Assembly (NCBI GenBank): GCA_027624855.1
Contig: JAQBTQ010000002.1
Coordinates: forward strand, 1-64,000
Source of the DNA: Bacteroidota bacterium
Lineage (GTDB): Bacteria > Bacteroidota > Bacteroidia > Flavobacteriales_D > Sanyastnellaceae
Length of the DNA: 64,000 bases
Reading direction: 5' to 3'
Each line of letters opens with the position of its first letter. Within the stretch, counting starts at the first letter, position 1. Shown piece by piece: positions 1-64,000 of this stretch. The position numbers and the translations under genes are program-made. The notes beneath the pieces were generated by a model that was given only the letters and a program-made list of their open reading frames with translations, did no database searches and was not told where the DNA came from.

Positions 1-405
1 AACATCGCCCACTTCATTCCAAGCTTCTCGGACTTCATTGAACACGGCGAAAGCAGCTCCAATGTTTTCCTCTTCTTGAATGGTGTGCCGCAGGCGTTCC
101 AGCATGGATTCTTTCTGCTTCAGGTTGGCCCGCTGCTCCTCAGCCACTTGCTTGCGCCACTCTTTTTCTCGCTCTTTAAACGCTGACACGGCCTCCTCGA
201 ACTGGGCTTCCTCTACCGTTGACACATACTCAAACACGGCATCAGGATCTTTATCTGACTGAGCCCAAGCTTCACGCTGAATGCGCACTTCTTCTTTGGT
301 CAATGCTCGGAATTGTTCGATGGCTTCTCTCATTTCGATTCGAATGTTTTCGAGTTCGTGTTGAGCGAGCAATGATTGGATGCGGTTTAAGATCTCAGAC
401 CTCAT
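1..405 (-). CDS. DUF349 domain protein, N-terminal part (cut by window edge)
   Basis: The reading frame is open from an ATG at 405 down to base 1, giving the first 135 residues, so the C-terminal part lies outside the window. The protein is strongly charged and predicted helical or coiled coil. Near the cut end it has the DUF349-type pattern of an aromatic- and charge-spaced helix (FAVFNEVREAWNEVGDV), which in this family repeats several times. Bacteroidota commonly carry one long DUF349 protein of several hundred residues. Its function is unknown. It is divergent from recX with an 82-base spacer. The family assignment rests on this one partial repeat and the overall composition, so it is good but not certain. 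Confidence 0.8.
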   Translation of the reverse strand, partial: MRSEILNRIQSLLAQHELENIRIEMREAIEQFRALTKEEVRIQREAWAQSDKDPDAVFEYVSTVEEAQFEEAVSAFKEREKEWRKQVAEEQRANLKQKESMLERLRHTIQEEENIGAAFAVFNEVREAWNEVGDV

Positions 406-487
406 CGGTCAACGATTTTTAAAATTTGGACTGCAAATATCGTGTAAACCCTTGTTTTGACGGCATTTTGGACCAATTTCGCCCTTG

Positions 488-928
488 ATGAAGGATGAAT
501 TGATTGAAAAGATGCGCCGATGGTGCAGTAAACAGGAGCGGTGTACGTTTGAAGTGCGCAGAAAGTTGCAGCAGGCGAATGTTTCTGAGAGCGATCAAAA
601 AAAGACCCTTGAAGCACTCGAACGAGAAGGCTTTTTGTCCAATGCGCGATTTTTAGAATCTTATGTTCGAACGCATGCCGAATACAAGCGATGGGGTCCG
701 TTGAAGATTGCCGCTGGCCTCAGAACCAAAGGATTCACTTCTACTGAATCCAACCAAGCGATCAACGAAGCTTCAGGAGATCTATTTGATACAATATTGT
801 GCGAATTGGTACAAAAAAAGGAGGCAGAATTGCTTGAGAACAGGGAACGTGTCATTCGGTTCTTGTTGTCTCGGGGATTTCGTGTGGATGACATATTGAA
901 GTCCATCGATGAAGCGCGCCTGCGCTGA
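488..928 (+). CDS. recX: Regulatory protein RecX
   Basis: A 146-residue protein of RecX type: small, helical and basic, built of three-helix repeats, with the family-typical segments [12 protein letters not shown] and [19 protein letters not shown]. RecX binds RecA filaments and limits recombinase activity. The ATG at 488 is chosen over a TTG at 485 directly before it. A near-consensus -7 element (CAATTTCG, 474-481) lies 6 bases upstream. Its last bases lie just ahead of prfB. No recA is seen in the window. Length is normal for the family. Confidence 0.9.
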
Positions 929-930
929 AC

Positions 931-938
931 TAAATTTG
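931..938 (+). promoter_or_regulatory. Putative -7 element of prfB promoter
   Basis: TAAATTTG matches the Bacteroidota -7 consensus TAnnTTTG exactly and lies 6 bases before the ATG at 945. It supports 945 as the prfB start and implies a very short or absent leader. No clear -33 TTG is seen inside the end of recX. Confidence 0.5.
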
Positions 939-944
939 CAAGGC

Positions 945-2054
945 ATGTTAACGATAGATCAACTGAATTCTCTGCGAAAGCGAGTCGATGACTTGAAAGG
1001 ATATCTCGCCATCGATGCTAAACGTATCGAAATCGCGGAAGAGGAGAAGCGAACTCAGGATCCAGAGTTTTGGAATGACTCAAAGGAAGCCGAGCGGGTA
1101 ATGAAGCGTTTGAGGACGCTGAAGTCATGGACTCAAAGTTTTGAATCGTGCTTATCTGCGCTAGACGATGCCCAGGTCTTGTTTGAATTCATGAAGGCGG
1201 GAGAGGCGGAAATGGCAGAAGCGGAAGATGCGTTTAAACAAGCAGCCTCTTCGGTAGAAGAATTAGAATTCAAGAACATGCTGAGCGCTGAGGAGGACAA
1301 CCTCAACGCAATCATGCAGATCACCTCGGGCGCAGGAGGAACAGAAAGCTGTGACTGGGCTTCAATGTTAATGCGCATGTATCGCATGTATGGCGAACGC
1401 GCAGGTTACAAGGTAAAAGAGTTGGATCTTCAAGAAGGAGATGTAGCAGGAATCAAGCAGGTTACATTGGAATTCGAGGGAGAGTTTGCTTTTGGGATGC
1501 TAAAAGGAGAGAACGGGGTCCATCGTTTGGTTCGAATCAGTCCTTTTGATAGCCAAGCGCGGCGTCATACGTCGTTTGTGTCGGTTTATGTTTACCCACT
1601 CGTCGATGATTCAATCGAAATTGAAGTCAACCCCTCGGATATTACCTGGGAAACCTTTCGTTCAGGGGGTGCCGGTGGTCAAAACGTGAACAAGGTGGAA
1701 ACAGGAGTGAGATTGCGACATGCCCCTACTGGAATTGTTATTGACAACACCGAAACACGGAGCCAGTTAGGCAACAAGGAAAAAGCCATGCAATTGCTGA
1801 AGTCGCAGTTGTTCGAAATGGAACTGGCTAAGCGAAATGAAGCAAGAGCAGAAATTGAGGCGGGAAAGAAAAAAATTGAATGGGGGTCCCAAATTCGTTC
1901 CTATGTCATGCAACCGTACAAAATGGTAAAAGACGTCCGGACCAATCATGAAACATCCAATGTGGATGCAGTGATGAATGGTGAAATTGACGGTTTTTTA
2001 AAGGCATTTTTGATGCAAGCAGGATCGGGTGCCAAGGAGACACAGGAAGCATAA
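945..2054 (+). CDS. prfB: Peptide chain release factor 2
   Basis: RF2 recognises UGA and UAA stop codons and triggers peptide release. The protein (369 residues) has the SPF recognition tripeptide (RISPFDSQ) that distinguishes RF2 from RF1 and the catalytic GGQ in [12 protein letters not shown]. The ATG at 945 is preferred over one at 909: the latter overlaps recX and adds 12 residues with no RF2 counterpart, and a -7 element sits at 931-938. Many bacteria have a programmed +1 frameshift near codon 26 of this gene. Here the equivalent segment (GYLAIDAK) is read continuously without an in-frame stop, so that autoregulation is absent. Confidence 0.97.
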
Positions 2055-2064
2055 TATCAATATC

Positions 2065-3465
2065 ATGAGTGCATTTCGAATCGAAAAAGACACCATCGGC
2101 CAAGTAGAGGTTCCCGCAGAGGCATTATGGGGGCCACAAACTGAACGGTCTCGGAACAACTTCAAAATTGGCCCCAAGGCGTCCATGCCGTGGGAGATCA
2201 TTCAGGCGTTTGCTTATCTCAAAAAGGCAGCGGCGCAGACCAATGCCGATTTGGGAGCACTGGATGCGGAAAAAAATGAATTGATTGCCCGCGTGTGTGA
2301 GGAAATCATCGAAGGACAATGGGCGGACCAATTTCCCTTGGTCACCTGGCAAACAGGTTCAGGAACCCAATCGAACATGAATGTAAACGAAGTCATTGCG
2401 AACCGCGCTCATGTCATGCAGGGGGGGGTATTGGGAGAAGGAACCCGCTTCATTCACCCAAATGATGACGTCAACAAATCTCAGTCGTCAAATGATACCT
2501 TTCCAACGGCGATGCACATTGCCGCCTATTCCAAAATTGTGGAGGTGACCATTCCGGGTGTCCGTCGTCTTCGCAATACTCTGGACGTTAAGTCCATTGA
2601 GTTTGCCGAGGTTGTCAAGATTGGACGGACTCATTTGATGGATGCAACCCCACTTACTTTAGGACAAGAATTTGGAGGGTACGTTGCTCAGTTGGATTAT
2701 GGCTTGAGGTCTTTAAATCACGCATTAAATCATCTTTCTGAATTGGCATTGGGTGGAACGGCAGTAGGGACTGGAATCAACACCCCTGAGGGTTATGCCG
2801 AACGGGTTGCAGAGCACATTGCCGCATTGACCGGACACCCATTTGTGACTGCCCAAAATAAATTTGAGGCTTTGGCTGCGCACGATGCCATTGTTGAGGC
2901 CCATGGCGCCTTGCGGCAGTTAGCCGTGTCGTTGAACAAAATTGCCAACGACATTCGATTAATGGCTTCAGGACCCCGGTCGGGAATTGGTGAGCTTATC
3001 ATTCCGGCCAATGAGCCCGGTTCGAGCATCATGCCAGGCAAGGTAAATCCGACTCAATGCGAAGCACTGACGATGGTTTGCGCCCAAGTAATGGGAAATG
3101 ATGTGGCAATTTCAGTTGGAGGAGCGCAAGGGCATTACGAACTCAACGTGTTCAAACCGATGATGGCGAAGAACATACTTGAGAGTGCACAACTCATTGG
3201 GGATGCGTGTGCTTCATTCAGCGAACACTGTGCTGAAGGCATCGAACCCAATCACAAGCGAATTGATGAATTGGTTCAAAACAGCCTCATGCTGGTGACC
3301 GCTTTGAACACGAAAATTGGCTACTACAAGGCGGCAGAAATTGCGAACAAAGCGCATCAAGAAGGAACGACATTGAAGGAAGCTGCACTGGCAACAGGCT
3401 ACGTGACAGAAGCGGAATATGATGAGTGGGTCGTTCCTGCGGATATGACCGGTCGATCGCGTTGA
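2065..3465 (+). CDS. fumC: Class II fumarate hydratase
   Basis: Converts fumarate and water to L-malate in the TCA cycle; iron-independent homotetramer. The protein (466 residues, normal for class II) shows the superfamily signature [13 protein letters not shown] carrying the catalytic serine loop, the [10 protein letters not shown] and [11 protein letters not shown] substrate segments, and [17 protein letters not shown]. The ATG at 2065 is chosen because it begins the conserved N terminus ([14 protein letters not shown]); an upstream ATG at 2029 would overlap prfB. Spacing to prfB is 10 bases, so the two may be co-transcribed. Its stop codon directly abuts the stop of the opposite-strand manC, with no terminator between. 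Confidence 0.97.
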
Positions 3466-4569
3466 CTATTTCCCTTTTTGAGCTTTTAATTGAGTGACCA
3501 ACGATTTGATCCACTGTTCTTCGGATTTAGGACAAATCAATAGCGCATCATCCGTGTCTACCACAATGAAATCGTGCAAGCCACGAATTGCAATGAGCTT
3601 CTTAGCGTCATTTGAACTGCTGGATGCAATGACATTTCCTTCCGCGTCGTAGGCCATTAATCTGGCTCCCGTCACACCATTGCCGTCGTCATCGCACGGT
3701 AATTTTTCATGAAGCGACCCCCACGTCCCTAAGTCACTCCAACCAAAATCCGAAAGGACGACAGCGACATTGGGTGCTTTTTCCATGATTCCGTAGTCGA
3801 TCGAAATGTTTTCACAGTCGCCATAAATTTCTCGAATGGTGTCGACCTCCGCGGGAGTACCAAAGTCATTGGCATGCTCTTGAAAGAGGGTTTGCATTTC
3901 GGGAAGATGTGTTTCAAAAGCAGCGGTAATGTTGCTTAAACTCCAAATGAATATTCCGGAATTCCAGTAAAAATCTCCAGAGGCGATAAACTGTTCAGCC
4001 AATTCGAGATGAGGTTTTTCTGTGAAGGTTTTGACCATTCGAATTCGAGAATCTGAGGCGTTGGGAAGGTCTTCGAATTGGATGTAGCCGTACCCTGTAT
4101 CCGGTCTGGATGGGTGGATTCCCAAAGTTACCAATTGGTTTGTTTCCCGGGTGTGGTTCAACCCGATTTCAGCAATGTTTAAGAACTCGTCCTCCTTCAA
4201 TATGAGATGATCTGACGGCGCGACGATGACGGCTACATTCTCGAGCTGGTCTTGCGCTTTTTTGGCGATCCAATGATTTGCATAAGCGATGCAGGGTGCA
4301 GTATTCCGCATGAAAGGCTCGCACAGCGTGTTTTCTCTGGGAAGTTCCGGTAAGTGCTCGTTGACCAAATCGCGGTAGCGTTCTTGTGTGACAACCAGAA
4401 TGTTTTCGGTAGGGACTAGCCGATTGAGTCGGTCAAAGGTCATTTGGATGAGCGATTTTCCCGTTCCCAAAATGTCCAAAAACTGTTTGGGCCGAGTTTC
4501 TTTACTCATGGGCCAGAACCGACTACCGATTCCGCCCGCCATGATAACGGCGAAAGTTGAAGATTTCAT
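3466..4569 (-). CDS. manC: Mannose-1-phosphate guanylyltransferase
   Basis: Makes GDP-mannose from mannose-1-phosphate and GTP, feeding surface polysaccharide and glycoprotein sugars. The N-terminal nucleotidyltransferase signature GGIGSRFWPMS and the downstream RPKQFLD are clear, as are the substrate-site segments FTEKPHLE and WNSGIFIW. At 367 residues it is the short single-domain form, without the phosphomannose isomerase domain found in some bacterial enzymes. The ATG at 4569 is preferred over an in-frame TTG at 4575. It is divergent from mlaE across a 216-base spacer containing a palindrome, and convergent with fumC with zero gap. Confidence 0.93.
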   Translation of the reverse strand: MKSSTFAVIMAGGIGSRFWPMSKETRPKQFLDILGTGKSLIQMTFDRLNRLVPTENILVVTQERYRDLVNEHLPELPRENTLCEPFMRNTAPCIAYANHWIAKKAQDQLENVAVIVAPSDHLILKEDEFLNIAEIGLNHTRETNQLVTLGIHPSRPDTGYGYIQFEDLPNASDSRIRMVKTFTEKPHLELAEQFIASGDFYWNSGIFIWSLSNITAAFETHLPEMQTLFQEHANDFGTPAEVDTIREIYGDCENISIDYGIMEKAPNVAVVLSDFGWSDLGTWGSLHEKLPCDDDGNGVTGARLMAYDAEGNVIASSSSNDAKKLIAIRGLHDFIVVDTDDALLICPKSEEQWIKSLVTQLKAQKGK

Positions 4570-4613
4570 GCTCAAGGATGTGCCTGGTTGCTATGCTCAA
4601 TGGTTGATTCATC

Positions 4614-4628
4614 TGCCCACTGTGGGCA
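4614..4628. promoter_or_regulatory. Perfect 15-bp palindrome, possible operator
   Basis: TGCCCAC-T-GTGGGCA is a perfect inverted repeat (7-bp arms, 1-base centre) in the 216-base spacer between divergent manC and mlaE, about 45 bases upstream of the manC start. It is followed directly by an AT-rich dyad (AATTGCAATT). There is no T-run, so a terminator is unlikely; a dimeric regulator site is possible. The rest of the spacer holds no gene I can support. Confidence 0.35.
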
Positions 4629-4773
4629 ATTGCAATTGCGATAGCTGCGTTGACTGTGGCAACTTGAGAACAAGCACCCGAGCCATAGAACCAACAAGAC
4701 GTATGATAATTTCTTTTGCATGCAAGGCCAAAAATACGAACCAGTTGGATTCCAGCGGAAAGGGCTTGAACCC

Positions 4774-4781
4774 TAACTTAG
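4774..4781 (+). promoter_or_regulatory. Possible -7 element of mlaE promoter
   Basis: TAACTTAG lies 4 bases before the mlaE ATG. It differs from TAnnTT(C/T)G at one position and has the same short spacing to the start codon as several other genes in the window. No TTG is found at a suitable -33 distance. Confidence 0.3.
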
Positions 4782-4785
4782 CCAC

Positions 4786-5523
4786 ATGCGATGGATGTTC
4801 CATATTGGTCGATATGTTCAGTTGCTTTCGAGGAGTTTTCGACGTCCTGAAAAATGGGGCATATTTCGTCAATTGCTGACGAATGAGTTGGAATCCATAG
4901 GATTGCAATCTATCGGAATTGTGGTGCTGCTCAGCATTTTTATGGGAGCGGTTATCTGCTTACAAACAGCGCATCAGATTGGCGGATGGATTCCTGTTTA
5001 CACGATCGGGTTTACGGTCAGACAAACCATGATCTTGGAGTTTTCGCCAACCTTGATTCCCGTTATCCTCGCAGGCAAAGTGGGCTCCAATATTGCATCG
5101 CAGATTGGGACCATGCGGGTCACAGAGCAGATTGATGCGTTGGACATTATGGGGGTCAACAGTGCGGGCTATTTGATTTTGCCGAAGATTTTAGCTGGTG
5201 TATTCATTGTCCCGTTTCTCGTGGTGCTCAGTATGGTCCTTGGTGTGGGTGCTGGGGCTTGGATCGGGGTTGCAACAGGCGTAAGTCCTTTGGCGGATTT
5301 TGAATACGGCATGCAGGTGGATTTTCGCGTTTTTGATGTGGCTTATGCCCTGATCAAAACGACCATTTTCGGCTTCATTTTGACCAGTGTTTCGGCATAC
5401 CATGGATTTTACGCTCGTGGGGGTGCGCTGGAGGTCGGAAGATCCAGCACGAAGGCTGTTGTTTGGTCCGTTGTAATCATCATGATTTCCAATTTGCTGT
5501 TGACTCAAATGCTATTGAATTGA
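4786..5523 (+). CDS. mlaE: MlaE-family ABC transporter permease
   Basis: Inner-membrane permease of an MCE/Mla-type lipid transporter (PF02405), moving phospholipids or other lipids between the inner and outer membrane. The 245-residue protein has about five hydrophobic segments and the conserved core EFSPTLIPVILAGKVGSNIASQIGTMRVTEQIDAL, of which the GKVGSNIASQIGTMRVTEQID stretch is diagnostic. The ATPase gene mlaF follows after one base, so they form one unit. No MlaD/MCE substrate-binding protein is encoded in the window; in Bacteroidota it is often elsewhere. A second in-frame ATG exists at 4795. Confidence 0.93.
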   Translation: MRWMFHIGRYVQLLSRSFRRPEKWGIFRQLLTNELESIGLQSIGIVVLLSIFMGAVICLQTAHQIGGWIPVYTIGFTVRQTMILEFSPTLIPVILAGKVGSNIASQIGTMRVTEQIDALDIMGVNSAGYLILPKILAGVFIVPFLVVLSMVLGVGAGAWIGVATGVSPLADFEYGMQVDFRVFDVAYALIKTTIFGFILTSVSAYHGFYARGGALEVGRSSTKAVVWSVVIIMISNLLLTQMLLN

Positions 5524-5524
5524 C

Positions 5525-6298
5525 ATGATCCAGTTGCACAACATCCATAAATCGTTTGGTGATCACAATGTGCTCCAGGACGTCAGCGCGGTATTCGAGC
5601 GTGGAAAAGTCAACTTTGTCATTGGCAGAAGCGGGAGCGGAAAGAGTGTGATGACCAAATGCACGGTCGGTTTGATTGAACCAGATCAGGGATTTGTGAG
5701 CTATGATGGGAGGGATTTTACGGCCATGAAAAAAAGGGAACGGGGGATGATTCGTCAAGAAATAGGGATGCTATTTCAAGGGTCCGCTTTGTTCGACAGC
5801 ATGTCTGTAAAAGACAATGTTCAATTCCCACTTCAGATGTTTTCGAAGCTTTCCAAAGCGGAAATAGAGAAGCGGGCTTCAGCGTGCTTGGAACGGGTGG
5901 AATTGGAAGACGCGGGGAGTCGATTTCCTTCAGAATGCAGTGGTGGGATGCAAAAGCGTGTTGGTATTGCTCGCGCTATCGCCATGAATCCGAAATATTT
6001 ATTCTGTGATGAGCCGAATTCCGGCTTGGACCCCCAGACGGCGATCGTCATAGACAATTTGATCAAGGACATTACGGTAGAGTACCAAATGACAACCGTT
6101 GTGGTTTCCCATGACATGAACAGTGTCATGGAAGCAAGTGATACCATTCACTTTGTTCACAATGGAAGGATTTGCTGGAAAGGAGACCGACAACAATTGT
6201 TGCGGGGAGGCAATCAAGAACTTGAAGATTTCGTTTTTGCGAGCGATTTGATGCGCCAAGTGCGGATGCATGGCAATCATAAAGGCGACGAATCTTAA
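5525..6298 (+). CDS. mlaF: MlaF-family ABC transporter ATP-binding protein
   Basis: ATPase partner of the upstream MlaE permease. The 257-residue protein carries Walker A (GRSGSGKS, about residues 35-42), the Q-loop (LFQGSALFDS), the ABC signature CSGGMQKRVGIARAIA, Walker B (LFCDEPNSGLDP) and the switch histidine (VVSHDM). The phenylalanine-rich LFQGSALFDSMSV segment is typical of MlaF-type ATPases. It begins one base after mlaE and ends 3 bases before the nitroreductase gene, so all three are probably co-transcribed. Confidence 0.94.
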   Translation: MIQLHNIHKSFGDHNVLQDVSAVFERGKVNFVIGRSGSGKSVMTKCTVGLIEPDQGFVSYDGRDFTAMKKRERGMIRQEIGMLFQGSALFDSMSVKDNVQFPLQMFSKLSKAEIEKRASACLERVELEDAGSRFPSECSGGMQKRVGIARAIAMNPKYLFCDEPNSGLDPQTAIVIDNLIKDITVEYQMTTVVVSHDMNSVMEASDTIHFVHNGRICWKGDRQQLLRGGNQELEDFVFASDLMRQVRMHGNHKGDES

Positions 6299-6301
6299 AC
6301 G

Positions 6302-6994
6302 ATGAGTGAGGCATTCGACCAGAAGCCTTTGGAATTTCTTCGCCTGGACCCGGAGGAGATGCGCGCACGCGCCAGTGAGGTGTATAATCGCCTGCAATCG
6401 CGCCGGACGGTTCGTCATTTTTCGAGCGATCCTCTTCCGATGGATGTTGTTGAAGAATGCATTCGCGCTGCGTCGACAGCTCCTTCCGGGGCGAATAAGC
6501 AACCTTGGCACTTTTGCGTCGTGACGGATTCGGCGATTAAGTCTGCGATTCGCGAGGCGGCTGAAAAAGAGGAGTATTTAAATTATCATGGACGCATGAG
6601 TGAGGAGTGGCTGGACGAATTGCGGCAATTTGGAACCGACCATGTTAAACCTCATCTCGAAGTTGCGCCGGCTTTGATCGTTGTTTTTCGGCAGTCCTGG
6701 AGCCTGGATGCAACAAGAGAAGGGAAATCCAAAAACTATTACGTTCAGGAATCTGTTGGGCTGGCATGCGGGATGCTTTTGGCAGCATTGCATGAATGTG
6801 GGATAGCAACTTTAACGCATACACCCTCTCCAATGGATTTTTTAGGCCAAATTCTGAATCGTCCACCAAATGAAAAAGCATTTTTATTGATTCCCATTGG
6901 TTACCCCACAGAAGGGTGTCAAGTGCCTGATATTCAGAGGAAAAGGGTTGAAGAAGTGGTGACTTATTACGGGTCTGATTTCAAGAAGATTTGA
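6302..6994 (+). CDS. Iodotyrosine-deiodinase-like nitroreductase (FMN)
   Basis: A 230-residue flavoprotein of the nitroreductase fold. FMN-contact motifs are SRRTVRHF (33-40) and APSGANKQPWHF (60-71). Unlike ordinary nitroreductases it matches the iodotyrosine deiodinase branch along its length, including the active-site lid: Glu91 and Tyr95 (KEEYLNYHGRM) and Lys116 align with human Glu157, Tyr161 and Lys182, which grip the amino acid part of halotyrosines. The TLTHTPSPMDFL and RPPNEKAFLLIPIGYP segments also fit that branch. Likely reaction: reductive dehalogenation of halotyrosine, though bacterial substrates are poorly known. It directly follows mlaF; the functional link is unclear. The deiodinase assignment is inferred from aligned residues recalled from the family. 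Confidence 0.82.
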   Translation: MSEAFDQKPLEFLRLDPEEMRARASEVYNRLQSRRTVRHFSSDPLPMDVVEECIRAASTAPSGANKQPWHFCVVTDSAIKSAIREAAEKEEYLNYHGRMSEEWLDELRQFGTDHVKPHLEVAPALIVVFRQSWSLDATREGKSKNYYVQESVGLACGMLLAALHECGIATLTHTPSPMDFLGQILNRPPNEKAFLLIPIGYPTEGCQVPDIQRKRVEEVVTYYGSDFKKI

Positions 6995-7076
6995 AGTTCT
7001 GACATAAAAGTTATCCAAAAAGCACTGAGGTTACCTTTTCCTTTGGTTACTTTGCGCCCCGATAAACAGCTAAGCT

Positions 7077-7313
7077 ATGTCTGATATTCAAGAAAAAGTC
7101 ACGGCGATTATTGTCGACAAGTTGGGAGTTGATGCAGGAGAAGTAAATCTGGCTGCCAGCTTCACAAATGATTTGGGTGCGGATTCGTTGGATACTGTTG
7201 AACTCATCATGGAGTTCGAAAAGGAATTCAACATCGCCATTCCCGATGACCAGGCTGAAAAAATCAGCACCGTAGGACAAGCGGTCGATTACATCACCGA
7301 GAACGCGAATTAA
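7077..7313 (+). CDS. acpP: Acyl carrier protein
   Basis: Small acidic carrier (78 residues) that holds growing fatty acyl chains on a 4'-phosphopantetheine arm. The attachment serine is Ser37 in the DSL motif ([11 protein letters not shown]), exactly where expected. It sits 10 bases before fabF, the classic fatty-acid synthesis pair. A promoter-like TACTTTGC at 7048-7055 lies in the 82-base gap after the nitroreductase gene, without a clear -33 box. Alternative functions are unlikely. Confidence 0.98.
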
Positions 7314-7323
7314 TCCCAGCTCC

Positions 7324-8580
7324 ATGGAGCTCAAAAGGGTTGTTGTAACCGGTATTGGCGCGATTACGCCTTTAGGTAATGACATACCGACGTATTGGAA
7401 AGGTTTGGTTAATGGGAACAGCGGTGCTGCGCCCATTACCAAATTTGACCCCACCAATTTTAAGACCCAGTTCGCCTGCGAAGTCAAGGGCTTTGATGTG
7501 GAAGAACATTTGGATCGCAAAGAGGCCAGGAAAATGGACCTCTTTGCACAATACTCGGTTGTCTGTTCCGATGAAGCATTAAAAGACGCTGGTCTTCTCG
7601 AAAATGAAAATGGGGTGAACCCTGATCGTGCCGGGGTCATTTGGGGCTCTGGCATTGGGGGATTCCAAACCTTCATGAATGAAGCCTTGAATTTTCATCG
7701 TAACGATGGGATTCCGCGATTTAGCCCATTCTTTATTCCCATGATGATCTCAGACATTGCTGCTGGGCACATTAGCATGCGTCATGGTTATCGAGGGCCA
7801 AATTTTTGCACGGTTTCAGCTTGTGCCAGTGGAACCAACGCTATGATTGATGCATTCAATTACATTCGATTGGGAAAGGCGGATGTCATGGTGACCGGAG
7901 GTTCAGAAGCTGCGGTCACAGAAGGAGGAATTGGAGGGTTTAACGCCCTCAAAGCGCTGTCCACGCGGAATGATGATCCTTCCACTGCGTCAAGACCATT
8001 CGATGCTACCCGAGACGGATTCGTTTTAGGTGAAGGTGGTGGAGCCATCATCTTGGAAGAGTATGAGCACGCAATGGCTCGTGGAGCAACCATTTATTGT
8101 GAAATGGTTGGAGGTGGGATGAGTGCTGATGCGCATCACATCACGGCTCCGCACCCAGAAGGGCTAGGAGCATTGAATGTCATGAAGTCTGCACTGGATG
8201 ACGCTGGCATGAAACCGGAAGAGGTGGATTATGTGAATGTTCATGGTACTTCGACTCCTTTGGGTGATGTAGCTGAGACCAAAGCCATTCAAGGAGTTTT
8301 TGGTGATCATGCTTACGAATTGAACATCAGTTCGACGAAATCCATGACAGGCCACTTGCTAGGTGCTGCAGGTGCCATTGAAGGGATTGCCTGCATCTTG
8401 GCCATTAAGCATGGAATTGTGCCGCCAACTATCAATTTCGAACACCCCGATGATCAATTGGATGATCGATTGAATTTCACATTCAATAAGGCCCAAGAAC
8501 GAACCGTTCGTGCCGCATTATCCAATACGTTTGGCTTTGGTGGACACAACGCTTCTGTGCTTTTCAAGGCATTTGATTGA
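7324..8580 (+). CDS. fabF: Beta-ketoacyl-ACP synthase II
   Basis: Condensing enzyme of type II fatty acid synthesis: elongates acyl-ACP with malonyl-ACP. The 418-residue protein has the Cys-His-His triad: Cys167 in VSACASG, His in NVHGTSTPLGD, and His in SMTGHLLGAAG. The glycine-rich C terminus NTFGFGGHNAS is also conserved. It is transcribed with acpP upstream and rnc directly downstream (the rnc start codon follows the fabF stop without a gap), the usual Bacteroidota order acpP-fabF-rnc. Confidence 0.98.
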   Translation: MELKRVVVTGIGAITPLGNDIPTYWKGLVNGNSGAAPITKFDPTNFKTQFACEVKGFDVEEHLDRKEARKMDLFAQYSVVCSDEALKDAGLLENENGVNPDRAGVIWGSGIGGFQTFMNEALNFHRNDGIPRFSPFFIPMMISDIAAGHISMRHGYRGPNFCTVSACASGTNAMIDAFNYIRLGKADVMVTGGSEAAVTEGGIGGFNALKALSTRNDDPSTASRPFDATRDGFVLGEGGGAIILEEYEHAMARGATIYCEMVGGGMSADAHHITAPHPEGLGALNVMKSALDDAGMKPEEVDYVNVHGTSTPLGDVAETKAIQGVFGDHAYELNISSTKSMTGHLLGAAGAIEGIACILAIKHGIVPPTINFEHPDDQLDDRLNFTFNKAQERTVRAALSNTFGFGGHNASVLFKAFD

Positions 8581-9330
8581 TTGACTTTGGGGTTCTTTCA
8601 AAGACAATCATGGTGGCGTCGTCGGTCTCCTGAATCTTCCTTGTCGCCCAAGTTCGTTCAATTCATCCAGTTGGAGTTTGGACTTAAAGTGCGCAACGCT
8701 CATTGGTATGAACAAGCCTTAACTCATGCCTCATTGGGGGATCAGTTAAAGGATGGACGTCGAAACAACGAGCGCCTGGAGTTTCTGGGAGATTCAGTCC
8801 TTGGAGCCATTGCAGCGGAATTGGTTTTTTATTCTTTTCCAGAAGATGATGAGGGGCCGCTGACAATGAAGAAATCGCAATTGGTCAGTCGAAAAATGCT
8901 CAATCAAATTGGAGAGAGTATGGGACTCTCTCGGTTTATTCAGTCCAATTTTCGGGACAATGTCATACCGAGCTCGGTGGTGGGAAATGCGCTTGAGGCC
9001 TTGATTGGCGCCGTATATCTCGACCACGGATATGAAAAAGCAAAATCGGGCATCAAAGAAAGTTTGATCCGTCATGGAGCGCTAAAATCTTTTGATGAAA
9101 CCCAGGATTTTAAATCGAAGCTGGACCACTGGGCACGGATTGAACAGAAAATGCTCCAATACGTTTTGGTGGAGGATCAGGATGATTCAGGACATCCATT
9201 TTTTAGGGTTTCTGTTGAACTAGATGGAGAAGTATGGGGAATGGGAAGTGGACGCTCCAAAAAGGCCGCAGAACAACAAGCGGCGCAACATGCCCTTCAG
9301 CGGGGTGAATGGCGTACGCAATCCGAATGA
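8581..9330 (+). CDS. rnc: Ribonuclease III
   Basis: Double-strand-specific endoribonuclease for rRNA and mRNA processing. The signature ERLEFLGDSVLGA (about residues 65-77) carries metal-binding acidic residues, and a second acidic site is in NALEALIGAVYLD. A C-terminal double-stranded RNA-binding domain (about 175-245) ends in the GSGRSKKAAEQQAAQHAL helix. At 249 residues it is normal for Bacteroidota. The start is a TTG placed immediately after the fabF stop; no ATG lies before the conserved domain, so TTG at 8581 (or a later TTG near 8641) must be used. Confidence 0.95.
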   Translation: MTLGFFQRQSWWRRRSPESSLSPKFVQFIQLEFGLKVRNAHWYEQALTHASLGDQLKDGRRNNERLEFLGDSVLGAIAAELVFYSFPEDDEGPLTMKKSQLVSRKMLNQIGESMGLSRFIQSNFRDNVIPSSVVGNALEALIGAVYLDHGYEKAKSGIKESLIRHGALKSFDETQDFKSKLDHWARIEQKMLQYVLVEDQDDSGHPFFRVSVELDGEVWGMGSGRSKKAAEQQAAQHALQRGEWRTQSE

Positions 9331-9347
9331 AATTCACTAATCAGGGG

Positions 9348-9355
9348 TATATTCG
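9348..9355 (+). promoter_or_regulatory. Putative -7 element before the IPExxxVDY gene
   Basis: TATATTCG fits TAnnTT(C/T)G and lies 6 bases before the ATG at 9362, in the 31-base gap after rnc. A transcript from here would be almost leaderless. No clear -33 TTG. Confidence 0.4.
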
Positions 9356-9361
9356 CCGAAA

Positions 9362-9808
9362 ATGCAGTGGCTAGAAGATGACTTTGAGGACTCGTGCGAT
9401 TTTTCGCTCATCGGAGTGAGCAGTCATCTGCCTCCGCATCGAATTTGTTGGCAGTTAAATCAAGCGCTTCATTGGCACCTTGAATTCAACCACATACTCA
9501 AGATTACCCAGAGGACTGGAGACTCATCTCATGTTGTCTACCGGTATGCAGCTCCAACCTCAGAGGGCGAAGTGCTCTATTTTATGGTCGAAAACAAAAT
9601 TCAAGGCGGAGCAGTAGCGAAGTATAAAGGAGCGGAGGTAATGGATTATTTGATTCAAGTTTACGATGATTCAGAAGGCATCAAGGAATTGATTTCGAAG
9701 GTGCGGTCCGTTCCAGGGGTTAATTATGTGCAGGAGTTAGACCCCGTCAATTCGGGTGCTATGGAACATTTAGCTTTAATCGATTTAGCTGAATCGGAGG
9801 CAAATTGA
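9362..9808 (+). CDS. IPExxxVDY family protein
   Basis: A 148-residue acidic cytoplasmic protein of a Bacteroidota-specific family named for a central motif and normally encoded between rnc and pyk, as here. The N terminus (FSLIGVSSHLPPHRICWQLNQAL) matches the family well. The naming motif is degenerate: where relatives have I-P-E-x-x-x-V-D-Y, this protein reads A-K-Y-K-G-A-E-V-M-D-Y in the same GG-to-DY context, so only the DY part is kept. Function is unknown; the fixed gene order suggests a link to pyk or to co-expression with lipid synthesis genes. Confidence 0.8.
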   Translation: MQWLEDDFEDSCDFSLIGVSSHLPPHRICWQLNQALHWHLEFNHILKITQRTGDSSHVVYRYAAPTSEGEVLYFMVENKIQGGAVAKYKGAEVMDYLIQVYDDSEGIKELISKVRSVPGVNYVQELDPVNSGAMEHLALIDLAESEAN

Positions 9809-9817
9809 ATATTTGAC

Positions 9818-11242
9818 ATGGTAATGAAAAGGACAAAAATTGTAGCAACAATGGGCCCGGCCTGTTCCTCAGAGGAGCAGTTGGTCAAATTGATTGAGGC
9901 GGGAATGAACGTAGCTCGATTGAATTTTTCTCATGGAGAACATGCGGTGCATGGGGAGATCATCGACCGCTTACGCATGGTGGATGAAAAATTGGGAACA
10001 CATACCGCGACATTGGCAGACTTACAAGGTCCAAAATTGCGTATCGGAGAGCTACAAGACGGCGAAATTCAACTTGTGGTCGGTGAAAATTTGATCATCA
10101 GAACGGGCGCTGAAGTAGGTCAAAGCGGATTGGTTTACACCAATTATGAGCAATTTGCTAAGGATGTCAAACCAGGAGAACCGGTCCTCATGGATGATGG
10201 TAAGTTGGAGCTTCGGGTACTTGAGACTGATGGTAAAAGCGAGGTGAAATGTGAAGTCGTTCACGGAGGCGTTTTGAGGCCTAGGAAAGGGATTAACTTA
10301 CCCTCGACAGCAATCTCACTTCCGAGCATTACCCAAAAAGACGCTGTGGATTTGGATTTTGCGTTAGAGAAGGATGTGGATTGGATTGGGTTGTCGTTTG
10401 TTCGGAATGCCGCCGATATCGAAGAATTACGGAGTCGAATTGCAGAGAAAGGCAAGCATGCTCGGATCATTGCTAAAATTGAAAAGCCTGAAGCATTGGC
10501 TGATTTGGACGCAATACTCGACGCAACGGATGCGGTGATGGTCGCTCGTGGAGACTTAGGCGTAGAGATACCAAAACAAGAAGTACCGCTTGTTCAAAAG
10601 GATATCATCAAACGGTGTATGCTTCAAGGCAAACCGGTCATCGTGGCAACGCAGATGATGGAATCCATGATAGAGCAGTCCGTGCCCACCCGCGCTGAGG
10701 TGAACGACGTTGCCAATGCTGTTTTGGATGGTGCAGATGCGGTCATGTTGAGCGCTGAGACTTCGGTTGGGGCCTATCCTGTTGAAGCCGTAACGGCAAT
10801 GACAGAAATCATCGAGTCGATGGAGGGGCATGATGCCATGTATTATCATGAGCGACCGCCTCGAAGCCCCGAAGACGATCGATTCATCAGTGACAGTATG
10901 TGTTATAATGCTTGTCGCTTGGCAAAGCGCGTCAATGCAAAAGGAATCGTTACGATGACCTTTAGCGGCTACACGGCGGTTCAGGTGGCGAGCCAACGGC
11001 CAAAAGCATTCATCTATATGTTCACAGCGAATAAGCGGGTGCTGGCTCAAATGTCTTTGGTCTGGGGCGTATCAGCTTTTCCTTACTTGAAAATGGTGAG
11101 TACCGATCACACCATTGCTGATATCAAGTTTGAATTGACCAAAATGGGCGTGGTTCAGAAAGGGGATTTTGTGATCCACTTGGCGAGTATGCCTATTGCG
11201 GATGCTGGAATGACAAACATGTTGAAGCTCAGCCAAGTCTAG
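9818..11242 (+). CDS. pyk: Pyruvate kinase
   Basis: Transfers phosphate from phosphoenolpyruvate to ADP in the last step of glycolysis. The 474-residue protein has the N-terminal TKIVATMGPACSS, the active-site signature IIAKIEKPEAL with catalytic lysine, the metal-binding MVARGDLGVEIP, and VPTRAEVNDVANAVLDGADAVMLSAET (the family's substrate loop, given here only in part as a landmark: NDVANAVLDGADAVMLSAET). The C-terminal allosteric domain spans about residues 350-474. It follows the IPExxxVDY gene by 9 bases. ATG at 9818 is used; another in-frame ATG is at 9824. Confidence 0.97.
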   Translation: MVMKRTKIVATMGPACSSEEQLVKLIEAGMNVARLNFSHGEHAVHGEIIDRLRMVDEKLGTHTATLADLQGPKLRIGELQDGEIQLVVGENLIIRTGAEVGQSGLVYTNYEQFAKDVKPGEPVLMDDGKLELRVLETDGKSEVKCEVVHGGVLRPRKGINLPSTAISLPSITQKDAVDLDFALEKDVDWIGLSFVRNAADIEELRSRIAEKGKHARIIAKIEKPEALADLDAILDATDAVMVARGDLGVEIPKQEVPLVQKDIIKRCMLQGKPVIVATQMMESMIEQSVPTRAEVNDVANAVLDGADAVMLSAETSVGAYPVEAVTAMTEIIESMEGHDAMYYHERPPRSPEDDRFISDSMCYNACRLAKRVNAKGIVTMTFSGYTAVQVASQRPKAFIYMFTANKRVLAQMSLVWGVSAFPYLKMVSTDHTIADIKFELTKMGVVQKGDFVIHLASMPIADAGMTNMLKLSQV

Positions 11243-11285
11243 TTAAAACGAGGGTGTCAGATGTGTCGGATGCTTTTGAAGATGC

Positions 11286-11293
11286 TATCTTCG
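11286..11293 (+). promoter_or_regulatory. Putative -7 element of ileS promoter
   Basis: TATCTTCG fits TAnnTT(C/T)G in the 84-base gap between pyk and ileS. A TCG (one mismatch to TTG) lies 17 bases upstream at 11266-11268. The implied leader is about 30 bases. Confidence 0.4.
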
Positions 11294-11326
11294 CGCCTCA
11301 AGCCCAACTCCTGAATTGTATAGCGG

Positions 11327-14300
11327 ATGAGTACCCCAAAGTCGTCTTCCTCCTTTCCTGAGCGCGGACCTTTGAATCTACCTGAGATATCAAATGAGAT
11401 ATTGAATCAGTGGGAAACGGATGGGACGTTTCAAAAAAGTGTTGATTCCCGACCAGCTGATAAGCCGTACGTGTTTTTTGAAGGTCCACCTTCAGCCAAC
11501 GGCAAGCCTGGGATTCACCATGTCATGGCAAGGACCATCAAGGACATTTTTTGCCGATTTCATACGCTCAAAGGGTTCAGGGTGGAGCGAAAAGCTGGTT
11601 GGGACACACACGGTTTGCCTGTGGAACTTGGAGTCGAGAAGGAACTGGGGATTACAAAAGAGGACATTGGCACCAAGCTTACCGTTGAGGAGTACAATGA
11701 AGCCTGCCGGGAGGCGGTCATGCGCTACACGGATATTTGGAATGATCTAACCCGCAAGATGGGTTATTGGGTGGATATGGATGAACCGTATGTCACTTAC
11801 GAAAACAAGTACATCGAGAGCGTTTGGTGGTTGCTCAAGCAACTGGATCAAAAAGACTTGCTATACAAAGGGTACACAATTCAGCCATACAGCCCTGCGG
11901 CCGGAACGGGATTGAGTTCGCATGAATTAAATCAGCCAGGAGCCTACCGAGATGTGAAGGACACGACCATAGTCGCTCAATTTCGTGCATTACCGGAATG
12001 CGGTGCGCGCATCCTAGAACATGGGGGTGCTGAGCAAGTGAAGCGACTAGCGGATTTGCCGGTTTATTTCTTGGCTTGGACCACGACCCCTTGGACCCTT
12101 CCATCGAATACAGCCTTGACCGTGGGGCCTGAGATTTTCTACTCCCTGGTCTTAACACAGAATAGGTACACGGATGAGCGTTGCCTCGTCATCTTAGCTG
12201 AAGACCTAATTTCCAAGCATTTTGGTGGGAAGAAGGATCCTGATTACGAAGTCATCGCTCGGATCAGCGGGGGCGAACTGTGCGGAGCTCGCTATGAACA
12301 ATTGTTGGATTGGGCAGAACCCATGGATGGGATAAGCGAAGCATTTCGAATTATTCCTGGAGATTTTGTGACCACAGAGGATGGAACCGGTATTGTGCAC
12401 ACGGCTCCGACTTTTGGAGCGGATGACGCGCGAGTTGCTGCTGCTGCTGGAGTTCCACCCATGCTCGTTGACGATGGCAATGGACATGGTGTACCACTTG
12501 TTGATATGCAAGGTCGGTTCAGAGCGGGAGTTGGGCCATTGCAGGGCCGTTTCGTAAAACAAGAATATTATGAGGAAGGCGCAGCACCTGAACGCTCCGT
12601 TGATGTTGAAATAGCCATTGAGCTGAAGTCAAAAGGGCTGGCGTTTTTGGTCGAGAAGTACGAGCACAATTATCCCCATTGCTGGCGTACGGATAAGCCT
12701 GTTCTTTACTACCCATTGGATAGTTGGTTTATCAGGTCCACGGCCGCCAAGGATGCCATGCAATCTCTGAATGAAACAATTCGATGGAAACCAGCGAGTA
12801 CAGGTTCAGGAAGATTTGGGAAATGGCTCGAAAACCTCAACGACTGGAACCTAAGCCGTTCCCGATTTTGGGGGATTCCAATTCCTATTTGGTCAACGGA
12901 AGACGGTTCAGAAAGGATTTGCATTGGTTCTGTTGAGGAACTTCAGCAGGCATGTGCAGTGTCAGTTGATTCGGGTTTGATGGATGCCAATCCTCTGAAA
13001 GATTTTGTCGTTGGGGACATGTCCTCCTCCAATTATGAGTCATTTGATTTGCACAAGCATGTCGTAGATCAAATCGTATTGAAGTCGTCCGATGGACGAC
13101 CAATGAGACGCGAATCCGACTTGATTGATGTGTGGTTTGACAGCGGTTCAATGCCTTATGCTCAATGGCATTATCCATTTGAAAATCAAGACAAAATCGA
13201 CGGTGGCCAAGCATTCCCCGCTGATTTTATTGCAGAAGGGGTTGATCAAACACGCGGGTGGTTTTATACCCTCCACGCGATTTCTACCATGGTTTTTGGC
13301 TCGGTGGCGTATAAGAATGTGATCAGCAACGGTTTGGTGTTGGACAAGAATGGCCAAAAAATGTCCAAGCGATTGGGCAATGGAGTGGATCCTTTCGAGA
13401 CACTGGAAAGATTTGGGCCTGACGCCACTCGTTGGTACATGATCTCCAATGCCCAGCCTTGGGACAACCTCAAATTCGATACCGAAGGAATCGTCGAAGT
13501 GCAGCGCAAGTTTTTTGGCACATTGCACAACACCTACAATTTCCTGGCCCTCTATTCCAATATTGATGGATTCACGGGTTCTGAAGCGTTAATTCCTCAC
13601 GATCAACGCGCTGAGATAGATAGGTGGATACTGTCTCGACTTCATTCATTGGTCAAAGAAGTTGAAGAGTCTTACACAGCGCTTGAACCCACACGTGTTG
13701 CCCGGGCCATTCAATCTTTCGCAATCGATGAGCTTTCCAACTGGCACGTTCGGTTGTCACGCCGTCGATTCTGGAAAGGTGAAATGAGTGAGGACAAGCT
13801 AAGCGCCTACCAAACACTCAATGAATGTTTGAGGAATTTGGCCATTTTGATTTCACCCATTGCACCCTTTTATGCGGACCGATTGTACAGGGATTTACAT
13901 CATTCGAGTGCGTCAGTTCATTTGGCAGAATTTCCAAACCATTCGGAGGAAATCATCGATGAAGAGCTAGAAGCGAGAATGGCCATGGCCCAGCGTATTA
14001 GTTCTCAAGTTCTTTCACTTCGAAAGCGAGAGCGCATCCGGGTTCGACAGCCATTGCAGCGCATTTTGATTCCGGTCTTGGATGACCAAACGGCTCAGCG
14101 AGTGTTAGCGATGGAGGCCCTGATCCGGAGTGAAGTGAATGTCAAGGAAATTGTGTTGATCCGAGATGGCGAGGATTCGGATATTTCGATTGTAAAGAAA
14201 GTCAAGCCAGATTTCAAGGCATTGGGACCGCGCTTTGGAAAAAGGATGAAAGCGGTTGCTGCAGCAATTTTATCGATGAATTCAGAGACAATCGCCGTGC

Positions 14301-14722
14301 TGGAACGCGATGGAAAAGTGGAGGTTAACCCAGCAGATGGAGAAGGCGTGGCATTGGTTGATTTAGGAGATGTAGAAATTGCGACTGAAGACATTCCGGG
14401 TTGGTTGGTATCGAATTCGGGTGGCGTTACGGTTGCCTTGGATATCACGTTGAGTGATTCGTTACTAGCAGAAGGTTTGGCTCGCGAACTTGTGAATCGC
14501 GTGCAAAATGAGCGAAAAGATGCCGGATTTGAGGTGACGGACCGCATCCAATTAACAGTCGATGCAAGTGCGGAAGTTCAACAAAAATTGCAATTGAATT
14601 TAAACTATATTGCCCAAGAGACTTTGGCAGACGAAGTGATTTGGAGCCAATTTTCAAATACCCAAGATGTGGAGTTAAGCGAAGGCCATTCAGTTGCCAT
14701 CGCTGTGAAAAAATTGAATTGA
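11327..14722 (+). CDS. ileS: Isoleucyl-tRNA synthetase
   Basis: Class I aminoacyl-tRNA synthetase charging tRNA-Ile, with editing of valine. The protein is 1131 residues, the long (eukaryote-like) length common in Bacteroidota. Visible: the HIGH-type motif in SANGKPGIHHVMARTIKD (about residues 54-70), the editing domain with LAWTTTPWTLPSNTAL, the KMSKR loop (GQKMSKRLGNGVDPF, about 680), and the anticodon-binding domain after it. No truncation. It is followed after 12 bases by the DksA-like gene, the usual order ileS-dksA-lspA in this phylum. Confidence 0.97.
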   Translation: MSTPKSSSSFPERGPLNLPEISNEILNQWETDGTFQKSVDSRPADKPYVFFEGPPSANGKPGIHHVMARTIKDIFCRFHTLKGFRVERKAGWDTHGLPVELGVEKELGITKEDIGTKLTVEEYNEACREAVMRYTDIWNDLTRKMGYWVDMDEPYVTYENKYIESVWWLLKQLDQKDLLYKGYTIQPYSPAAGTGLSSHELNQPGAYRDVKDTTIVAQFRALPECGARILEHGGAEQVKRLADLPVYFLAWTTTPWTLPSNTALTVGPEIFYSLVLTQNRYTDERCLVILAEDLISKHFGGKKDPDYEVIARISGGELCGARYEQLLDWAEPMDGISEAFRIIPGDFVTTEDGTGIVHTAPTFGADDARVAAAAGVPPMLVDDGNGHGVPLVDMQGRFRAGVGPLQGRFVKQEYYEEGAAPERSVDVEIAIELKSKGLAFLVEKYEHNYPHCWRTDKPVLYYPLDSWFIRSTAAKDAMQSLNETIRWKPASTGSGRFGKWLENLNDWNLSRSRFWGIPIPIWSTEDGSERICIGSVEELQQACAVSVDSGLMDANPLKDFVVGDMSSSNYESFDLHKHVVDQIVLKSSDGRPMRRESDLIDVWFDSGSMPYAQWHYPFENQDKIDGGQAFPADFIAEGVDQTRGWFYTLHAISTMVFGSVAYKNVISNGLVLDKNGQKMSKRLGNGVDPFETLERFGPDATRWYMISNAQPWDNLKFDTEGIVEVQRKFFGTLHNTYNFLALYSNIDGFTGSEALIPHDQRAEIDRWILSRLHSLVKEVEESYTALEPTRVARAIQSFAIDELSNWHVRLSRRRFWKGEMSEDKLSAYQTLNECLRNLAILISPIAPFYADRLYRDLHHSSASVHLAEFPNHSEEIIDEELEARMAMAQRISSQVLSLRKRERIRVRQPLQRILIPVLDDQTAQRVLAMEALIRSEVNVKEIVLIRDGEDSDISIVKKVKPDFKALGPRFGKRMKAVAAAILSMNSETIAVLERDGKVEVNPADGEGVALVDLGDVEIATEDIPGWLVSNSGGVTVALDITLSDSLLAEGLARELVNRVQNERKDAGFEVTDRIQLTVDASAEVQQKLQLNLNYIAQETLADEVIWSQFSNTQDVELSEGHSVAIAVKKLN

Positions 14723-14734
14723 AACGATATCGTT

Positions 14735-15106
14735 ATGGCAGAAACGCGTTATTCGGATAAGGACCTCGGTGAGTTCCAATCCCTCATTGAAGAGAAATTG
14801 AAAGTTGCAAGGGAAAATTACGATGAGTTGCAACGTGCTTTATCTCATCAGGACGATAATTCGACGGATGATACGGCACCGACATTTAAGATGATGGAGG
14901 ACGGTTCTGAAACCATGAGCAGGGAGGAAACAGCGCAGCTTGCTTCTCGTCAAGAAAAATTCATTCGCAATCTTGAAAACGCTTTGCTGCGAATCAAGAA
15001 TAAGACCTATGGAATTTGCCGGGTGACGGGCAAATTAATTCCGAAAGAGCGGTTGCGATTGGTGCCTCACGCCACCATGTCCATCGAGGCGAAGAACAAG
15101 CAGTGA
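14735..15106 (+). CDS. TraR/DksA-family protein
   Basis: A 123-residue protein with an N-terminal coiled coil (about 1-85) carrying acidic residues and a C-terminal zinc-finger-like domain. DksA proteins reach into the RNA polymerase secondary channel and modulate rRNA and amino acid promoters with ppGpp. The finger region (YGICRVTGKLIPKERLRLVPHA) keeps the fold residues and PHA segment but only one of the four zinc cysteines, as is common in Bacteroidota homologues, so zinc is probably not bound. It lies between ileS and lspA in a tight cluster. Confidence 0.9.
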   Translation: MAETRYSDKDLGEFQSLIEEKLKVARENYDELQRALSHQDDNSTDDTAPTFKMMEDGSETMSREETAQLASRQEKFIRNLENALLRIKNKTYGICRVTGKLIPKERLRLVPHATMSIEAKNKQ

Positions 15107-15127
15107 TCACCGCCTAACTCAGATTCA

Positions 15128-15745
15128 TTGAATTTTTTGAAGACGCTGGGAGGATGGGTTTTAATGGTGGTTCTGCCGGTGTTATTGGTGGATCAGTTGC
15201 TGAAGATTTGGGTCAAGCTCAATTTTTCGTTGGGAGAACAATTCACTTTGATCCCAGGACTGATTGAGTTGCAATTCATTGAAAATGAAGGAATGGCATT
15301 TGGTTGGGCGTTGCCTGGCGTCGCTGGGAAATTGCTTTTGACGGGTTTTCGATTGGTGGCAGCTGTGGGAATTGGATTCTATATCAATCGGTTAATCAAA
15401 AACCAAGCGCATAAAGGGTATTTAACATGCCTTGCGTTCATATGGGCTGGAGCAATTGGAAACATCATCGATAGTGCGGTATATGGTCAGTTGTTCACAG
15501 CAAGTTCTTGGGGAACCATTGCAGAATGGGCTGGAGAAGGGTATGCCTCTTTTTTAATGGGCAATGTGGTCGATATGTTTCATTTTACAGTGCGCTGGCC
15601 TTCAGGCTTTCCAATTGAATCGCTGGCCAACAGGGAAGTTTTTCCGCCCATTTGGAATTTTGCTGATGCTTGCATTTCCTGTGGAGTGATCGCCATTTTG
15701 ATCTGGCAAAAGCGGTTTTTCAGCGATCCGAAACCGATTGATTAG
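15128..15745 (+). CDS. lspA: Lipoprotein signal peptidase
   Basis: Inner-membrane aspartyl protease that removes lipoprotein signal peptides after diacylation. The 205-residue protein has four hydrophobic segments and the two catalytic aspartates, in GAIGNIIDSAVYG and NFADACISCG. The early segment FIENEGMAFG is the Bacteroidota version of the conserved ENxGxAFG loop. TTG at 15128 is used because it gives a full first transmembrane helix; an ATG at 15164 would shorten it. Several lipoproteins in the window (GldH, the rhodanese, the protein at 27151-28077) are substrates. Its end overlaps the end of ispG on the other strand by 4 bases. Confidence 0.93.
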   Translation: MNFLKTLGGWVLMVVLPVLLVDQLLKIWVKLNFSLGEQFTLIPGLIELQFIENEGMAFGWALPGVAGKLLLTGFRLVAAVGIGFYINRLIKNQAHKGYLTCLAFIWAGAIGNIIDSAVYGQLFTASSWGTIAEWAGEGYASFLMGNVVDMFHFTVRWPSGFPIESLANREVFPPIWNFADACISCGVIAILIWQKRFFSDPKPID

Positions 15746-17694
15746 GATTGATTTTGTTCAACGGCCTGCGGCTCTATCCAGTCACCGTGAGAACGAATTA
15801 AGTCAATTAAAGCCTGCACAGCTTGTTCTTCAGGAACATTCCTCTGAACTACCTCCTTCTCTTTGTAGAGAGAAATTTTCCCGGGCCCCGTCCCCACGTA
15901 TCCATAATCAGCATCCGCCATCTCTCCTGGTCCGTTGACGATGCATCCCATGATGCCAATCTTGATTCCCTTCAGGTGCGATGTGACTTGTCGGATTTTG
16001 GCGGTCGTGTCCTGCAAGTCGAACAGGGTTCTTCCACAACTCGGACAACTGATGTATTCTGTTTTTGATATTCGCGTTCTAGTGGCTTGAAGAATTCCGA
16101 ATGCGGTGGAGTTGCGCAATTGGAGTGGAAGACCTTGACCATCGATCCAAATCCCATCCCCGAAACCGTCGATGAGCGGTGCGCCGACATCTGTGGCTGC
16201 AAACAATTGAAAATGCTCAGCGTCAATTCCATCATACGATTGATGTAAAATGACCGGAACTTGGCATTGGTTCCGGTCCAAAATCATGCATCCTGCTCGA
16301 AGGTCGGCCATGGCGTGCAGCTGGCTGGTCTCAAGAATCAGAACGACATCTCGACGTCGCTTAATTTGATCAATGAAATCGGTTGTTAAATCGCGGGTTG
16401 TAGCCCGAATGAATTGGATTTTTCCCGGATGGTTGGCATCCCATTCTGATGCATTCCAAATGGGGTAATGACGATCTCGATTTTGCCAATGCACGGGCTC
16501 TTGCAATACGCCTAATGTTCCTGGCAATTGGAAATCGACTTGTTGCGAACCCGCATAGATGTAGTCACATGCGAAATCATCGAGGTTCCACTTATCCAAT
16601 GGCACTGAATAGCGATAACCACAACCGAACAATTTCGCCGGCGTAATGGAAGATTCGCTTAAGTCATGGATGATAACGGGCACCGCCCCTTCCCCAATGT
16701 TGGCCACGCCGTGCGAAGTCCGTCGCGTGTATTCATATGGATTGAAGGTGATTGGAAATGGTGTTGTTGGAATTGAAACTTGCCTTTCGCGGTATCGATC
16801 CACCAAGATTCGAGCAACGGGCAACTCTGCTTCAGGAGGCTCTGTGAGGGAGACGCGAATGGTATCGCCGAGACCATCTTCCAGCAAAGCCCCAATCCCT
16901 ACAGCGCTTTTAATTCGACCATCCTCTCCGTCGCCGGCTTCGGTCACACCTAAATGCAAGGGGTAATTCATTCCTTCCTCATCCATGACTGCGACCAATA
17001 AACGGTAGGCTTGAATCATGACTTGGGGATTCGATGCCTTCATACTGATGACCAAATCATGGTAATCATGCTCTCTGCAAATCCGCAAAAACTCCATGGC
17101 ACTTTCAACCATTCCTTGTGGCGTGTCACCATATCGACTGAGAATTCTATCTGATAGGGATCCGTGATTTGTACCGATGCGCATCGCCCTGCCGAGGGAT
17201 TTGCATTTGAGTACCAATGGAGTGAATCGCTCACGAATGCGACTCAGCTCTGCTGCATAGGATTCGTCAGTGTATTCAATTTCTTCGAATTTCTTTTTGT
17301 CAGCATAGTTTCCAGGATTCACACGGATTTTCTCCACGTAATCCGCTGCAATTTCAGCAGCATTTGGAGTGAAATGAATATCTGCTACCAATGGGATCGC
17401 ATATCCTTTTTGGTGTAATGCCGATGCGATGTTTTTTAATGCTTCGGCTTCTTTTTTGGAAGGTGCCGTAATCCGCACAAGCTCACAGCCAGCCTGAATC
17501 ATGCGATTGCTTTCAGCGACGGTGTTTTCAATGTCCATGGTATCTGCCGTAGTCATGGACTGAATCCGAATGGGAGCATCACCCCCAAGGCTCAATTGAC
17601 CTACTTTGATTTGCCGTGAGGTTCTTCGCTTGTAATTGAACCAATCAACAAGTTTCAGCTGGGGGTACTCAGTGGATTTTTTATCTGAATTCAT
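15742..17694 (-). CDS. ispG: 4-hydroxy-3-methylbut-2-enyl diphosphate synthase (long form)
   Basis: Penultimate step of the MEP isoprenoid pathway: reduces MEcPP to HMBPP using a [4Fe-4S] cluster. At 650 residues this is the three-domain form (TIM barrel, inserted domain, cluster domain) seen in Bacteroidota, Chlamydia and plants, against about 370 residues in E. coli. The barrel start (IRIQSMTTADTMD) and the cluster cysteines, SCPSCGRTLFDL near residue 550 and GCIVNGPGEMADADYG near 585, are intact. dxs, the first pathway gene, is also in the window (31584-33527). Divergent from recO; its stop overlaps lspA's stop. Confidence 0.96.
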   Translation of the reverse strand: MNSDKKSTEYPQLKLVDWFNYKRRTSRQIKVGQLSLGGDAPIRIQSMTTADTMDIENTVAESNRMIQAGCELVRITAPSKKEAEALKNIASALHQKGYAIPLVADIHFTPNAAEIAADYVEKIRVNPGNYADKKKFEEIEYTDESYAAELSRIRERFTPLVLKCKSLGRAMRIGTNHGSLSDRILSRYGDTPQGMVESAMEFLRICREHDYHDLVISMKASNPQVMIQAYRLLVAVMDEEGMNYPLHLGVTEAGDGEDGRIKSAVGIGALLEDGLGDTIRVSLTEPPEAELPVARILVDRYRERQVSIPTTPFPITFNPYEYTRRTSHGVANIGEGAVPVIIHDLSESSITPAKLFGCGYRYSVPLDKWNLDDFACDYIYAGSQQVDFQLPGTLGVLQEPVHWQNRDRHYPIWNASEWDANHPGKIQFIRATTRDLTTDFIDQIKRRRDVVLILETSQLHAMADLRAGCMILDRNQCQVPVILHQSYDGIDAEHFQLFAATDVGAPLIDGFGDGIWIDGQGLPLQLRNSTAFGILQATRTRISKTEYISCPSCGRTLFDLQDTTAKIRQVTSHLKGIKIGIMGCIVNGPGEMADADYGYVGTGPGKISLYKEKEVVQRNVPEEQAVQALIDLIRSHGDWIEPQAVEQNQS

Positions 17695-17723
17695 CTTGCT
17701 AATCGCTACGCTAAGTTAACCTG

Positions 17724-17737
17724 TTTCCGCCCGGAAA
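17724..17737. promoter_or_regulatory. Palindrome in ispG/recO spacer, possible operator
   Basis: TTTCCG-CC-CGGAAA is a perfect inverted repeat with 6-bp arms in the 93-base spacer between divergent ispG and recO. It is 30 bases from the ispG start and 50 from the recO start. It may be a chance dyad; there is no T-run. Confidence 0.25.
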
Positions 17738-17764
17738 TGTTGGCGCGGGTTGCTTGTTGAACCT

Positions 17765-17772
17765 TAAATTCG
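17765..17772 (+). promoter_or_regulatory. Putative -7 element of recO promoter
   Basis: TAAATTCG fits TAnnTT(C/T)G, with a TTG at 17740-17742 (22-base spacer, longer than ideal). It lies 15 bases before the recO ATG. Confidence 0.4.
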
Positions 17773-17787
17773 TTTCGAACAAGTAAG

Positions 17788-18516
17788 ATGTCTGATTCAT
17801 TTGATATTGATAGAGAACGCTGCATCGTACTCGGTGTTATTCCCTACAGCGACGGAAGAAGGATTGTCCGGGTACTTAGCGAATCGGAGGGGACTTTGGC
17901 ATTATGGGTTGCTGAGGGTAGCGGAAAAAAAAGACAAGTTGGAAAATGGCATCCGGGCGCATTGCTCGAAATAAGTGGTCTCAAGAGAAAAGGTGCAGAA
18001 GGATTGGTGAGGTTTCGCGAGGCAAGACGGGCAGTCATTCCTGAAACCACGCTCGTTGATGTGCGAAAAAGTGCGGTTGTATTTTTTTTATGTGAGTTGA
18101 TGATGAAGTTGTTTCCTGCGGAATCTCCTCATCCTGAGGTTTTTCAATTGGCATGGAAAACGATGCTGCGAATTGAAAATGAGAGCAAAGTGAGTTGGAT
18201 TCACGCGGAGTTCTTAGGACAATTAATTGGTTTGTTGGGCATTGCACCGCAGATTAATCCCGAAGCACAAGCGGATGTGTTGGATCTTCAATCTGGGGAA
18301 TGGAAAACGTACATGGGTGTGGCAGAAGATCATTTGCCATCACCATTGAGCCATTGGTTTTTAAACCTTTGTGCAGGAGAAAATGCCAGTGATAGCGGAT
18401 ATCATAGTGCCTTGCGGAATCAGTTGATTCAAGGTCAAATAAGGTATTTGCATCACCATCTTGGAGGACTGGCTGAAATCAAAAGTATACAAGTGCTGCA
18501 ATCGGTTTTTGAATGA
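17788..18516 (+). CDS. recO: DNA repair protein RecO
   Basis: RecO anneals complementary strands and, with RecR, loads RecA onto SSB-coated DNA. The 242-residue protein has the N-terminal OB fold (about 1-80) with the family opening CIVLGVIPYSDGRRIVRVLSE and the helical C-terminal part (LAWKTMLRIE). A zinc-binding cysteine set is not evident, as is usual in Bacteroidota RecO. It is followed by a TonB receptor gene after 44 bases, probably a separate unit. Confidence 0.9.
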   Translation: MSDSFDIDRERCIVLGVIPYSDGRRIVRVLSESEGTLALWVAEGSGKKRQVGKWHPGALLEISGLKRKGAEGLVRFREARRAVIPETTLVDVRKSAVVFFLCELMMKLFPAESPHPEVFQLAWKTMLRIENESKVSWIHAEFLGQLIGLLGIAPQINPEAQADVLDLQSGEWKTYMGVAEDHLPSPLSHWFLNLCAGENASDSGYHSALRNQLIQGQIRYLHHHLGGLAEIKSIQVLQSVFE

Positions 18517-18560
18517 ATGATTTGCAATTTTTTGGCTTAGTTTTTGATAGTTAGCGCTCC

Positions 18561-21098
18561 ATGTTGCAAAAACAACTCAAGGGATTGACATTGTGCTTCG
18601 CAATGATAGCGTTTACGCTGGTTTATTCTCAAGAAAAACCGACGACGAAGCGCTCGCAATCAGTTCAACCAACGGTGGAGTCGGCTGCGTCATACATCCC
18701 AACCGACTCACCGGGGGTCCTTTTGCAGCATACACAAGAAATTCAGGCCATATCATCCAATGGTGGCGTCCCAATTCCTTTTGTCGTTATTTTCAATAAC
18801 AACACTGGGCAGCAAATGGTGACCGATGAATCGGGTGTCGCGATGATCCGCCGCAATCCGAATGTTGACACCCTGTTACTGCGTTCGATTGGATTTATCG
18901 ATCGCATGATATATCCGGGCGAGCCCATCCCGAGTCAACTGCGCATGGTCGAGGACATGATCAGTTTGGATCAGGTTGAAGTGGTGAGTCAGGGCTTGGT
19001 AAGCGCGGAGATGGCCGCCTTGTCGAATTCGGCAAAATCGCTGAATGTGGTTCCAGTTGCGGTTACAAAATTAGAGGTACCACAAAACTCTGCAGAGCTA
19101 TTGTGGTCAACGGGTTCCGTCCTGGTCCAACAAAGTCAGCAGGGCGGAGGATCCCCTATCCTTCGAGGATTTGAGGCGAATCGGGTGTTATTGGTCGTAG
19201 ATGGTGTGAGGATGAACAACGCCATTTATCGCGGGGGCCACATTCACAATGCCCTATCGATAGACCCGAATATCCTTGAACGAACAGATGTGCTGTTGGG
19301 CCCAAATAGCATCTTGTTTGGAAGCGATGCCATGGGTGGAGTCATTCATTATCACACGCGTCAACCGCGCTTAGGCCAAAACCGGGTGCAAACAAGAGTT
19401 TCCTCAGCATTTCGTTCGCCGAACACCAGTTATTCGGTTCATGGAGATGTCGAATGGTCAGGAAATCGATTGGCATCGTTGACGTCATTTTCATATTCTT
19501 CATACGGTGACTTGAGAATGGGCCAATGGCGCCGACACGGTGACGCCAATTGGGGCCTGGATTCCTTGTATGTCATTCGCGTTGGAGATTCGGATGAGGT
19601 CAGGATTAATGAGGATCCATCGGTGCAACGAGGTTCGGGTTACCAGCAGCAGGATTGGTTGCAAAAATTTAAGTTTCGACTGGCGCAAGGGATGATGGAC
19701 GTCAATTTTCAGTGGAGCTCGAGCAGCAACATTCCGCGTTATGATCGGTCTTGGGAGTTTTTCAATGATGAAGTCAAATGGGCAGAATGGAATTACGGCC
19801 CACAACAACGGGGCATGATTTCAACGCGGTATCAAAAAACTTTACCGCGTTGGGATTTGGCTTGGAATACACTGGTCTCATACCAATCATTGAGCGAATC
19901 GAGGATTAAGCGGAGGCTTCATTCAAATTCGAGGGAATCCCAGATGGAAGCGGTTCGGGTTTTCAATGCCTATTCGACGGTATCCAAACGCTTTTACAAT
20001 GGACTGCATGTTACAGTCGGGGCCAACTATTCGGATGATCAAGTGCGGTCGGATGCGGAAACCATAGATATAGTCACAGGAGCGATTCAACCACTGGACA
20101 CACGATATCCCAATGCTGGAAGCGAGATGGGGATGGCGGCGTTGTTCATAAATGGTCGATGGAAGCGCCAAAATCAAGAGTTGACGGGAGGCGTGCGTTG
20201 GAGTCGATCCTCATTGGATGCATCGTTTATTCCTGGCATTCATTACACGTTACCCTTCGACCAAGTCGAAATGCGAAATAGCGCTTTGACAGGAGGTCTT
20301 TCCCACAAATGGTCCAATCCGATGCAAGAGTGGGCATCGATCACTTCATTTTCCACTGGTTTTCGTCATCCAAACATCGATGACATGGGTAAAGTTCGAG
20401 AGAAGGGCGGTTATGTGCTGGTGCCAAATGATTCGCTGCGTCCAGAATATCTGTACAGTGTTGAACAAGCATTCCATTGGGATTTTCGCAATGAGCAAAT
20501 TTTGATGTTGACCTTGAGCGGATTTGGATCAAAATTGAATGATGCCATCGTGCCGCAGCTCGCTACCTTGAACAGTTCGGATCGGTTTTACATTGACGGA
20601 GACAGCGCTTATGTGCAGACCAACGTCAATGCGAGTAGCGCACTGATCGGAGGAATACGCGGAGAAGTTCAAGCAAGATTGACCTCTAATTGGAGCATCG
20701 AAGGTGCAATCAATTGGACTGTAGGGGACCAATTTCTTAGGAATCCTGCAACCGGAGTGGAAGAGCGAATGCCTATGTCACACATTCCTCCATTGTTTGG
20801 CAGGGTTGCCTCAGACATACGTGGTCGATGGTGGACATTGGAAATCTACAGTTTATTTAGTGGTTCAAAACTGGCCTCGAAATTTGGTCCTTTTGCAACC
20901 GATAATTTGGTGTTCATGCTTGATGAAGGTGCACCAAGTTGGTGGACTGTGAATGCCGAATGGAGCGCGAAATTGCACGAATCTGTCGAATGTCGGGTTG
21001 GCGTGAGAAATGCGTTTGACCTCCATTACCGAGTATTTGCCAGTGGCATCAGCGCCCCAGGTCGTGGCGTTTACGCATCGCTGCACACGTCGTTTTAA
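18561..21098 (+). CDS. TonB-dependent receptor, heme/siderophore-receptor-like
   Basis: An 845-residue outer-membrane protein. It starts with a signal peptide (about 1-23), then a degenerate carboxypeptidase-regulatory-like beta domain (about 65-125, VTDESGVAMIRR), a plug domain (about 165-275, with GGSPILRGFEANRVLLVVDG and GSDAMGGVIHYHTR), and a C-terminal beta barrel ending in the terminal Phe expected for BAM insertion. The plug resembles that of HmuR/CirA-type hemin and ferric siderophore receptors, but the substrate cannot be read from the sequence. The next gene (holB) is unrelated. Confidence 0.88.
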   Translation: MLQKQLKGLTLCFAMIAFTLVYSQEKPTTKRSQSVQPTVESAASYIPTDSPGVLLQHTQEIQAISSNGGVPIPFVVIFNNNTGQQMVTDESGVAMIRRNPNVDTLLLRSIGFIDRMIYPGEPIPSQLRMVEDMISLDQVEVVSQGLVSAEMAALSNSAKSLNVVPVAVTKLEVPQNSAELLWSTGSVLVQQSQQGGGSPILRGFEANRVLLVVDGVRMNNAIYRGGHIHNALSIDPNILERTDVLLGPNSILFGSDAMGGVIHYHTRQPRLGQNRVQTRVSSAFRSPNTSYSVHGDVEWSGNRLASLTSFSYSSYGDLRMGQWRRHGDANWGLDSLYVIRVGDSDEVRINEDPSVQRGSGYQQQDWLQKFKFRLAQGMMDVNFQWSSSSNIPRYDRSWEFFNDEVKWAEWNYGPQQRGMISTRYQKTLPRWDLAWNTLVSYQSLSESRIKRRLHSNSRESQMEAVRVFNAYSTVSKRFYNGLHVTVGANYSDDQVRSDAETIDIVTGAIQPLDTRYPNAGSEMGMAALFINGRWKRQNQELTGGVRWSRSSLDASFIPGIHYTLPFDQVEMRNSALTGGLSHKWSNPMQEWASITSFSTGFRHPNIDDMGKVREKGGYVLVPNDSLRPEYLYSVEQAFHWDFRNEQILMLTLSGFGSKLNDAIVPQLATLNSSDRFYIDGDSAYVQTNVNASSALIGGIRGEVQARLTSNWSIEGAINWTVGDQFLRNPATGVEERMPMSHIPPLFGRVASDIRGRWWTLEIYSLFSGSKLASKFGPFATDNLVFMLDEGAPSWWTVNAEWSAKLHESVECRVGVRNAFDLHYRVFASGISAPGRGVYASLHTSF

Positions 21099-21100
21099 AG

Positions 21101-21108
21101 TACTTTCG
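21101..21108 (+). promoter_or_regulatory. Putative -7 element of holB promoter
   Basis: TACTTTCG fits TAnnTT(C/T)G and ends 4 bases before the holB ATG, immediately after the receptor stop codon. No -33 TTG is evident. Confidence 0.4.
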
Positions 21109-21112
21109 TTTC

Positions 21113-22240
21113 ATGAGATTTCAGGATGTGATCGGACATCATGAGCTCGGAGCAAAACTTCGGGCTGGCGCCAAGGCAGGGAGGGTTGCTCATGCTCAAC
21201 TTTTTCATGGTCCTGAAGGAAGTGGAGGCATAGCATTGGCGCTAGCGTATGCTCGTTATCTACACTGCACGCAACCCACAGATGACGATTCTTGCGGGCA
21301 ATGTTCATCGTGCAAGCAGTACGAAGTGCTCCAACATCCGGACTTGCATTGGTCATTTCCGTTTTTCAAAAAGGACGGCACTGAACAAGCCCTTTCTCAA
21401 CCTTTCCAATCAGCCTGGAGAGAACGCCTGTTGAAGCATGCATATTTCGGTCAAACGGAATGGCTCGAGTCCATTGCTGCAGATCGAAAACAATTGTTTA
21501 TTGGAGTCCAAGAGGCGATGGAATTGAACCGCAAATTGGGATTGAAAGCTTTTGCTGGGGGATGGAAAATTTTGATTTTGTGGTTGCCCGAGGCGATGAG
21601 GGTGGATACAGCGAACAAAATGTTGAAGTTGATCGAGGAGCCAACAGATCGAACCGTCATGCTTTTTGTCAGTGAAAATTCGAATCAATTGCTCGCAACC
21701 ATTCGGTCACGGGTTCAAGCCATCCCTGTGCCACGAATCGAATCGAACGTAGCCATTCAAGGGCTTCAATTGCATTTTGGAATCGAAGAAAAACGTGCAA
21801 AAGAGACGGTGCGATTGACAAATGGAAATCTCGCGGAAGCGTTGCGCATCATTGAAAGCGGAGAAAGTAACGATGATCATCGCTTGTTCACGCAATGGAT
21901 GCGTTCCTGTTACGTTCAAGATACCGTGACCATGGTCGAGTTGGCCGAGGATTTCGCAAAGCCTGGGAGGGAAGGGATGAAGCAGTTTTTGCGATACGCC
22001 TTGCGCATGATTCGCGAGTGTATTTTGGGAAATTATGGAGCCTCATCATTGATTCGATTGACAGAAGAAGAACTCGAATTTGCCAAGAAGTTTGCCCCAT
22101 TCATTCACCATGGAAATCTGTTGGAACTTTGCGAATTGCTCGAGTCTGCTCATCGAGACATCGCAGGAAACGTGAATGGAAAAATCGTATTCATGGATTT
22201 AAGTGCTCGTGTGAACATTTTGCTTCGCAAAGCTGGCTAG
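21113..22240 (+). CDS. holB: DNA polymerase III delta' subunit
   Basis: Clamp-loader subunit of the replicative polymerase. The 375-residue AAA+ protein has a degenerate P-loop (GPEGSGG, lysine lost), which fits delta' as a non-ATP-binding subunit, and a cysteine cluster (CGQCSSCKQY) like the zinc module of DnaX and delta'. The sensor-type segment MRVDTANKMLKLIEEP is conserved. Followed after 33 bases by ricT, a pairing also found in Firmicutes (holB next to yaaT). Confidence 0.9.
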   Translation: MRFQDVIGHHELGAKLRAGAKAGRVAHAQLFHGPEGSGGIALALAYARYLHCTQPTDDDSCGQCSSCKQYEVLQHPDLHWSFPFFKKDGTEQALSQPFQSAWRERLLKHAYFGQTEWLESIAADRKQLFIGVQEAMELNRKLGLKAFAGGWKILILWLPEAMRVDTANKMLKLIEEPTDRTVMLFVSENSNQLLATIRSRVQAIPVPRIESNVAIQGLQLHFGIEEKRAKETVRLTNGNLAEALRIIESGESNDDHRLFTQWMRSCYVQDTVTMVELAEDFAKPGREGMKQFLRYALRMIRECILGNYGASSLIRLTEEELEFAKKFAPFIHHGNLLELCELLESAHRDIAGNVNGKIVFMDLSARVNILLRKAG

Positions 22241-22258
22241 GGGGAAGAATACATCGAT

Positions 22259-22266
22259 TATCTTCG
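22259..22266 (+). promoter_or_regulatory. Putative -7 element of ricT promoter
   Basis: TATCTTCG fits TAnnTT(C/T)G and ends 7 bases before the ricT ATG, in the 33-base gap after holB. No clear -33 TTG. Confidence 0.4.
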
Positions 22267-22273
22267 CTCAAGT

Positions 22274-23500
22274 ATGAGTTGTAGCAATTGTAGAAACGGA
22301 TCGGACGGTAAGCCCCGAGGTTGTCGAAGCAACGGAAATTGCGGGGTTGGGGGATGCGGCCCGTTAACGGTATTTGATTGGTTAGAGGGGGTTGCTTTGC
22401 CAGAAGGCCAGCGGGTTTTCGATGTAGCGGAAATACGTTTTAAGGCCAATCGCAAAGGGTTTTATCGTTGTTCGTCTAGCATTGAAATCCAAGCTGGTGA
22501 TGTGGTGGTCGTAGACTCGGACCAGGGAAAGGACGTTGGCGTCGTGAGTTTGACCGGGGAGTTGGTTCGTATTCAAATGAATGCGAAGGGAGTCAAAGAT
22601 GATCACGAGATCCGGCGCATTGAGCGAAAAGCGAGTCAGGAAGACATCGATGCATGGCAACAAGCAAGCATGCGGGAGCCGGAAGTTCTGCGCGAAGCAC
22701 GTGTGATCATTAAGAAGCTCGACCTTCAAATGAAATTGTCTGATGTTGAGTTTCAGGGAGATGGTAAGAAGGCCACCTTTTATTACACGGCAGAAGACCG
22801 GGTGGATTTTCGTGAATTGGTTCGCGAATTGGCCGCTGCCTTTTCGGTTCGCATCGAGATGCGTCAAATTGGATCGAGACAAGAGGCCGCTCGCGTTGGC
22901 GGAATAGGAGTGTGTGGCCGGGAGTTGTGCTGCTCGAGTTGGTTGAAGGATTTTAGGAGTGTTAGCACTTCTGCAGCTCGATACCAGCAACTTTCATTGA
23001 ACCCGCAAAAATTGGCTGGGCAATGCGGGAAGCTCAAGTGTTGTTTGAACTTTGAACTCGATCAATACGTCGAGTCGGTAAAAGATTTCCCTTCACCCAA
23101 CACCAAAATCAAATTGAAGGAGGGCCGTGCATTCATCTTTAAGATGGATATTTTCAAGCGGCTTGTATACTTGATTGCCCCAGATAGCAGCAACTCTGGA
23201 CCTGTAGCGGTGGCGTTGGATGACATGAATGAACTCATCGAAATGAACAATCGAGGTGAAGTGCCCCAAAGTTTGAGCGAATTCATGATGGAAGTGGAAC
23301 CAGACGAAGTGGATGAGGTTTACTCAAATGTGGTTGGACAAGACAGCTTAACCCGATTCGATGGAGACCGCAAGAAAAAGGGCAAAAGACGATCCAAAAG
23401 GCATGGGAAATCACCTCAATCGAACCAAAATCGAAATGCGCAAGCGACATCGTCAAAGTCTTCTGGGAACCGCCGTCCTAATTCCAAAAAGCCGAGCTAG
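22274..23500 (+). CDS. ricT: RicT-like PSP1-domain protein
   Basis: A 408-residue PSP1-domain protein. In Bacillus, RicT (YaaT) with RicA and RicF forms an Fe-S complex that promotes RNase Y-dependent mRNA maturation. The PSP1 domain spans about 40-300, with the conserved cysteine motifs GVCGRELCCSSWL and QCGKLKCCLNFE. The N terminus adds five cysteines (residues 3, 6, 17, 23, 28), a feature of Bacteroidota homologues that could hold another metal or cluster. The tail after about 360 is basic and low-complexity, as in RNA-binding proteins. No RicA or RicF gene is present here. Flanked by holB and gldH. Confidence 0.88.
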   Translation: MSCSNCRNGSDGKPRGCRSNGNCGVGGCGPLTVFDWLEGVALPEGQRVFDVAEIRFKANRKGFYRCSSSIEIQAGDVVVVDSDQGKDVGVVSLTGELVRIQMNAKGVKDDHEIRRIERKASQEDIDAWQQASMREPEVLREARVIIKKLDLQMKLSDVEFQGDGKKATFYYTAEDRVDFRELVRELAAAFSVRIEMRQIGSRQEAARVGGIGVCGRELCCSSWLKDFRSVSTSAARYQQLSLNPQKLAGQCGKLKCCLNFELDQYVESVKDFPSPNTKIKLKEGRAFIFKMDIFKRLVYLIAPDSSNSGPVAVALDDMNELIEMNNRGEVPQSLSEFMMEVEPDEVDEVYSNVVGQDSLTRFDGDRKKKGKRRSKRHGKSPQSNQNRNAQATSSKSSGNRRPNSKKPS

Positions 23501-23501
23501 G

Positions 23502-23972
23502 TTGAGTCGATTTCATTGGTTGCTAGTCCTCATAGTTGCATGCATTGGCTGCGGCACAGACGCACAATTTGCTGGGACGAAAGCCATTGATCCTGACGAA
23601 GGATGGGAGGCTTCTGATAAGGCAGCGTTTGATTGGCAAATAGCAGATTCCTTGGAACGGTATGATTTTTACATAGACCTCCGGCACGATCAACAATACC
23701 CTTTCAGCAACGTCTACTTGTTTGTCGATTTCACCTTTCCAGATGGCCGGACGCTAAAGGACACGGTCAGTTGCCAGCTGGCTGATGAACGAGGAAAATG
23801 GTTGGGTTCCGGATTTGGGAATATGGTGGATCACCGCATCGGTTTTCGGCGTGCTCAAGCCTTTCCCCTGCCCGGAGATTATGCCATTTCAATCTCACAC
23901 GGCATGAGAGTCAACCCCCTGCCCGGAATTTCAGATGTGGGATTTCGATTGGAGGCCGCCTCGAAAAAATAG
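23502..23972 (+). CDS. gldH: Gliding motility lipoprotein GldH
   Basis: GldH is a Bacteroidota lipoprotein needed for gliding in Flavobacterium; its exact role is unknown. The conserved body includes YPFSNVYLFVDFTFPDG, GKWLGSGFGNM and ISDVGFRLE. The start is taken as the TTG at 23502, 1 base after the ricT stop: it gives a 17-residue lipoprotein signal peptide (MSRFHWLLVLIVACIGC) with the lipid cysteine at residue 17. ATG codons further upstream (23361, 23436) would lie inside ricT and put a long basic stretch before the signal. Its stop is 3 bases from that of the opposite-strand rhodanese gene. Confidence 0.88.
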   Translation: MSRFHWLLVLIVACIGCGTDAQFAGTKAIDPDEGWEASDKAAFDWQIADSLERYDFYIDLRHDQQYPFSNVYLFVDFTFPDGRTLKDTVSCQLADERGKWLGSGFGNMVDHRIGFRRAQAFPLPGDYAISISHGMRVNPLPGISDVGFRLEAASKK

Positions 23973-23975
23973 GTC

Positions 23976-24422
23976 CTATTCTGAGGGAAGGGGCACGGGG
24001 TCTTCAAAGGAAACTGGTAACTGATTTTCATTCCATTGTTCCATTCCGCCAACCAAGTCGATGATGTAGGGATGGCCAATGACCCTCAGTTCTTCAGTGA
24101 TGACACCGCTTCGCCCCCCCGCTTCGCAATAAACCAAAATAGGTCGCGTAGAAGGCAAGTTTTTCAACCAATTCACCCGGTCATCCCAATCATATGAGAT
24201 GAATGAAGCCCCTTGCAAATGCCCTTGGTCCCATTCATAATCTGAGCGCACATCGAGTAGAATGGGATCAACCAAAGCACCATTAAGTGAATCAAGTTTG
24301 AGGATGGATATTTCCTGAACTTGCGGTTGATCAAGTGCAACGGTTGCCTTATCGCTGGACTGGCAACTCCCAAGAGTCGCGACGATTGCCACGGAAATAA
24401 TGAGGAATTGGGTTCGATTCAT
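23976..24422 (-). CDS. Rhodanese-like lipoprotein
   Basis: A 148-residue protein with a lipoprotein signal (lipobox ATLGSC, Cys20) and one rhodanese domain (about 50-140). The active-site loop VYCEAGGRS has the catalytic cysteine, and the DVRSDYEWDQGHLQGA segment is typical. It is predicted to be anchored in the periplasm or outer membrane; single-domain rhodaneses transfer sulfur or act as thiol-redox proteins, and the substrate is unknown. It is divergent from the M43 protease gene and convergent with gldH. Confidence 0.9.
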   Translation of the reverse strand: MNRTQFLIISVAIVATLGSCQSSDKATVALDQPQVQEISILKLDSLNGALVDPILLDVRSDYEWDQGHLQGASFISYDWDDRVNWLKNLPSTRPILVYCEAGGRSGVITEELRVIGHPYIIDLVGGMEQWNENQLPVSFEDPVPLPSE

Positions 24423-24455
24423 GACCCAAAAATAGGCTTTGACGGAAAGGAATCA

Positions 24456-24484
24456 TTGGTCCCCTGAAATAAGTTGTAATTTGC
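24456..24484 (+). promoter_or_regulatory. Putative promoter of the M43 protease gene
   Basis: TTG at 24456-24458, an 18-base spacer, then TAATTTGC at 24477-24484, a variant of the Bacteroidota -33/-7 pair. It lies 18 bases before the ATG at 24503. The same arrangement with the same spacer occurs before the receptor gene at 48204. Confidence 0.4.
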
Positions 24485-24502
24485 GGACCCAAGATTGAAA
24501 CC

Positions 24503-26620
24503 ATGTTGAGAATTGTTCAAGTTGCCTGTGTAGGGGCAATGTTTATGTGTGGACTAATGGGCTCTAAAGCATTAGCCCAGAGCGAATCGAATCATTCTGC
24601 GGAAGAAATTCGTTTTTGCGGTCAATGGATGATGGAAGAAGCATTTTTCAACGCCCATCCCGAAGAACGAGAGCGAGCCCTTCAAGATGATCTTCGGTTG
24701 GAATGGGAAACGGAGCAATTTCAAGATGTAAATCGCGATGAATTAATCATCATTCCAGTTGTTTTTCATGTCATTCATTACAACGGCCCTGAGAACATCA
24801 GTGATGAACAGCTTTACAGCGGCATCGAGGTAATGAACCGCGATTTTCGGAAGCTCAATACGGACATTGATGACGTGGTTGATGCGTTTGCCGATATCGC
24901 TTCGGATACGGAAATAGAATTTCGATTGGCACAAATCGATCCGAGCGGGAATTGCCACACGGGGATCAATCGAATCGTTTCTCCACTGACTTATGTTGGC
25001 GATGGTGATGTAAAGGACTTGATTCAATGGCCGAGAAATAGTTACCTCAACATCTGGGTGGTCGAAAATGCCAATGGTGCGGCTGGATACAGTTTGTATC
25101 CGAGTTCAGTCAACGGAAGTCAAGGAGCTGGGAATGATGGAATTGTTGTGGCCCATGACTATACTGGAAACATTGGCACGAGCAACAACTACCGGTCACG
25201 CACCCTTACCCATGAAGCGGGGCATTGGATGAATTTGCGCCATACTTGGGGGAATTCGAATAGCCCTGGAGATCCGGACAACTGCGAAATGGATGATAAC
25301 GTAGATGATACGCCATTGACAAGTGGTTGGACTACGTGTAATGTTGAAGGTGAGACATGCGGATCGTTGGATAATGTCCAGAACTACATGGAATACTCTT
25401 ATTGTGGAAGGATGTTTACCGAAGGTCAACGCTTGCGCATGCGTGCCGCCATGAATAGTAGCACCGCACAACGGAATCAATTATGGACACCGGAGAACCT
25501 AGAAGAAACAGGGGTTAATCAAGCGCCTATCCTCTGCGAAGCAAGATTTTCTGTTACTCGACAAACTGTATGTGTTGGAGATTCCATTCAATTTTTTGAT
25601 GAGAGTTATCACGGTGCCACTGGATGGTCTTGGGATTTTGGAGATGGGATGAGTAGCAATGAGTCTGAACCATGGCATGCCTTTGACGGACCCGGTTTGT
25701 ACGATGTGACTTTGACGGTTAGCAATGGAACGGATGAAGTTTCGGCCACGGAATCTGCTTACATCCAGGTGTTAGAAACAGGCGCGATGGCTACCCCGTT
25801 TGAAGACAGTTTCGAGGCGCCAGAATTGGGTGAAGATTGGTTTATGGTTGATGTTGCAAATGATGGAGATGGATGGGAACTGACATCAGTTGCTGCATTT
25901 TCTGGCGAACAAAGCTTGCGGATCCACAATTGGTCGAATAACGTAGAATTTAATAGGGACCAATTGATTTCGAGTTCCATGGATATGTCGGAGGCTGCAG
26001 AAATTCAAGTCTCCTATAAGTGGGCCTATTGCTTCAAAGGAACGGATGAAGATGAGGACGATACGGATGACCGATTGAAGATTTATGCCTCTCCTGATTG
26101 CGGAGAAACCTGGAGTTTACGGCGAATGCATCGCGGATTTACGGATTTGCCATCCGCTCCACCACACCCGTTTGTCTTCACTCCAAATGGTCCAGAAGAA
26201 TGGAATGCTTACACTCTGAGTATCCCTTATCCTCAGTTTTTCACCTCCAATTTCAGATTGAAGTTTGAGTTTGAAAGCCGTCTGGGCAATAACATTTTCT
26301 TAGACGACATCAATATCGAATTGTTGACGGCATCTGATGTAATGGAAAGAGAAGGTCTAAACGGAATGGATTTCTCGGTTTATCCGAATCCGGCATTGGA
26401 TGCTGCAACCATCGAAATGACAGCTCACAAAGCACATGGTGCAGTGGAAATTGAGCTATTGGATTTGACTGGGAGAAAGATCTGGGAAACACAATTGAAT
26501 GTTGGAACGCCGGGAATTTATCGGCACGACATTCCTGTTGCCGCCGTGGCAGAGGGAACTTATTTGGTTATGGTGAGCGCCGGAGGAACTCGCAGCGTGC
26601 AAGAATTAATGGTTCGCTAG
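24503..26620 (+). CDS. Secreted M43-type metalloprotease with T9SS tail
   Basis: A 705-residue exported protease. Order: signal peptide (about 1-25); pro-region; pappalysin-like M43 catalytic domain (about 80-325) with zinc motif HEAGHWMNLRH near 236-246 and Met-turn NYMEYSYCG; a PKD domain (about 347-422, WSWDFGDG); a jelly-roll-like region (about 430-600); and a T9SS type A sorting domain (from about 620, FSVYPNPALD, ending VQELMVR). It should be secreted across the outer membrane by T9SS and have its tail removed. Target is unknown; relatives degrade matrix and other proteins. It stands alone, with a terminator downstream. Confidence 0.92.
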   Translation: MLRIVQVACVGAMFMCGLMGSKALAQSESNHSAEEIRFCGQWMMEEAFFNAHPEERERALQDDLRLEWETEQFQDVNRDELIIIPVVFHVIHYNGPENISDEQLYSGIEVMNRDFRKLNTDIDDVVDAFADIASDTEIEFRLAQIDPSGNCHTGINRIVSPLTYVGDGDVKDLIQWPRNSYLNIWVVENANGAAGYSLYPSSVNGSQGAGNDGIVVAHDYTGNIGTSNNYRSRTLTHEAGHWMNLRHTWGNSNSPGDPDNCEMDDNVDDTPLTSGWTTCNVEGETCGSLDNVQNYMEYSYCGRMFTEGQRLRMRAAMNSSTAQRNQLWTPENLEETGVNQAPILCEARFSVTRQTVCVGDSIQFFDESYHGATGWSWDFGDGMSSNESEPWHAFDGPGLYDVTLTVSNGTDEVSATESAYIQVLETGAMATPFEDSFEAPELGEDWFMVDVANDGDGWELTSVAAFSGEQSLRIHNWSNNVEFNRDQLISSSMDMSEAAEIQVSYKWAYCFKGTDEDEDDTDDRLKIYASPDCGETWSLRRMHRGFTDLPSAPPHPFVFTPNGPEEWNAYTLSIPYPQFFTSNFRLKFEFESRLGNNIFLDDINIELLTASDVMEREGLNGMDFSVYPNPALDAATIEMTAHKAHGAVEIELLDLTGRKIWETQLNVGTPGIYRHDIPVAAVAEGTYLVMVSAGGTRSVQELMVR

Positions 26621-26656
26621 TTCCAATTTTGGTGTTGCTGCAATGTTGCTGCAATG

Positions 26657-26685
26657 AAAACGGCCGCTAAGCAGCGGCCGTTTTT
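26657..26685. terminator. Bidirectional rho-independent terminator
   Basis: Stem AAAACGGCCGCT / AGCGGCCGTTTT with a 4-base loop (AAGC) and a T-run on both strands. It lies between the convergent M43 protease gene and the gene at 26711-27136, so it can serve both. A tandem copy of an 11-base unit (tgttgctgcaa, 26633-26654) precedes it. Confidence 0.88.
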
Positions 26686-26710
26686 CATAATGGGACTGAA
26701 TCGTTTGGAA

Positions 26711-27136
26711 TCAGCTCTTGGAGCCAACCAAAACCGTCACGCATCCTTCATGCAAAATGGCAGACTTCGTTTCTGGCACTTGCACATGAATTTGTAATTG
26801 CTGTGTGGTCTCAACTTTGAAGTCAACATAATTCGAGCCATCGTTTTTGCTGCTATCAAACAGTCTTTTCCCGCGGCTGTCATTGATTTCATAACCCACT
26901 TCTCCCAGAACAGGGTGACTGCAAATGACCAATCGGTAATCTTGTCCGGCAAGGAATGTGAGCATCAACTCTGCTTCATCCCCAGGGATGAGAATAGCAC
27001 TATTGTAATTATCGTTTTGAATGTAGCCGTCCAAACTTGAAAGGCAATTCTTCTTGGTAAATGATCGGCATTGCGCATCAGCCGCAGTGGCGAACAGCCC
27101 AAAGGCTAAAATGAGGATTATTGAATGTTTCATCAT
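26711..27136 (-). CDS. Small exported protein of unknown function
   Basis: A 141-residue protein with a Sec signal peptide (hydrophobic core IILILAFGLFATAADA, cleavage before QC) and a mature part of about 120 residues with several cysteines. The mature part looks like a beta sandwich that could bind ligands or associate with membranes (LMLTFLAGQDYRLVICSHP). I do not recognise a named domain. ATG at 27136 is chosen because it starts the signal peptide and lies just after the stop of the upstream lipoprotein gene; a start at 27163 would overlap that gene. It is probably co-transcribed with it. Confidence 0.75.
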   Translation of the reverse strand: MMKHSIILILAFGLFATAADAQCRSFTKKNCLSSLDGYIQNDNYNSAILIPGDEAELMLTFLAGQDYRLVICSHPVLGEVGYEINDSRGKRLFDSSKNDGSNYVDFKVETTQQLQIHVQVPETKSAILHEGCVTVLVGSKS

Positions 27137-27150
27137 ACTTCGTGGCTTTT

Positions 27151-28077
27151 TTATTGTACGCACCCGTTTCGAACAGCTTCAACGGCTGTTGCAATAGCTG
27201 CGATGGCATCGTCATTTGCGGTAAACGTGGGCCCGCCACCAATGACAAATGATCCTGACTCTTCACGCGTGGTGACCCCGTCACCTTCTGTCATGGTGAT
27301 GGCATCGTAAGCAGTTGTAATGCTCTCCATCGAGGTCAACAGGTTGGTCAAAGCTGGGGTTTGCTCGTAACTCGAGCATAGCCTCATCACATCATTAAGC
27401 ACCAGTTTTTGTTCTGCGATGCGGTTTTTCAATTCTTCCGGGGCTTCGTCCAAGTGGCGAGTGGCGAGGTACATGCCCTCGATCCAACCAGAAGCGACGA
27501 CCAATCCGGCCAAGTCTTCTTGACCATTGAATTTCAATTGCTCATTCAAAGCATAAAAGGTATCGGATACGATATCGATGAGCGCGTCGCGGTTGTTTCG
27601 ATTGGCTTCAACTTCTGCCATGACATCATCACTTAGCACATCGGAAACGCCGAGCTCAGCACTCAATGATTTAATGGCCTGTAAGTATTCAAGGCTGGTT
27701 GAATTTTCTTCAAAAATGGTCGCATAGCTCAAGTCCGCGCCGTAAATACCCAGGTTGATGGCCTGAGCATCACTGGTGGTGTAGTTACTCGCTCGATCGC
27801 TGCCATTCAGTGCATCAGCATGAAAACTGGCTCCGCTTCGCTGAATCAACGATGCTGTTTCCATCGGTGAAGGAGCGGCGTGGAAAATCTTTGTCAACGT
27901 ATTTTGTCGAGATGATTCGGCCATTCCGTCTGGATCCATTTCATCTACGGTGAGTTCTTTTTGTTCACCTTGATCTTGAGAGGCGTCTTCAGCCTCGCCA
28001 CCTCCGCACCCAGCGAAGAGAAATCCGACCATTCCGAAAAGAATGGGAAGTGCTTGAATTCGTTGTTTAAAACGCAT
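27151..28077 (-). CDS. Exported lipoprotein of unknown function
   Basis: A 308-residue lipoprotein: start at ATG 28077 gives a 23-residue lipoprotein signal ending FLFAGC. The lipid cysteine is followed by a Gly-rich and acidic stretch (GGGEAEDASQDQGEQKE), which resembles the lipoprotein export signal for surface display in Bacteroidota. The rest is mainly helical (residues about 60-300), with no domain I recognise. An in-frame start further upstream (28158) would bury the signal. Paired with the small exported protein 14 bases downstream, so the two may act together. The 111-base gap to polA holds nothing I can name. Confidence 0.75.
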   Translation of the reverse strand: MRFKQRIQALPILFGMVGFLFAGCGGGEAEDASQDQGEQKELTVDEMDPDGMAESSRQNTLTKIFHAAPSPMETASLIQRSGASFHADALNGSDRASNYTTSDAQAINLGIYGADLSYATIFEENSTSLEYLQAIKSLSAELGVSDVLSDDVMAEVEANRNNRDALIDIVSDTFYALNEQLKFNGQEDLAGLVVASGWIEGMYLATRHLDEAPEELKNRIAEQKLVLNDVMRLCSSYEQTPALTNLLTSMESITTAYDAITMTEGDGVTTREESGSFVIGGGPTFTANDDAIAAIATAVEAVRNGCVQ

Positions 28078-28188
28078 GATGTTTAGTCTGGATATTGAAG
28101 TCCAATTTGCTTCGCACCAGGGTTCTATACGGAGGAGCGCGAAAAAAGTTCCACACACTCCAATGTTTATCCGTGCAAGGAGCTGGAC

Positions 28189-30999
28189 TTAGTGTGCTTC
28201 CAACCAGTTTTTCCCTGTAGATAGCTCAATCACCAGCGGTACGTCAAGGACTACGGCATCAGCCATAGCCGCTTGAACCAGCGATTCAATCGCTGAAACC
28301 TCTTCTAGCGGGACATCAAATACCAATTCATCATGGACTTGCATGATCATTTTTGACTGCAAATTTTGTTTTAGCATGGCCGCCTTCAAGCGAACCATAG
28401 CAACTTTTATGATGTCTGCGGCAGAGCCTTGGATGGGCGCATTGACAGCATTCCGTTCTGCAAATGCGCGAACGGTCGCGTTATTTGAATGAATATCCGG
28501 GAGGTACCTTCTTCTTCCCAAGACGGTTTCTGCATACCCTTTTGTTCGGACCTGTTCAACGCATTCGCTGGTGAATTCTTTGAGGCGACTGAACTTTTCA
28601 AAATACGCGTCGATGATTTCCTTGGCCTCAGTCCTTGAAATACCGAGGTTCTGAGCCAATCCAAAAGCGCCTTGCCCGTAGAGAATTCCGAAATTGACGG
28701 CCTTGGCTTTGCTCCGCATATCGCGATCAACTTGTTCGTTCGTCACATCGAAAACTTTTGCGGCGGTCGCGGTATGTACATCATGTCCCTGATTGAACGC
28801 ATCCACTAGGCCGGGATCTTTGCTCAATGACGCTGCGATTCGAAGCTCAACTTGGCTGTAGTCGGCTGCGAGCAGCACATGATGTTCATCCCGCGGAACG
28901 AACGCTTTCCTGATAGCGCGCCCTTCCTCCGTTCGAATGGGTATGTTTTGAAGGTTGGGGTCTTTTGAGCTCAACCTTCCAGTTGCTGCGATGGTTTGCT
29001 GATAGGTCGTGTGAATTCGACCGCTTTCTGGATTGACCAATTTCGGAAGTGGGTCGACATACGTTGATTTGAGTTTTTTCAGCTTTCGATAGCGCAGGAC
29101 CTCAGGAATGATGGGATGAAGGGCTTTAATTTTTTCTAAGACATCTTCACCTGTGGGATATTGGCCGGTTTTCGTTTTCTTGATTTTCGCCTTGATTTCA
29201 AGTTTTTCAAATAGAATTGGGCCAAGTTGTTTTGGGCTGTCTATGTTGAATTCTTGCCCAGCCAAGGAATGAATGGAGCGGGTTAAGTCATCGATTTGCT
29301 CACCGAGTTTCTGGCTGTATTCAATCAACTCTTCGGAGTCAATACGAACGCCTTCCAATTCCATATCAGCCAAAATTTGAACCAAAGGCATTTCCACGTT
29401 CTGGAATAAGTCCATCGCGGAGGCTTCCTCCAATTGCGGTTGAAGGTGGTCTTTTAATTGAAGAGCGATGTCGGCATCCTCACAGGCATAATCAGTCAAT
29501 TCTTGTGGCGCCAAGTCGGCCATGGATTTTTGGTCTTTGCCAGCTTTTCCAATGAGTTCGGTAATGGGAATGGTCTGGTATCCCAGTTCAGACTCTGCCA
29601 ATCGATCCAGCTTGTGTGACACTTCGGGTTGAATGAGGTAATGAGCGACCATGGTATCAAAGACTTTGTTTTTGATTGTCATTCCTCGTCTTGCGAGCAT
29701 CTTGTAATCGAACTTGTAATGGTGCGCGATGACTTCTTTTTCTTGATCGTTGAAGATGGGTTGCAGCTGATTCAGCAAATCTGATTCGTTCCACGCATCG
29801 GTTCGCGTCGGAACCCACCAACCCGATCCTTTTGTCACAGCGAATGCTATGCCTACAAGCTGTGCCGTCATTGTATCCAATGAAGAGGTTTCGGTGTCAA
29901 AGGCAAAATGGGATGCGTCTTTTATTTCCTGAATCATCTCCTCAAGAGCAACCTGGGTTGTCACAATGCGGTAATTGGTTGTAACGTCTTGGATGGTCAA
30001 GTACCCTTGCGGATTTTCTGCTGGTTGAAGTTCCTGGTCTGTCGAAGCCATATCAAATAAACCGAGCTGAGTGGGCTGATCGACCGAAGGCTCTGTTGCT
30101 GTAGAGGTCTCATTTTGACCTAGTATCCGTTGGGCCAGCGTTCGAAATTCAAGCTCTTCCAACGTTGTGCGAAGCGCCGCCGCCTTGGGAGGTTGCGTTT
30201 TCATGCTCTCCCAGTCGTATTCCATTGGAATATCGAGACAAATGGTTGCGAGCTCCTTTGAAAGCCGCGCTAGGGATTGATTTTCTTCGACCCTTTCCCG
30301 GAGCTTCCCTTTGAGTTGAGCACTGTTTTCAATCACGCCTTCAAGGCTTCCGTATTCATGGATTAATTTGGAAGCGGTCTTGGCTCCGACCCCAGGTATT
30401 CCTGGGATGTTGTCCGCGCTGTCTCCCATCATGCCCAATAAATCAATCACCTGCAAGGGATCAGAAACATCGAATTTTTCCCTGATTTCTTGAGGGCCCC
30501 ACACTTCAGCAGGATTTCCTCCTCTTCCTGGACGAAACATTCGAATTTGCTCAGTGACCAATTGTCCAAAATCTTTATCAGGGGTCATCATGTAGACATC
30601 AAAACCATCTGCTTCGGCTTTTTTAGCCAAGAATCCAATGACGTCGTCTGCTTCATATCCCACTTTGCTAATGGCCGGAATGCTCATTCCTTCAAGCACC
30701 TCCAATATCCACGGGACGGATCGCTTGATGTCTTCGGGGGTTTCGTCTCGATTTGCCTTGTATTCTGGGTAAGTTTCATTTCGAAAAGAACCTCCTGGAG
30801 CGTCGAATACAACCGCCAAATGCGAAGGCGATTCGTTGCGAATCACCTCGAGCAGGGCATTGGTAAAACCAAAAATTGCACTCGTGTTTAAGCCTTTGGA
30901 ATTGATTCTGGGGTTTTTGATAAAGGCGTAGTAAGCCCGAAAAATCAATGCGTAGGCATCGATGAGGAATAATTTTCGTTCTGAAGGCGAGGTGATCAT
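28189..30999 (-). CDS. polA: DNA polymerase I
   Basis: Fills gaps and removes RNA primers in replication and repair. The 936-residue protein has all three domains: 5' nuclease (about 1-290, FLIDAYALIFRAYYA and GIPGVGAKTASKLI), 3'-5' exonuclease (about 330-520; the DxE motif is present in FAFDTETSSLD, so proofreading looks active) and polymerase (about 540-936, with LLAADYSQVELR and QVHDELVFDVP). DUF2480 and dxs lie upstream on the same strand, 54 bases away. Length is normal. Confidence 0.97.
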   Translation of the reverse strand: MITSPSERKLFLIDAYALIFRAYYAFIKNPRINSKGLNTSAIFGFTNALLEVIRNESPSHLAVVFDAPGGSFRNETYPEYKANRDETPEDIKRSVPWILEVLEGMSIPAISKVGYEADDVIGFLAKKAEADGFDVYMMTPDKDFGQLVTEQIRMFRPGRGGNPAEVWGPQEIREKFDVSDPLQVIDLLGMMGDSADNIPGIPGVGAKTASKLIHEYGSLEGVIENSAQLKGKLRERVEENQSLARLSKELATICLDIPMEYDWESMKTQPPKAAALRTTLEELEFRTLAQRILGQNETSTATEPSVDQPTQLGLFDMASTDQELQPAENPQGYLTIQDVTTNYRIVTTQVALEEMIQEIKDASHFAFDTETSSLDTMTAQLVGIAFAVTKGSGWWVPTRTDAWNESDLLNQLQPIFNDQEKEVIAHHYKFDYKMLARRGMTIKNKVFDTMVAHYLIQPEVSHKLDRLAESELGYQTIPITELIGKAGKDQKSMADLAPQELTDYACEDADIALQLKDHLQPQLEEASAMDLFQNVEMPLVQILADMELEGVRIDSEELIEYSQKLGEQIDDLTRSIHSLAGQEFNIDSPKQLGPILFEKLEIKAKIKKTKTGQYPTGEDVLEKIKALHPIIPEVLRYRKLKKLKSTYVDPLPKLVNPESGRIHTTYQQTIAATGRLSSKDPNLQNIPIRTEEGRAIRKAFVPRDEHHVLLAADYSQVELRIAASLSKDPGLVDAFNQGHDVHTATAAKVFDVTNEQVDRDMRSKAKAVNFGILYGQGAFGLAQNLGISRTEAKEIIDAYFEKFSRLKEFTSECVEQVRTKGYAETVLGRRRYLPDIHSNNATVRAFAERNAVNAPIQGSAADIIKVAMVRLKAAMLKQNLQSKMIMQVHDELVFDVPLEEVSAIESLVQAAMADAVVLDVPLVIELSTGKNWLEAH

Positions 31000-31025
31000 T
31001 TTTGGCGGAAATGCAATATGCCTTC

Positions 31026-31033
31026 CGAAGTTA
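31026..31033 (-). promoter_or_regulatory. Putative -7 element of polA promoter
   Basis: On the minus strand TAACTTCG fits TAnnTT(C/T)G, with a TTG 21 bases upstream. It lies 26 bases before the polA ATG at 30999. Confidence 0.4.
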
Positions 31034-31053
31034 CCACGGTGCCGTCGAAATCA

Positions 31054-31587
31054 TCAAGATTTCTTGCGACGTTTATACACGGGTACGGTGGAGCAGGGCT
31101 CACCGTAGAAGATTGAATGCGCGGAGGGTTGCAATCGTTGGATGAGGCGAGCAAGTCCTTTTGGAGAGGTTACTTCAGAACATCCTTTGATGACGATGCG
31201 GCCATCTTCGAAAGGGTTCAGGTCCAATTGGTCAATGGCTTCAAGAAGCCTTTGTTCCTTTACCTCTGTTGGACTTCCGAAATAAATTAACGCGTTCAAT
31301 TCTGAAAGTTTTGAAGTGACCAACATCCAAGCCCAGTCTGGTATAATTGCATCGGTGCTGCAGTGAAGCGCCACAACTGACGCGGTCCAGTTCGCCTCGT
31401 CTAATTCGCTTAGCGCCGACCGAAATGTCTTTTCCTTCAACACAAATCCGGATTCAAGAAATCCTGCGAGGTCGAATGGTTTGATGATTTCATCCGTTAC
31501 CAGCCGACTTAAATCAAAGGCAATCAATCCGCTTTCCTCAACGCGGTTGCGCAGCGGGGCATCGGATGAGTCACCATCGTTAATCAT
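31054..31587 (-). CDS. DUF2480 family protein
   Basis: A 177-residue cytoplasmic protein of a Bacteroidota-only family of unknown function. Conserved landmarks are IAFDLSRL, CSTDAIIPDWAWMLV, VIKGCSE and the C-terminal FYGEPCSTVPVYKR. Several cysteines (in ALHCSTDAI, IKGCSEV, GEPCSTV) recur across the family and could bind a metal or cluster. Its ATG overlaps the dxs stop (ATGA), so translation is coupled to dxs, an enzyme of the isoprenoid pathway that ends with the Fe-S enzyme IspG. A link to that pathway or to Fe-S handling is only inference. Confidence 0.9.
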   Translation of the reverse strand: MINDGDSSDAPLRNRVEESGLIAFDLSRLVTDEIIKPFDLAGFLESGFVLKEKTFRSALSELDEANWTASVVALHCSTDAIIPDWAWMLVTSKLSELNALIYFGSPTEVKEQRLLEAIDQLDLNPFEDGRIVIKGCSEVTSPKGLARLIQRLQPSAHSIFYGEPCSTVPVYKRRKKS

Positions 31588-33527
31588 GCCATTTTCGATG
31601 ATTGGGAATGGAGAGAGGCTTGGATGAGTTCTTCTGCAGCTTCGATGACTGCCGCGGCGTCGTAATGGTTTTCGGCATACAACTCCGATTGGGTTCCGTG
31701 CTCAACATAACGGTCAGGCAAGCCCAAACGTTTGATCGAGGCTTGGTAACCTTGGTCTCCCATGAATTCCAGTATTGCACTTCCAAATCCTCCCATGACA
31801 CAACCGTCTTCCAGCGTAATCACGTTTTGATGCTGCCCAAATATTTCATGCAATAGCATTTCATCCAAGGGCTTCGCGAATCTCATGTCATAATGAGCGG
31901 CTTCAATTCCACGTTTTTTCAGCTGATCGCAGGCTTCGATGGCTTGGGTTCCAATAGCACCAAGACTCAATATCGCAACATCTTTTCCAGAGCGAATTTT
32001 CCGTCCTTGCCCCAAGGGAATCGTTTCGAATGGTTGCTGCCAGTCCACGATGTTGCCCGTTCCTCTTGGGTAACGAATAGAGTACGGTCCGCTGTGCTTT
32101 TGAGAAGCGGAGTACATCATGTTTCGCAATTCCACTTCATCCATTGGTGCCGCAACAACCAAGTTCGGGATACAACGCATATAGGCGATGTCATAAGCTC
32201 CATGGTGCGTGGGGCCATCAGCACCAACTACCCCACCACGATCAAGGCAAAACACAACATGCAAGTTTTGCAAAGCCACATCGTGAATGACTTGGTCGTA
32301 GGCACGTTGCATGAAGCTACTGTAAATGTTGCAAAAGGGTACTTTTCCTTGCGTGGCCATGCCGGCGCTGAATGTGACTGCGTGCTGTTCTGCAATTCCC
32401 ACATCAAAAGCGCGCTCGGGCATTTCTGCCAACATGTATTTTAATGAACAGCCAGATGGCATTGCGGGTGTCACTCCGACAATGCGGGAGTCCATTTTTG
32501 CCAATTCAATGATGCTATGACCAAAGACATCTTGAAATTTTGGTGGTTGCGGATTGGAGACTTTCGATTTTTTGATCTCTCCGGTTTCTTTATTGAAGAG
32601 CCCGGGCGCATGCCAGGTGGTTGCACTGCCTGATTCTGCTGGAGCGTATCCTTTCCCTTTCATGGTGACACAGTGCAACAACTTGGGACCAGGGATGTCT
32701 TTGATATCATTCAAAATTTGGGTGACGTGCTCAACATCGTGGCCGTCAACGGGGCCGAAGTACCGGAAATTCAGAGACTCAAAGAGATTCGATTGTTTCA
32801 GCACCGCCGATTTTACGGCCGCCTCGACTTTTTGGGCGATGGCTTGAGCGTTGGGGCCAAATTTGGAAATCCTACCAAGCAAGTGCCAAATTTCGTCTTT
32901 TGCTTTGTTGTAAACTCGTGAAGTGGTAATGTCGGTTAAATACTCCTTGAGCGCACCCACATTAGGATCAATCGACATGCAATTGTCATTCAAGATAACG
33001 AGCAGGTTGGCATCTTCTGCACCGCCATGGTTGAGCCCTTCAAAAGCCAATCCAGCGGTCATCGCTCCGTCACCAATGACAGCGACATGTCGTTTCTTTT
33101 TTTCCCCATTCAATTTGCTCGCAACGGCCATACCCAAGGCGGCAGAGATGGAAGTTGAACTATGTCCCACACCAAATGTGTCATAAGGACTTTCACTTCG
33201 TTTTGGGAATCCACTGATTCCACCATATTGGCGATTGGTGTGGAAACGATTCCTCCGGCCCGTGAGGATTTTGTGCCCGTATGCCTGATGACCGACATCC
33301 CATACGATTTGATCGTGTGGCGTGTCAAAAGCATAATGAAGCGCCACCGTCAGTTCGACTACCCCTAAGCTCGCACCAAAATGACCTCCCTTTTCAGAAA
33401 CTACATCGACTATGAATTGTCGTAATTCTTCGCAAATGATGGGCAATTCTTCAACATCGAAGAGCGATCTTAGGTCGCTTGGTTCTTCGATTCGAGAGAG
33501 GTGAGGGCCAGCGGGGAATGGATTCAT
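31584..33527 (-). CDS. dxs: 1-deoxy-D-xylulose-5-phosphate synthase
   Basis: First enzyme of the MEP isoprenoid pathway: thiamine diphosphate-dependent condensation of pyruvate and glyceraldehyde-3-phosphate. The 647-residue protein has VWDVGHQAYGHKILTGR, the thiamine-binding motif GDGAMTAGLAFEGLNHGG ending LNDN, the transketolase pyrimidine domain (VGIAEQHAVTFSAGMA), and the C-terminal transketolase domain. Translation of DUF2480 is coupled to its stop. Along with ispG in the window it indicates the MEP route. Confidence 0.97.
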   Translation of the reverse strand: MNPFPAGPHLSRIEEPSDLRSLFDVEELPIICEELRQFIVDVVSEKGGHFGASLGVVELTVALHYAFDTPHDQIVWDVGHQAYGHKILTGRRNRFHTNRQYGGISGFPKRSESPYDTFGVGHSSTSISAALGMAVASKLNGEKKKRHVAVIGDGAMTAGLAFEGLNHGGAEDANLLVILNDNCMSIDPNVGALKEYLTDITTSRVYNKAKDEIWHLLGRISKFGPNAQAIAQKVEAAVKSAVLKQSNLFESLNFRYFGPVDGHDVEHVTQILNDIKDIPGPKLLHCVTMKGKGYAPAESGSATTWHAPGLFNKETGEIKKSKVSNPQPPKFQDVFGHSIIELAKMDSRIVGVTPAMPSGCSLKYMLAEMPERAFDVGIAEQHAVTFSAGMATQGKVPFCNIYSSFMQRAYDQVIHDVALQNLHVVFCLDRGGVVGADGPTHHGAYDIAYMRCIPNLVVAAPMDEVELRNMMYSASQKHSGPYSIRYPRGTGNIVDWQQPFETIPLGQGRKIRSGKDVAILSLGAIGTQAIEACDQLKKRGIEAAHYDMRFAKPLDEMLLHEIFGQHQNVITLEDGCVMGGFGSAILEFMGDQGYQASIKRLGLPDRYVEHGTQSELYAENHYDAAAVIEAAEELIQASLHSQSSKMA

Positions 33528-33561
33528 TGGTTTGAGGTCTTATTGCACCAGGCCATTTCAA

Positions 33562-33569
33562 CAAAGCTA
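33562..33569 (-). promoter_or_regulatory. Putative -7 element of dxs promoter
   Basis: On the minus strand TAGCTTTG matches TAnnTTTG exactly, with a TTG 21 bases upstream. It lies 34 bases before the dxs ATG, in the 91-base gap after purQ. Confidence 0.5.
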
Positions 33570-33618
33570 ATCGCAATCATGTTCAATTGGCAACGATTTG
33601 AATGATGGCTTTATTTTA

Positions 33619-34311
33619 TCAAGCGTTGACCAAAGACGCAAGTCCTGCCAGAATTGCCGAGCCATCTGTATTTCCCAAATCTGAGCTCGCAGCGCGTTCA
33701 GGATGTGGCATCATCCCGAACACATTTTTCGTTTTGTTTGTGACACCAGCGATGTTGTCAATTGACCCATTCGGATTGGACCACGAATTAACTTGCCCCA
33801 ACTCATCACAATACCTAAAAAGTATTTGATCGTTTTGTTCAAGAGCTTTTAACCCATCGTTGTCAATGAAGTAATTTCCCTCCCCATGCGCAATGGGAAT
33901 GGTCAGGGGTTCTTCATTCGGCAACTCAGATGTGATTGCAGCGCTCCTTGAAACAGGCTTCAAATGGACGTTTTTGCAAATGAATTTTCTGCTTTCGTTA
34001 TGCAAAAGCGCACCGGGCAATAGGCCCGTTTCGCATAGAATTTGAAACCCATTGCACACGCCAAAAACCCTGCCGCCGCCATTTGCGTGGGCTACTACAC
34101 TCTCCATAATGGGAGAGAATCGAGCAATCGCTCCGCTTCTCAAATAGTCACCATAGCTAAAACCGCCTGGCAGGACAATGACATCGGCCCCTTGCGTATC
34201 ACGGTCCTTATGCCATAGTTGAACCACCTTGAAGTTTAAATCGTGCTCCAGCGCATGAATCATGTCCATATCGCAGTTTGAGCCGGGGAATGTAACCACA
34301 CCAAATTTCAT
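33619..34311 (-). CDS. purQ: Phosphoribosylformylglycinamidine synthase, glutaminase subunit
   Basis: Glutaminase subunit of FGAM synthase in purine synthesis, giving ammonia to PurL. The 230-residue class I amidotransferase has VTFPGSNCD at the N terminus, LPGGFSYGDYLRSGAIARF, the nucleophile cysteine in VFGVCNGFQIL (about residue 85) and the His/Glu pair in GMMPHPERA. The separate-subunit form (PurQ with small PurL and PurS) is implied. Purine gene purD is 1.2 kb away on the same strand, separated by DUF6427 and DUF6341. Confidence 0.96.
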   Translation of the reverse strand: MKFGVVTFPGSNCDMDMIHALEHDLNFKVVQLWHKDRDTQGADVIVLPGGFSYGDYLRSGAIARFSPIMESVVAHANGGGRVFGVCNGFQILCETGLLPGALLHNESRKFICKNVHLKPVSRSAAITSELPNEEPLTIPIAHGEGNYFIDNDGLKALEQNDQILFRYCDELGQVNSWSNPNGSIDNIAGVTNKTKNVFGMMPHPERAASSDLGNTDGSAILAGLASLVNA

Positions 34312-34338
34312 AAAACGAAGTTCGGAATTAAAGGCAAA

Positions 34339-35283
34339 TCACCGGAGAAATTGCATAACAAAAAGAACCAACAGCATGCTCACATAAATCCAAAACAATC
34401 CTGTCAGTAAGCTGCTTTGTTTGGAATTTTGTTTGGTCAGTTGCGGAATCATTCCAAGCGTCATGTATCCCAACGCTAGTGGAATCGTCGGAGACATGAC
34501 TGGCGGTTGAAAGAGATCCTCAAGGGGATTTACTGAGAAAAAGTTCACAGTGCTTCCGATTACCAAAACAAGAACAAAAAGCAAGGTGTTCAATCGGGTG
34601 TTTTGAGTGCGGAGCACCTGCTGATTCTGCTCGCGCAAAAGAAAAATCAACCCAGTGAATGCAGTGATTGCAGCGGGCCAGAGCAACGTCTTCCAATGAA
34701 TCCAAGTTTCATAGGTCAATGGAGTCCAATCGGCCTCGGCCATGAAGGATTCAATGATAGCATAGGTCGCAACACCGCTCCATGCCGTTCCGATGATGAG
34801 CATCAGCCATTCCCGTAATATGAAGGGCCTGACAACGGCCTGAACGATCATCAAGCCAGGGAGTGCTCCCCAATGCTGAGGCTCCAGGATGATGGCAATT
34901 CCGACCAGCGCGCCAGCGCGAAATTGAATGCCACTTGTCGAATGCTGACGATGCATGCTCAAAGACAGCGCAAGGCTCCCAAAAATCAGAAGAATACTTC
35001 CCCAAGACCTGATGGCCTCCGAGATTTCAGCTGATTCGTTCATGAACAAAATGCCCCATACAGTGATGGACCATGCCAAAGCGGGATCCCCTCGTTCAAC
35101 AAAATTGCGGTTCACGTACATCCAATGGCACAACCATGAGGTCAATAACAAGCCAATTGACTGAATTCCAATGGATTTCCATCCTTCTGGCCATAACACA
35201 AGCCTCAATGCAGCGCAACAAATAAGCGTGGCCGGAGCAATGAAGAATGCAATTGGTTGGTTCGATCGAAGGGTTGAAATCAC
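34339..35283 (-). CDS. DUF6427 family membrane protein
   Basis: A 314-residue integral membrane protein with about ten hydrophobic segments and no charged catalytic motif that I can see. Features such as the N-terminal SNQPIAFFIAPATL and its placement next to DUF6341 and purD match the Bacteroidota family DUF6427, function unknown. It starts with GTG at 35283, 33 bases from the divergent DUF6341 start. It ends 27 bases before purQ, so the two may share a transcript. The family call rests on layout and weak motif recall. Confidence 0.65.
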   Translation of the reverse strand: MISTLRSNQPIAFFIAPATLICCAALRLVLWPEGWKSIGIQSIGLLLTSWLCHWMYVNRNFVERGDPALAWSITVWGILFMNESAEISEAIRSWGSILLIFGSLALSLSMHRQHSTSGIQFRAGALVGIAIILEPQHWGALPGLMIVQAVVRPFILREWLMLIIGTAWSGVATYAIIESFMAEADWTPLTYETWIHWKTLLWPAAITAFTGLIFLLREQNQQVLRTQNTRLNTLLFVLVLVIGSTVNFFSVNPLEDLFQPPVMSPTIPLALGYMTLGMIPQLTKQNSKQSSLLTGLFWIYVSMLLVLFVMQFLR

Positions 35284-35291
35284 AAGATGTT

Positions 35292-35299
35292 TATTTTTG
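35292..35299 (+). promoter_or_regulatory. Putative -7 element of DUF6341 gene
   Basis: TATTTTTG matches TAnnTTTG exactly, 17 bases before the ATG at 35317, within the 33-base divergent spacer. A TTG at 35274-35276 is 15 bases upstream, inside the DUF6427 start. Confidence 0.4.
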
Positions 35300-35316
35300 T
35301 GCCGAATTTAGCACCC

Positions 35317-35505
35317 ATGAACACGCAAGAGATCATAACACCCGTAGCGAAGTTTATCGAATGGACATTTGAAAGCATTCTGGTTCCAATGAGTTCCCCA
35401 TTCAACATTGGTGTTGTGACATTGGGATTTATCGGCTTGTTTTTCTGGCTTCGATTACAAAAGAAGTACACCCAAAAAGCCGAGAAGGAAGGCGGAATCG
35501 TTTAA
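35317..35505 (+). CDS. DUF6341 family small membrane protein
   Basis: A 62-residue protein with one hydrophobic segment (VVTLGFIGLFFWLRL) followed by a basic stretch and an acidic tail, and an amphipathic N-terminal part. It fits the small Bacteroidota family DUF6341, which is found next to DUF6427 and purD, as here. Function is unknown; it may be a partner of the membrane protein encoded next door. ATG at 35317 is used; an upstream ATG at 35287 would overlap the promoter-like element. Confidence 0.65.
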   Translation: MNTQEIITPVAKFIEWTFESILVPMSSPFNIGVVTLGFIGLFFWLRLQKKYTQKAEKEGGIV

Positions 35506-35520
35506 GAATACGGTTCTGTT

Positions 35521-36807
35521 TCAAGCCAAATCCAAGATGTCTGCACCGATGTCTTTTCGGTAATAAGCTCCATCAAACTGGATTTTTTCCGCCATTCGAT
35601 AACTGTTTTTTAAGGCGTCTTCTACATCCGTTCCACGTCCGGTCAAGGCTAGCACGCGCCCTCCATTGGTGTAGGTTTTGTTGCGGCTTGTTTTGGTTCC
35701 AGCATGAAAGACCATACCATCGATGCCTTCGAGGTCATCGATTCCAGAGATTTCTTTCTTCGTTTCATAAGCTCCCGGATATCCCGCACTTGCCAAAATG
35801 ACTGTGGATGCTGCACGTTCGTCGGTTACCAAATCATATTCGGATAGTAAACCTGAGCAAAGGCTTTCAAACAAATGCAAAAGATCGCTTTTCACTCTTG
35901 GAATGATGACTTCCGTTTCGGGATCGCCAAGGCGGCAGTTGTATTCGATGACGTAAGGGTCGCTTCCGACGCGAATCAATCCAAAAAAGATGATGCCACA
36001 ATAGGAGATGCCGTCCTTTTTTAATCCTTTGATGGTCGGAATGATAATTTGGTTTAAGGCTTTCTCTTGAAATTCGTCCGTGACGAAAGGAACGGGCGAA
36101 ATCGCACCCATGCCTCCTGTGTTCAGTCCAGTATCCCCCTCTCCAATGCGCTTGTAGTCTTTTGCAGAAGGTAACAGATGAAAGCTTTCTCCGTCTGTCA
36201 CTGCAAACATGCTTACCTCTTTTCCTTCTAAAAACTCCTCGATGACGATTTTGCGCCCCGCATCCTTGAAAGCCGTTCCACTCAGCATATCGCGGATTAC
36301 ATTCTCAGCTTCTGATACAGACTCCGTGATGACGACGCCTTTTCCTCCGGCTAGTCCATCTGCTTTAATGACGAATGGTGGCCGGAACTCTTGCAAGGCC
36401 TTAACGGCTTCAGCAACTTCGGTGTGATCAAAACTTCGATACCGCGCAGTGGGGATGTTGTGTCGCCACATGAAGTCTTTGGCAAACTCCTTGCTTCCTT
36501 CCAATTGGGCACCCTTCTTATTCGGCCCCACGACCATCACATTTGTTCTTTCTGAAGCGTGAAAAAAATCTACAATTCCCGCAACCAAAGGCGCTTCAGA
36601 TCCTACAATAATCAACCCGATGTCGTTTCGCTTTGCATAGCGCTCAACGGCAGCAAAGTCCATAATATCAAGATCGACATTAACGCCAAGTGATTCCATT
36701 CCTCCGTTGCCTGGTGCGATATGCAGGCTTCGTAAGATGGATGATTGGCTTAATTTCCATGCAAGGGCGTGCTCTCGCCCGCCACTTCCCAACAGCAGTA
36801 CATTCAT
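35521..36807 (-). CDS. purD: Phosphoribosylamine-glycine ligase
   Basis: Makes GAR from phosphoribosylamine, glycine and ATP, the second step of purine synthesis. The 428-residue ATP-grasp protein opens with VLLLGSGGREHALAWKL and has VIKADGLAGGKGVV (ATP loop) and EYNCRLGDPETEVI (metal-binding acidic residues). It stands apart from purQ, separated by DUF6427 and DUF6341. It has a promoter directly before the start codon. Confidence 0.97.
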   Translation of the reverse strand: MNVLLLGSGGREHALAWKLSQSSILRSLHIAPGNGGMESLGVNVDLDIMDFAAVERYAKRNDIGLIIVGSEAPLVAGIVDFFHASERTNVMVVGPNKKGAQLEGSKEFAKDFMWRHNIPTARYRSFDHTEVAEAVKALQEFRPPFVIKADGLAGGKGVVITESVSEAENVIRDMLSGTAFKDAGRKIVIEEFLEGKEVSMFAVTDGESFHLLPSAKDYKRIGEGDTGLNTGGMGAISPVPFVTDEFQEKALNQIIIPTIKGLKKDGISYCGIIFFGLIRVGSDPYVIEYNCRLGDPETEVIIPRVKSDLLHLFESLCSGLLSEYDLVTDERAASTVILASAGYPGAYETKKEISGIDDLEGIDGMVFHAGTKTSRNKTYTNGGRVLALTGRGTDVEDALKNSYRMAEKIQFDGAYYRKDIGADILDLA

Positions 36808-36811
36808 AAGA

Positions 36812-36841
36812 CAAAATTAATGGCTCTTTTTTCGGGTGCAA
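36812..36841 (-). promoter_or_regulatory. Promoter of purD, probably leaderless
   Basis: On the minus strand: TTG (36841-36839), 19-base spacer, TAATTTTG (36819-36812), then 4 bases to the purD ATG (36807). Both elements fit the Bacteroidota -33/-7 consensus. The expected transcription start is at or next to the start codon. Confidence 0.6.
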
Positions 36842-36906
36842 GCTATCGTTAGAAACTTGATGTTTGAACGCAGTAACTTGCAATTTTTGTGAGCCATACC
36901 TCCATC

Positions 36907-38688
36907 ATGAATCGCCCCCAACTTTCGGCTGTCATTATTTCATTCAATGAAGAGCGCAATCTGGGCCGTTGTCTAGAATCCCTCAAAGGCATTGCCGATG
37001 AGGTGGTGGTCGTGGATTCGGGATCTTCTGATGATACGGTGGCCATTGCACGCTCATGCGGTGCGTTGGTCTTTCATCACGATTTTGAAGGCCACATTGA
37101 ACAAAAAAATTGGGCGGCAGAGCAAGCCACTGGTGAATGGATCATTTCATTGGATGCGGATGAAGCGCTGAGCGAAGGGCTCAAGCAATCGCTTCAAGAA
37201 TGGAAAACCCGAGAAAAAAAGCATTTGGCCTATGAATTCAATCGATTGACGTCCTATGCCGGTCAGTGGGTGCGTCATGGGGGATGGTACCCCGATCGAA
37301 AGTTGAGGCTTTGGTCAGCGGGGTCGGCTTGTTGGAAGGGAGAGAATCCACATGATCGGCTTGAATTGATTTCAAAATCATCCATTGGCTTTTTGCAAGG
37401 TGATCTCCTGCATTATTCATACTATGATGTGGAAGATCACATCCGGCAAATCCGGTATTTCTCTGATATCGCCGCCCATTCCTTCCAAGGAAATTTGTGG
37501 CAAACATTGCCCCTCTTCCGGCCGGTACGGGTGGGTTTCCAGTGGTTCAAAAACATCGTATTAAAAGGAGGATGGCGAGATGGAAAAACGGGTTGGACCA
37601 TTGCCAAGTGGAGCGCCTTTGCCACAGGTGAAAAATATCGGAAAGCTCGTGGAGTCCTGCGAAAAAAACGGCTGTTGCAACAAGCCGCAAAGGAGAAAGT
37701 GCAGCGTGTATTGATTTGCAGGACGGATGCCATTGGCGACGTAGCGCTAACCTTGCCATTGGCAGGGTGGTTGGCGCCGCATTTTGAAGTCGATTTTTTG
37801 GTTCGTTCATATGCTGCACCGGTTGCGAGGGCTTCGCAACTTGTTAAAAATGTTCGTGTGTTGGAAGAAAGTGAGGAAATGGACTTTTCGGAATATGAAG
37901 CGGCTATTTTGGCTTATCCAGACGCAGCGGTGGCGCGGAGACTAAAAGTAGCGTCTGTTCCAATACGCATTGGCTCGGGCAGACGCTGGCCATTTCGTCG
38001 CTTCGTAAATTTTCGGAATTCAACTTCGAGAAAACACTCAGGTAAGCACGAGACATGGCACGGTATGGAATTGGCCTACGACTTGCACTTGGCCACGGGA
38101 TGGTATCAGCCGGGACTTGAAATTCCTGAGTTGAAAGATTGGATTCAGTGGGGGAAAATAGAAGCACAACCTTGGCATGAAGTATCATCTGTAGATTCAG
38201 AACGAAGTCAATGGATTCAATCGGGACGTAAGCACATCATCCTTCATCCTGGATCAAACAATAGCGCGGTTAATTGGAGTGTGGAATCCTTCGGAGTTTT
38301 GCAGTCAATGGCGCTGGAAGCAGGATTCCGTGTGGTGCTGACAGGAACAAAAAGTGAGACAGATCGCTGTGACGCCTTGCAATTGCTCAATCCTGGATCT
38401 GATGATGTGATCAATACGGCTGGTAAATTGGATTTATCTGAATTGATTTCTATGATACAAGCATGTGATGGACTGGTTGCTGCAAGTACTGGCCCGTTGC
38501 ATTTAGCAGCTGGATTGGGAATCGCATCGGTTGGATTGTTTGCAAACGAGGCCCCGATATGGGCAGAGCGTTGGCATCCCGTAGGTGCGAATGCGCGTTG
38601 GCTCTCATCGGCTACGCGCACTTCATCGGGTCATTTGGATATTCAACCGTCGCAAGTCTGGGACGAGTTATTGACCCTGTTGGACTGA
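36907..38688 (+). CDS. Fused GT2 and GT9 glycosyltransferase
   Basis: A 593-residue two-domain enzyme. Residues about 1-245 are a family 2 glycosyltransferase of the KdtX/WaaE type (AVIISFNEERNL, acidic LDADEA near 83, and the GGWRDGKTG segment). Residues about 260-593 are a family 9 heptosyltransferase-type domain (LICRTDAIGDVALTLPL, ILHPGSNNSAVNW, STGPLHLAAGLG). Both types act on lipopolysaccharide core sugars, so one protein may add two residues in sequence. The start is the ATG at 36907, rather than a GTG at 36889. No frameshift or stop lies between the domains. It converges on an O-antigen ligase-like gene, overlapping by 21 bases. Confidence 0.9.
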   Translation: MNRPQLSAVIISFNEERNLGRCLESLKGIADEVVVVDSGSSDDTVAIARSCGALVFHHDFEGHIEQKNWAAEQATGEWIISLDADEALSEGLKQSLQEWKTREKKHLAYEFNRLTSYAGQWVRHGGWYPDRKLRLWSAGSACWKGENPHDRLELISKSSIGFLQGDLLHYSYYDVEDHIRQIRYFSDIAAHSFQGNLWQTLPLFRPVRVGFQWFKNIVLKGGWRDGKTGWTIAKWSAFATGEKYRKARGVLRKKRLLQQAAKEKVQRVLICRTDAIGDVALTLPLAGWLAPHFEVDFLVRSYAAPVARASQLVKNVRVLEESEEMDFSEYEAAILAYPDAAVARRLKVASVPIRIGSGRRWPFRRFVNFRNSTSRKHSGKHETWHGMELAYDLHLATGWYQPGLEIPELKDWIQWGKIEAQPWHEVSSVDSERSQWIQSGRKHIILHPGSNNSAVNWSVESFGVLQSMALEAGFRVVLTGTKSETDRCDALQLLNPGSDDVINTAGKLDLSELISMIQACDGLVAASTGPLHLAAGLGIASVGLFANEAPIWAERWHPVGANARWLSSATRTSSGHLDIQPSQVWDELLTLLD

Positions 38689-40233
38689 TCGCTTTCCGAA
38701 TAACCCAATAAAAAATCCGGCAAACGTCACCCCTGCTTGAGTTTCAAGTGTGTCTTCTGTTATGCAAGACAAAACCAAAATGAAGACGAATAACCTGGCG
38801 AAGTGTTGTAGCGAACGATCTTCAGTTGGAAGGCTTCTTCGATAAACCATCACAATCAACAAAGTGATCCAGAGCACGAGATTCAATGGGCCACCTGCTA
38901 TGAGAAAGGTCAGAAATTGGTTGTGGGCGCGGAGCCTAAACGCATCCTCAAGGGGCGAATCCAATTCCTCATAAGCTTTTTCAAATGCTCCCTGAACATC
39001 GCCAACGCCAACGCCAAAGACGGGATGTTGCTGGTAGATATACAGACCAGTATAGAAAAATATTCCGCGTTGAATCAATGAGTGCCCGCTGGGATTACCG
39101 CCATCGAGTGCGTTCCACACTTCGAACTGAATCGCATCCAATCGCCTGGTTAATCCATGGTGCTCCTTTTCAAGTATTGTTGGAATTCCGGATTCGATTT
39201 GCTTGATGTCTTCATCGGAAAGCTGGCCCATTCCATTCAAATCTTTCTTGAGCCCTTTCGAGGTCATGTACCGAATCAGGGTCATTTTGAGCTCTTGATT
39301 CCGTCCATCTTGGCCTTCAAATGCCGCATTGCTTCGTTGAGACCAACCCTCGGATAATTCGTTCCAGGCAATATGGGTCCAAACGTGGTGTCCGTTTTCA
39401 CGCAAACATCGTTCAGGGTGATTTTCAAAGAGCTCGCCGGAAGGAGTGGCTTGCTTCAATTGAGTTGAATCCGGATAAACGGGTCTCAACATCCAAACGA
39501 AGGCAGTCAAACTGATCGCTGCAAAAATGGCTGCAATGCGGATTCCAAAGCGGAAACGATTGGATTGCCAAAAAGCCACAAGTGTGCTTAGTGGAGCTAG
39601 GATGACGCCAGTTAATGAGGCAGATTTCCAGATGAACCACCCTCCGAAAATCCCGAGAAAAATCAAAATTGATATTGACTTCACTTCTTTTTTGGTCAAC
39701 CATCGGTACCACCACCATCCCCAAGTGAAGGCAATCAATAGACTGAAACGAATGTGCGAGATGAAAGGTGACCAATCCCTCGGTTTGACCTGGAATTCTT
39801 GATCCAAACCCAGTCCCAGGCATGCGATACAGGCCAAAATCACAGAAATAGCGATGACGTGTTGGACCAAAGTCACCCCTTTGTCTCGATCCCAGCGTCC
39901 AGTTATCAGAATTAATGGAAATGCAAGAAGTGGGAGTTGTTTGCGAAGTGAGTGCCACCCATAACTCAGGTCCTCTGACCAAATTTGGCTTAACAATTGC
40001 CAGCAAAACAGCGCCAAAATGCCCCAGAGGACGGGTTGATTTTGCCAGAATGACCAGGTGCGATGTCGAAAAATGGGGCCACCTGTGTAACGGTCAACCA
40101 ACCAAGCCAAGACCAATAGGAAGGCGCCTTGACTCATCAACCAATTTGAAAACGGCAGTGCCAAGGCCGTGACAATGAATGCGACTTCATAGAGGCGTTG
40201 TGGCCACTGCGTTTGGGTTCCGAGGGAGGTCAT
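38668..40233 (-). CDS. O-antigen ligase-like membrane protein (Wzy_C family)
   Basis: A 521-residue polytopic membrane protein with about ten hydrophobic segments and a large soluble loop (about residues 260-420). The C-terminal RLRAHNQFLTFLIAGGPL segment is the conserved HN motif of the Wzy_C family (O-antigen ligase WaaL, polymerase Wzy, and related). Probable role: transfer or polymerise a surface glycan on a lipid carrier; which of these cannot be decided. Its ATG overlaps the stop of the S41 protease gene (ATGA). The opposite-strand glycosyltransferase gene encodes LPS-type functions. Confidence 0.85.
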   Translation of the reverse strand: MTSLGTQTQWPQRLYEVAFIVTALALPFSNWLMSQGAFLLVLAWLVDRYTGGPIFRHRTWSFWQNQPVLWGILALFCWQLLSQIWSEDLSYGWHSLRKQLPLLAFPLILITGRWDRDKGVTLVQHVIAISVILACIACLGLGLDQEFQVKPRDWSPFISHIRFSLLIAFTWGWWWYRWLTKKEVKSISILIFLGIFGGWFIWKSASLTGVILAPLSTLVAFWQSNRFRFGIRIAAIFAAISLTAFVWMLRPVYPDSTQLKQATPSGELFENHPERCLRENGHHVWTHIAWNELSEGWSQRSNAAFEGQDGRNQELKMTLIRYMTSKGLKKDLNGMGQLSDEDIKQIESGIPTILEKEHHGLTRRLDAIQFEVWNALDGGNPSGHSLIQRGIFFYTGLYIYQQHPVFGVGVGDVQGAFEKAYEELDSPLEDAFRLRAHNQFLTFLIAGGPLNLVLWITLLIVMVYRRSLPTEDRSLQHFARLFVFILVLSCITEDTLETQAGVTFAGFFIGLFGKRSVQQGQ

Positions 40234-41927
40234 TCCGATTCGGAGATCGTTCCAGCTAAGATTTGTTCGTATTGCCCAGAGCTAAGCAATGCTGTCGCTT
40301 TTTTCAAGGTTTCGTCCTTGGGAATCGACCAGGCAATGACGCCAGTTTGAAGGTAATAGCGCATGACAATTTCTTCTTCCAACGCCCAAATGATTTCTTC
40401 CTTGAAGCGATTGAGCTCACTTTCAATGGATGGGTTTAGGATGTTTTGAAACGATTGAAAGGCGACCGAATCAACTTCGTAGAATTGCTCTTCTTGCGCC
40501 ACTGTTGTCAATTGGTCCCACATCGCACGGGTGCGGGATACGATTTCTGTTGAATCATGATTTTCAACGAAGTCCACGAAATCGTTCCAATCATCGTCAG
40601 TGAGTTCAAATTCTTTTGCCGGTCCTATGGTATCATGTTTTGCACTCCACTCATTTGCAAAGTCGAAAATGATTCCATTCACGAACAGCGCTTCCGATAC
40701 ATAACTCATATACGGAACTTCAACAGGGGCGTCTGGTTGAACACCTTTTCCATCAATGACGGGTCGTCCGTTACGGGTGTAAAACACCTTGAGGGTCGAA
40801 TCAGCAAACGCTTTGGCTGAACCATCTTGAGTTCGCTCTCCTCCATAGTCCAATCGTTGGATGCAGCGACCACTTGCAGTGTAATATTTTGCGACGGTAA
40901 CTTTCATTTTGGTGCCATATGCAAGGGGTTTGGTCTGTTGGACCAGTCCCTTCCCAAAACTCTCCTGGCCTACAATGATGGCGCGGTCAAGGTCTTGCAA
41001 TGTACCTGCCACAATTTCTGAGGCTGAAGCAGATTGTTCATCAATTAACACGGCGACGGGTAAGTCAGGCAACAAGGGATCGGCCAATGTTGTATAACTC
41101 TTGAGCCACTCCTCTTTTTTTCCTTTGGTACTGACCACTTCTTCTCCTTTTTCGACAAAGAGGTTGACGATGCTAATGCTTTCTTGAAGCAGTCCACCGC
41201 CGTTGCCTCTCAAGTCCAGAACCAATTGATTGATTCCTACGCTATCACGCAAGAACCGAATGGCTTGTCGCAGTTCGAAAGAAGACCCTCTCGTAAATGC
41301 GCTAAAGACCACATACCCCGTGCTGTCGCCTATCACCTCTTTGTATGGAACAGCAGGGAGTTTGATTTTCTCTCGCGTCAACGTGAGTGTGCTTTCTGAT
41401 TGGCTTCCGACTGGGATGTAACGAATGGTCAAATCCGTGCCTGATGCTCCTTGCAACATTTCGGAAACCAAGTCTGGATCAATGCCTTTTACCGATTCCC
41501 CATCTACATAGGTGATTTCATCTCCAATCTTGAGCCCAGCTTTTGAAGCTGGGAAATCGGGCAACACATCAACGATGAGATGCTGGTGATGGATGTATTG
41601 AATGCTCGCGCCAATGCCACCGTATTCTCCCGTGGTCATGAAGCGCAAGTCTTCAACACGGGATTCGGGGTAGTAAACCGTGTAAGGATCTAAACTTTGC
41701 ACCATTGCATCCATCCCTGTTTCCATGAGCTCCCCTGGCTGGATTTCATCGACATAATAGATGTTCAGCTCACGAAACATGGCCGTCATGATCTCCAACT
41801 GCTTGGAAATTTCAAAATAATCCTCTCGCAATGGGGCTGCTGCAACAAGCAATCCAAGGATAGGAATAGACCAGAGCCATTTTCGACCCATTTTTTGTTT
41901 GCCGTGTGATTTTTTGCCAGAAATCAT
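40230..41927 (-). CDS. S41 family carboxy-terminal processing protease
   Basis: A 565-residue periplasmic serine protease of the CtpA/Prc type: N-terminal membrane anchor (about 15-35), PDZ domain (about 90-180), and S41 catalytic core (about 190-390) with the serine in QSASASEIVAGTLQD and the lysine in GQESFGKGLVQQ. The tail after about 400 is an extension common in Bacteroidota. Such proteases trim or degrade exported proteins from the C terminus. ATG at 41927 shares its A with the rnpA stop (TGATG), so translation is coupled; the order hemD-rnpA-S41 is common in this phylum. Confidence 0.94.
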   Translation of the reverse strand: MISGKKSHGKQKMGRKWLWSIPILGLLVAAAPLREDYFEISKQLEIMTAMFRELNIYYVDEIQPGELMETGMDAMVQSLDPYTVYYPESRVEDLRFMTTGEYGGIGASIQYIHHQHLIVDVLPDFPASKAGLKIGDEITYVDGESVKGIDPDLVSEMLQGASGTDLTIRYIPVGSQSESTLTLTREKIKLPAVPYKEVIGDSTGYVVFSAFTRGSSFELRQAIRFLRDSVGINQLVLDLRGNGGGLLQESISIVNLFVEKGEEVVSTKGKKEEWLKSYTTLADPLLPDLPVAVLIDEQSASASEIVAGTLQDLDRAIIVGQESFGKGLVQQTKPLAYGTKMKVTVAKYYTASGRCIQRLDYGGERTQDGSAKAFADSTLKVFYTRNGRPVIDGKGVQPDAPVEVPYMSYVSEALFVNGIIFDFANEWSAKHDTIGPAKEFELTDDDWNDFVDFVENHDSTEIVSRTRAMWDQLTTVAQEEQFYEVDSVAFQSFQNILNPSIESELNRFKEEIIWALEEEIVMRYYLQTGVIAWSIPKDETLKKATALLSSGQYEQILAGTISESE

Positions 41928-42343
41928 CAATCGGTTGGATTATTAGATTGGGAATTCAATTTTGCGGTCATTTTTTGAATCAAGTGAGCCATGTTTTGGG
42001 ACATCGTTTCGAAAGTAGGCATTTCTTGTCCGACGAATGATAGAACGATGGCTCGCTGAATTTCGTCTTTTTTCAATAAGAGGAGAAATGGCTCTTTTTG
42101 AAATCTCCAGCTTTCTCTCATCAATCGCTTGATGCGATTGCGATCCACAGCCCGCTTAAATGACCTTTTCCCAACGGTGACCATAACTTGGCAAGGAACA
42201 GCCTCTGGCAGGGGCACATCGAGGTATCGAATGACCAAAGGCCAAGACTTGACTCGGACGCCTTCCAAAAACACGCGGTCACTGATTTTCTTTGACTTCA
42301 GGCTTTCCGAACGAGGAAAAGTATGACCACTAGATTTGAGCAC
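41927..42343 (-). CDS. rnpA: Ribonuclease P protein component
   Basis: Protein subunit of RNase P, which trims 5' ends of tRNA precursors. The family signature GKRSFKRAVDRNRIKRLMRES is present (first 20 residues: GKRSFKRAVDRNRIKRLMRE). About 138 residues. The start is uncertain: a GTG at 42343 comes just after the hemD stop and leaves a normal N terminus; a TTG at 42376 would overlap hemD. rpmH, which accompanies rnpA in many bacteria, is absent; the neighbours are hemD and the S41 protease. Confidence 0.9.
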   Translation of the reverse strand: MLKSSGHTFPRSESLKSKKISDRVFLEGVRVKSWPLVIRYLDVPLPEAVPCQVMVTVGKRSFKRAVDRNRIKRLMRESWRFQKEPFLLLLKKDEIQRAIVLSFVGQEMPTFETMSQNMAHLIQKMTAKLNSQSNNPTD

Positions 42344-42350
42344 AAGGCAT

Positions 42351-43094
42351 TTATTTGCCCTGAATGTAATGCTCAATTGCCATAGTCATTGAAGGAGCTT
42401 GCGGGGTCGGAGCTGAAATGTCGACCCTCAACTTTGCCTGCTCGGCGGCTTTTGCTGTGGTTGGGCCAAAGGTGGCTATTCGGGTTTCTCCTTGAACAAA
42501 ATCGGGGAAATTCTTGAATAAGCTTTCAATTCCGCTGGGACTGTAGAAGACGAGGCAATCGTATTTCACATCACTCAAATCGCTCAAGTCTGAGCATACC
42601 GTCCGGTACATCATGGCTTTTGTGTACTCGATGCTGGCGGAATCCAAAAGTTTCGGAATCGAAGGCTTCATCAAATCACTACAAGGCAGGAGGAATTTTT
42701 CTCCTTTGTGCTTCTTGATTGAATCCATGAGGTCTTGGAATCGGTGCTGACCGAAGAAAATTTTCCGCTTCCGATAGACTACATACTTCTGCAGGTAGTA
42801 GGCCGTGGCTTCACTGATGCAAAAATATTTCATCGAATCAGGGACCTCAAAGCGAAGTTCTGCAGCCAATCTAAAAAAGTGGTCCACAGCATTTCTACTG
42901 GTCATGATTACCGCGGTGTGTTCACTGAAATCGATGCGCTGTTGCCGAAACTCCTGACCTTCGACGCCCTCTACATGAATGAATGGGCGGAAATCAATGG
43001 TAAGTTTTTGTCTATCAGCTAAATCGAAATACGGAGATTTTTCCGTCGTTGGTTTCGGCTGTGAAATCAGGATGGTCTTGAGCTTCTTCGCCAT
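42351..43094 (-). CDS. hemD: Uroporphyrinogen-III synthase
   Basis: Cyclises hydroxymethylbilane to uroporphyrinogen III in haem synthesis. The 247-residue protein has the two-lobed HemD pattern with weak sequence conservation, with the best-kept parts TSRNAVDHFF, LVFYSPSGIESL and TFGPTTAKAAEQ. It sits between DUF4271 and rnpA, the typical Bacteroidota arrangement. No other haem genes are in the window. Confidence 0.92.
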   Translation of the reverse strand: MAKKLKTILISQPKPTTEKSPYFDLADRQKLTIDFRPFIHVEGVEGQEFRQQRIDFSEHTAVIMTSRNAVDHFFRLAAELRFEVPDSMKYFCISEATAYYLQKYVVYRKRKIFFGQHRFQDLMDSIKKHKGEKFLLPCSDLMKPSIPKLLDSASIEYTKAMMYRTVCSDLSDLSDVKYDCLVFYSPSGIESLFKNFPDFVQGETRIATFGPTTAKAAEQAKLRVDISAPTPQAPSMTMAIEHYIQGK

Positions 43095-43121
43095 GGTCGT
43101 TGGTCGTTGCTGCCTCGCTAA

Positions 43122-43820
43122 TCAACCCCACTTTTGATACAACCAAAATGCTGGGCCGATTTCAAGGGTGCAAATGTACGCAATTCCCCACCCAAAATGA
43201 ACTTGTTTGTCTAGGATACATTGAAATTGTCGTAACCACTTTATACCAAGCCAAATCCACCAGATGGCCAGTGTACGATTCCATATTTCGAATCGATTGG
43301 TGAAGCCATGACCTTGATCCATTTCCCACACAACCAAGGCAATCAATGCCCACAAGAACCAATTTCGCAAATGACGATCCAACTCCAATCCTCGGGCAAT
43401 GGTCTCGTTTTCAAGGGTGAGCCAAGCCCCGATCCAATGGGTAATATTCTTCAACACCAAAACTGTAAAGCCGAGCACCAATCCCCAGAAAGCACCATGC
43501 CCTATTCGCTCGAGACCAACTGTTTCAGACAGCTGTACACCCCAGAGGCTTCCGAGTAATGACCACGCTATGAGGCCCATTCCATGACTAGTCAACGTTC
43601 CGCCCGTTCTGGCCGATTCATCAGACATCCTTTGCCAAACGCGTTTGACTTGGAAACCAGACCAAATGGTCAATGTCCATTCTCTATCAAACCGCACCCT
43701 CAATAGCACCGTTGCGAGCACTCCGAATAGGGCGATCCACAGACACAGACTAAAAACGTCTAGTGGAGCGAGTGGGAGAGGCTGACCTTCGAACATGCTG
43801 CGAAGATTCAAAAATTCCAT
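43122..43820 (-). CDS. DUF4271 family membrane protein
   Basis: A 232-residue protein with about six hydrophobic segments. The C-terminal segment (YICTLEIGPAFWLYQKW) matches the DUF4271 signature, and the gene lies upstream of hemD as usual in Bacteroidota. Function is unknown. ATG at 43820 is chosen over a TTG at 43832. It is 15 bases downstream of the lamin-tail gene and 27 bases before hemD, so the cluster from 47027 to 38668 may be one transcription unit. Confidence 0.8.
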   Translation of the reverse strand: MEFLNLRSMFEGQPLPLAPLDVFSLCLWIALFGVLATVLLRVRFDREWTLTIWSGFQVKRVWQRMSDESARTGGTLTSHGMGLIAWSLLGSLWGVQLSETVGLERIGHGAFWGLVLGFTVLVLKNITHWIGAWLTLENETIARGLELDRHLRNWFLWALIALVVWEMDQGHGFTNRFEIWNRTLAIWWIWLGIKWLRQFQCILDKQVHFGWGIAYICTLEIGPAFWLYQKWG

Positions 43821-43835
43821 GCTGAATCGCAATCA

Positions 43836-46800
43836 TCAAAATGGGGAGACATGAATTGGTAGACTAACTCGATGCGGAAACATATCCTGATGGGATTGAA
43901 AGATTATCTCGAGCATATATGCTCCGGGAGCTACAAAACTTGACTGGTGCTGACCGCTCCATTGAATGACTTCCGAATGTTGCTCATTGATTGTCCATTG
44001 GCGATCGTCAAAATCATGAATTTGAAGGCCAAAGGCATCATAGATGTGGGCATGGATTGACCAGGTACCAGGACCTGGTGGATGAATCTCGACGCAAACG
44101 GGCTGGGAAAATGACAAAGGCGAATATGACCAAGTATCTTGAATCACTCGGATACAATTGGGAAATTGAAAAGAGGGGGTTATTTGCCAGCTATTCAATT
44201 TTCCAGCAGAATGTCCGGAAGGATCTAGACTGGAATTCCAAGAAGCCTGCATTGATTGTGCTAGTGGATTCTCAATCCTTTCCAAACTGTGCGCAGATGT
44301 GTGCCAAGGGGCGCGTAGTTCGGGATGAATATGCGTCGAGTCAATTACAGCTTCTCGGTTCGCAAGGAGTAAAGTGAAATCAGACCATAAACTCGGCAAT
44401 GCAGCAGGAAGAACAATGGTTGGGGATTCAATTCTATTCGGGCACTCGGCCAAGGCAACAGCTCCAAAAGGAGGAATGAACCAATGAATGGGTTCGGACA
44501 CAGGGGTCCAGTCATTTGGAAATGGAATCCAATCGGTTGTCCAGAACCAATGTTCAGTGAATACCCATTCACTCGACCCATTTGCCAATTCAATGAAAGG
44601 TTCGGGGCCTCCCGTATTCAACTTTCGCACTTCATTAACAATCAATGGCATCCCGCCCGATAGATTCTGAAGTGAGGGACAAAATTCTTGTACCAACTCA
44701 AGGGTATCGGATTGTGCAATCCAAATGGTTCCATGTTCAAATTGTTGAAACCAACTTCCATGGCTGCCGGTACTCACCATTTCCCAGTGAGCCGGGTTTA
44801 GCTCAATCGGTTCATCGAAAAGTAAGAGTCGCCGATCATTCCAAACTCCGCAGACCGGAGGTTTCGCTTTCATCGATGATCCGTTGTGGGATTCTCCTGC
44901 ATCGATTGAGCCATAGGAACAACCATTGAATTCACTGCTTGAATCCCAGTTCCTCCATGAGTTGGATTCGGTGCATTGAGGTGGACAATTGATGCGAATT
45001 AAGCTGTATCCGGCTTGAGCTTTGCTTCGATCTCGATGCCAGCATCTTCTGTAGTTGACTTCATCAATGACTTCACCCATGGGATTGGACAAAAGAACCC
45101 TGTCATATTCCTTGCCTAGAACGATGGATTGGATGCAAAATCGCTCACCAGGAAGCAGCCATTTTCTAAAATCAATGGTAAAACTGTTCACCGAACAGCC
45201 CGTCAACTCAATCGTATCAGTTAAAGAAGGATTCACCAATTCAACGAACTGACCCCATTGATTGGATAGACCGCTTGGGTCATGGGCAATTTCTGAAATG
45301 AGCACATCTCCAGTTTCGGGTATTCGGTAGGATGAAAAATCAATTGGCCACGGTTCTTCAAGGGTGTTTTCAGTATAGCATCCTTGGACGTGAGAAATTG
45401 TTGGGGTTCCTGAAAGCAGGTTGTTTTGGTCCAAAATCCAATTTAGATACGAAGGTTGTTCATCATTTACCCATGCAAATGCTCCTGTTGATTGAGGATC
45501 AAAGTTGGGGTGAAGTGGCTGATTGAATTCGATTTTACCTTGCCGCAGGCCCCAAGGGAGTTGGACGGTTACATTCAAAGAATCTGCCGACAAAGGATTG
45601 AATTCGATCGGATTTGATTGGCCTGGGGACTGACTAATAGGTTCAATTTGGGTCCAGTTGTTTTCAATGTTGCAATTGGTCAGGTATCGCTTTTGAAACA
45701 ATAGGGATTCATTTTCGAAGGACTTCCAATTCGTACTGTAACTCAATTCGCAAATGACGGCTCCATCAGATTTAATGATGCTTATTGTCTCGCCAGAATT
45801 GTTGAGTGTCCCGTAGTTTGAAGGGATTGCGAGGTAAGGATGAGAGAATGAATGGGCTTCCGAAGAAATGATGATGACCGCTCTATTTTTTGGAGGGATC
45901 ACTCCATTCCAAGATCCCAGGGGGATCAATTCCGACAATATAGAGGTGCTGCCATCGAACCAATTCAAGTCTTCAATCTGCACAGCGTAATCTGATGTGT
46001 TTAGTACTTCCACCCATTCTGGAGCATCTTCAGATTCAATCATTAACTCGGTAAAAATCAGATCTGATTGTCTTGTCCTTTCGGCTCGTGTATGATGGAT
46101 GACAATGTTGGAGTCGATCATTGATAAGGCTGCCTTATCGGTGAAATGGGACAACAAAAACTCCATGGAATCCAATTCCTGCCATGCACTTGGGGGCAAC
46201 ATGAACACTGCATTATTTTCTGTAATACTGATGGGAATTGAATCGCCTTGGACTGACGTGATTTGACCATTGGATGGGTGGAGCGGCTCATCAAACTTCC
46301 ACCGGATGATTCCCATGGCTCCCAATTCTTCGTAGCGAGCGGTTGAAATTTTTGGGGGAAGGGTATCAGGTTGATAAGGACCATAATGGAGGATCTCAAT
46401 TTCAAATTGTTCGGTATTTGATGAAGTGAAGGATGCAGAAAACCCAATGGACAATGGAATTTCGTGGATGCCTTCAGAAAGCGCATATTCAATGGGATCC
46501 CAGCGGGAATCTATGGGCGTGATGGTCAAGGTGGCAGCGGAATCATTCGGGGGTTGCCGCCAGTCAATGACGACGTTCATCTTTTGAGGAAACTGAGAAT
46601 TTGTTGTGGGAGAAAGGACCGGGTAGTTGATCAATGAATTCGGTGAGGGCGTTTCAAACCAACGAATGGAATCATTGATACCGGATTCTCCCAGATGCAA
46701 AAAACTACCCGGAGCCTCATCGGCCTCTGGTGTCCAGGTCGAAGCATTGATTGCTCCCGAATCGGTTAGCCAGTGGATTCTGCTGAAATTGGAGGCTGAA

Positions 46801-47027
46801 CCTTGGAGATCCTGAGACCATCGAATGCTCCAGTGAACACCCTCTGAAGAATCGAAAGGGAAATTGGGTTGAATGACCAAAGCCGCAGAACCCGAGCTGG
46901 AAGCGTTCAGTTTCCAATGTGTTTCTCCTAATTGAATCCAATCTTCAAGGTCTCCGCTGGTGGTCCATTGTCCGAATAAACCCAATGGACAAAGCCAAAA
47001 GATTGCAGTAATTGTCCTTCCCCCCAT
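43836..47027 (-). CDS. Large exported lamin-tail-domain protein
   Basis: A 1063-residue exported protein with a signal peptide (about 1-19, ending GLFGQ). The beta-rich body has three lamin-tail-like domains, near residues 320-440 (LIFTELMIESEDAPEWVEV), 570-680 (VLISEIAHDPSG and FVELVNPS) and 790-930 (LIVNEVRKLNTGGPEPFIEL). The end has a FlgD/gliding-type Ig-like module (SFVAPGAYMLEIIF). Lamin-tail domains in bacteria are found in secreted proteins, often with nucleases, but no nuclease is seen here. It may be a surface adhesin or scaffold; a typical T9SS tail is not clear. It is first in a run leading to DUF4271 and hemD. Function unknown. Confidence 0.82.
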   Translation of the reverse strand: MGGRTITAIFWLCPLGLFGQWTTSGDLEDWIQLGETHWKLNASSSGSAALVIQPNFPFDSSEGVHWSIRWSQDLQGSASNFSRIHWLTDSGAINASTWTPEADEAPGSFLHLGESGINDSIRWFETPSPNSLINYPVLSPTTNSQFPQKMNVVIDWRQPPNDSAATLTITPIDSRWDPIEYALSEGIHEIPLSIGFSASFTSSNTEQFEIEILHYGPYQPDTLPPKISTARYEELGAMGIIRWKFDEPLHPSNGQITSVQGDSIPISITENNAVFMLPPSAWQELDSMEFLLSHFTDKAALSMIDSNIVIHHTRAERTRQSDLIFTELMIESEDAPEWVEVLNTSDYAVQIEDLNWFDGSTSILSELIPLGSWNGVIPPKNRAVIIISSEAHSFSHPYLAIPSNYGTLNNSGETISIIKSDGAVICELSYSTNWKSFENESLLFQKRYLTNCNIENNWTQIEPISQSPGQSNPIEFNPLSADSLNVTVQLPWGLRQGKIEFNQPLHPNFDPQSTGAFAWVNDEQPSYLNWILDQNNLLSGTPTISHVQGCYTENTLEEPWPIDFSSYRIPETGDVLISEIAHDPSGLSNQWGQFVELVNPSLTDTIELTGCSVNSFTIDFRKWLLPGERFCIQSIVLGKEYDRVLLSNPMGEVIDEVNYRRCWHRDRSKAQAGYSLIRINCPPQCTESNSWRNWDSSSEFNGCSYGSIDAGESHNGSSMKAKPPVCGVWNDRRLLLFDEPIELNPAHWEMVSTGSHGSWFQQFEHGTIWIAQSDTLELVQEFCPSLQNLSGGMPLIVNEVRKLNTGGPEPFIELANGSSEWVFTEHWFWTTDWIPFPNDWTPVSEPIHWFIPPFGAVALAECPNRIESPTIVLPAALPSLWSDFTLLLANREAVIDSTHIHPELRAPWHTSAHSLERIENPLAQSMQASWNSSLDPSGHSAGKLNSWQITPSFQFPNCIRVIQDTWSYSPLSFSQPVCVEIHPPGPGTWSIHAHIYDAFGLQIHDFDDRQWTINEQHSEVIQWSGQHQSSFVAPGAYMLEIIFQSHQDMFPHRVSLPIHVSPF

Positions 47028-47133
47028 GTGCCGCTACTTTGCTTGTTCTTTTCCACGAAAAGAAGTCAAAACATTCCACGGATTGCCAGCATTTTATGGA
47101 TGATTTGCGGCAATTTGCGGAAAAAATGAGGCA

Positions 47134-48141
47134 ATGAATGGATTGAATATTGCAGTGATTGGTGCGACGGGTTTGGTGGGAAGGACGATGTTAGAAGTCC
47201 TGGAAGAAATGGACTTGCCTTGTGAACGATTATTATTGGCTGGCAGTGAAAATAGCCGTGGAAAAGAGCTCCTGTTTCGAGGGAAGTCGTGGACGGTTCA
47301 AACGGTGGATGAAGTGTTGAATTCCAAGCCACATGTTGCATTATTCAGTGCAGGCGGAAATGTGTCAAAAGAATGGGCCCCCAAGTTTGCAGAAGTCGGA
47401 ACAACGGTCATTGATAACAGCAGTGCTTGGCGCATGGACCCTGCGTGCCCTCTGGTCGTTCCAGAGGTGAATGGGCACGATATTTTGGGTCATCACCGCA
47501 TCATTGCCAACCCCAATTGCACGACCATGCAATTGGTAATGGTTTTGAAGCCACTTCATGATGCTTATCGGATTCGACGTGGTGTTGTAAGCACGTATCA
47601 GAGCATTACCGGAACGGGCAAGTCTGCGATTGCGCAGCTTGAGGCAGAGCGTGCCGGAAGGGTTCCAGAACATCCGGTCTATCCTCATGCGATTGATTTG
47701 AACTGCCTCCCTCACTGCGATGTTTTCGAGGAAAATGGCTATACGAGGGAAGAGATGAAGGTCTGGAATGAGACCAAAAAAATCCTAGGAGATGATGAAG
47801 TTGCGATGACTTGCACGGCTGTGCGTGTGCCGGTCATGGGGGGACACAGTGAAAGTGTTTACTTGGAATTCGAGCACCCTTTTGAACTTGAAGAGGTGCG
47901 TGAGAAGCTTGAAGCATTTCCGGGCGTTGTGGTTCAGGATGATCCAAGTCAGAACGTATACCCCATGCCAAAGAATTCGGCGGGAATGAATGAGGTATTT
48001 GTTGGACGCATTCGTCGAGATTTAGCTCATCCAAACGGGTTGCATTTGTGGATCGTAGCAGACAATCTGAGAAAAGGTGCGGCGACGAATACAGTGCAAA
48101 TTGCTGAGTACTTGCATGGCCAAAATCGTTGGGATTTGTGA
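47134..48141 (+). CDS. asd: Aspartate-semialdehyde dehydrogenase
   Basis: Reduces aspartyl phosphate to aspartate semialdehyde with NADPH, the branch point to lysine, diaminopimelate, threonine and methionine. The 335-residue protein has the N-terminal NADP-binding AVIGATGLVGRTML, DNSSAWRMD, and the nucleophile Cys129 in NPNCTTMQ. Length is normal. The 106-base gap to the lamin-tail gene shows CAATTTGC at 47113-47120 but no clear promoter. Confidence 0.96.
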   Translation: MNGLNIAVIGATGLVGRTMLEVLEEMDLPCERLLLAGSENSRGKELLFRGKSWTVQTVDEVLNSKPHVALFSAGGNVSKEWAPKFAEVGTTVIDNSSAWRMDPACPLVVPEVNGHDILGHHRIIANPNCTTMQLVMVLKPLHDAYRIRRGVVSTYQSITGTGKSAIAQLEAERAGRVPEHPVYPHAIDLNCLPHCDVFEENGYTREEMKVWNETKKILGDDEVAMTCTAVRVPVMGGHSESVYLEFEHPFELEEVREKLEAFPGVVVQDDPSQNVYPMPKNSAGMNEVFVGRIRRDLAHPNGLHLWIVADNLRKGAATNTVQIAEYLHGQNRWDL

Positions 48142-48157
48142 TTTGCTCATAACTTGC
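48129..48157 (+). promoter_or_regulatory. Putative promoter of TonB receptor gene
   Basis: TTG (48129-48131), 18-base spacer, TAACTTGC (48150-48157), a variant of the Bacteroidota pair. It overlaps the end of asd and lies 46 bases before the ATG at 48204. The spacing matches the one before the M43 protease gene. Confidence 0.4.
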
Positions 48158-48203
48158 ATTCGATTGAATGCAGAAGTTCGATCATTCACACCAAGTCCTT
48201 CAC

Positions 48204-51059
48204 ATGATGCGCAGTCACAACCTTTCCATGTTTGTTGGCCTTTTATTGGCCGTGTTATGTTACTCAGAATTATCCGCCCAAACGGTCATCAAAGGCTCAG
48301 TTCAAGATGCAAGTTCTGGTGAGGATTTGCCTGGTGTTTCCGTTTTTCTAGAGTCATACCGAACAGGTGCGACGACCAATTTTGATGGGCAGTTTCGATT
48401 CACAACCCAAGCAAAGGGTCAGGCCCAGCTGGTCGTGAGTATGGTCGGTTACACCACGTATAAAAAGACTATAGAATTAGGGGCTACAATGTTTGATGCG
48501 GGCATCATTTCATTGAAGGAATCCACCATTGGATTGGCCGAAGCCCAGGTCATTGCTTCGGTGGCCATCGACCGGGAGACGCCCGTGGCGGTCTCGACGT
48601 TGGATGCGAAAACCATCCAAGAGCAGATAGGAGATAAAGAGCTGGTTGAAACGCTGAACATAACGCCCGGTGTTTATGCCACGAAGAGTGGCGGTGGATT
48701 TGGTGATAGTCGAATCAATATTCGCGGTTTTGATCAGCGCAACGTGGCCGTTTTGATCAATGGCATTCCGGTCAATGACATGGAAAATGGCTGGGTCTAT
48801 TGGTCCAATTGGGCCGGCCTCGGAGATGCCGTCAACACCATGCAGGTTCAACGCGGCCTTGGTGCCTCGAAGTTGGCCATCAACTCAGTTGGAGGAACAT
48901 TGAACATCATCACGAAGGGTACTGAAACGGAAAAAGGGGGGAGCCTGATGCAAAGCGTCACGGACTATGGGAGGTATAAAACCATGCTTTCTTTGAGCTC
49001 TGGCGTAATGGATAACGGCTGGGCCGTCAGTGCTGTGGGGAGCCGAACCATGGGAAATGCTTATGTCGATGCGACGTTCATAGACGCATGGAGCTATTTT
49101 TTGACAGCTGCCAAAGATTTCGGCGCACATCGACTTGTTTTCACAGCAATCGGCGCACCTCAGACGCATGGACAGCGGCGCGGCCAATTGACGGTGGAGC
49201 GGTTTAATGATATTCAAAACCTTGGCTATGAGGCGCACCGCTGGAATGAAGATTGGGGTTATCTGAATCGAGATGGTCAATCCAATCAGGTGTTGAATTC
49301 TCGTGTGAATGGCTATCACAAACCCCAATTTGCTTTGAACCACTATTGGCAATTGAGCGAGCGCACGCACTTGGCGACCAGTTATTACATCAGCACTGGA
49401 AAGGGATATGGATCGCGGTACGATGGCACGAGCAATCCACGAATCAGCGAAAGCTATGTGGACTCAACAGGAACAACGCGCAATGTCAAGACTTCCTTGA
49501 ATTGGGACTACTTGTGGGATTCCAATGCGAATAATACACAAGCGGTGACGTACGCGGCCAATCACATTGCCTACAATGAATCGGCACAAGCCTGGATTGA
49601 CACCTTGCATCAATTTGGGGATCCAGTCGTTTTGGACGGCGACACCATTGTGGGTGGGCGCAGTCGCAGCGTTATCGAAAATGCCCACAATGAACATTTT
49701 TGGACGGGCATCCTTTCGACCATTCGGCACGAGGTCAACGACCGACTTAATGTCATGGCTGGTGTTGATGCCCGGTACTACAGTGGCAAACACTTCACTC
49801 GCGTGAATAACCTCCTTGGAGGAGACTTCTACCTGCAATCATTCAGCAGCAGCGATGGTTATGGAATCAATCCTGATTATGCCCTGCTGGCCCAACCCGG
49901 TGACAAGGTGGATTACGACGACATCGGACGCGTGCAGTACGCGGGTGGGTTTGGTCAAGTGGAATACAAAGACGACCGGTTCAGTTTGTTTGGCGCAGGT
50001 ACCATCTCCTATACCACCTACCGTCGCATCGATCCCTACAAGTATTTCCGATACGACGAAACGGGGGTGCAGCAGGTGACCCAGATCAATGAGCAAACCG
50101 GTGAACTAGAAACAACAGAAGAATTTGTATACGGAATCAAATCGTTAAAAGCAGGAAGTGTTGGATTCAATATCAAAGCCGGTGGCAGTGTTCGATTGGG
50201 GGAAGCGCATCATGTCTATCTGAATGGAGGTTACTACTCGAGAGCGCCGTTCATTCGCTACGTCTTCACCAACTATTCCAACGTGTTGAGCAACGACCGC
50301 TTGACCAACGAGAAAGTCGCCGCAGTCGAGGCCGGTTATCGATTCCGCTGGCGCGGAGTTTCCTTCGATTTAAACGCCTATCATACCCAATGGCGCGACA
50401 AGAGCATCATGAGCAGTCCTTTGCTTCGTCCAGATGGAACCGAATACCGTGCGTTCATCACGGGATTAATCCAAACCCATGAAGGCATTGAATTGGAGTG
50501 GCGTACCCGACCAACGTCTTGGGCAGAGATTGGCGGAATGGCGTCATTCGGCAACTGGCGATGGGACAATGATGTGAACGCTGAAATCACAGCAGAAGAA
50601 GGCGGCGAAGTCTTGGAATCACTCTACATTTATTCAGCAGGCCTCAAAGTGAGTGATGCACCTCAATCGCAAATCGGAGTGCTCTCGAATTTCAATGTTA
50701 CACCCCAGCTGCGGTTAGGGGCGAACTATGTGTACAATTGGAATCTTTATGCGCAATTCCAGGTTGATACGGATCGAACCAATCCAGATCGTGCGGGACT
50801 TCAACCGGTCATGCTTCCGGCATTTGGTTACCTCGACCTCCGAGGGAGCTATCGGTTCGAGGCAGCGGGGATGAACTGGATGGCCAGTTTGAACGTGCAA
50901 AATGCATTGAACAACATCTACATCAGCGATGGTTTTGAAACATTCGTCACGGATCCCATGACTGGAGAGAAGGTGCAAGGCACCGTTGAAAATGGAAGAC
51001 TTGAAGGGTATTGGGCCTACGGGCGAACCCTTTCGGCTACTTTGAAAATGATGTTCTGA
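48204..51059 (+). CDS. TonB-dependent receptor with carboxypeptidase-like N-terminal domain
   Basis: A 951-residue outer-membrane receptor. It has a signal peptide (about 1-25, ending LSAQ), a carboxypeptidase-regulatory-like domain (about 27-105, IKGSVQDASSGEDLPGVSVF and VSMVGYTTYKK), a plug (about 140-240, INIRGFDQRNVAVLINGIPV and SVGGTLNIITKG), and a beta barrel with Tyr/Trp-rich strands and a C-terminal Phe. It could import a glycan, siderophore or similar ligand; no SusD-like partner is present. ATG at 48204 or 48207 starts the signal peptide; an earlier ATG at 48168 would add a charged leader. Followed by a bidirectional terminator. Confidence 0.9.
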   Translation: MMRSHNLSMFVGLLLAVLCYSELSAQTVIKGSVQDASSGEDLPGVSVFLESYRTGATTNFDGQFRFTTQAKGQAQLVVSMVGYTTYKKTIELGATMFDAGIISLKESTIGLAEAQVIASVAIDRETPVAVSTLDAKTIQEQIGDKELVETLNITPGVYATKSGGGFGDSRINIRGFDQRNVAVLINGIPVNDMENGWVYWSNWAGLGDAVNTMQVQRGLGASKLAINSVGGTLNIITKGTETEKGGSLMQSVTDYGRYKTMLSLSSGVMDNGWAVSAVGSRTMGNAYVDATFIDAWSYFLTAAKDFGAHRLVFTAIGAPQTHGQRRGQLTVERFNDIQNLGYEAHRWNEDWGYLNRDGQSNQVLNSRVNGYHKPQFALNHYWQLSERTHLATSYYISTGKGYGSRYDGTSNPRISESYVDSTGTTRNVKTSLNWDYLWDSNANNTQAVTYAANHIAYNESAQAWIDTLHQFGDPVVLDGDTIVGGRSRSVIENAHNEHFWTGILSTIRHEVNDRLNVMAGVDARYYSGKHFTRVNNLLGGDFYLQSFSSSDGYGINPDYALLAQPGDKVDYDDIGRVQYAGGFGQVEYKDDRFSLFGAGTISYTTYRRIDPYKYFRYDETGVQQVTQINEQTGELETTEEFVYGIKSLKAGSVGFNIKAGGSVRLGEAHHVYLNGGYYSRAPFIRYVFTNYSNVLSNDRLTNEKVAAVEAGYRFRWRGVSFDLNAYHTQWRDKSIMSSPLLRPDGTEYRAFITGLIQTHEGIELEWRTRPTSWAEIGGMASFGNWRWDNDVNAEITAEEGGEVLESLYIYSAGLKVSDAPQSQIGVLSNFNVTPQLRLGANYVYNWNLYAQFQVDTDRTNPDRAGLQPVMLPAFGYLDLRGSYRFEAAGMNWMASLNVQNALNNIYISDGFETFVTDPMTGEKVQGTVENGRLEGYWAYGRTLSATLKMMF

Positions 51060-51080
51060 ACGGCTGACATCTTGAAATGA

Positions 51081-51106
51081 AAAACCCTCCCAACCAAGAG
51101 GGTTTT
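51081..51106. terminator. Bidirectional rho-independent terminator
   Basis: A perfect 9-bp stem AAAACCCTC / GAGGGTTTT with an 8-base loop and a T-run on both strands. It lies 21 bases after the receptor stop codon and just beyond the tRNA-Thr 3' end on the other strand, so it can end both transcripts. Confidence 0.85.
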
Positions 51107-51109
51107 ATG

Positions 51110-51182
<73 letters not shown>

Positions 51183-51259
51183 ATCGAGCACACCCAATAC
51201 GACAATCTTTCAGTGGAGGTTGCGCTGCTTAGTTGATTTTACAGTCAAGCGGTGCGGTT

Positions 51260-53353
51260 TCAGCGAATGACATCTCCTGCATTCGTTCCTTCTTCAGGAG
51301 TGACGAAACGCAGTTCTCCTTCTGCCGTTTCGGCCATCAAAACCATTCCTTGGCTTTCGATGCCTCGTATTTTTCGCGGGGCCAAATTGGCGAGGAGTGT
51401 TACCCTTCTACCTACCACTTCTTCGGGAGAAAAATGTTCGGCGATTCCGCTCAAAACGGTGCGTTCATCCAAACCAGTCCGAATGGTCAATTGCAAAAGT
51501 TTGTCTGCTTTTGGCACTCTTTCGCATGCGACGACCTCCCCTACACGGAGGTCCAGTTTTTGGAAGTCTTCAAACGTCATAATTTCTTTCAATGGTTGAC
51601 AATCGGACCGAGCACCGGTGGCTTGAGCCTTTGCAGATTCTAATTTTTCAACTTGCGCTTGGACCGTAGATTCCTCGATCTTTTCAAATAAGATTGGCAG
51701 CTCTCCAAGCTTTGTTTCTGCAGGAACCATGATGGGTTTCGCTGAATCCCAAGAAGCGGATTCAATACCAAAGGCGCGTTGGATTTTGGACGCTGTTTTG
51801 GGGAGAAAGGGTTCCAACAATACCGCACAATTCGCCGTGACTTGAATGCACAAGTTGAGGATGATGCGGGTGCGATCGGGATCCGTTTTTTGAACCTTCC
51901 AAGGTTCTTGCTCCGTCATGTATTTATTGCCCAATCGAGCAATTGACATGGCTTCTTGCAAGGCATCACGGTACCGGTTTTTACGGATGCAATCGGCTAT
52001 TTTTTGCGGAGCACTTTCGAGCTGGTTGACGACTTCTAGGTCGCCAGACGTGAAATCGGACACCTCAACAGCGGGTACCGACGAGTCATAATATTTCTTA
52101 GTCAGAACCAAGACGCGATTGACAAAATTGCCGAGTACATCGGCCAATTCGTTGTTCACCCTTTCGCGGTAGTCGGCCCAGGTAAACTCGCTATCCTTTT
52201 GCTCTGGCATGATGCTCGTAAGGACATACCTCAGCTCATCACTTTTTCCGGGAAATTCTTCAAGAAACTCGTTGACCCAAACGGCCCAATTCCTGGATGT
52301 AGAAATTTTATCACCCTCCAAATTCATGAATGCATTGGCAGGGACATTTGACGGCAGGATGTAATCGCCGTGTTCTTTGAGCAAAATCGGAAAAATCAAA
52401 CAATGAAAGACGATGTTGTCTTTCCCAATGAAGTGAATGAGTTCCGTCTCAGGTGATTGCCACCAATCTTCCCATTGCGCACCATTTTTTTCGGCCCATT
52501 CCATGGTGGCAGTGATGTAGCCGATTGGCGCATCCAACCACACGTAAAGAACTTTACCCTCAGCACCCTCCACCGGAACTGGGACCCCCCAATCCAAATC
52601 TCGGGTCATCGCGCGACTTTGCAATCCGCTTTCGATCCAACTTCGACATTGTCCCGTCACATGTGCTTTCCAGGCATCTGACGCATGATGCGTGTGCCCA
52701 TCGAGTTCCCCGGATTCGATGTAGGGTTTTAACCAGTTTTCATGACGTCCCATGGGTAAGTACCAAAGGGTGGTGTCTTTGAGAATTGGGGTCGCGCCGC
52801 TTAGGGTTGATTTCGGTTCAATCAACTCTGTTGGAGAAAGGGTGCTGCCGCATTTCTCACACTGGTCTCCGAAGGCACCGGGCGATTCACATTTTGGGCA
52901 TGTTCCGGTGATGTATCGGTCCGCTAAGAATTGATTGGCCTCTGGATCATAAAACTGGGCTTCGGTTTTTACCTCAAAACTGCCTTGATCCAAGAGTTTC
53001 ATGAAAAATGCTTGCGCGACTTTATGGTGTCGATCGCTCGACGTTCTTGAATAGTGATCAAACGACATATCCAACCCCTGAAATGCCTGCTGCATTTCGA
53101 TGTGATAGCGGTCAACGATTTCACGTGGCGTGACCCCGTCTTTTTTTGCCCTCAGCGTGATTGCTGCACCATGTTCGTCACTTCCGCAGACCCAGACGAT
53201 TTCGGATCCCGCCATCCGCTCAAAACGTGCTCGAATGTCACCAGGCAGGTAAGCCCCCGCAATATGTCCAATGTGAATTTGGCCATTTGCGTAAGGCAAG
53301 GCGGAGGTCATCATCAACCTCTTTGGATGCTTATAAGTGAACGTCGAACCCAT
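51260..53353 (-). CDS. metG: Methionyl-tRNA synthetase
   Basis: Charges tRNA-Met; needed for initiation and elongation. The 697-residue class I synthetase has the HIGH motif in QIHIGHIAG, the zinc knuckle CPKCESPGAFGDQCEKCG, and the KMSKS equivalent KISTS. The C-terminal about 110 residues form an appended tRNA-binding OB domain (EMAP/Trbp111-type: DLRVGEVVACERVPKADKLL). No truncation. It is divergent from the LD-carboxypeptidase gene and is followed by tRNA-Thr. Confidence 0.97.
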   Translation of the reverse strand: MGSTFTYKHPKRLMMTSALPYANGQIHIGHIAGAYLPGDIRARFERMAGSEIVWVCGSDEHGAAITLRAKKDGVTPREIVDRYHIEMQQAFQGLDMSFDHYSRTSSDRHHKVAQAFFMKLLDQGSFEVKTEAQFYDPEANQFLADRYITGTCPKCESPGAFGDQCEKCGSTLSPTELIEPKSTLSGATPILKDTTLWYLPMGRHENWLKPYIESGELDGHTHHASDAWKAHVTGQCRSWIESGLQSRAMTRDLDWGVPVPVEGAEGKVLYVWLDAPIGYITATMEWAEKNGAQWEDWWQSPETELIHFIGKDNIVFHCLIFPILLKEHGDYILPSNVPANAFMNLEGDKISTSRNWAVWVNEFLEEFPGKSDELRYVLTSIMPEQKDSEFTWADYRERVNNELADVLGNFVNRVLVLTKKYYDSSVPAVEVSDFTSGDLEVVNQLESAPQKIADCIRKNRYRDALQEAMSIARLGNKYMTEQEPWKVQKTDPDRTRIILNLCIQVTANCAVLLEPFLPKTASKIQRAFGIESASWDSAKPIMVPAETKLGELPILFEKIEESTVQAQVEKLESAKAQATGARSDCQPLKEIMTFEDFQKLDLRVGEVVACERVPKADKLLQLTIRTGLDERTVLSGIAEHFSPEEVVGRRVTLLANLAPRKIRGIESQGMVLMAETAEGELRFVTPEEGTNAGDVIR

Positions 53354-53415
53354 TAATCAATCAAAAGTGATGCGAATTTCGTGCTTTTTCCTCATCCCTT
53401 GCCATCTTGCCGAAA

Positions 53416-54297
53416 ATGAACCCTACTTCAATCATCGTTCCCTCATTCCTGAAACCAGGGGATGGCATTTGCTTGGCAACTCCGGCTCGATTTGTAACTG
53501 AGGAACAAGTCCATCGAGCGGTGCAGTGGATTGAAGAGTCGGGATTTCAGGCGATCATTCCCGGGGGAATTTTGGAAAGAAGTGGGCAATTCGGAGGCGA
53601 TGACTCGCATCGGGCGCAGCAATTGAATGATGCTTTTCGAGATGAGCGTGCGCACGCGATTTGGGCCATGCGAGGAGGCTATGGTTGCGGCCGCCTATTG
53701 CCTTACTTGGACGCCAAAGCATTCAGGGCCAATCCGAAATGGATCATTGGATTCAGCGATATCACGGCCTTGCATGCGTGGGCCCAAAAGCAAGGGGTTG
53801 CCTCACTCCATGCACCTGTGGCCAATACCATGGGCCTCGTTGATGAATCAGATCGCGCGAGGATGTGGTCAATCTTGCGTGGGGAAGCATCGCATGAAGG
53901 AGCACCCGTCATTGGGGGAAATTTATCTGTGTTGTACAGCTTACTCGGAACGGATTATTTTCCGGATGCGAACGGGTCATGGATATTATTGGAGGACTTG
54001 GATGAGTACCTCTACCACATCGATCGAATGCTATTGGCCTTTCGCTTGGCCGGAGTGTTTGAAGGGGCCAAAGGAATTTTAATGGGGAGTTTTACTGATT
54101 TGCATGACAACACCATTGCAGATGGACAATCCGTAGACAATCCGTTTGGCCTGAACATCAGAGAAATTGTCGAATACCACTGTCCGTGCGAATTGCCAAT
54201 CGTTTGGGATGTTCCAGTTGGTCATGGTCCGAAGAATGAAGCCATTGCACTGGGCTTGGGATCGGAGCGCATCTTGGAATGGAAAGGGGGGATTTGA
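53416..54297 (+). CDS. Muramoyltetrapeptide (LD-)carboxypeptidase, S66 family
   Basis: Removes the terminal D-alanine from muropeptide tetrapeptides in murein recycling. The 293-residue protein has the nucleophile serine in GFSDITALHAW, AMRGGYGCGRLLP, the acidic residue in LLEDLDEYLYHIDRML and the histidine in PVGHGPKNEA. The ATG at 53416 is chosen over a TTG at 53407. A short -7-like CATCTTGC (53403-53410) sits 5 bases before the start. It begins a plus-strand run that continues to 61046. Confidence 0.9.
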   Translation: MNPTSIIVPSFLKPGDGICLATPARFVTEEQVHRAVQWIEESGFQAIIPGGILERSGQFGGDDSHRAQQLNDAFRDERAHAIWAMRGGYGCGRLLPYLDAKAFRANPKWIIGFSDITALHAWAQKQGVASLHAPVANTMGLVDESDRARMWSILRGEASHEGAPVIGGNLSVLYSLLGTDYFPDANGSWILLEDLDEYLYHIDRMLLAFRLAGVFEGAKGILMGSFTDLHDNTIADGQSVDNPFGLNIREIVEYHCPCELPIVWDVPVGHGPKNEAIALGLGSERILEWKGGI

Positions 54298-54299
54298 CC

Positions 54300-54307
54300 T
54301 AATTTCG
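54300..54307 (+). promoter_or_regulatory. Putative -7 element of kbl promoter
   Basis: TAATTTCG fits TAnnTT(C/T)G; it begins 3 bases after the end of the LD-carboxypeptidase gene. A TTG is 23 bases upstream (54274-54276). The implied leader is about 26 bases. Confidence 0.35.
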
Positions 54308-54336
54308 CGAAACAATTACTGTCAATATATACCAGC

Positions 54337-55539
54337 ATGTACGGTTCTATCCAATCACATCTCGAAGAGGAATTGAAGCAAATTGAAGCTTCAGGATTGT
54401 TCAAAAAAGAACGAATCATTGCGGGAGCGCAGGATGTTGAAATCACATTGGCCAATGGGCAAAAGGTGCTAAATTTTTGTGCCAATAATTACCTGGGACT
54501 GAGCAGCGATCCACGCGTGTGCAAGGCAGCCAAAGATGCCATTGAATCGCATGGCTTTGGAATGTCAAGCGTGCGATTCATCTGCGGGACTCAGGACATT
54601 CACAAGGAGCTTGAAGCGACCATTGCGCAATTTCACCACACGGAAGACACCATTCTTTATGCTGCTGCTTTTGATGCCAACGGTGGCGTATTTGAGCCGC
54701 TGTTGGGCCCTGAAGACGCCATCATTTCGGACTCGTTGAATCACGCCAGTATCATCGATGGGGTGAGGCTATGTAAAGCGGCCAGGTACCGCTATTCCAA
54801 TAACGATATGGCGGACCTTGAAGCTCAGCTTCAAAAGGCTCAATCGGCCAATCATCGATTTAAAATCATCGTTACGGATGGGGTTTTTTCCATGGATGGT
54901 TATGTGGCTCAAATCGACAAGATTTGTGATTTGGCTGAAGCCTATGACGCCATGGTCATGGTGGACGAATGCCACGCAACGGGGTTCATTGGCCCAACCG
55001 GCAAAGGCAGCATCGAACTTCGCGGTGCGCTCGGAAGGGTGGATATCATCACAGGAACCCTTGGTAAGGCAATGGGCGGAGCCATGGGAGGCTTCACCAC
55101 AGGTCGCAAAGAAATCATCGAGATGTTGCGTCAGCGGTCTCGGCCGTATTTGTTTTCAAATAGTCTCGCACCGAGCATCGTTGGAGCATCATTGGAGGTG
55201 TTTAAAATGCTGAATGAATCCACTGAATTGAGGGATCGATTGGAGGAGAACACGAAATACTTCAAGGCGGGAATGCGTAAGGTGGGCTTGCCGTTTAAGG
55301 ACGGGGAGTCTGCCATTGTGCCCGTGATGCTTGGAGACGCAAAACTTTCTCAAGTCATGGCGGATCGTTTGTTGGAAGAGGGCATTTATGTCATTGGATT
55401 TTTCTATCCAGTTGTTCCTCAAAATGAAGCACGAATCCGCGTTCAACTTTCCGCTGCACATACCAAAGTTCAGCTTGATCGCGCCATCGCAGCATTTGAA
55501 AAAGTAGGAAAAGAGCTAGGAATTTTGGAAATGGCGTAA
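54337..55539 (+). CDS. kbl: Glycine C-acetyltransferase (2-amino-3-ketobutyrate CoA ligase)
   Basis: Pyridoxal-phosphate enzyme that cleaves 2-amino-3-ketobutyrate with CoA to glycine and acetyl-CoA in threonine breakdown. The 400-residue protein matches KBL along its length, with NFCANNYLGL, SHGFGMSSVRFICGTQ, DALNHASI-type NHASIIDGVRLCKA, VDECHATGF, and the lysine in GTLGKAMGGAMGG. Serine palmitoyltransferase is a related alternative in Bacteroidota but lacks this degree of match. No threonine dehydrogenase gene is present nearby. The FAD oxidoreductase follows after 3 bases. Confidence 0.95.
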   Translation: MYGSIQSHLEEELKQIEASGLFKKERIIAGAQDVEITLANGQKVLNFCANNYLGLSSDPRVCKAAKDAIESHGFGMSSVRFICGTQDIHKELEATIAQFHHTEDTILYAAAFDANGGVFEPLLGPEDAIISDSLNHASIIDGVRLCKAARYRYSNNDMADLEAQLQKAQSANHRFKIIVTDGVFSMDGYVAQIDKICDLAEAYDAMVMVDECHATGFIGPTGKGSIELRGALGRVDIITGTLGKAMGGAMGGFTTGRKEIIEMLRQRSRPYLFSNSLAPSIVGASLEVFKMLNESTELRDRLEENTKYFKAGMRKVGLPFKDGESAIVPVMLGDAKLSQVMADRLLEEGIYVIGFFYPVVPQNEARIRVQLSAAHTKVQLDRAIAAFEKVGKELGILEMA

Positions 55540-55542
55540 ACG

Positions 55543-56592
55543 ATGCCTTCAAAAGGTCTCAGTTTAATTGTTGGGGGTGGATTGGCGGGAAACCTGATGG
55601 CTTGGGAATTGCATTCGCGAGGTCACGCGTTTGAAATGTGGAGTGATGGTACCCCAGCTGCATCCAGTGTGGCCGCTGGGATGTTTAATCCTGTGTCATT
55701 CCGGCGAATTTTGCCACAATGGAACGCACGCTTATTTCAAGCCGAGGCGCGCAATGTCTTTCAGCGCATTGAAAAGGAGTTGAATTGCTCGCTTTGGCAT
55801 GATGTGCCGATTCTCAGGGTTTTCCCGGATCAAGCCTATGCAAAATTGTGGAACGAAAGGGCGGAGCCAGGCGCACATGAAGTCAGCGAGTTCATCGAAT
55901 GCGTTGCGGCTTGCGATGTGCCGAAAGGCATCAAAGCACCGCATGGAATGGGGCGGGTACCGGAGGCAGGCTGGGTCGATGTTGAAGCATTTGTTCAAAA
56001 GAGCATTGATGCTTGGAACCAAATGGGCCTTTGGAGAGATCAGTCCTGGAGCCTGCAGGATGGATGTCCGATTGGATTTGAGAATGTAATCGATTGTCGA
56101 GGTGTTGGAGCAACAGAAGATTTGGCCCAGTTTGGATTGGAATTAAGAAAGAATCATGGGGAAGTGATTCGCGTCGCCCCTGACTGCGATTGGGGAAATG
56201 AAACGGTCAACAACGTTACTTGGGCCCTGCCGCTTTCGGATGGATCGTACCGTGTGGGTTCGACTTATCGATGGGATGTTCACGAGCCGATGTGCTTGTC
56301 CGAAACCCCTTCAATGCTCATTGAAGGGGTTTCGCAAGTGCGAGAAAGAGCCGGAAACGTAGAATTGCTCGAACATAAGGCGGGCCTGCGGCCATCTTGC
56401 TTTGATCGCCGCCCCATCCTTGGGATCGTATCAGATCGGTATCCGTTTTACCATGTCTGCAACGGTTGGGGAACCCGAGGTGTATCCATCGGGCCAGCGA
56501 TGGTGCGATGGGTTGCGGACATGATTTGGGAAGGAAAAACCACACCGGAATCGGTCGCTCCGGAAAGATTCCGTACTTTCACAAAAAATTGA
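55543..56592 (+). CDS. FAD-dependent oxidoreductase (D-amino-acid-oxidase family)
   Basis: A 349-residue DAO-family flavoprotein with the N-terminal FAD motif VGGGLAGNLMAWEL (residues about 10-23) and the C-terminal GWGTRGVSIGPAMVRW that closes over the flavin. Family members oxidise amino acids or related amines, or act in tRNA or lipid modification. Located directly after kbl (3 bases), so a role in amino acid breakdown is plausible but not shown. The substrate is unknown. Confidence 0.85.
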   Translation: MPSKGLSLIVGGGLAGNLMAWELHSRGHAFEMWSDGTPAASSVAAGMFNPVSFRRILPQWNARLFQAEARNVFQRIEKELNCSLWHDVPILRVFPDQAYAKLWNERAEPGAHEVSEFIECVAACDVPKGIKAPHGMGRVPEAGWVDVEAFVQKSIDAWNQMGLWRDQSWSLQDGCPIGFENVIDCRGVGATEDLAQFGLELRKNHGEVIRVAPDCDWGNETVNNVTWALPLSDGSYRVGSTYRWDVHEPMCLSETPSMLIEGVSQVRERAGNVELLEHKAGLRPSCFDRRPILGIVSDRYPFYHVCNGWGTRGVSIGPAMVRWVADMIWEGKTTPESVAPERFRTFTKN

Positions 56593-56596
56593 AAGT

Positions 56597-57157
56597 TTGT
56601 CGAAAAACCAGGAGAGCGTCCAAAATCGAGACTGGCAAATTGAATTCGTTCGGAATTGGGAATCGGTAGGTCGGCATTGGGGAGTACCGAAGGCGATGCT
56701 GACGGTGCATGCCTGGTTAATCATTCAACGAACGCCCCGATCGACTGATGACGTGATGAATGCGCTCGATTTGAGTCGAGGTACGGCACATACCATGCTC
56801 CAGGAATTGACGGATTGGCAATTGGTATATCCTCTTCGTTCCATGGGAAGCCGCCAGGTAAAATTCATTGCAGAGCAGGACCCTTGGACGATGATGATCG
56901 CCATCATGAAGAAACGGAAGGAGCGAGAATTGCTGCCTTTGTTGGAACTGAATCAATGGAATGCTTCGAATAAAGCCAATATGGAGGCAACAGGACACGC
57001 TGATTTGCACCGTTCCATGGAGCGCACCCTTCATTTTGCTGCGCAAATCAACCAAGGGGTGGAATTGGCATTTCAAGAAGACGAAGCTTGGTGGTGGAGG
57101 TGGTTGTTGAATCCGTTGAGAACAAAGCTTAAATCCTTCGATTCGTCCCACCAATAA
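56597..57157 (+). CDS. GbsR/MarR-type transcriptional regulator
   Basis: A 186-residue DNA-binding protein with a winged helix-turn-helix (about 35-95, VMNALDLSRGTAHTMLQEL) and a helical dimer/effector part, matching the Bacteroidota GbsR-like group (N-terminal ESVGRHWGVPKAMLTVHAWL). The ligand is unknown. TTG at 56597 follows the oxidoreductase stop by 4 bases. It precedes ferritin by 23 bases, so iron storage or the upstream catabolic genes are candidate targets. Confidence 0.85.
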   Translation: MSKNQESVQNRDWQIEFVRNWESVGRHWGVPKAMLTVHAWLIIQRTPRSTDDVMNALDLSRGTAHTMLQELTDWQLVYPLRSMGSRQVKFIAEQDPWTMMIAIMKKRKERELLPLLELNQWNASNKANMEATGHADLHRSMERTLHFAAQINQGVELAFQEDEAWWWRWLLNPLRTKLKSFDSSHQ

Positions 57158-57159
57158 CG

Positions 57160-57167
57160 TACCTTCG
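57160..57167 (+). promoter_or_regulatory. Putative -7 element of ferritin promoter
   Basis: TACCTTCG fits TAnnTT(C/T)G; a TTCG at 57137-57140 lies 19 bases upstream (one mismatch to TTTG). It is 13 bases before the ferritin ATG. The identical -7 octamer occurs before the universal stress gene. Confidence 0.45.
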
Positions 57168-57180
57168 AAAAAAATGTCTG

Positions 57181-57678
57181 ATGCTACACGATCAAATTGA
57201 ACAAGCACTGAATCAACAGATTGCCCTCGAAGGAGGTAGCAGTCATGCCTACCTCGCCATGGCTGTTTGGGCCGAGACCAATGGATTCGATGGCGTTGCT
57301 TCTTTCTTGTATGTGCACGCGGAGGAGGAGCGGCAACACATGCTCAAATTGATGAGGTTTGTGAACGAGCGAGGAGGTGTGGCGTGTGTTCCTGCATTGG
57401 AATCAACCCAAGATTCATTCGAAGGCCTGGAACATGTGTTTCAGCTCATTCTTGAACATGAAACTCGGGTCACAGCCAGCATCAACGATGTGGTGGATCA
57501 ATGCCTAAAATTGAAGGATTACACTACGCATAATTTCATGCAGTGGTATGTAGCCGAGCAAATCGAGGAGGAAGCACTTGCGCGCAAATTGCTTGATAAG
57601 TTGGCATTAGCTGGAGGAGACAAGGGAGCGCTCTATTTATTCGACAGGGATATCACCAACTTGGATTCTCACGAATAA
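57181..57678 (+). CDS. ftnA: Ferritin
   Basis: Iron-storage 24-mer subunit with ferroxidase activity. The 165-residue protein keeps the ferroxidase ligands at the same positions as E. coli FtnA: Glu17, Glu50, His53, Glu94, Gln127 and Glu130, plus Tyr24. This numbering fixes the ATG at 57181 as the start. No haem-binding methionine (bacterioferritin) is evident. The YfiR-like gene follows after 4 bases, so they may be co-transcribed. Confidence 0.95.
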   Translation: MLHDQIEQALNQQIALEGGSSHAYLAMAVWAETNGFDGVASFLYVHAEEERQHMLKLMRFVNERGGVACVPALESTQDSFEGLEHVFQLILEHETRVTASINDVVDQCLKLKDYTTHNFMQWYVAEQIEEEALARKLLDKLALAGGDKGALYLFDRDITNLDSHE

Positions 57679-57682
57679 ACCC

Positions 57683-58285
57683 ATGAACGGTCCAGGCCAT
57701 GGCATAGGAATTGTTGTCTCAAAATCCAGCTTGCTGATCGGGATAATGGGTTTGTTGGCTATGGTCGTATTGTTGTGCAACTCGTCGACGATGTCCGCAC
57801 AGTCGCTTTCAAGCGTCGACGAAACCGATACAAGAGCCATCACGAAAGCCAACTTTCTCTTTCATTTTGCTGCATCCAATGAATGGCCGGCGCAAGCGAA
57901 GCAAGGAGACTTTTACATTGGAATAATTGGCAATTCTCGGCTGTATGAAGAATTGGTCGATAAATACGCAATGAAATCCATTGGATCCCAACCTTTAAAA
58001 GTGGTGGCTTTTGAAGACGTAGCATCGTTCGATTCGGACCGTTTCATTCAATTGATTTATTGCGATGCCGGTGGGGAATCATTGCGTCAGCTTGCGACAC
58101 AATTGATTGATCAACCCATTTTGTTGGTGGCTGATTCTGAAGATGCATTGGAGCAAGGGGCTTTCATCAATTTTGTGGTGAAAAACAATCGCATTCGTTA
58201 CGAAATCAATCAAGAAGAAGCAAAGAAGCGAGGCGTCTTAATTGGCAATAAAATCATGTCATGGGCCGTAACACCAACAGAATGA
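57683..58285 (+). CDS. YfiR-like (DUF4154) periplasmic protein
   Basis: A 200-residue protein with an N-terminal membrane/signal segment (about 15-40, with an MSAQ end) and a DUF4154 domain (about 50-195) with conserved KANFLFHFAASNEWP, NRIRYEINQEEAKKRGV and the C-terminal LIGNKIMSWA. YfiR in Pseudomonas is a periplasmic redox-sensitive inhibitor of the diguanylate cyclase YfiN. Here the cluster contains no cyclase; the adjacent membrane protein is a PP2C-type phosphatase with a periplasmic sensor domain, which could be its partner. Overlaps the next gene (ATGA). Confidence 0.82.
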   Translation: MNGPGHGIGIVVSKSSLLIGIMGLLAMVVLLCNSSTMSAQSLSSVDETDTRAITKANFLFHFAASNEWPAQAKQGDFYIGIIGNSRLYEELVDKYAMKSIGSQPLKVVAFEDVASFDSDRFIQLIYCDAGGESLRQLATQLIDQPILLVADSEDALEQGAFINFVVKNNRIRYEINQEEAKKRGVLIGNKIMSWAVTPTE

Positions 58286-59202
58286 ATTTTTACAGTTCCA
58301 TACGACGGGTCTCCCTCATGGCCATCATTGTCTGGCTGGCCTCAGCTTGTTTTGGTCAAATTCCAGTCGAGGAGGCCACGCGACTTGCGCAATCTGGCCG
58401 ATGGAGCGAAGCGCATGATTTGTTACAACCAGCGGTGCAGCAAAATCGGGATTTGGCCAACGGACATGCTTGGTACGTCTTGGGTTTTATTCAGAAAGAA
58501 TTGCACAAAAACGCTGGTGAATCAGGAGTTGACGCCCCTTTTCGTGCGCAGTCCGTGGAAAGCTTTCAATTGGCTTTAGCCCACCAAAGTTTGGCTCAAA
58601 CGGAGCGTGAAAATTCCATGGAGGCATTGGATTTTCTATCGCGAAGCTATTTCAGAGAAGCCATCGAAATGGTAGAAGGATTCACGTATGGCGCAGAAAA
58701 AACCATTTTTGATTTGATGGTCCGTTATGAGGACATTCAGCGTTATTTAAATCCGGAATTTGACAAAACCGAGCAGCGCTCTGACCTGCATCGATACCTG
58801 GCACAGGCTTATTCGAATTTGCTCGAAACTGAACGCTTTGCGGAGACGGAGACGGAAGATGAAATCCTTGACAAAGCGATCCTGCATTTTGAATCGTCAT
58901 TGACAATGGATGCCGGGAATTATGCAACGCGTTACAATTATGCCATCACCCTGTACAATCATGGCGTGCGACAATTGAAACGGATCAATCACAACACCTC
59001 AATGTTTCAGTTGATGGAAATCCAAGATGCATGCGTTGCATTATTCGAACAATCATTGCCTCCAATGGAGCAGGCGCATGCTCAGCGGCCGGACCGGCTT
59101 GAAACTTTGAAAGGACTGATGACCATCCATTATGCGTTGTCTCAGAAAGATGAGTCGGATGCCTATCGGCGTCAAATGGAGCAGTTGTTACAGAAACGCT
59201 AA
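58282..59202 (+). CDS. TPR-repeat exported protein
   Basis: A 306-residue protein with a signal peptide (about 1-27; cleavage near CFGQ, or a weak lipobox at ASAC) and several helical hairpin repeats of tetratricopeptide type (about 30-300; for example AWYVLGFIQKELHK and YATRYNYAITLYNHGVRQL). Such repeats bind other proteins. ATG at 58282 overlaps the yfiR-like stop, so translation is coupled. The next gene, a membrane phosphatase, starts 41 bases later. Likely a scaffold between the two, but that is inference. Confidence 0.8.
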   Translation: MNFYSSIRRVSLMAIIVWLASACFGQIPVEEATRLAQSGRWSEAHDLLQPAVQQNRDLANGHAWYVLGFIQKELHKNAGESGVDAPFRAQSVESFQLALAHQSLAQTERENSMEALDFLSRSYFREAIEMVEGFTYGAEKTIFDLMVRYEDIQRYLNPEFDKTEQRSDLHRYLAQAYSNLLETERFAETETEDEILDKAILHFESSLTMDAGNYATRYNYAITLYNHGVRQLKRINHNTSMFQLMEIQDACVALFEQSLPPMEQAHAQRPDRLETLKGLMTIHYALSQKDESDAYRRQMEQLLQKR

Positions 59203-59231
59203 TGCATTCTCCAATCCTCGAGATCAGACCT

Positions 59232-59239
59232 TAAATTCG
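59232..59239 (+). promoter_or_regulatory. Putative -7 element of phosphatase gene
   Basis: TAAATTCG fits TAnnTT(C/T)G and ends 4 bases before the ATG at 59244. No clear -33 TTG. It would let the phosphatase be transcribed separately from the YfiR-like and TPR genes. Confidence 0.4.
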
Positions 59240-59243
59240 GGGC

Positions 59244-61046
59244 ATGGTTCACAAGTCGGGTCCGAAAAAATTCCAATGGAGCATCGGGTGGCGCATTTCT
59301 GTGGGCTTTGGGATATTTGGACTGGCAGTTGGAGCGCTCTTTTTAGTGACGAGTACGACTCTGGCAGAGAGCCAACGGTTGGGCAAAAGGATTGACAGCG
59401 TGCTCACACCGAGTATTCAGCAATTGGATGAGCTGGATCGCTCGATCGCTGAAACGCGCATCTTAATCAGGCATTGGCTGTCGGTGCAGTCAGGACCTTC
59501 CAACCCTGAAAAACTTCAATTGAGGCGATTGGTTGAAGAAGAGATTCCAGATCAAATCGAATCCTTTCGACCACTGGTTCTTCAATGGAACGACGTCGAA
59601 TTGCAAAATCAGTTTGATTCACTTGCCACAGATGTGGAGCATTTGTTTTTGGCTTATCGTGAAATCATGCGATTGTTGCCGACGTTTCAATCATACGAGG
59701 ATCCATTGGCAATGATGGATGCAGAGTATTATGCGCTGGACGGTTCGACCATTCCATTATACACGGTTTCAATTCGAGATCGAATGGATCGTTTGGCCAC
59801 GGCGCAGACAGATGCCCTTTCAGCCTCGACTTCCCGCATGGATTCCTTGAGTAATCAACTCAAATTGTATGCTGGAAATGTGGCGTTAGCGATTTTGGTT
59901 CTGGGATTTATAATCGCATGGAGTGTTACCCGTTCCATTGTGAACCCCATCCGCGAATTAAAGCGAGCCTTGCTTTATTTGGGCCGGGGAGTGCCTTTGG
60001 ACCGAGAGGTAAAAGCCCGACACGATGAAATTGGGGAAATGGCCATAGCAGTCAATCGATTGGCTGATGGCTTGAGACGAACAAGGGATTTTAGTTTACA
60101 AGTTGGTCAAGGGGATTTTGAGGCAGAATACAATCCCCTCAGTGAAGATGATGCGCTGGGACAAGCCATCTTAAAAATGCGGGATGACTTGGCAAACAAT
60201 GAGCGGGAATTGGAGGAGAAGGTTCGGATGAGAACCGCGGAGGTCGAAGAACAAAAGACGGTTGTGGAGTCGTTGTATGCGGATTTAAAGGACAGCATTG
60301 ATTACGCTAAGCGCATTCAACAAGCGATTCTGCCATCGCGAACGGATCGCGACAAGGTCTTTGATGAGACGGCTGTTTTTTACCAACCAAGGGATGGGGT
60401 ATCCGGTGATTTTTTCTGGTTTCATTCAGTTGGACGGGTGCGCATGTTTTCTGCCATTGATTGCACGGGTCATGGTGTTCCAGGAGCATTTATGAGCTTG
60501 ATTGGTCACCATGCGTTAGAGCGCATCACGAAGGTGTATACGCAACCTGATCGGGTATTGGAGCAACTTAATCGCGCTGCTTGTGCATTGCTCCGACCAC
60601 AGGGTTTTCGAAGCAAAGACATGGGTGAAGGGGTGGTGAATGACGGCATGGATCTGGCGCTCGTAAGCGTTGACCTGGAACGCATGGAATTGGAATACAG
60701 TGGAGCGAATTGTCCGCTCTATTTGGTCCGCAAAGGAATGCTTCAAGAATTGAAACCAGACAAAATGGCCATTGCTTCATTCGAGCCTGGCACGAAACAA
60801 TTTCAGATGCATACCCTTCCCTTGATCGAGGGTGATGTGATTTTTGCGGCGACCGATGGCTTTCCAGATCAATTTGGAGGACCGCAGGGCAAAAAGTTCA
60901 TGCGCAAAAGATTCCGCGAACTCTTGGTGCATGTTTCAACCCTTCCAGCGGAAGAAATGGAGCAGGAATTGGCTCGCACCTTCCAAGATTGGAAGGGCGA
61001 TGAAGATCAAGTTGACGACGTCTTGGTCGTGGGAGTACGAATTTGA
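59244..61046 (+). CDS. Membrane HAMP-PP2C (SpoIIE-type) phosphatase
   Basis: A 600-residue sensor phosphatase: transmembrane helix (about 18-38), a helical periplasmic domain (about 40-210), a second helix (about 212-230), HAMP (about 231-285), a coiled-coil linker (about 310-348), and a PP2C/SpoIIE domain (350-600). The metal-binding aspartates are visible in GVSGDFFWF, DCTGHGVPGAF, ATDGFPDQF and the final QVDDVLVVGVR. SpoIIE-type phosphatases act on phosphorylated anti-anti-sigma or other proteins; no sigma-factor gene is nearby, so the substrate is unknown. Its stop is 3 bases from that of usp on the other strand. Confidence 0.9.
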   Translation: MVHKSGPKKFQWSIGWRISVGFGIFGLAVGALFLVTSTTLAESQRLGKRIDSVLTPSIQQLDELDRSIAETRILIRHWLSVQSGPSNPEKLQLRRLVEEEIPDQIESFRPLVLQWNDVELQNQFDSLATDVEHLFLAYREIMRLLPTFQSYEDPLAMMDAEYYALDGSTIPLYTVSIRDRMDRLATAQTDALSASTSRMDSLSNQLKLYAGNVALAILVLGFIIAWSVTRSIVNPIRELKRALLYLGRGVPLDREVKARHDEIGEMAIAVNRLADGLRRTRDFSLQVGQGDFEAEYNPLSEDDALGQAILKMRDDLANNERELEEKVRMRTAEVEEQKTVVESLYADLKDSIDYAKRIQQAILPSRTDRDKVFDETAVFYQPRDGVSGDFFWFHSVGRVRMFSAIDCTGHGVPGAFMSLIGHHALERITKVYTQPDRVLEQLNRAACALLRPQGFRSKDMGEGVVNDGMDLALVSVDLERMELEYSGANCPLYLVRKGMLQELKPDKMAIASFEPGTKQFQMHTLPLIEGDVIFAATDGFPDQFGGPQGKKFMRKRFRELLVHVSTLPAEEMEQELARTFQDWKGDEDQVDDVLVVGVRI

Positions 61047-61049
61047 TCT

Positions 61050-61880
61050 TTACGACGAGAAAACCGTTCCGCGGATGACCCTGGTTTCAACTGGATTGAT
61101 GATCAATACAGGGATTTGAGCCTCATTGGTAATGATTTGTTGCTCATAGCTTTGCCCGAGGATTCCCATCAAACTGCGCTCATGCAAATTCATGATGCTG
61201 ATCAAATCCGCCTCAATGGCAGCCGCATACCTCACTACATCTTTGACGAATGCGCTTGAACTGTGCTCTGAGATTTTAACCGAATACTCAATTCCTCTTT
61301 CCGCAAAATATTCCTTAGCGAATTCGATGTTTCTGTTCAACTGATTCTTCAAAAATTCATCCGTTTCAGCTGGGCTGATGATGTGCACGCGGCCTTTAAA
61401 ATAACCTGCCATTTCGGCGACCGTTGACAACTTCTGTTTGGTATCCTGGTGCAAATCGAGGGGCACAACAATGTTGTCATATCCCGATGGATTGATGCCG
61501 CGCTCTTGGGTAATGATGAAAGGAGTTGAGCAGTTGGTAACAATGCGAAGGGCTCGCCCACCCGTCAAAAACTGCATCCCCCGGAGACCGTGGGTCCCCA
61601 TAATGATCAAGTCTGCATCTTGCTCTACCGCCACATCGTCAATGTCCTCGAAAATGGATCCGATTCGAACAGCTGTGGAAACTTTTGGATAGGCTGCAGC
61701 GGCTTTTTCGCGCCAGGCTTCCATTCGCATCCGAGCATCCGAAATTTCTTTCTTGGAGCTGATGATGTGGAGCAGGAGAATTTCACTGTCAAACGCTTTT
61801 CCGACGGTAACGGCGTGTTCCAAGGCGACATCACTTACAGGGGTGAAGTCCATTGGAACGAGAATACGATGTTGGCCCAT
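61050..61880 (-). CDS. Universal stress protein with two Usp domains
   Basis: A 276-residue protein of two tandem Usp domains (about 1-140 and 145-276). The first has HRILVPMDFTPVSDVALEHA at its start and LIIMGTHGLRG; ATP-binding G-2x-G-9x-G(S/T) is partly present. The second is more divergent. Family members are expressed under stress and bind ATP or other ligands; the specific role is unknown. ATG at 61880 is chosen as it starts the first domain. A good promoter lies 24-52 bases upstream. Confidence 0.88.
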   Translation of the reverse strand: MGQHRILVPMDFTPVSDVALEHAVTVGKAFDSEILLLHIISSKKEISDARMRMEAWREKAAAAYPKVSTAVRIGSIFEDIDDVAVEQDADLIIMGTHGLRGMQFLTGGRALRIVTNCSTPFIITQERGINPSGYDNIVVPLDLHQDTKQKLSTVAEMAGYFKGRVHIISPAETDEFLKNQLNRNIEFAKEYFAERGIEYSVKISEHSSSAFVKDVVRYAAAIEADLISIMNLHERSLMGILGQSYEQQIITNEAQIPVLIINPVETRVIRGTVFSS

Positions 61881-61903
61881 GATTTTGTTAATCAATTTCG
61901 ATA

Positions 61904-61932
61904 CGAAGGTAATTCGAATGGAAAGATTCAAA
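61904..61932 (-). promoter_or_regulatory. Promoter of the universal stress gene
   Basis: On the minus strand: TTTG (61932-61929), 17-base spacer, TACCTTCG (61911-61904), 23 bases before the ATG at 61880. This is one of the best -33/-7 pairs in the window. Confidence 0.6.
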
Positions 61933-61945
61933 CGAAATTTGTTTC

Positions 61946-63727
61946 ATGCTCAGGCAATGGATGCGAAAGATTTTTGTCAAGTCCAGTTCAGATTGGAAAG
62001 GATCAGAGCGAACCTTGTTGGCTTGGGCAGTATTGACCGGCTTGGCGACTGGACTTTTGGCAGTTTTGCTGAAACGGGTTGTGGGAGGATTACATCATGG
62101 AATTTCTGGGCTTGTTGATTGGTCTGATTGGAAGGGTTGGTTGGTTATTGGGCCGGTATTGGGGCTCTTGGCTACCGGATGGGTCGTGCGGAAGTTTCTA
62201 AATGGAGAGCACCCAGGCCCCGGCGTTCCTAGCATTTTAAAGGCATTGTCAAACCGGCAAGGAAGGATCAAGCGAACTTGGATGTTTGCACCGCTCATCA
62301 CCAGTTCATTATCGGTGGGACTTGGGGGATCTGGTGGACTCGAGGGGCCTTCGCTTCAATCTGCCGCCGCCATTGGTTCAGAAATTGGAAGACAGACCAA
62401 GCGATCTTTTAACCGAAGAATGCTCCTCATCGGATGTGCAGCTTCGGCTTCTTTGGCAGCCTTGTTCAAGGCTCCGATTGCCGCCATCATTTTTGCTGTT
62501 GAGGTCATCATGATTGATTTGACTGCGGCCAGTCTTGTGCCGTTGTTGCTCGCGTCTCTTTCGGCGCTGATTACTGCGACAGTCTTGATGGGCGACGACA
62601 ACATATTGTCTACGCCAGAATTGGGGACTTTCAAAATGATTGAGTTGCCCCTGTATGCTTTACTCGGGCTCTTTTGCGGAGGGTTTTCTGTGCTTTTTTC
62701 TCGATTGTACAGGGCTTCGAATGGAATCATTTCTTGGTTGCCTTCGCGAAAACTTCGGGTGATCTTCGGTGGAGGAATCATCGGAACCGCATTGCTACTC
62801 TACCCTTCTTTATATGGAGAAGGGTATGAAGTCGTCAACGCATTGTTTGACGGAAATTCTGAAATTTTTGAACGCGATTTTTCCTCGCTTCATTCGTCAG
62901 CTGAACCGCTCAAAATGCTTGGACTTTTGATGCTCATTTGGCTTTTGAAACCCATTTTAACTGGAGTGACCACGGGGGCCGGCGGCGTTGCCGGTGTCTT
63001 TGCACCGGCGATTTTTTGTGGAGCACTGATGGGCTATCAATTTGCTTTGATTTCGGGTTGGATAAGTCCCCATTGGAGTTTGCCCATTGGTGGAGCTGTT
63101 TTAGCGGGCTTGGCAGGCTTGGTAGCTGGCGTTTTGCACGCGCCGTTGACGGCAATATTGCTTGCTGCTGAGGTCAGTGGAGGGTATGCATTGTTCGTGC
63201 CCGTTATGCTTACTGCGGGCATCGGGTTCCAATTTTCAAAGTGGTGGATGCGCAATAGTGTTTACACCAAGGAGCTCGCAGAACGAGGGGAGTTGTTAAC
63301 CCATGACAAGGACCAAGCCATTTTGACCCTGATGAAACTTGAGGATCTGGTTGAAACGGATTTTGAGCGTCTGGATCCTCACTGGAAATTGGGGCAGTTG
63401 ATTTCAATCATTGAATCGAGTCCTCATACAGTCTTTCCGGTTCTTGACCGTAAGGATAATTTCATGGGAGTGGTTCAATTGCAAGACATTCGAGAGGTCA
63501 TGTTTGATCCTTCCCTATACGAAACAATGAGAATTCATGAATTAATGGTTCGGCCCAATGCCACGATACAAAGTGATGTAAAGATGGATGAGGTCATGGA
63601 TATTTTTGATCACCACGAAGGCGCCGTCATCCCGGTTTTGGACGGGGAGAAATACATTGGATTCGTTTCTCGTTCGAATCTATTGAATGCCTATCGAGAA
63701 TGGCTAAAAAATGCCAGTCCACGCTGA
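61946..63727 (+). CDS. ClC-type chloride channel/antiporter with CBS domains
   Basis: A 593-residue membrane protein of the ClC family with about ten or more hydrophobic segments. Selectivity elements are visible: GLGGSGGLEGPSLQ with the gating Glu of GxEGP, and GVFAPAIFCGALMGY (GxFxP). Two C-terminal CBS domains (about 470-593; GVVQLQDIREVMF and GFVSRSNLLNAY) bind adenine nucleotides and can regulate gating. Whether it is a channel or a proton antiporter cannot be settled here. ATG at 61946 used, another in-frame ATG at 61961. Converges on a hydrolase gene. Confidence 0.92.
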   Translation: MLRQWMRKIFVKSSSDWKGSERTLLAWAVLTGLATGLLAVLLKRVVGGLHHGISGLVDWSDWKGWLVIGPVLGLLATGWVVRKFLNGEHPGPGVPSILKALSNRQGRIKRTWMFAPLITSSLSVGLGGSGGLEGPSLQSAAAIGSEIGRQTKRSFNRRMLLIGCAASASLAALFKAPIAAIIFAVEVIMIDLTAASLVPLLLASLSALITATVLMGDDNILSTPELGTFKMIELPLYALLGLFCGGFSVLFSRLYRASNGIISWLPSRKLRVIFGGGIIGTALLLYPSLYGEGYEVVNALFDGNSEIFERDFSSLHSSAEPLKMLGLLMLIWLLKPILTGVTTGAGGVAGVFAPAIFCGALMGYQFALISGWISPHWSLPIGGAVLAGLAGLVAGVLHAPLTAILLAAEVSGGYALFVPVMLTAGIGFQFSKWWMRNSVYTKELAERGELLTHDKDQAILTLMKLEDLVETDFERLDPHWKLGQLISIIESSPHTVFPVLDRKDNFMGVVQLQDIREVMFDPSLYETMRIHELMVRPNATIQSDVKMDEVMDIFDHHEGAVIPVLDGEKYIGFVSRSNLLNAYREWLKNASPR

Positions 63728-63742
63728 TTGGCGTCCCCCAGG

Positions 63743-64000
63743 TTATCTATCCAAAAAAGTATTTACGGCCGTATAAAATTCCTCCGGATGGCTTGCGTGC
63801 AGCCAGTGACCAGCCCCTTCTATTCTGTGAATTTCTAGCTGCATACACTGTTCTTCGAATTCGTCGACATCATCTGATGAAACGTAATTGGAATCGCCCC
63901 CGTAGATCACCAAAGTTGGAGTCGTATTGATTTCTAGGGGCACGCGTTCAACAATCGAGTCCAATGCACCTTTCAAAACAAGAATGTTTGGTCGCCATTG
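63743..64000 (-). CDS. Alpha/beta hydrolase, C-terminal part (cut by window edge)
   Basis: The last 85 residues of a protein running off the window edge; the reading frame is open to base 64000. The segment TPTLVIYGGDSNYVSSDDVDEF and the catalytic histidine in GAGHWLHASHPEEF are typical of YbfF-like esterases and related alpha/beta hydrolases. The nucleophile and catalytic acid lie outside the window. It converges on the ClC gene with a 15-base gap. Confidence 0.85.
   Translation of the reverse strand, partial: QWRPNILVLKGALDSIVERVPLEINTTPTLVIYGGDSNYVSSDDVDEFEEQCMQLEIHRIEGAGHWLHASHPEEFYTAVNTFLDR

Follow-up and report, generated by a model that had tools for sequence, protein, structure and literature searches.

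YfiR and SiaA are parts of two separate c-di-GMP pathways of Pseudomonas. In the YfiBNR system, the partner of YfiR has a CHASE8 sensor and a GGDEF output. The window analysed here, a 64,000-nucleotide stretch of a Bacteroidota genome, contains a gene cluster in which YfiR-like and SiaA-like parts are joined. The three genes, called Y, T and S below, and a neighbouring ferritin gene lie on the forward strand as follows:

57181..57678, + strand: ferritin gene, a conserved neighbour, ending 4 bases before Y (PF00210, 2e-37)
57683..58285, + strand: Y, DUF4154/YfiR/HmsC-like protein, 200 aa (PF13689, 6e-27; hydropathy)
58282..59202, + strand: T, probably exported TPR protein, 306 aa (TPR_19, 4e-7; all-helical model)
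59244..61046, + strand: S, SiaA-like HAMP-PP2C (SpoIIE-type) membrane phosphatase, 600 aa (PF00672, PF07228; 6k4e, 131 bits)
59352..59867, + strand: predicted periplasmic four-helix domain of S, residues ~37-208, between two membrane helices (model; hydropathy)
59925..60077, + strand: HAMP domain of S, residues 228-278 (PF00672)
60078..60290, + strand: helical linker of S, from HAMP to phosphatase (conservation 0.68)
60291..61043, + strand: PP2C domain of S, with invariant Asp389, 406, 538, 591 and 592 (PDB and Foldseek matches; alignment)

The positions of Y, T and S agree with those in a preliminary description of this DNA, as do the 4-base overlap of Y and T (58282-58285, with the T start taken as the ATG at 58282) and the start of S 41 bases past the end of T. 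An alternative in-frame ATG for T at 58261 would give a 25-base overlap with Y. The ferritin gene was absent from that description. All genes from 54337 to 61046 are tightly packed, with gaps of 3-41 bases, and the closeness of Y, T and S in the source genome alone is therefore little proof of a link. A promoter and terminator scan gave numbers that differ from those in shuffled sequences by no more than about one standard deviation.

Stronger support comes from related genomes, a survey of which the preliminary description had suggested. Of the 92 genomes with DUF4154 that were read, 78, in eight families of the order, have the gene order Y-T-S, with S cut by the contig end in two of the 78 (G182 and G257). 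These 92 were read from the 174 genomes, among 299, that have a DUF4154 match; their loci were picked partly for kinship and spread, one batch deliberately contained long frames (fusions), and a later batch consisted mostly of loci with a cyclase near DUF4154. Locus L055 was left out as an incorrect location, L150 and L230 are apparently one contig, as are L142 and the contig of G178, and the profiles that tally Y, T, S and cyclases were built from the same loci that they count. In two relatives (L122 and L127), DUF4154 and a SpoIIE phosphatase are combined in a single protein. Given the conserved adjacency and these fusions, the earlier idea that a periplasmic DUF4154 domain provides the input to a PP2C-type phosphatase is well founded.

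Y is the only DUF4154 match in its genome (94.9 bits with PF13689, gathering score 24.9) and, by hydropathy, is hydrophobic near its N-terminus, at about residues 15-33. Model scores and cysteines rule out that it is a true YfiR. It scores 17 bits with the NCBIfam model of YfiR, the regulatory sequestration protein (cut-off 85), and 88.7 bits with the YfiR-like TOL_0243 model (cut-off 125). YfiR is described as having two conserved cysteine pairs (PMC4655355), but among 35 aligned Y proteins no column has Cys in at least 30% of sequences, and the only cysteines of Y in the window are Cys32 and Cys127. A sequence comparison of Y with the PDB gave nothing at E<=1.

S matches HAMP (7e-7) and SpoIIE (3e-21, 76.5 bits) and is thus a SpoIIE-type protein. 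As in YfiBNR, the DUF4154 protein adjoins a protein with a transmembrane-periplasmic-transmembrane-HAMP outline, and to this extent the earlier statement that S has the same plan as YfiN holds; hydropathy places the hydrophobic stretches of S at about residues 14-36 and 210-228. The sensor, however, is different. The S model has helices at residues 14-80, 88-113, 118-144 and 169-247, a predicted four-helix bundle, and 4HB_MCP_1 is matched in 2 of 36 S relatives, whereas CHASE8 is found in none of the 36 S proteins and in all three DUF4154-adjacent kinases tested. S is therefore ruled out as a look-alike of YfiN. With a phosphatase output, an added TPR gene and no GGDEF match in the genome, the cluster also departs from YfiBNR in its other parts.

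S is closest to SiaA, the HAMP-PP2C membrane phosphatase of the P. aeruginosa SiaABCD system. SiaA-PP2C (6k4e) is the only PDB match of S at E<=1 and also ranks first in Foldseek, with 1e-17 and, normalized to the target length, a TM of 0.89; the best protein other than SiaA has 5.5e-11. S reaches 221.5 bits with the NCBIfam SiaA model NF038263, below its cut-off of 700, compared with 43.4 bits for the other SpoIIE protein of the genome; its best-matching stretch, residues 277-600, comprises the linker and PP2C domain. The top score with this model (256) belongs to a relative at L155, where SiaB and SiaC are absent from the stretch. The preliminary description saw all phosphatase aspartates in S, and the alignment bears this out: Asp389, 406, 538, 591 and 592, which we take to bind metal, are identical in all 36 S proteins. 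The helical linker is the most conserved of six regions, with a mean commonest-residue share of 0.68 versus 0.41 for the periplasmic domain.

The source genome also encodes candidate partners of a Sia-type system. Its one SiaC-like protein (PF09345, 128.8 bits) carries a Thr68 that corresponds in the alignment to the phosphorylated Thr68 of SiaC from P. aeruginosa, and its gene overlaps a SiaB-like DUF6272 gene (PF19788, 69.8 bits). Glu70 of the SiaB-like protein aligns with residue 62 of chain 6kko_A, which we equate with the catalytic Glu61 of SiaB (PMC7647112), assuming one extra residue in the chain. The arrangement differs from SiaABCD in that DUF4154 and TPR genes are neighbours of the phosphatase gene, and the SiaB-SiaC pair is on another contig. 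Also, like S, these proteins do not reach the NCBIfam cut-offs (SiaC, 79.2 of 150; SiaB, 69.5 of 85).

Across 100 genomes of the order, SiaB and SiaC are both present in 76 of 78 with at least two SpoIIE matches and in 1 of 22 with none or one, in counts that come from related, hence not independent, genomes and refer to matches rather than proteins (tandem domains count twice). Many relatives have from 5 to at least 29 SpoIIE matches, which leaves the pairing clear only where such matches are few. Families f9 and f13 alone give 9 of 9 with at least two SpoIIE matches versus 1 of 20 with fewer. The exceptions are G073, where SiaB and SiaC accompany a single SpoIIE match, and G080 and G032, which have at least two but lack SiaC. 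Of 35 genomes that lack DUF4154, 15 likewise have both SiaB and SiaC. SiaA-like SpoIIE genes lie near SiaB or SiaC at L167, L213, L172 (convergent) and L187 (one ORF between); Y-T-S rarely does so, the only cases among the Y-T-S loci read being L154 and the L150/L230 locus (SiaB only).

T has a predicted all-helical structure (pLDDT 94.7) and, from its sequence, is probably exported: the N-terminus is hydrophobic, and Gln26 is invariant in 35 of 35 T proteins. Searching with a simple pattern for a site of the signal-peptidase-I type in front of Gln gave matches in 28 of the 35, although not in T of the window. Simple patterns also led us to reject a lipoprotein, as a lipobox-like Cys is weak in T of the window and absent from 31 of 34 relatives. 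Fold searches retrieved generic TPR and similar helical-repeat proteins, with TM values of at most 0.36 by query length among the best 50 listed. Among 395 genomes drawn across the phylum, the T profile has matches in 285 but exceeds 100 bits only in G000 and G009, the others being weaker and mostly partial, as with generic TPR proteins; only three genomes of the order are among those listed, so this draw says little on the edge of the range of T. In the loci read, T accompanies only the phosphatase with the four-helix sensor type. It was not found at three DUF4154-CHASE8 kinase loci or adjoining the DUF4154-SpoIIE fusions. Its exported appearance and sole pairing with S-type phosphatases fit the earlier proposal of a scaffold, or an adapter.

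We propose that Y-T-S is the transmembrane input unit of a Sia-type partner switch in which S acts on SiaC, a reading to which, from sequence comparisons, we assign a probability of roughly 0.6. A SiaC-type protein can thereby be put forward as a candidate substrate where the preliminary description called the substrate unknown. Y and T, both presumed to be exported, would act on the four-helix domain that S has in the periplasm, and the resulting change would reach the PP2C domain by way of HAMP and the helical linker. S would then dephosphorylate the genome's only SiaC-like protein at Thr68, while the SiaB-like kinase, whose gene adjoins that of SiaC, would work in the opposite direction; free SiaC would bind and switch an effector. 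We infer both the control of S by Y and T and the choice of SiaC as substrate; by analogy with YfiR, Y probably inhibits S.

The effector presumably differs from that of SiaABCD. The source genome has no GGDEF match, and we reject a SiaD-like output there. A class III nucleotide cyclase lies after S in three families, and in 17 of the 78 Y-T-S genomes, a number inflated by the later choice of loci with a cyclase near DUF4154; among the 62 Y-T-S loci read earlier, 7 had one (G022, G050 and G054 in f3; G033, G100, G118 and G185 in f9). No class III cyclase was found in any of four genomes searched from the source genus, and we reject this output there as well. The effector in the source genus is therefore probably neither kind of cyclase. 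A possible but doubtful extension is that the Sia switch has been rewired order-wide: the phosphatase would be gated from its periplasmic side by the YfiR-like protein and TPR adapter, and SiaC, once dephosphorylated, would switch a class III cyclase, often a propeller-cyclase directly behind the phosphatase, instead of a diguanylate cyclase. A cAMP- or cGMP-type signal would then replace c-di-GMP, and the source genus would since have shed the cyclase while retaining the switch to act on a different target.

S might instead be a SiaA-like phosphatase that senses its own signal through the four-helix domain, with Y and T co-expressed in the periplasm for a separate job, for example a ferritin-linked one in iron or redox stress, and exerting no control of S. 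In 63 of the 78 Y-T-S genomes a ferritin gene precedes the unit on its strand (within 150 bases in 42), S lacks CHASE8, and L152 has a full-length S relative without Y or a convincing T nearby. Moreover, SiaA of P. aeruginosa reportedly responds to membrane perturbation, and the abstract of that report mentions no YfiR partner (PMC12834913). We nevertheless regard such independence as unlikely, because eight families retain Y-T-S, whereas in 15 of the 78 genomes the stretch read contains no ferritin gene and in another 21 the gene lies over 150 bases away, and because DUF4154-SpoIIE fusions exist.

Alternatively, the protein on which S acts might be not SiaC but another, such as a classical STAS anti-sigma antagonist. 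The genome has one STAS match (171 aa frame), and the phosphatase domain of S also resembles SpoIIE, RsbU-type and RssB domains in Foldseek, but the much better fit of S than of the other SpoIIE protein to the SiaA model, together with the tendency of genomes with extra SpoIIE proteins to have SiaB and SiaC, makes this quite improbable. We give very little credence to the view that vertical descent in compact genomes has kept the neighbourhood without any functional link. Small gaps throughout 54337-61046 would suit it, and flanking KBL, DAO and HTH genes are also often retained inside family f1; among the loci compared, however, these genes were not seen outside f1, where Y-T-S was, and the fusions likewise speak against it.

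On the preferred reading, in which Y-T-S feeds a Sia-type switch, a gene set conserved in a group of Bacteroidota probably employs its phosphatase to flip a switch of the kind that controls Pseudomonas biofilms. The cluster joins components of two pathways in an order with few GGDEF proteins (a match in 2 of 100 genomes, one above cut-off), and so offers a candidate answer to what SiaC does where c-di-GMP is absent, while an uncharacterized phosphatase gains a concrete candidate substrate. The Y-T-S unit has no apparent description in the literature matches listed, judged by titles and the starts of abstracts.

The same order contains DUF4154 genes next to CHASE8-HAMP histidine kinases, and DUF4154-kinase fusions. 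As in Y-T-S, DUF4154 seems to be the domain through which a membrane signalling protein receives its input, but the output is a kinase and T is absent. The proteins at L078 and L088, for instance, are kinases and not S, and in G006 a DUF4154 gene adjoins a CHASE8 kinase in a genome with no SpoIIE, SiaB or SiaC match. These arrangements suggest that DUF4154 may generally serve as a periplasmic input that can be exchanged among cyclases, kinases and phosphatases. At the three DUF4154-CHASE8 kinase loci tested, the upstream genes encode TonB-dependent receptors.

The YfiR-like, TPR and HAMP-PP2C genes of the preliminary description (here Y, T and S) are all present in the window, and both the 4-base overlap of Y with T and the 41-base gap between T and S are confirmed, with the start of T taken from that description:

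57181-57678, ferritin gene, ending 4 bases before Y
57683-58285, Y, DUF4154 protein
58282-59202, T, TPR protein (start as in the preliminary description)
59244-61046, S, HAMP and SpoIIE-type PP2C domain

Genes are closely packed from 54337 onward in the window and the ferritin gene also lies near Y, so closeness within this genome is weak evidence of association. Y is the sole DUF4154 match in the genome (assembly 96.6% complete).

Conservation across the order Flavobacteriales_D is more informative. DUF4154 matches occur in 174 of 299 genomes, and loci were examined for 92 of these. The order and orientation Y-T-S are kept in 78 of the 92 (including G182 and G257, where a contig end truncates S), in families f1, f2, f3, f4, f5, f8, f9 and f10. 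The 14 exceptions include two genomes whose contigs end after T (G065, G172), two in which only another DUF4154 copy was examined (G011 and G066, the G066 copy being fused to a kinase) and a DUF4154-SpoIIE fusion (G124). In G006, G019 and G103 a CHASE8-HAMP kinase stands where T-S would be, and G167, G234, G236, G250, G278 and G280 were read as DUF4154-kinase fusions, an assignment based on Pfam for L091 and L128 only and otherwise on length and the DUF4154 match. A separate scan of named genomes, partly overlapping with the 92, returned 80 loci, of which 13 carry an S relative matching from the N-terminus. Y-T-S is present in 10 of the 13; contig starts cut L143 (T-S) and L149 (S), and in L152 neither Y nor a convincing T accompanies S. 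One named genome, that of Crocinitomicaceae bacterium MED692, is closely related, its S being 77% identical. Two tandem T-like genes precede S in L058 and L069, and S is only 491 amino acids long in L056 and L138. In 63 of the 78 Y-T-S genomes a ferritin gene precedes Y on the same strand (at most 150 bases away in 42), and this conserved neighbour may hint at an iron or redox link. No KBL, DAO or HTH flanking genes were found outside f1 among the loci compared for flanks.

The periplasmic part of S is a predicted four-helix bundle, and a helical linker joins the HAMP domain behind it to PP2C. In the model (pLDDT 84, pTM 0.47), long helices at 14-80, 88-113, 118-144 and 169-247 surround the predicted membrane helices. 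Conservation, as the mean share of the commonest residue in 36 proteins, is 0.68 in the linker and 0.62 in PP2C versus 0.41 in the periplasmic part. T is modelled as all-helical (pLDDT 94.7) and is probably periplasmic together with Y, because its N-terminus is hydrophobic and an invariant Gln lies near a signal-peptidase-like site. Both proteins would therefore be placed to touch the periplasmic domain of S.

Against all PDB chains, the single match to S at E<=1 is the SiaA-PP2C phosphatase domain of P. aeruginosa (6k4e, 131 bits), which is also best in a fold search (1e-17, against 5.5e-11 for the best match to any other protein). The NCBIfam SiaA model gives S 221.5 bits, where its equivalog cut-off is 700. 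Five SpoIIE proteins that share a stretch with a SiaB or SiaC gene (L108, L167, L172, L187, L213) score 177-223, a DUF4154 fusion (L122) 200, and the other SpoIIE protein of this genome 43; L155, whose stretch shows neither SiaB nor SiaC, scores 256.

We read Y-T-S, by analogy, as working like a Sia switch with YfiR-type input, that is, as a variant joining two known kinds. The earlier proposal of a YfiR system is supported in part, for the probable input, but not for likeness to Pseudomonas YfiBNR, from which Y-T-S differs in sensor domain and output; moreover, YfiR is reported to have conserved cysteine pairs (PMC4655355), whereas Y has none. Unlike SiaABCD, Y-T-S has extra genes beside the phosphatase and does not reach the model cut-offs, and no SiaD was found in this genome. 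The main rival is that S senses its cue without Y, and the cue reported for SiaA itself is membrane perturbation (PMC12834913). A functional link between Y/T and S is likely, however, given DUF4154-SpoIIE fusions and, in the loci examined, the restriction of T to those with the four-helix phosphatase. L122 (566 amino acids) and L127 (599) combine DUF4154, a strongly hydrophobic helix and SpoIIE in one protein; these fusions, for which independent origin is not claimed, have no HAMP match and no T beside them. DUF4154 also adjoins CHASE8-HAMP kinases (3 of 3 tested) and occurs fused to kinases. Since T, in the loci examined, accompanies the four-helix phosphatase and is absent from the kinase and fusion settings, its pattern of occurrence suggests that T adapts Y to S. 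Among open-access papers, judged by title and start of abstract, the matches listed include no DUF4154-TPR-phosphatase unit and no YfiR-SiaA link. The L122 fusion is last in a row of three SpoIIE genes (L122:260-6155). DUF4154 lies beside a CHASE8 kinase or in a kinase fusion in L078, L088, L074 and L091, and for L078, L074 and L091 the gene upstream was tested and encodes a TonB-dependent receptor.

If S acts in a Sia-like switch, SiaC is the candidate substrate. In P. aeruginosa, SiaC Thr68 is reported to be phosphorylated by SiaB and dephosphorylated by SiaA, and unphosphorylated SiaC to activate the diguanylate cyclase SiaD (PMC7278518, PMC7647112). The genome has one SiaC-family match, on contig C20, whose Thr68 aligns with that residue and whose gene overlaps the last 4 bases of a SiaB-like DUF6272 gene. 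A second DUF6272 protein is on contig C16 (L124:6602-7168), with no SiaC match beside it in that locus. Among 100 genomes of the order, SiaB and SiaC occur together in 76 of 78 with at least two SpoIIE matches and in one of 22 with at most one (G073); G080 and the 71%-complete G032 have at least two but lack SiaC. Within f9 and f13, where both states occur, the counts are 9/9 versus 1/20. By DUF4154, they are 62 of 65 with it versus 15 of 35 without, and SpoIIE, SiaB and SiaC all lack a match in G006, whose DUF4154 gene adjoins a CHASE8 kinase. S would be the natural SiaC phosphatase in its own genus, because all four of its genomes in this set have a single SiaC match and two each for SpoIIE and DUF6272. 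SiaB or SiaC lies within the stretch of seven of the 80 named-genome loci with S relatives (raw count), including L154, which has Y-T-S, and L150, which seems to share one contig with L230 and has SiaB but not SiaC alongside Y-T-S; in a separate set of 78 loci, one alone has either nearby, the kinase locus L088. Beside SiaB-SiaC, mostly convergent, is a large gene (L100:8518-11415; about 955-1050 amino acids) that appears ABC-transporter-like by eye in L100 and L154, the only two inspected; genes of like size and place occur in L101-L107, L109, L154 and L213.

GGDEF has no match in this genome and matches in two of 100 genomes of the order. A class III cyclase follows S on the same strand in 17 of 78 Y-T-S genomes (12 in f3, four in f9, one in f10), a count inflated by the selection of loci (7 of 62 before selection), and lies within 30 bases in 14. 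Such cyclases occur in 82 of 100 genomes, also where DUF4154 is absent, and PF00211 matches none of the four genomes of the genus. Because cyclases adjoin S and DUF1987 (SiaC) proteins have been suggested to commonly modulate adjacent proteins (PMC8457831), a class III cyclase under SiaC control is a fair but unproven reading for these relatives. Of the two cyclases behind S that were analysed with Pfam, one is propeller-Y_Y_Y-cyclase and the other is shorter and carries an HD domain. In L222:6231-7778, the HD domain of the cyclase behind S is at the C-terminal end.
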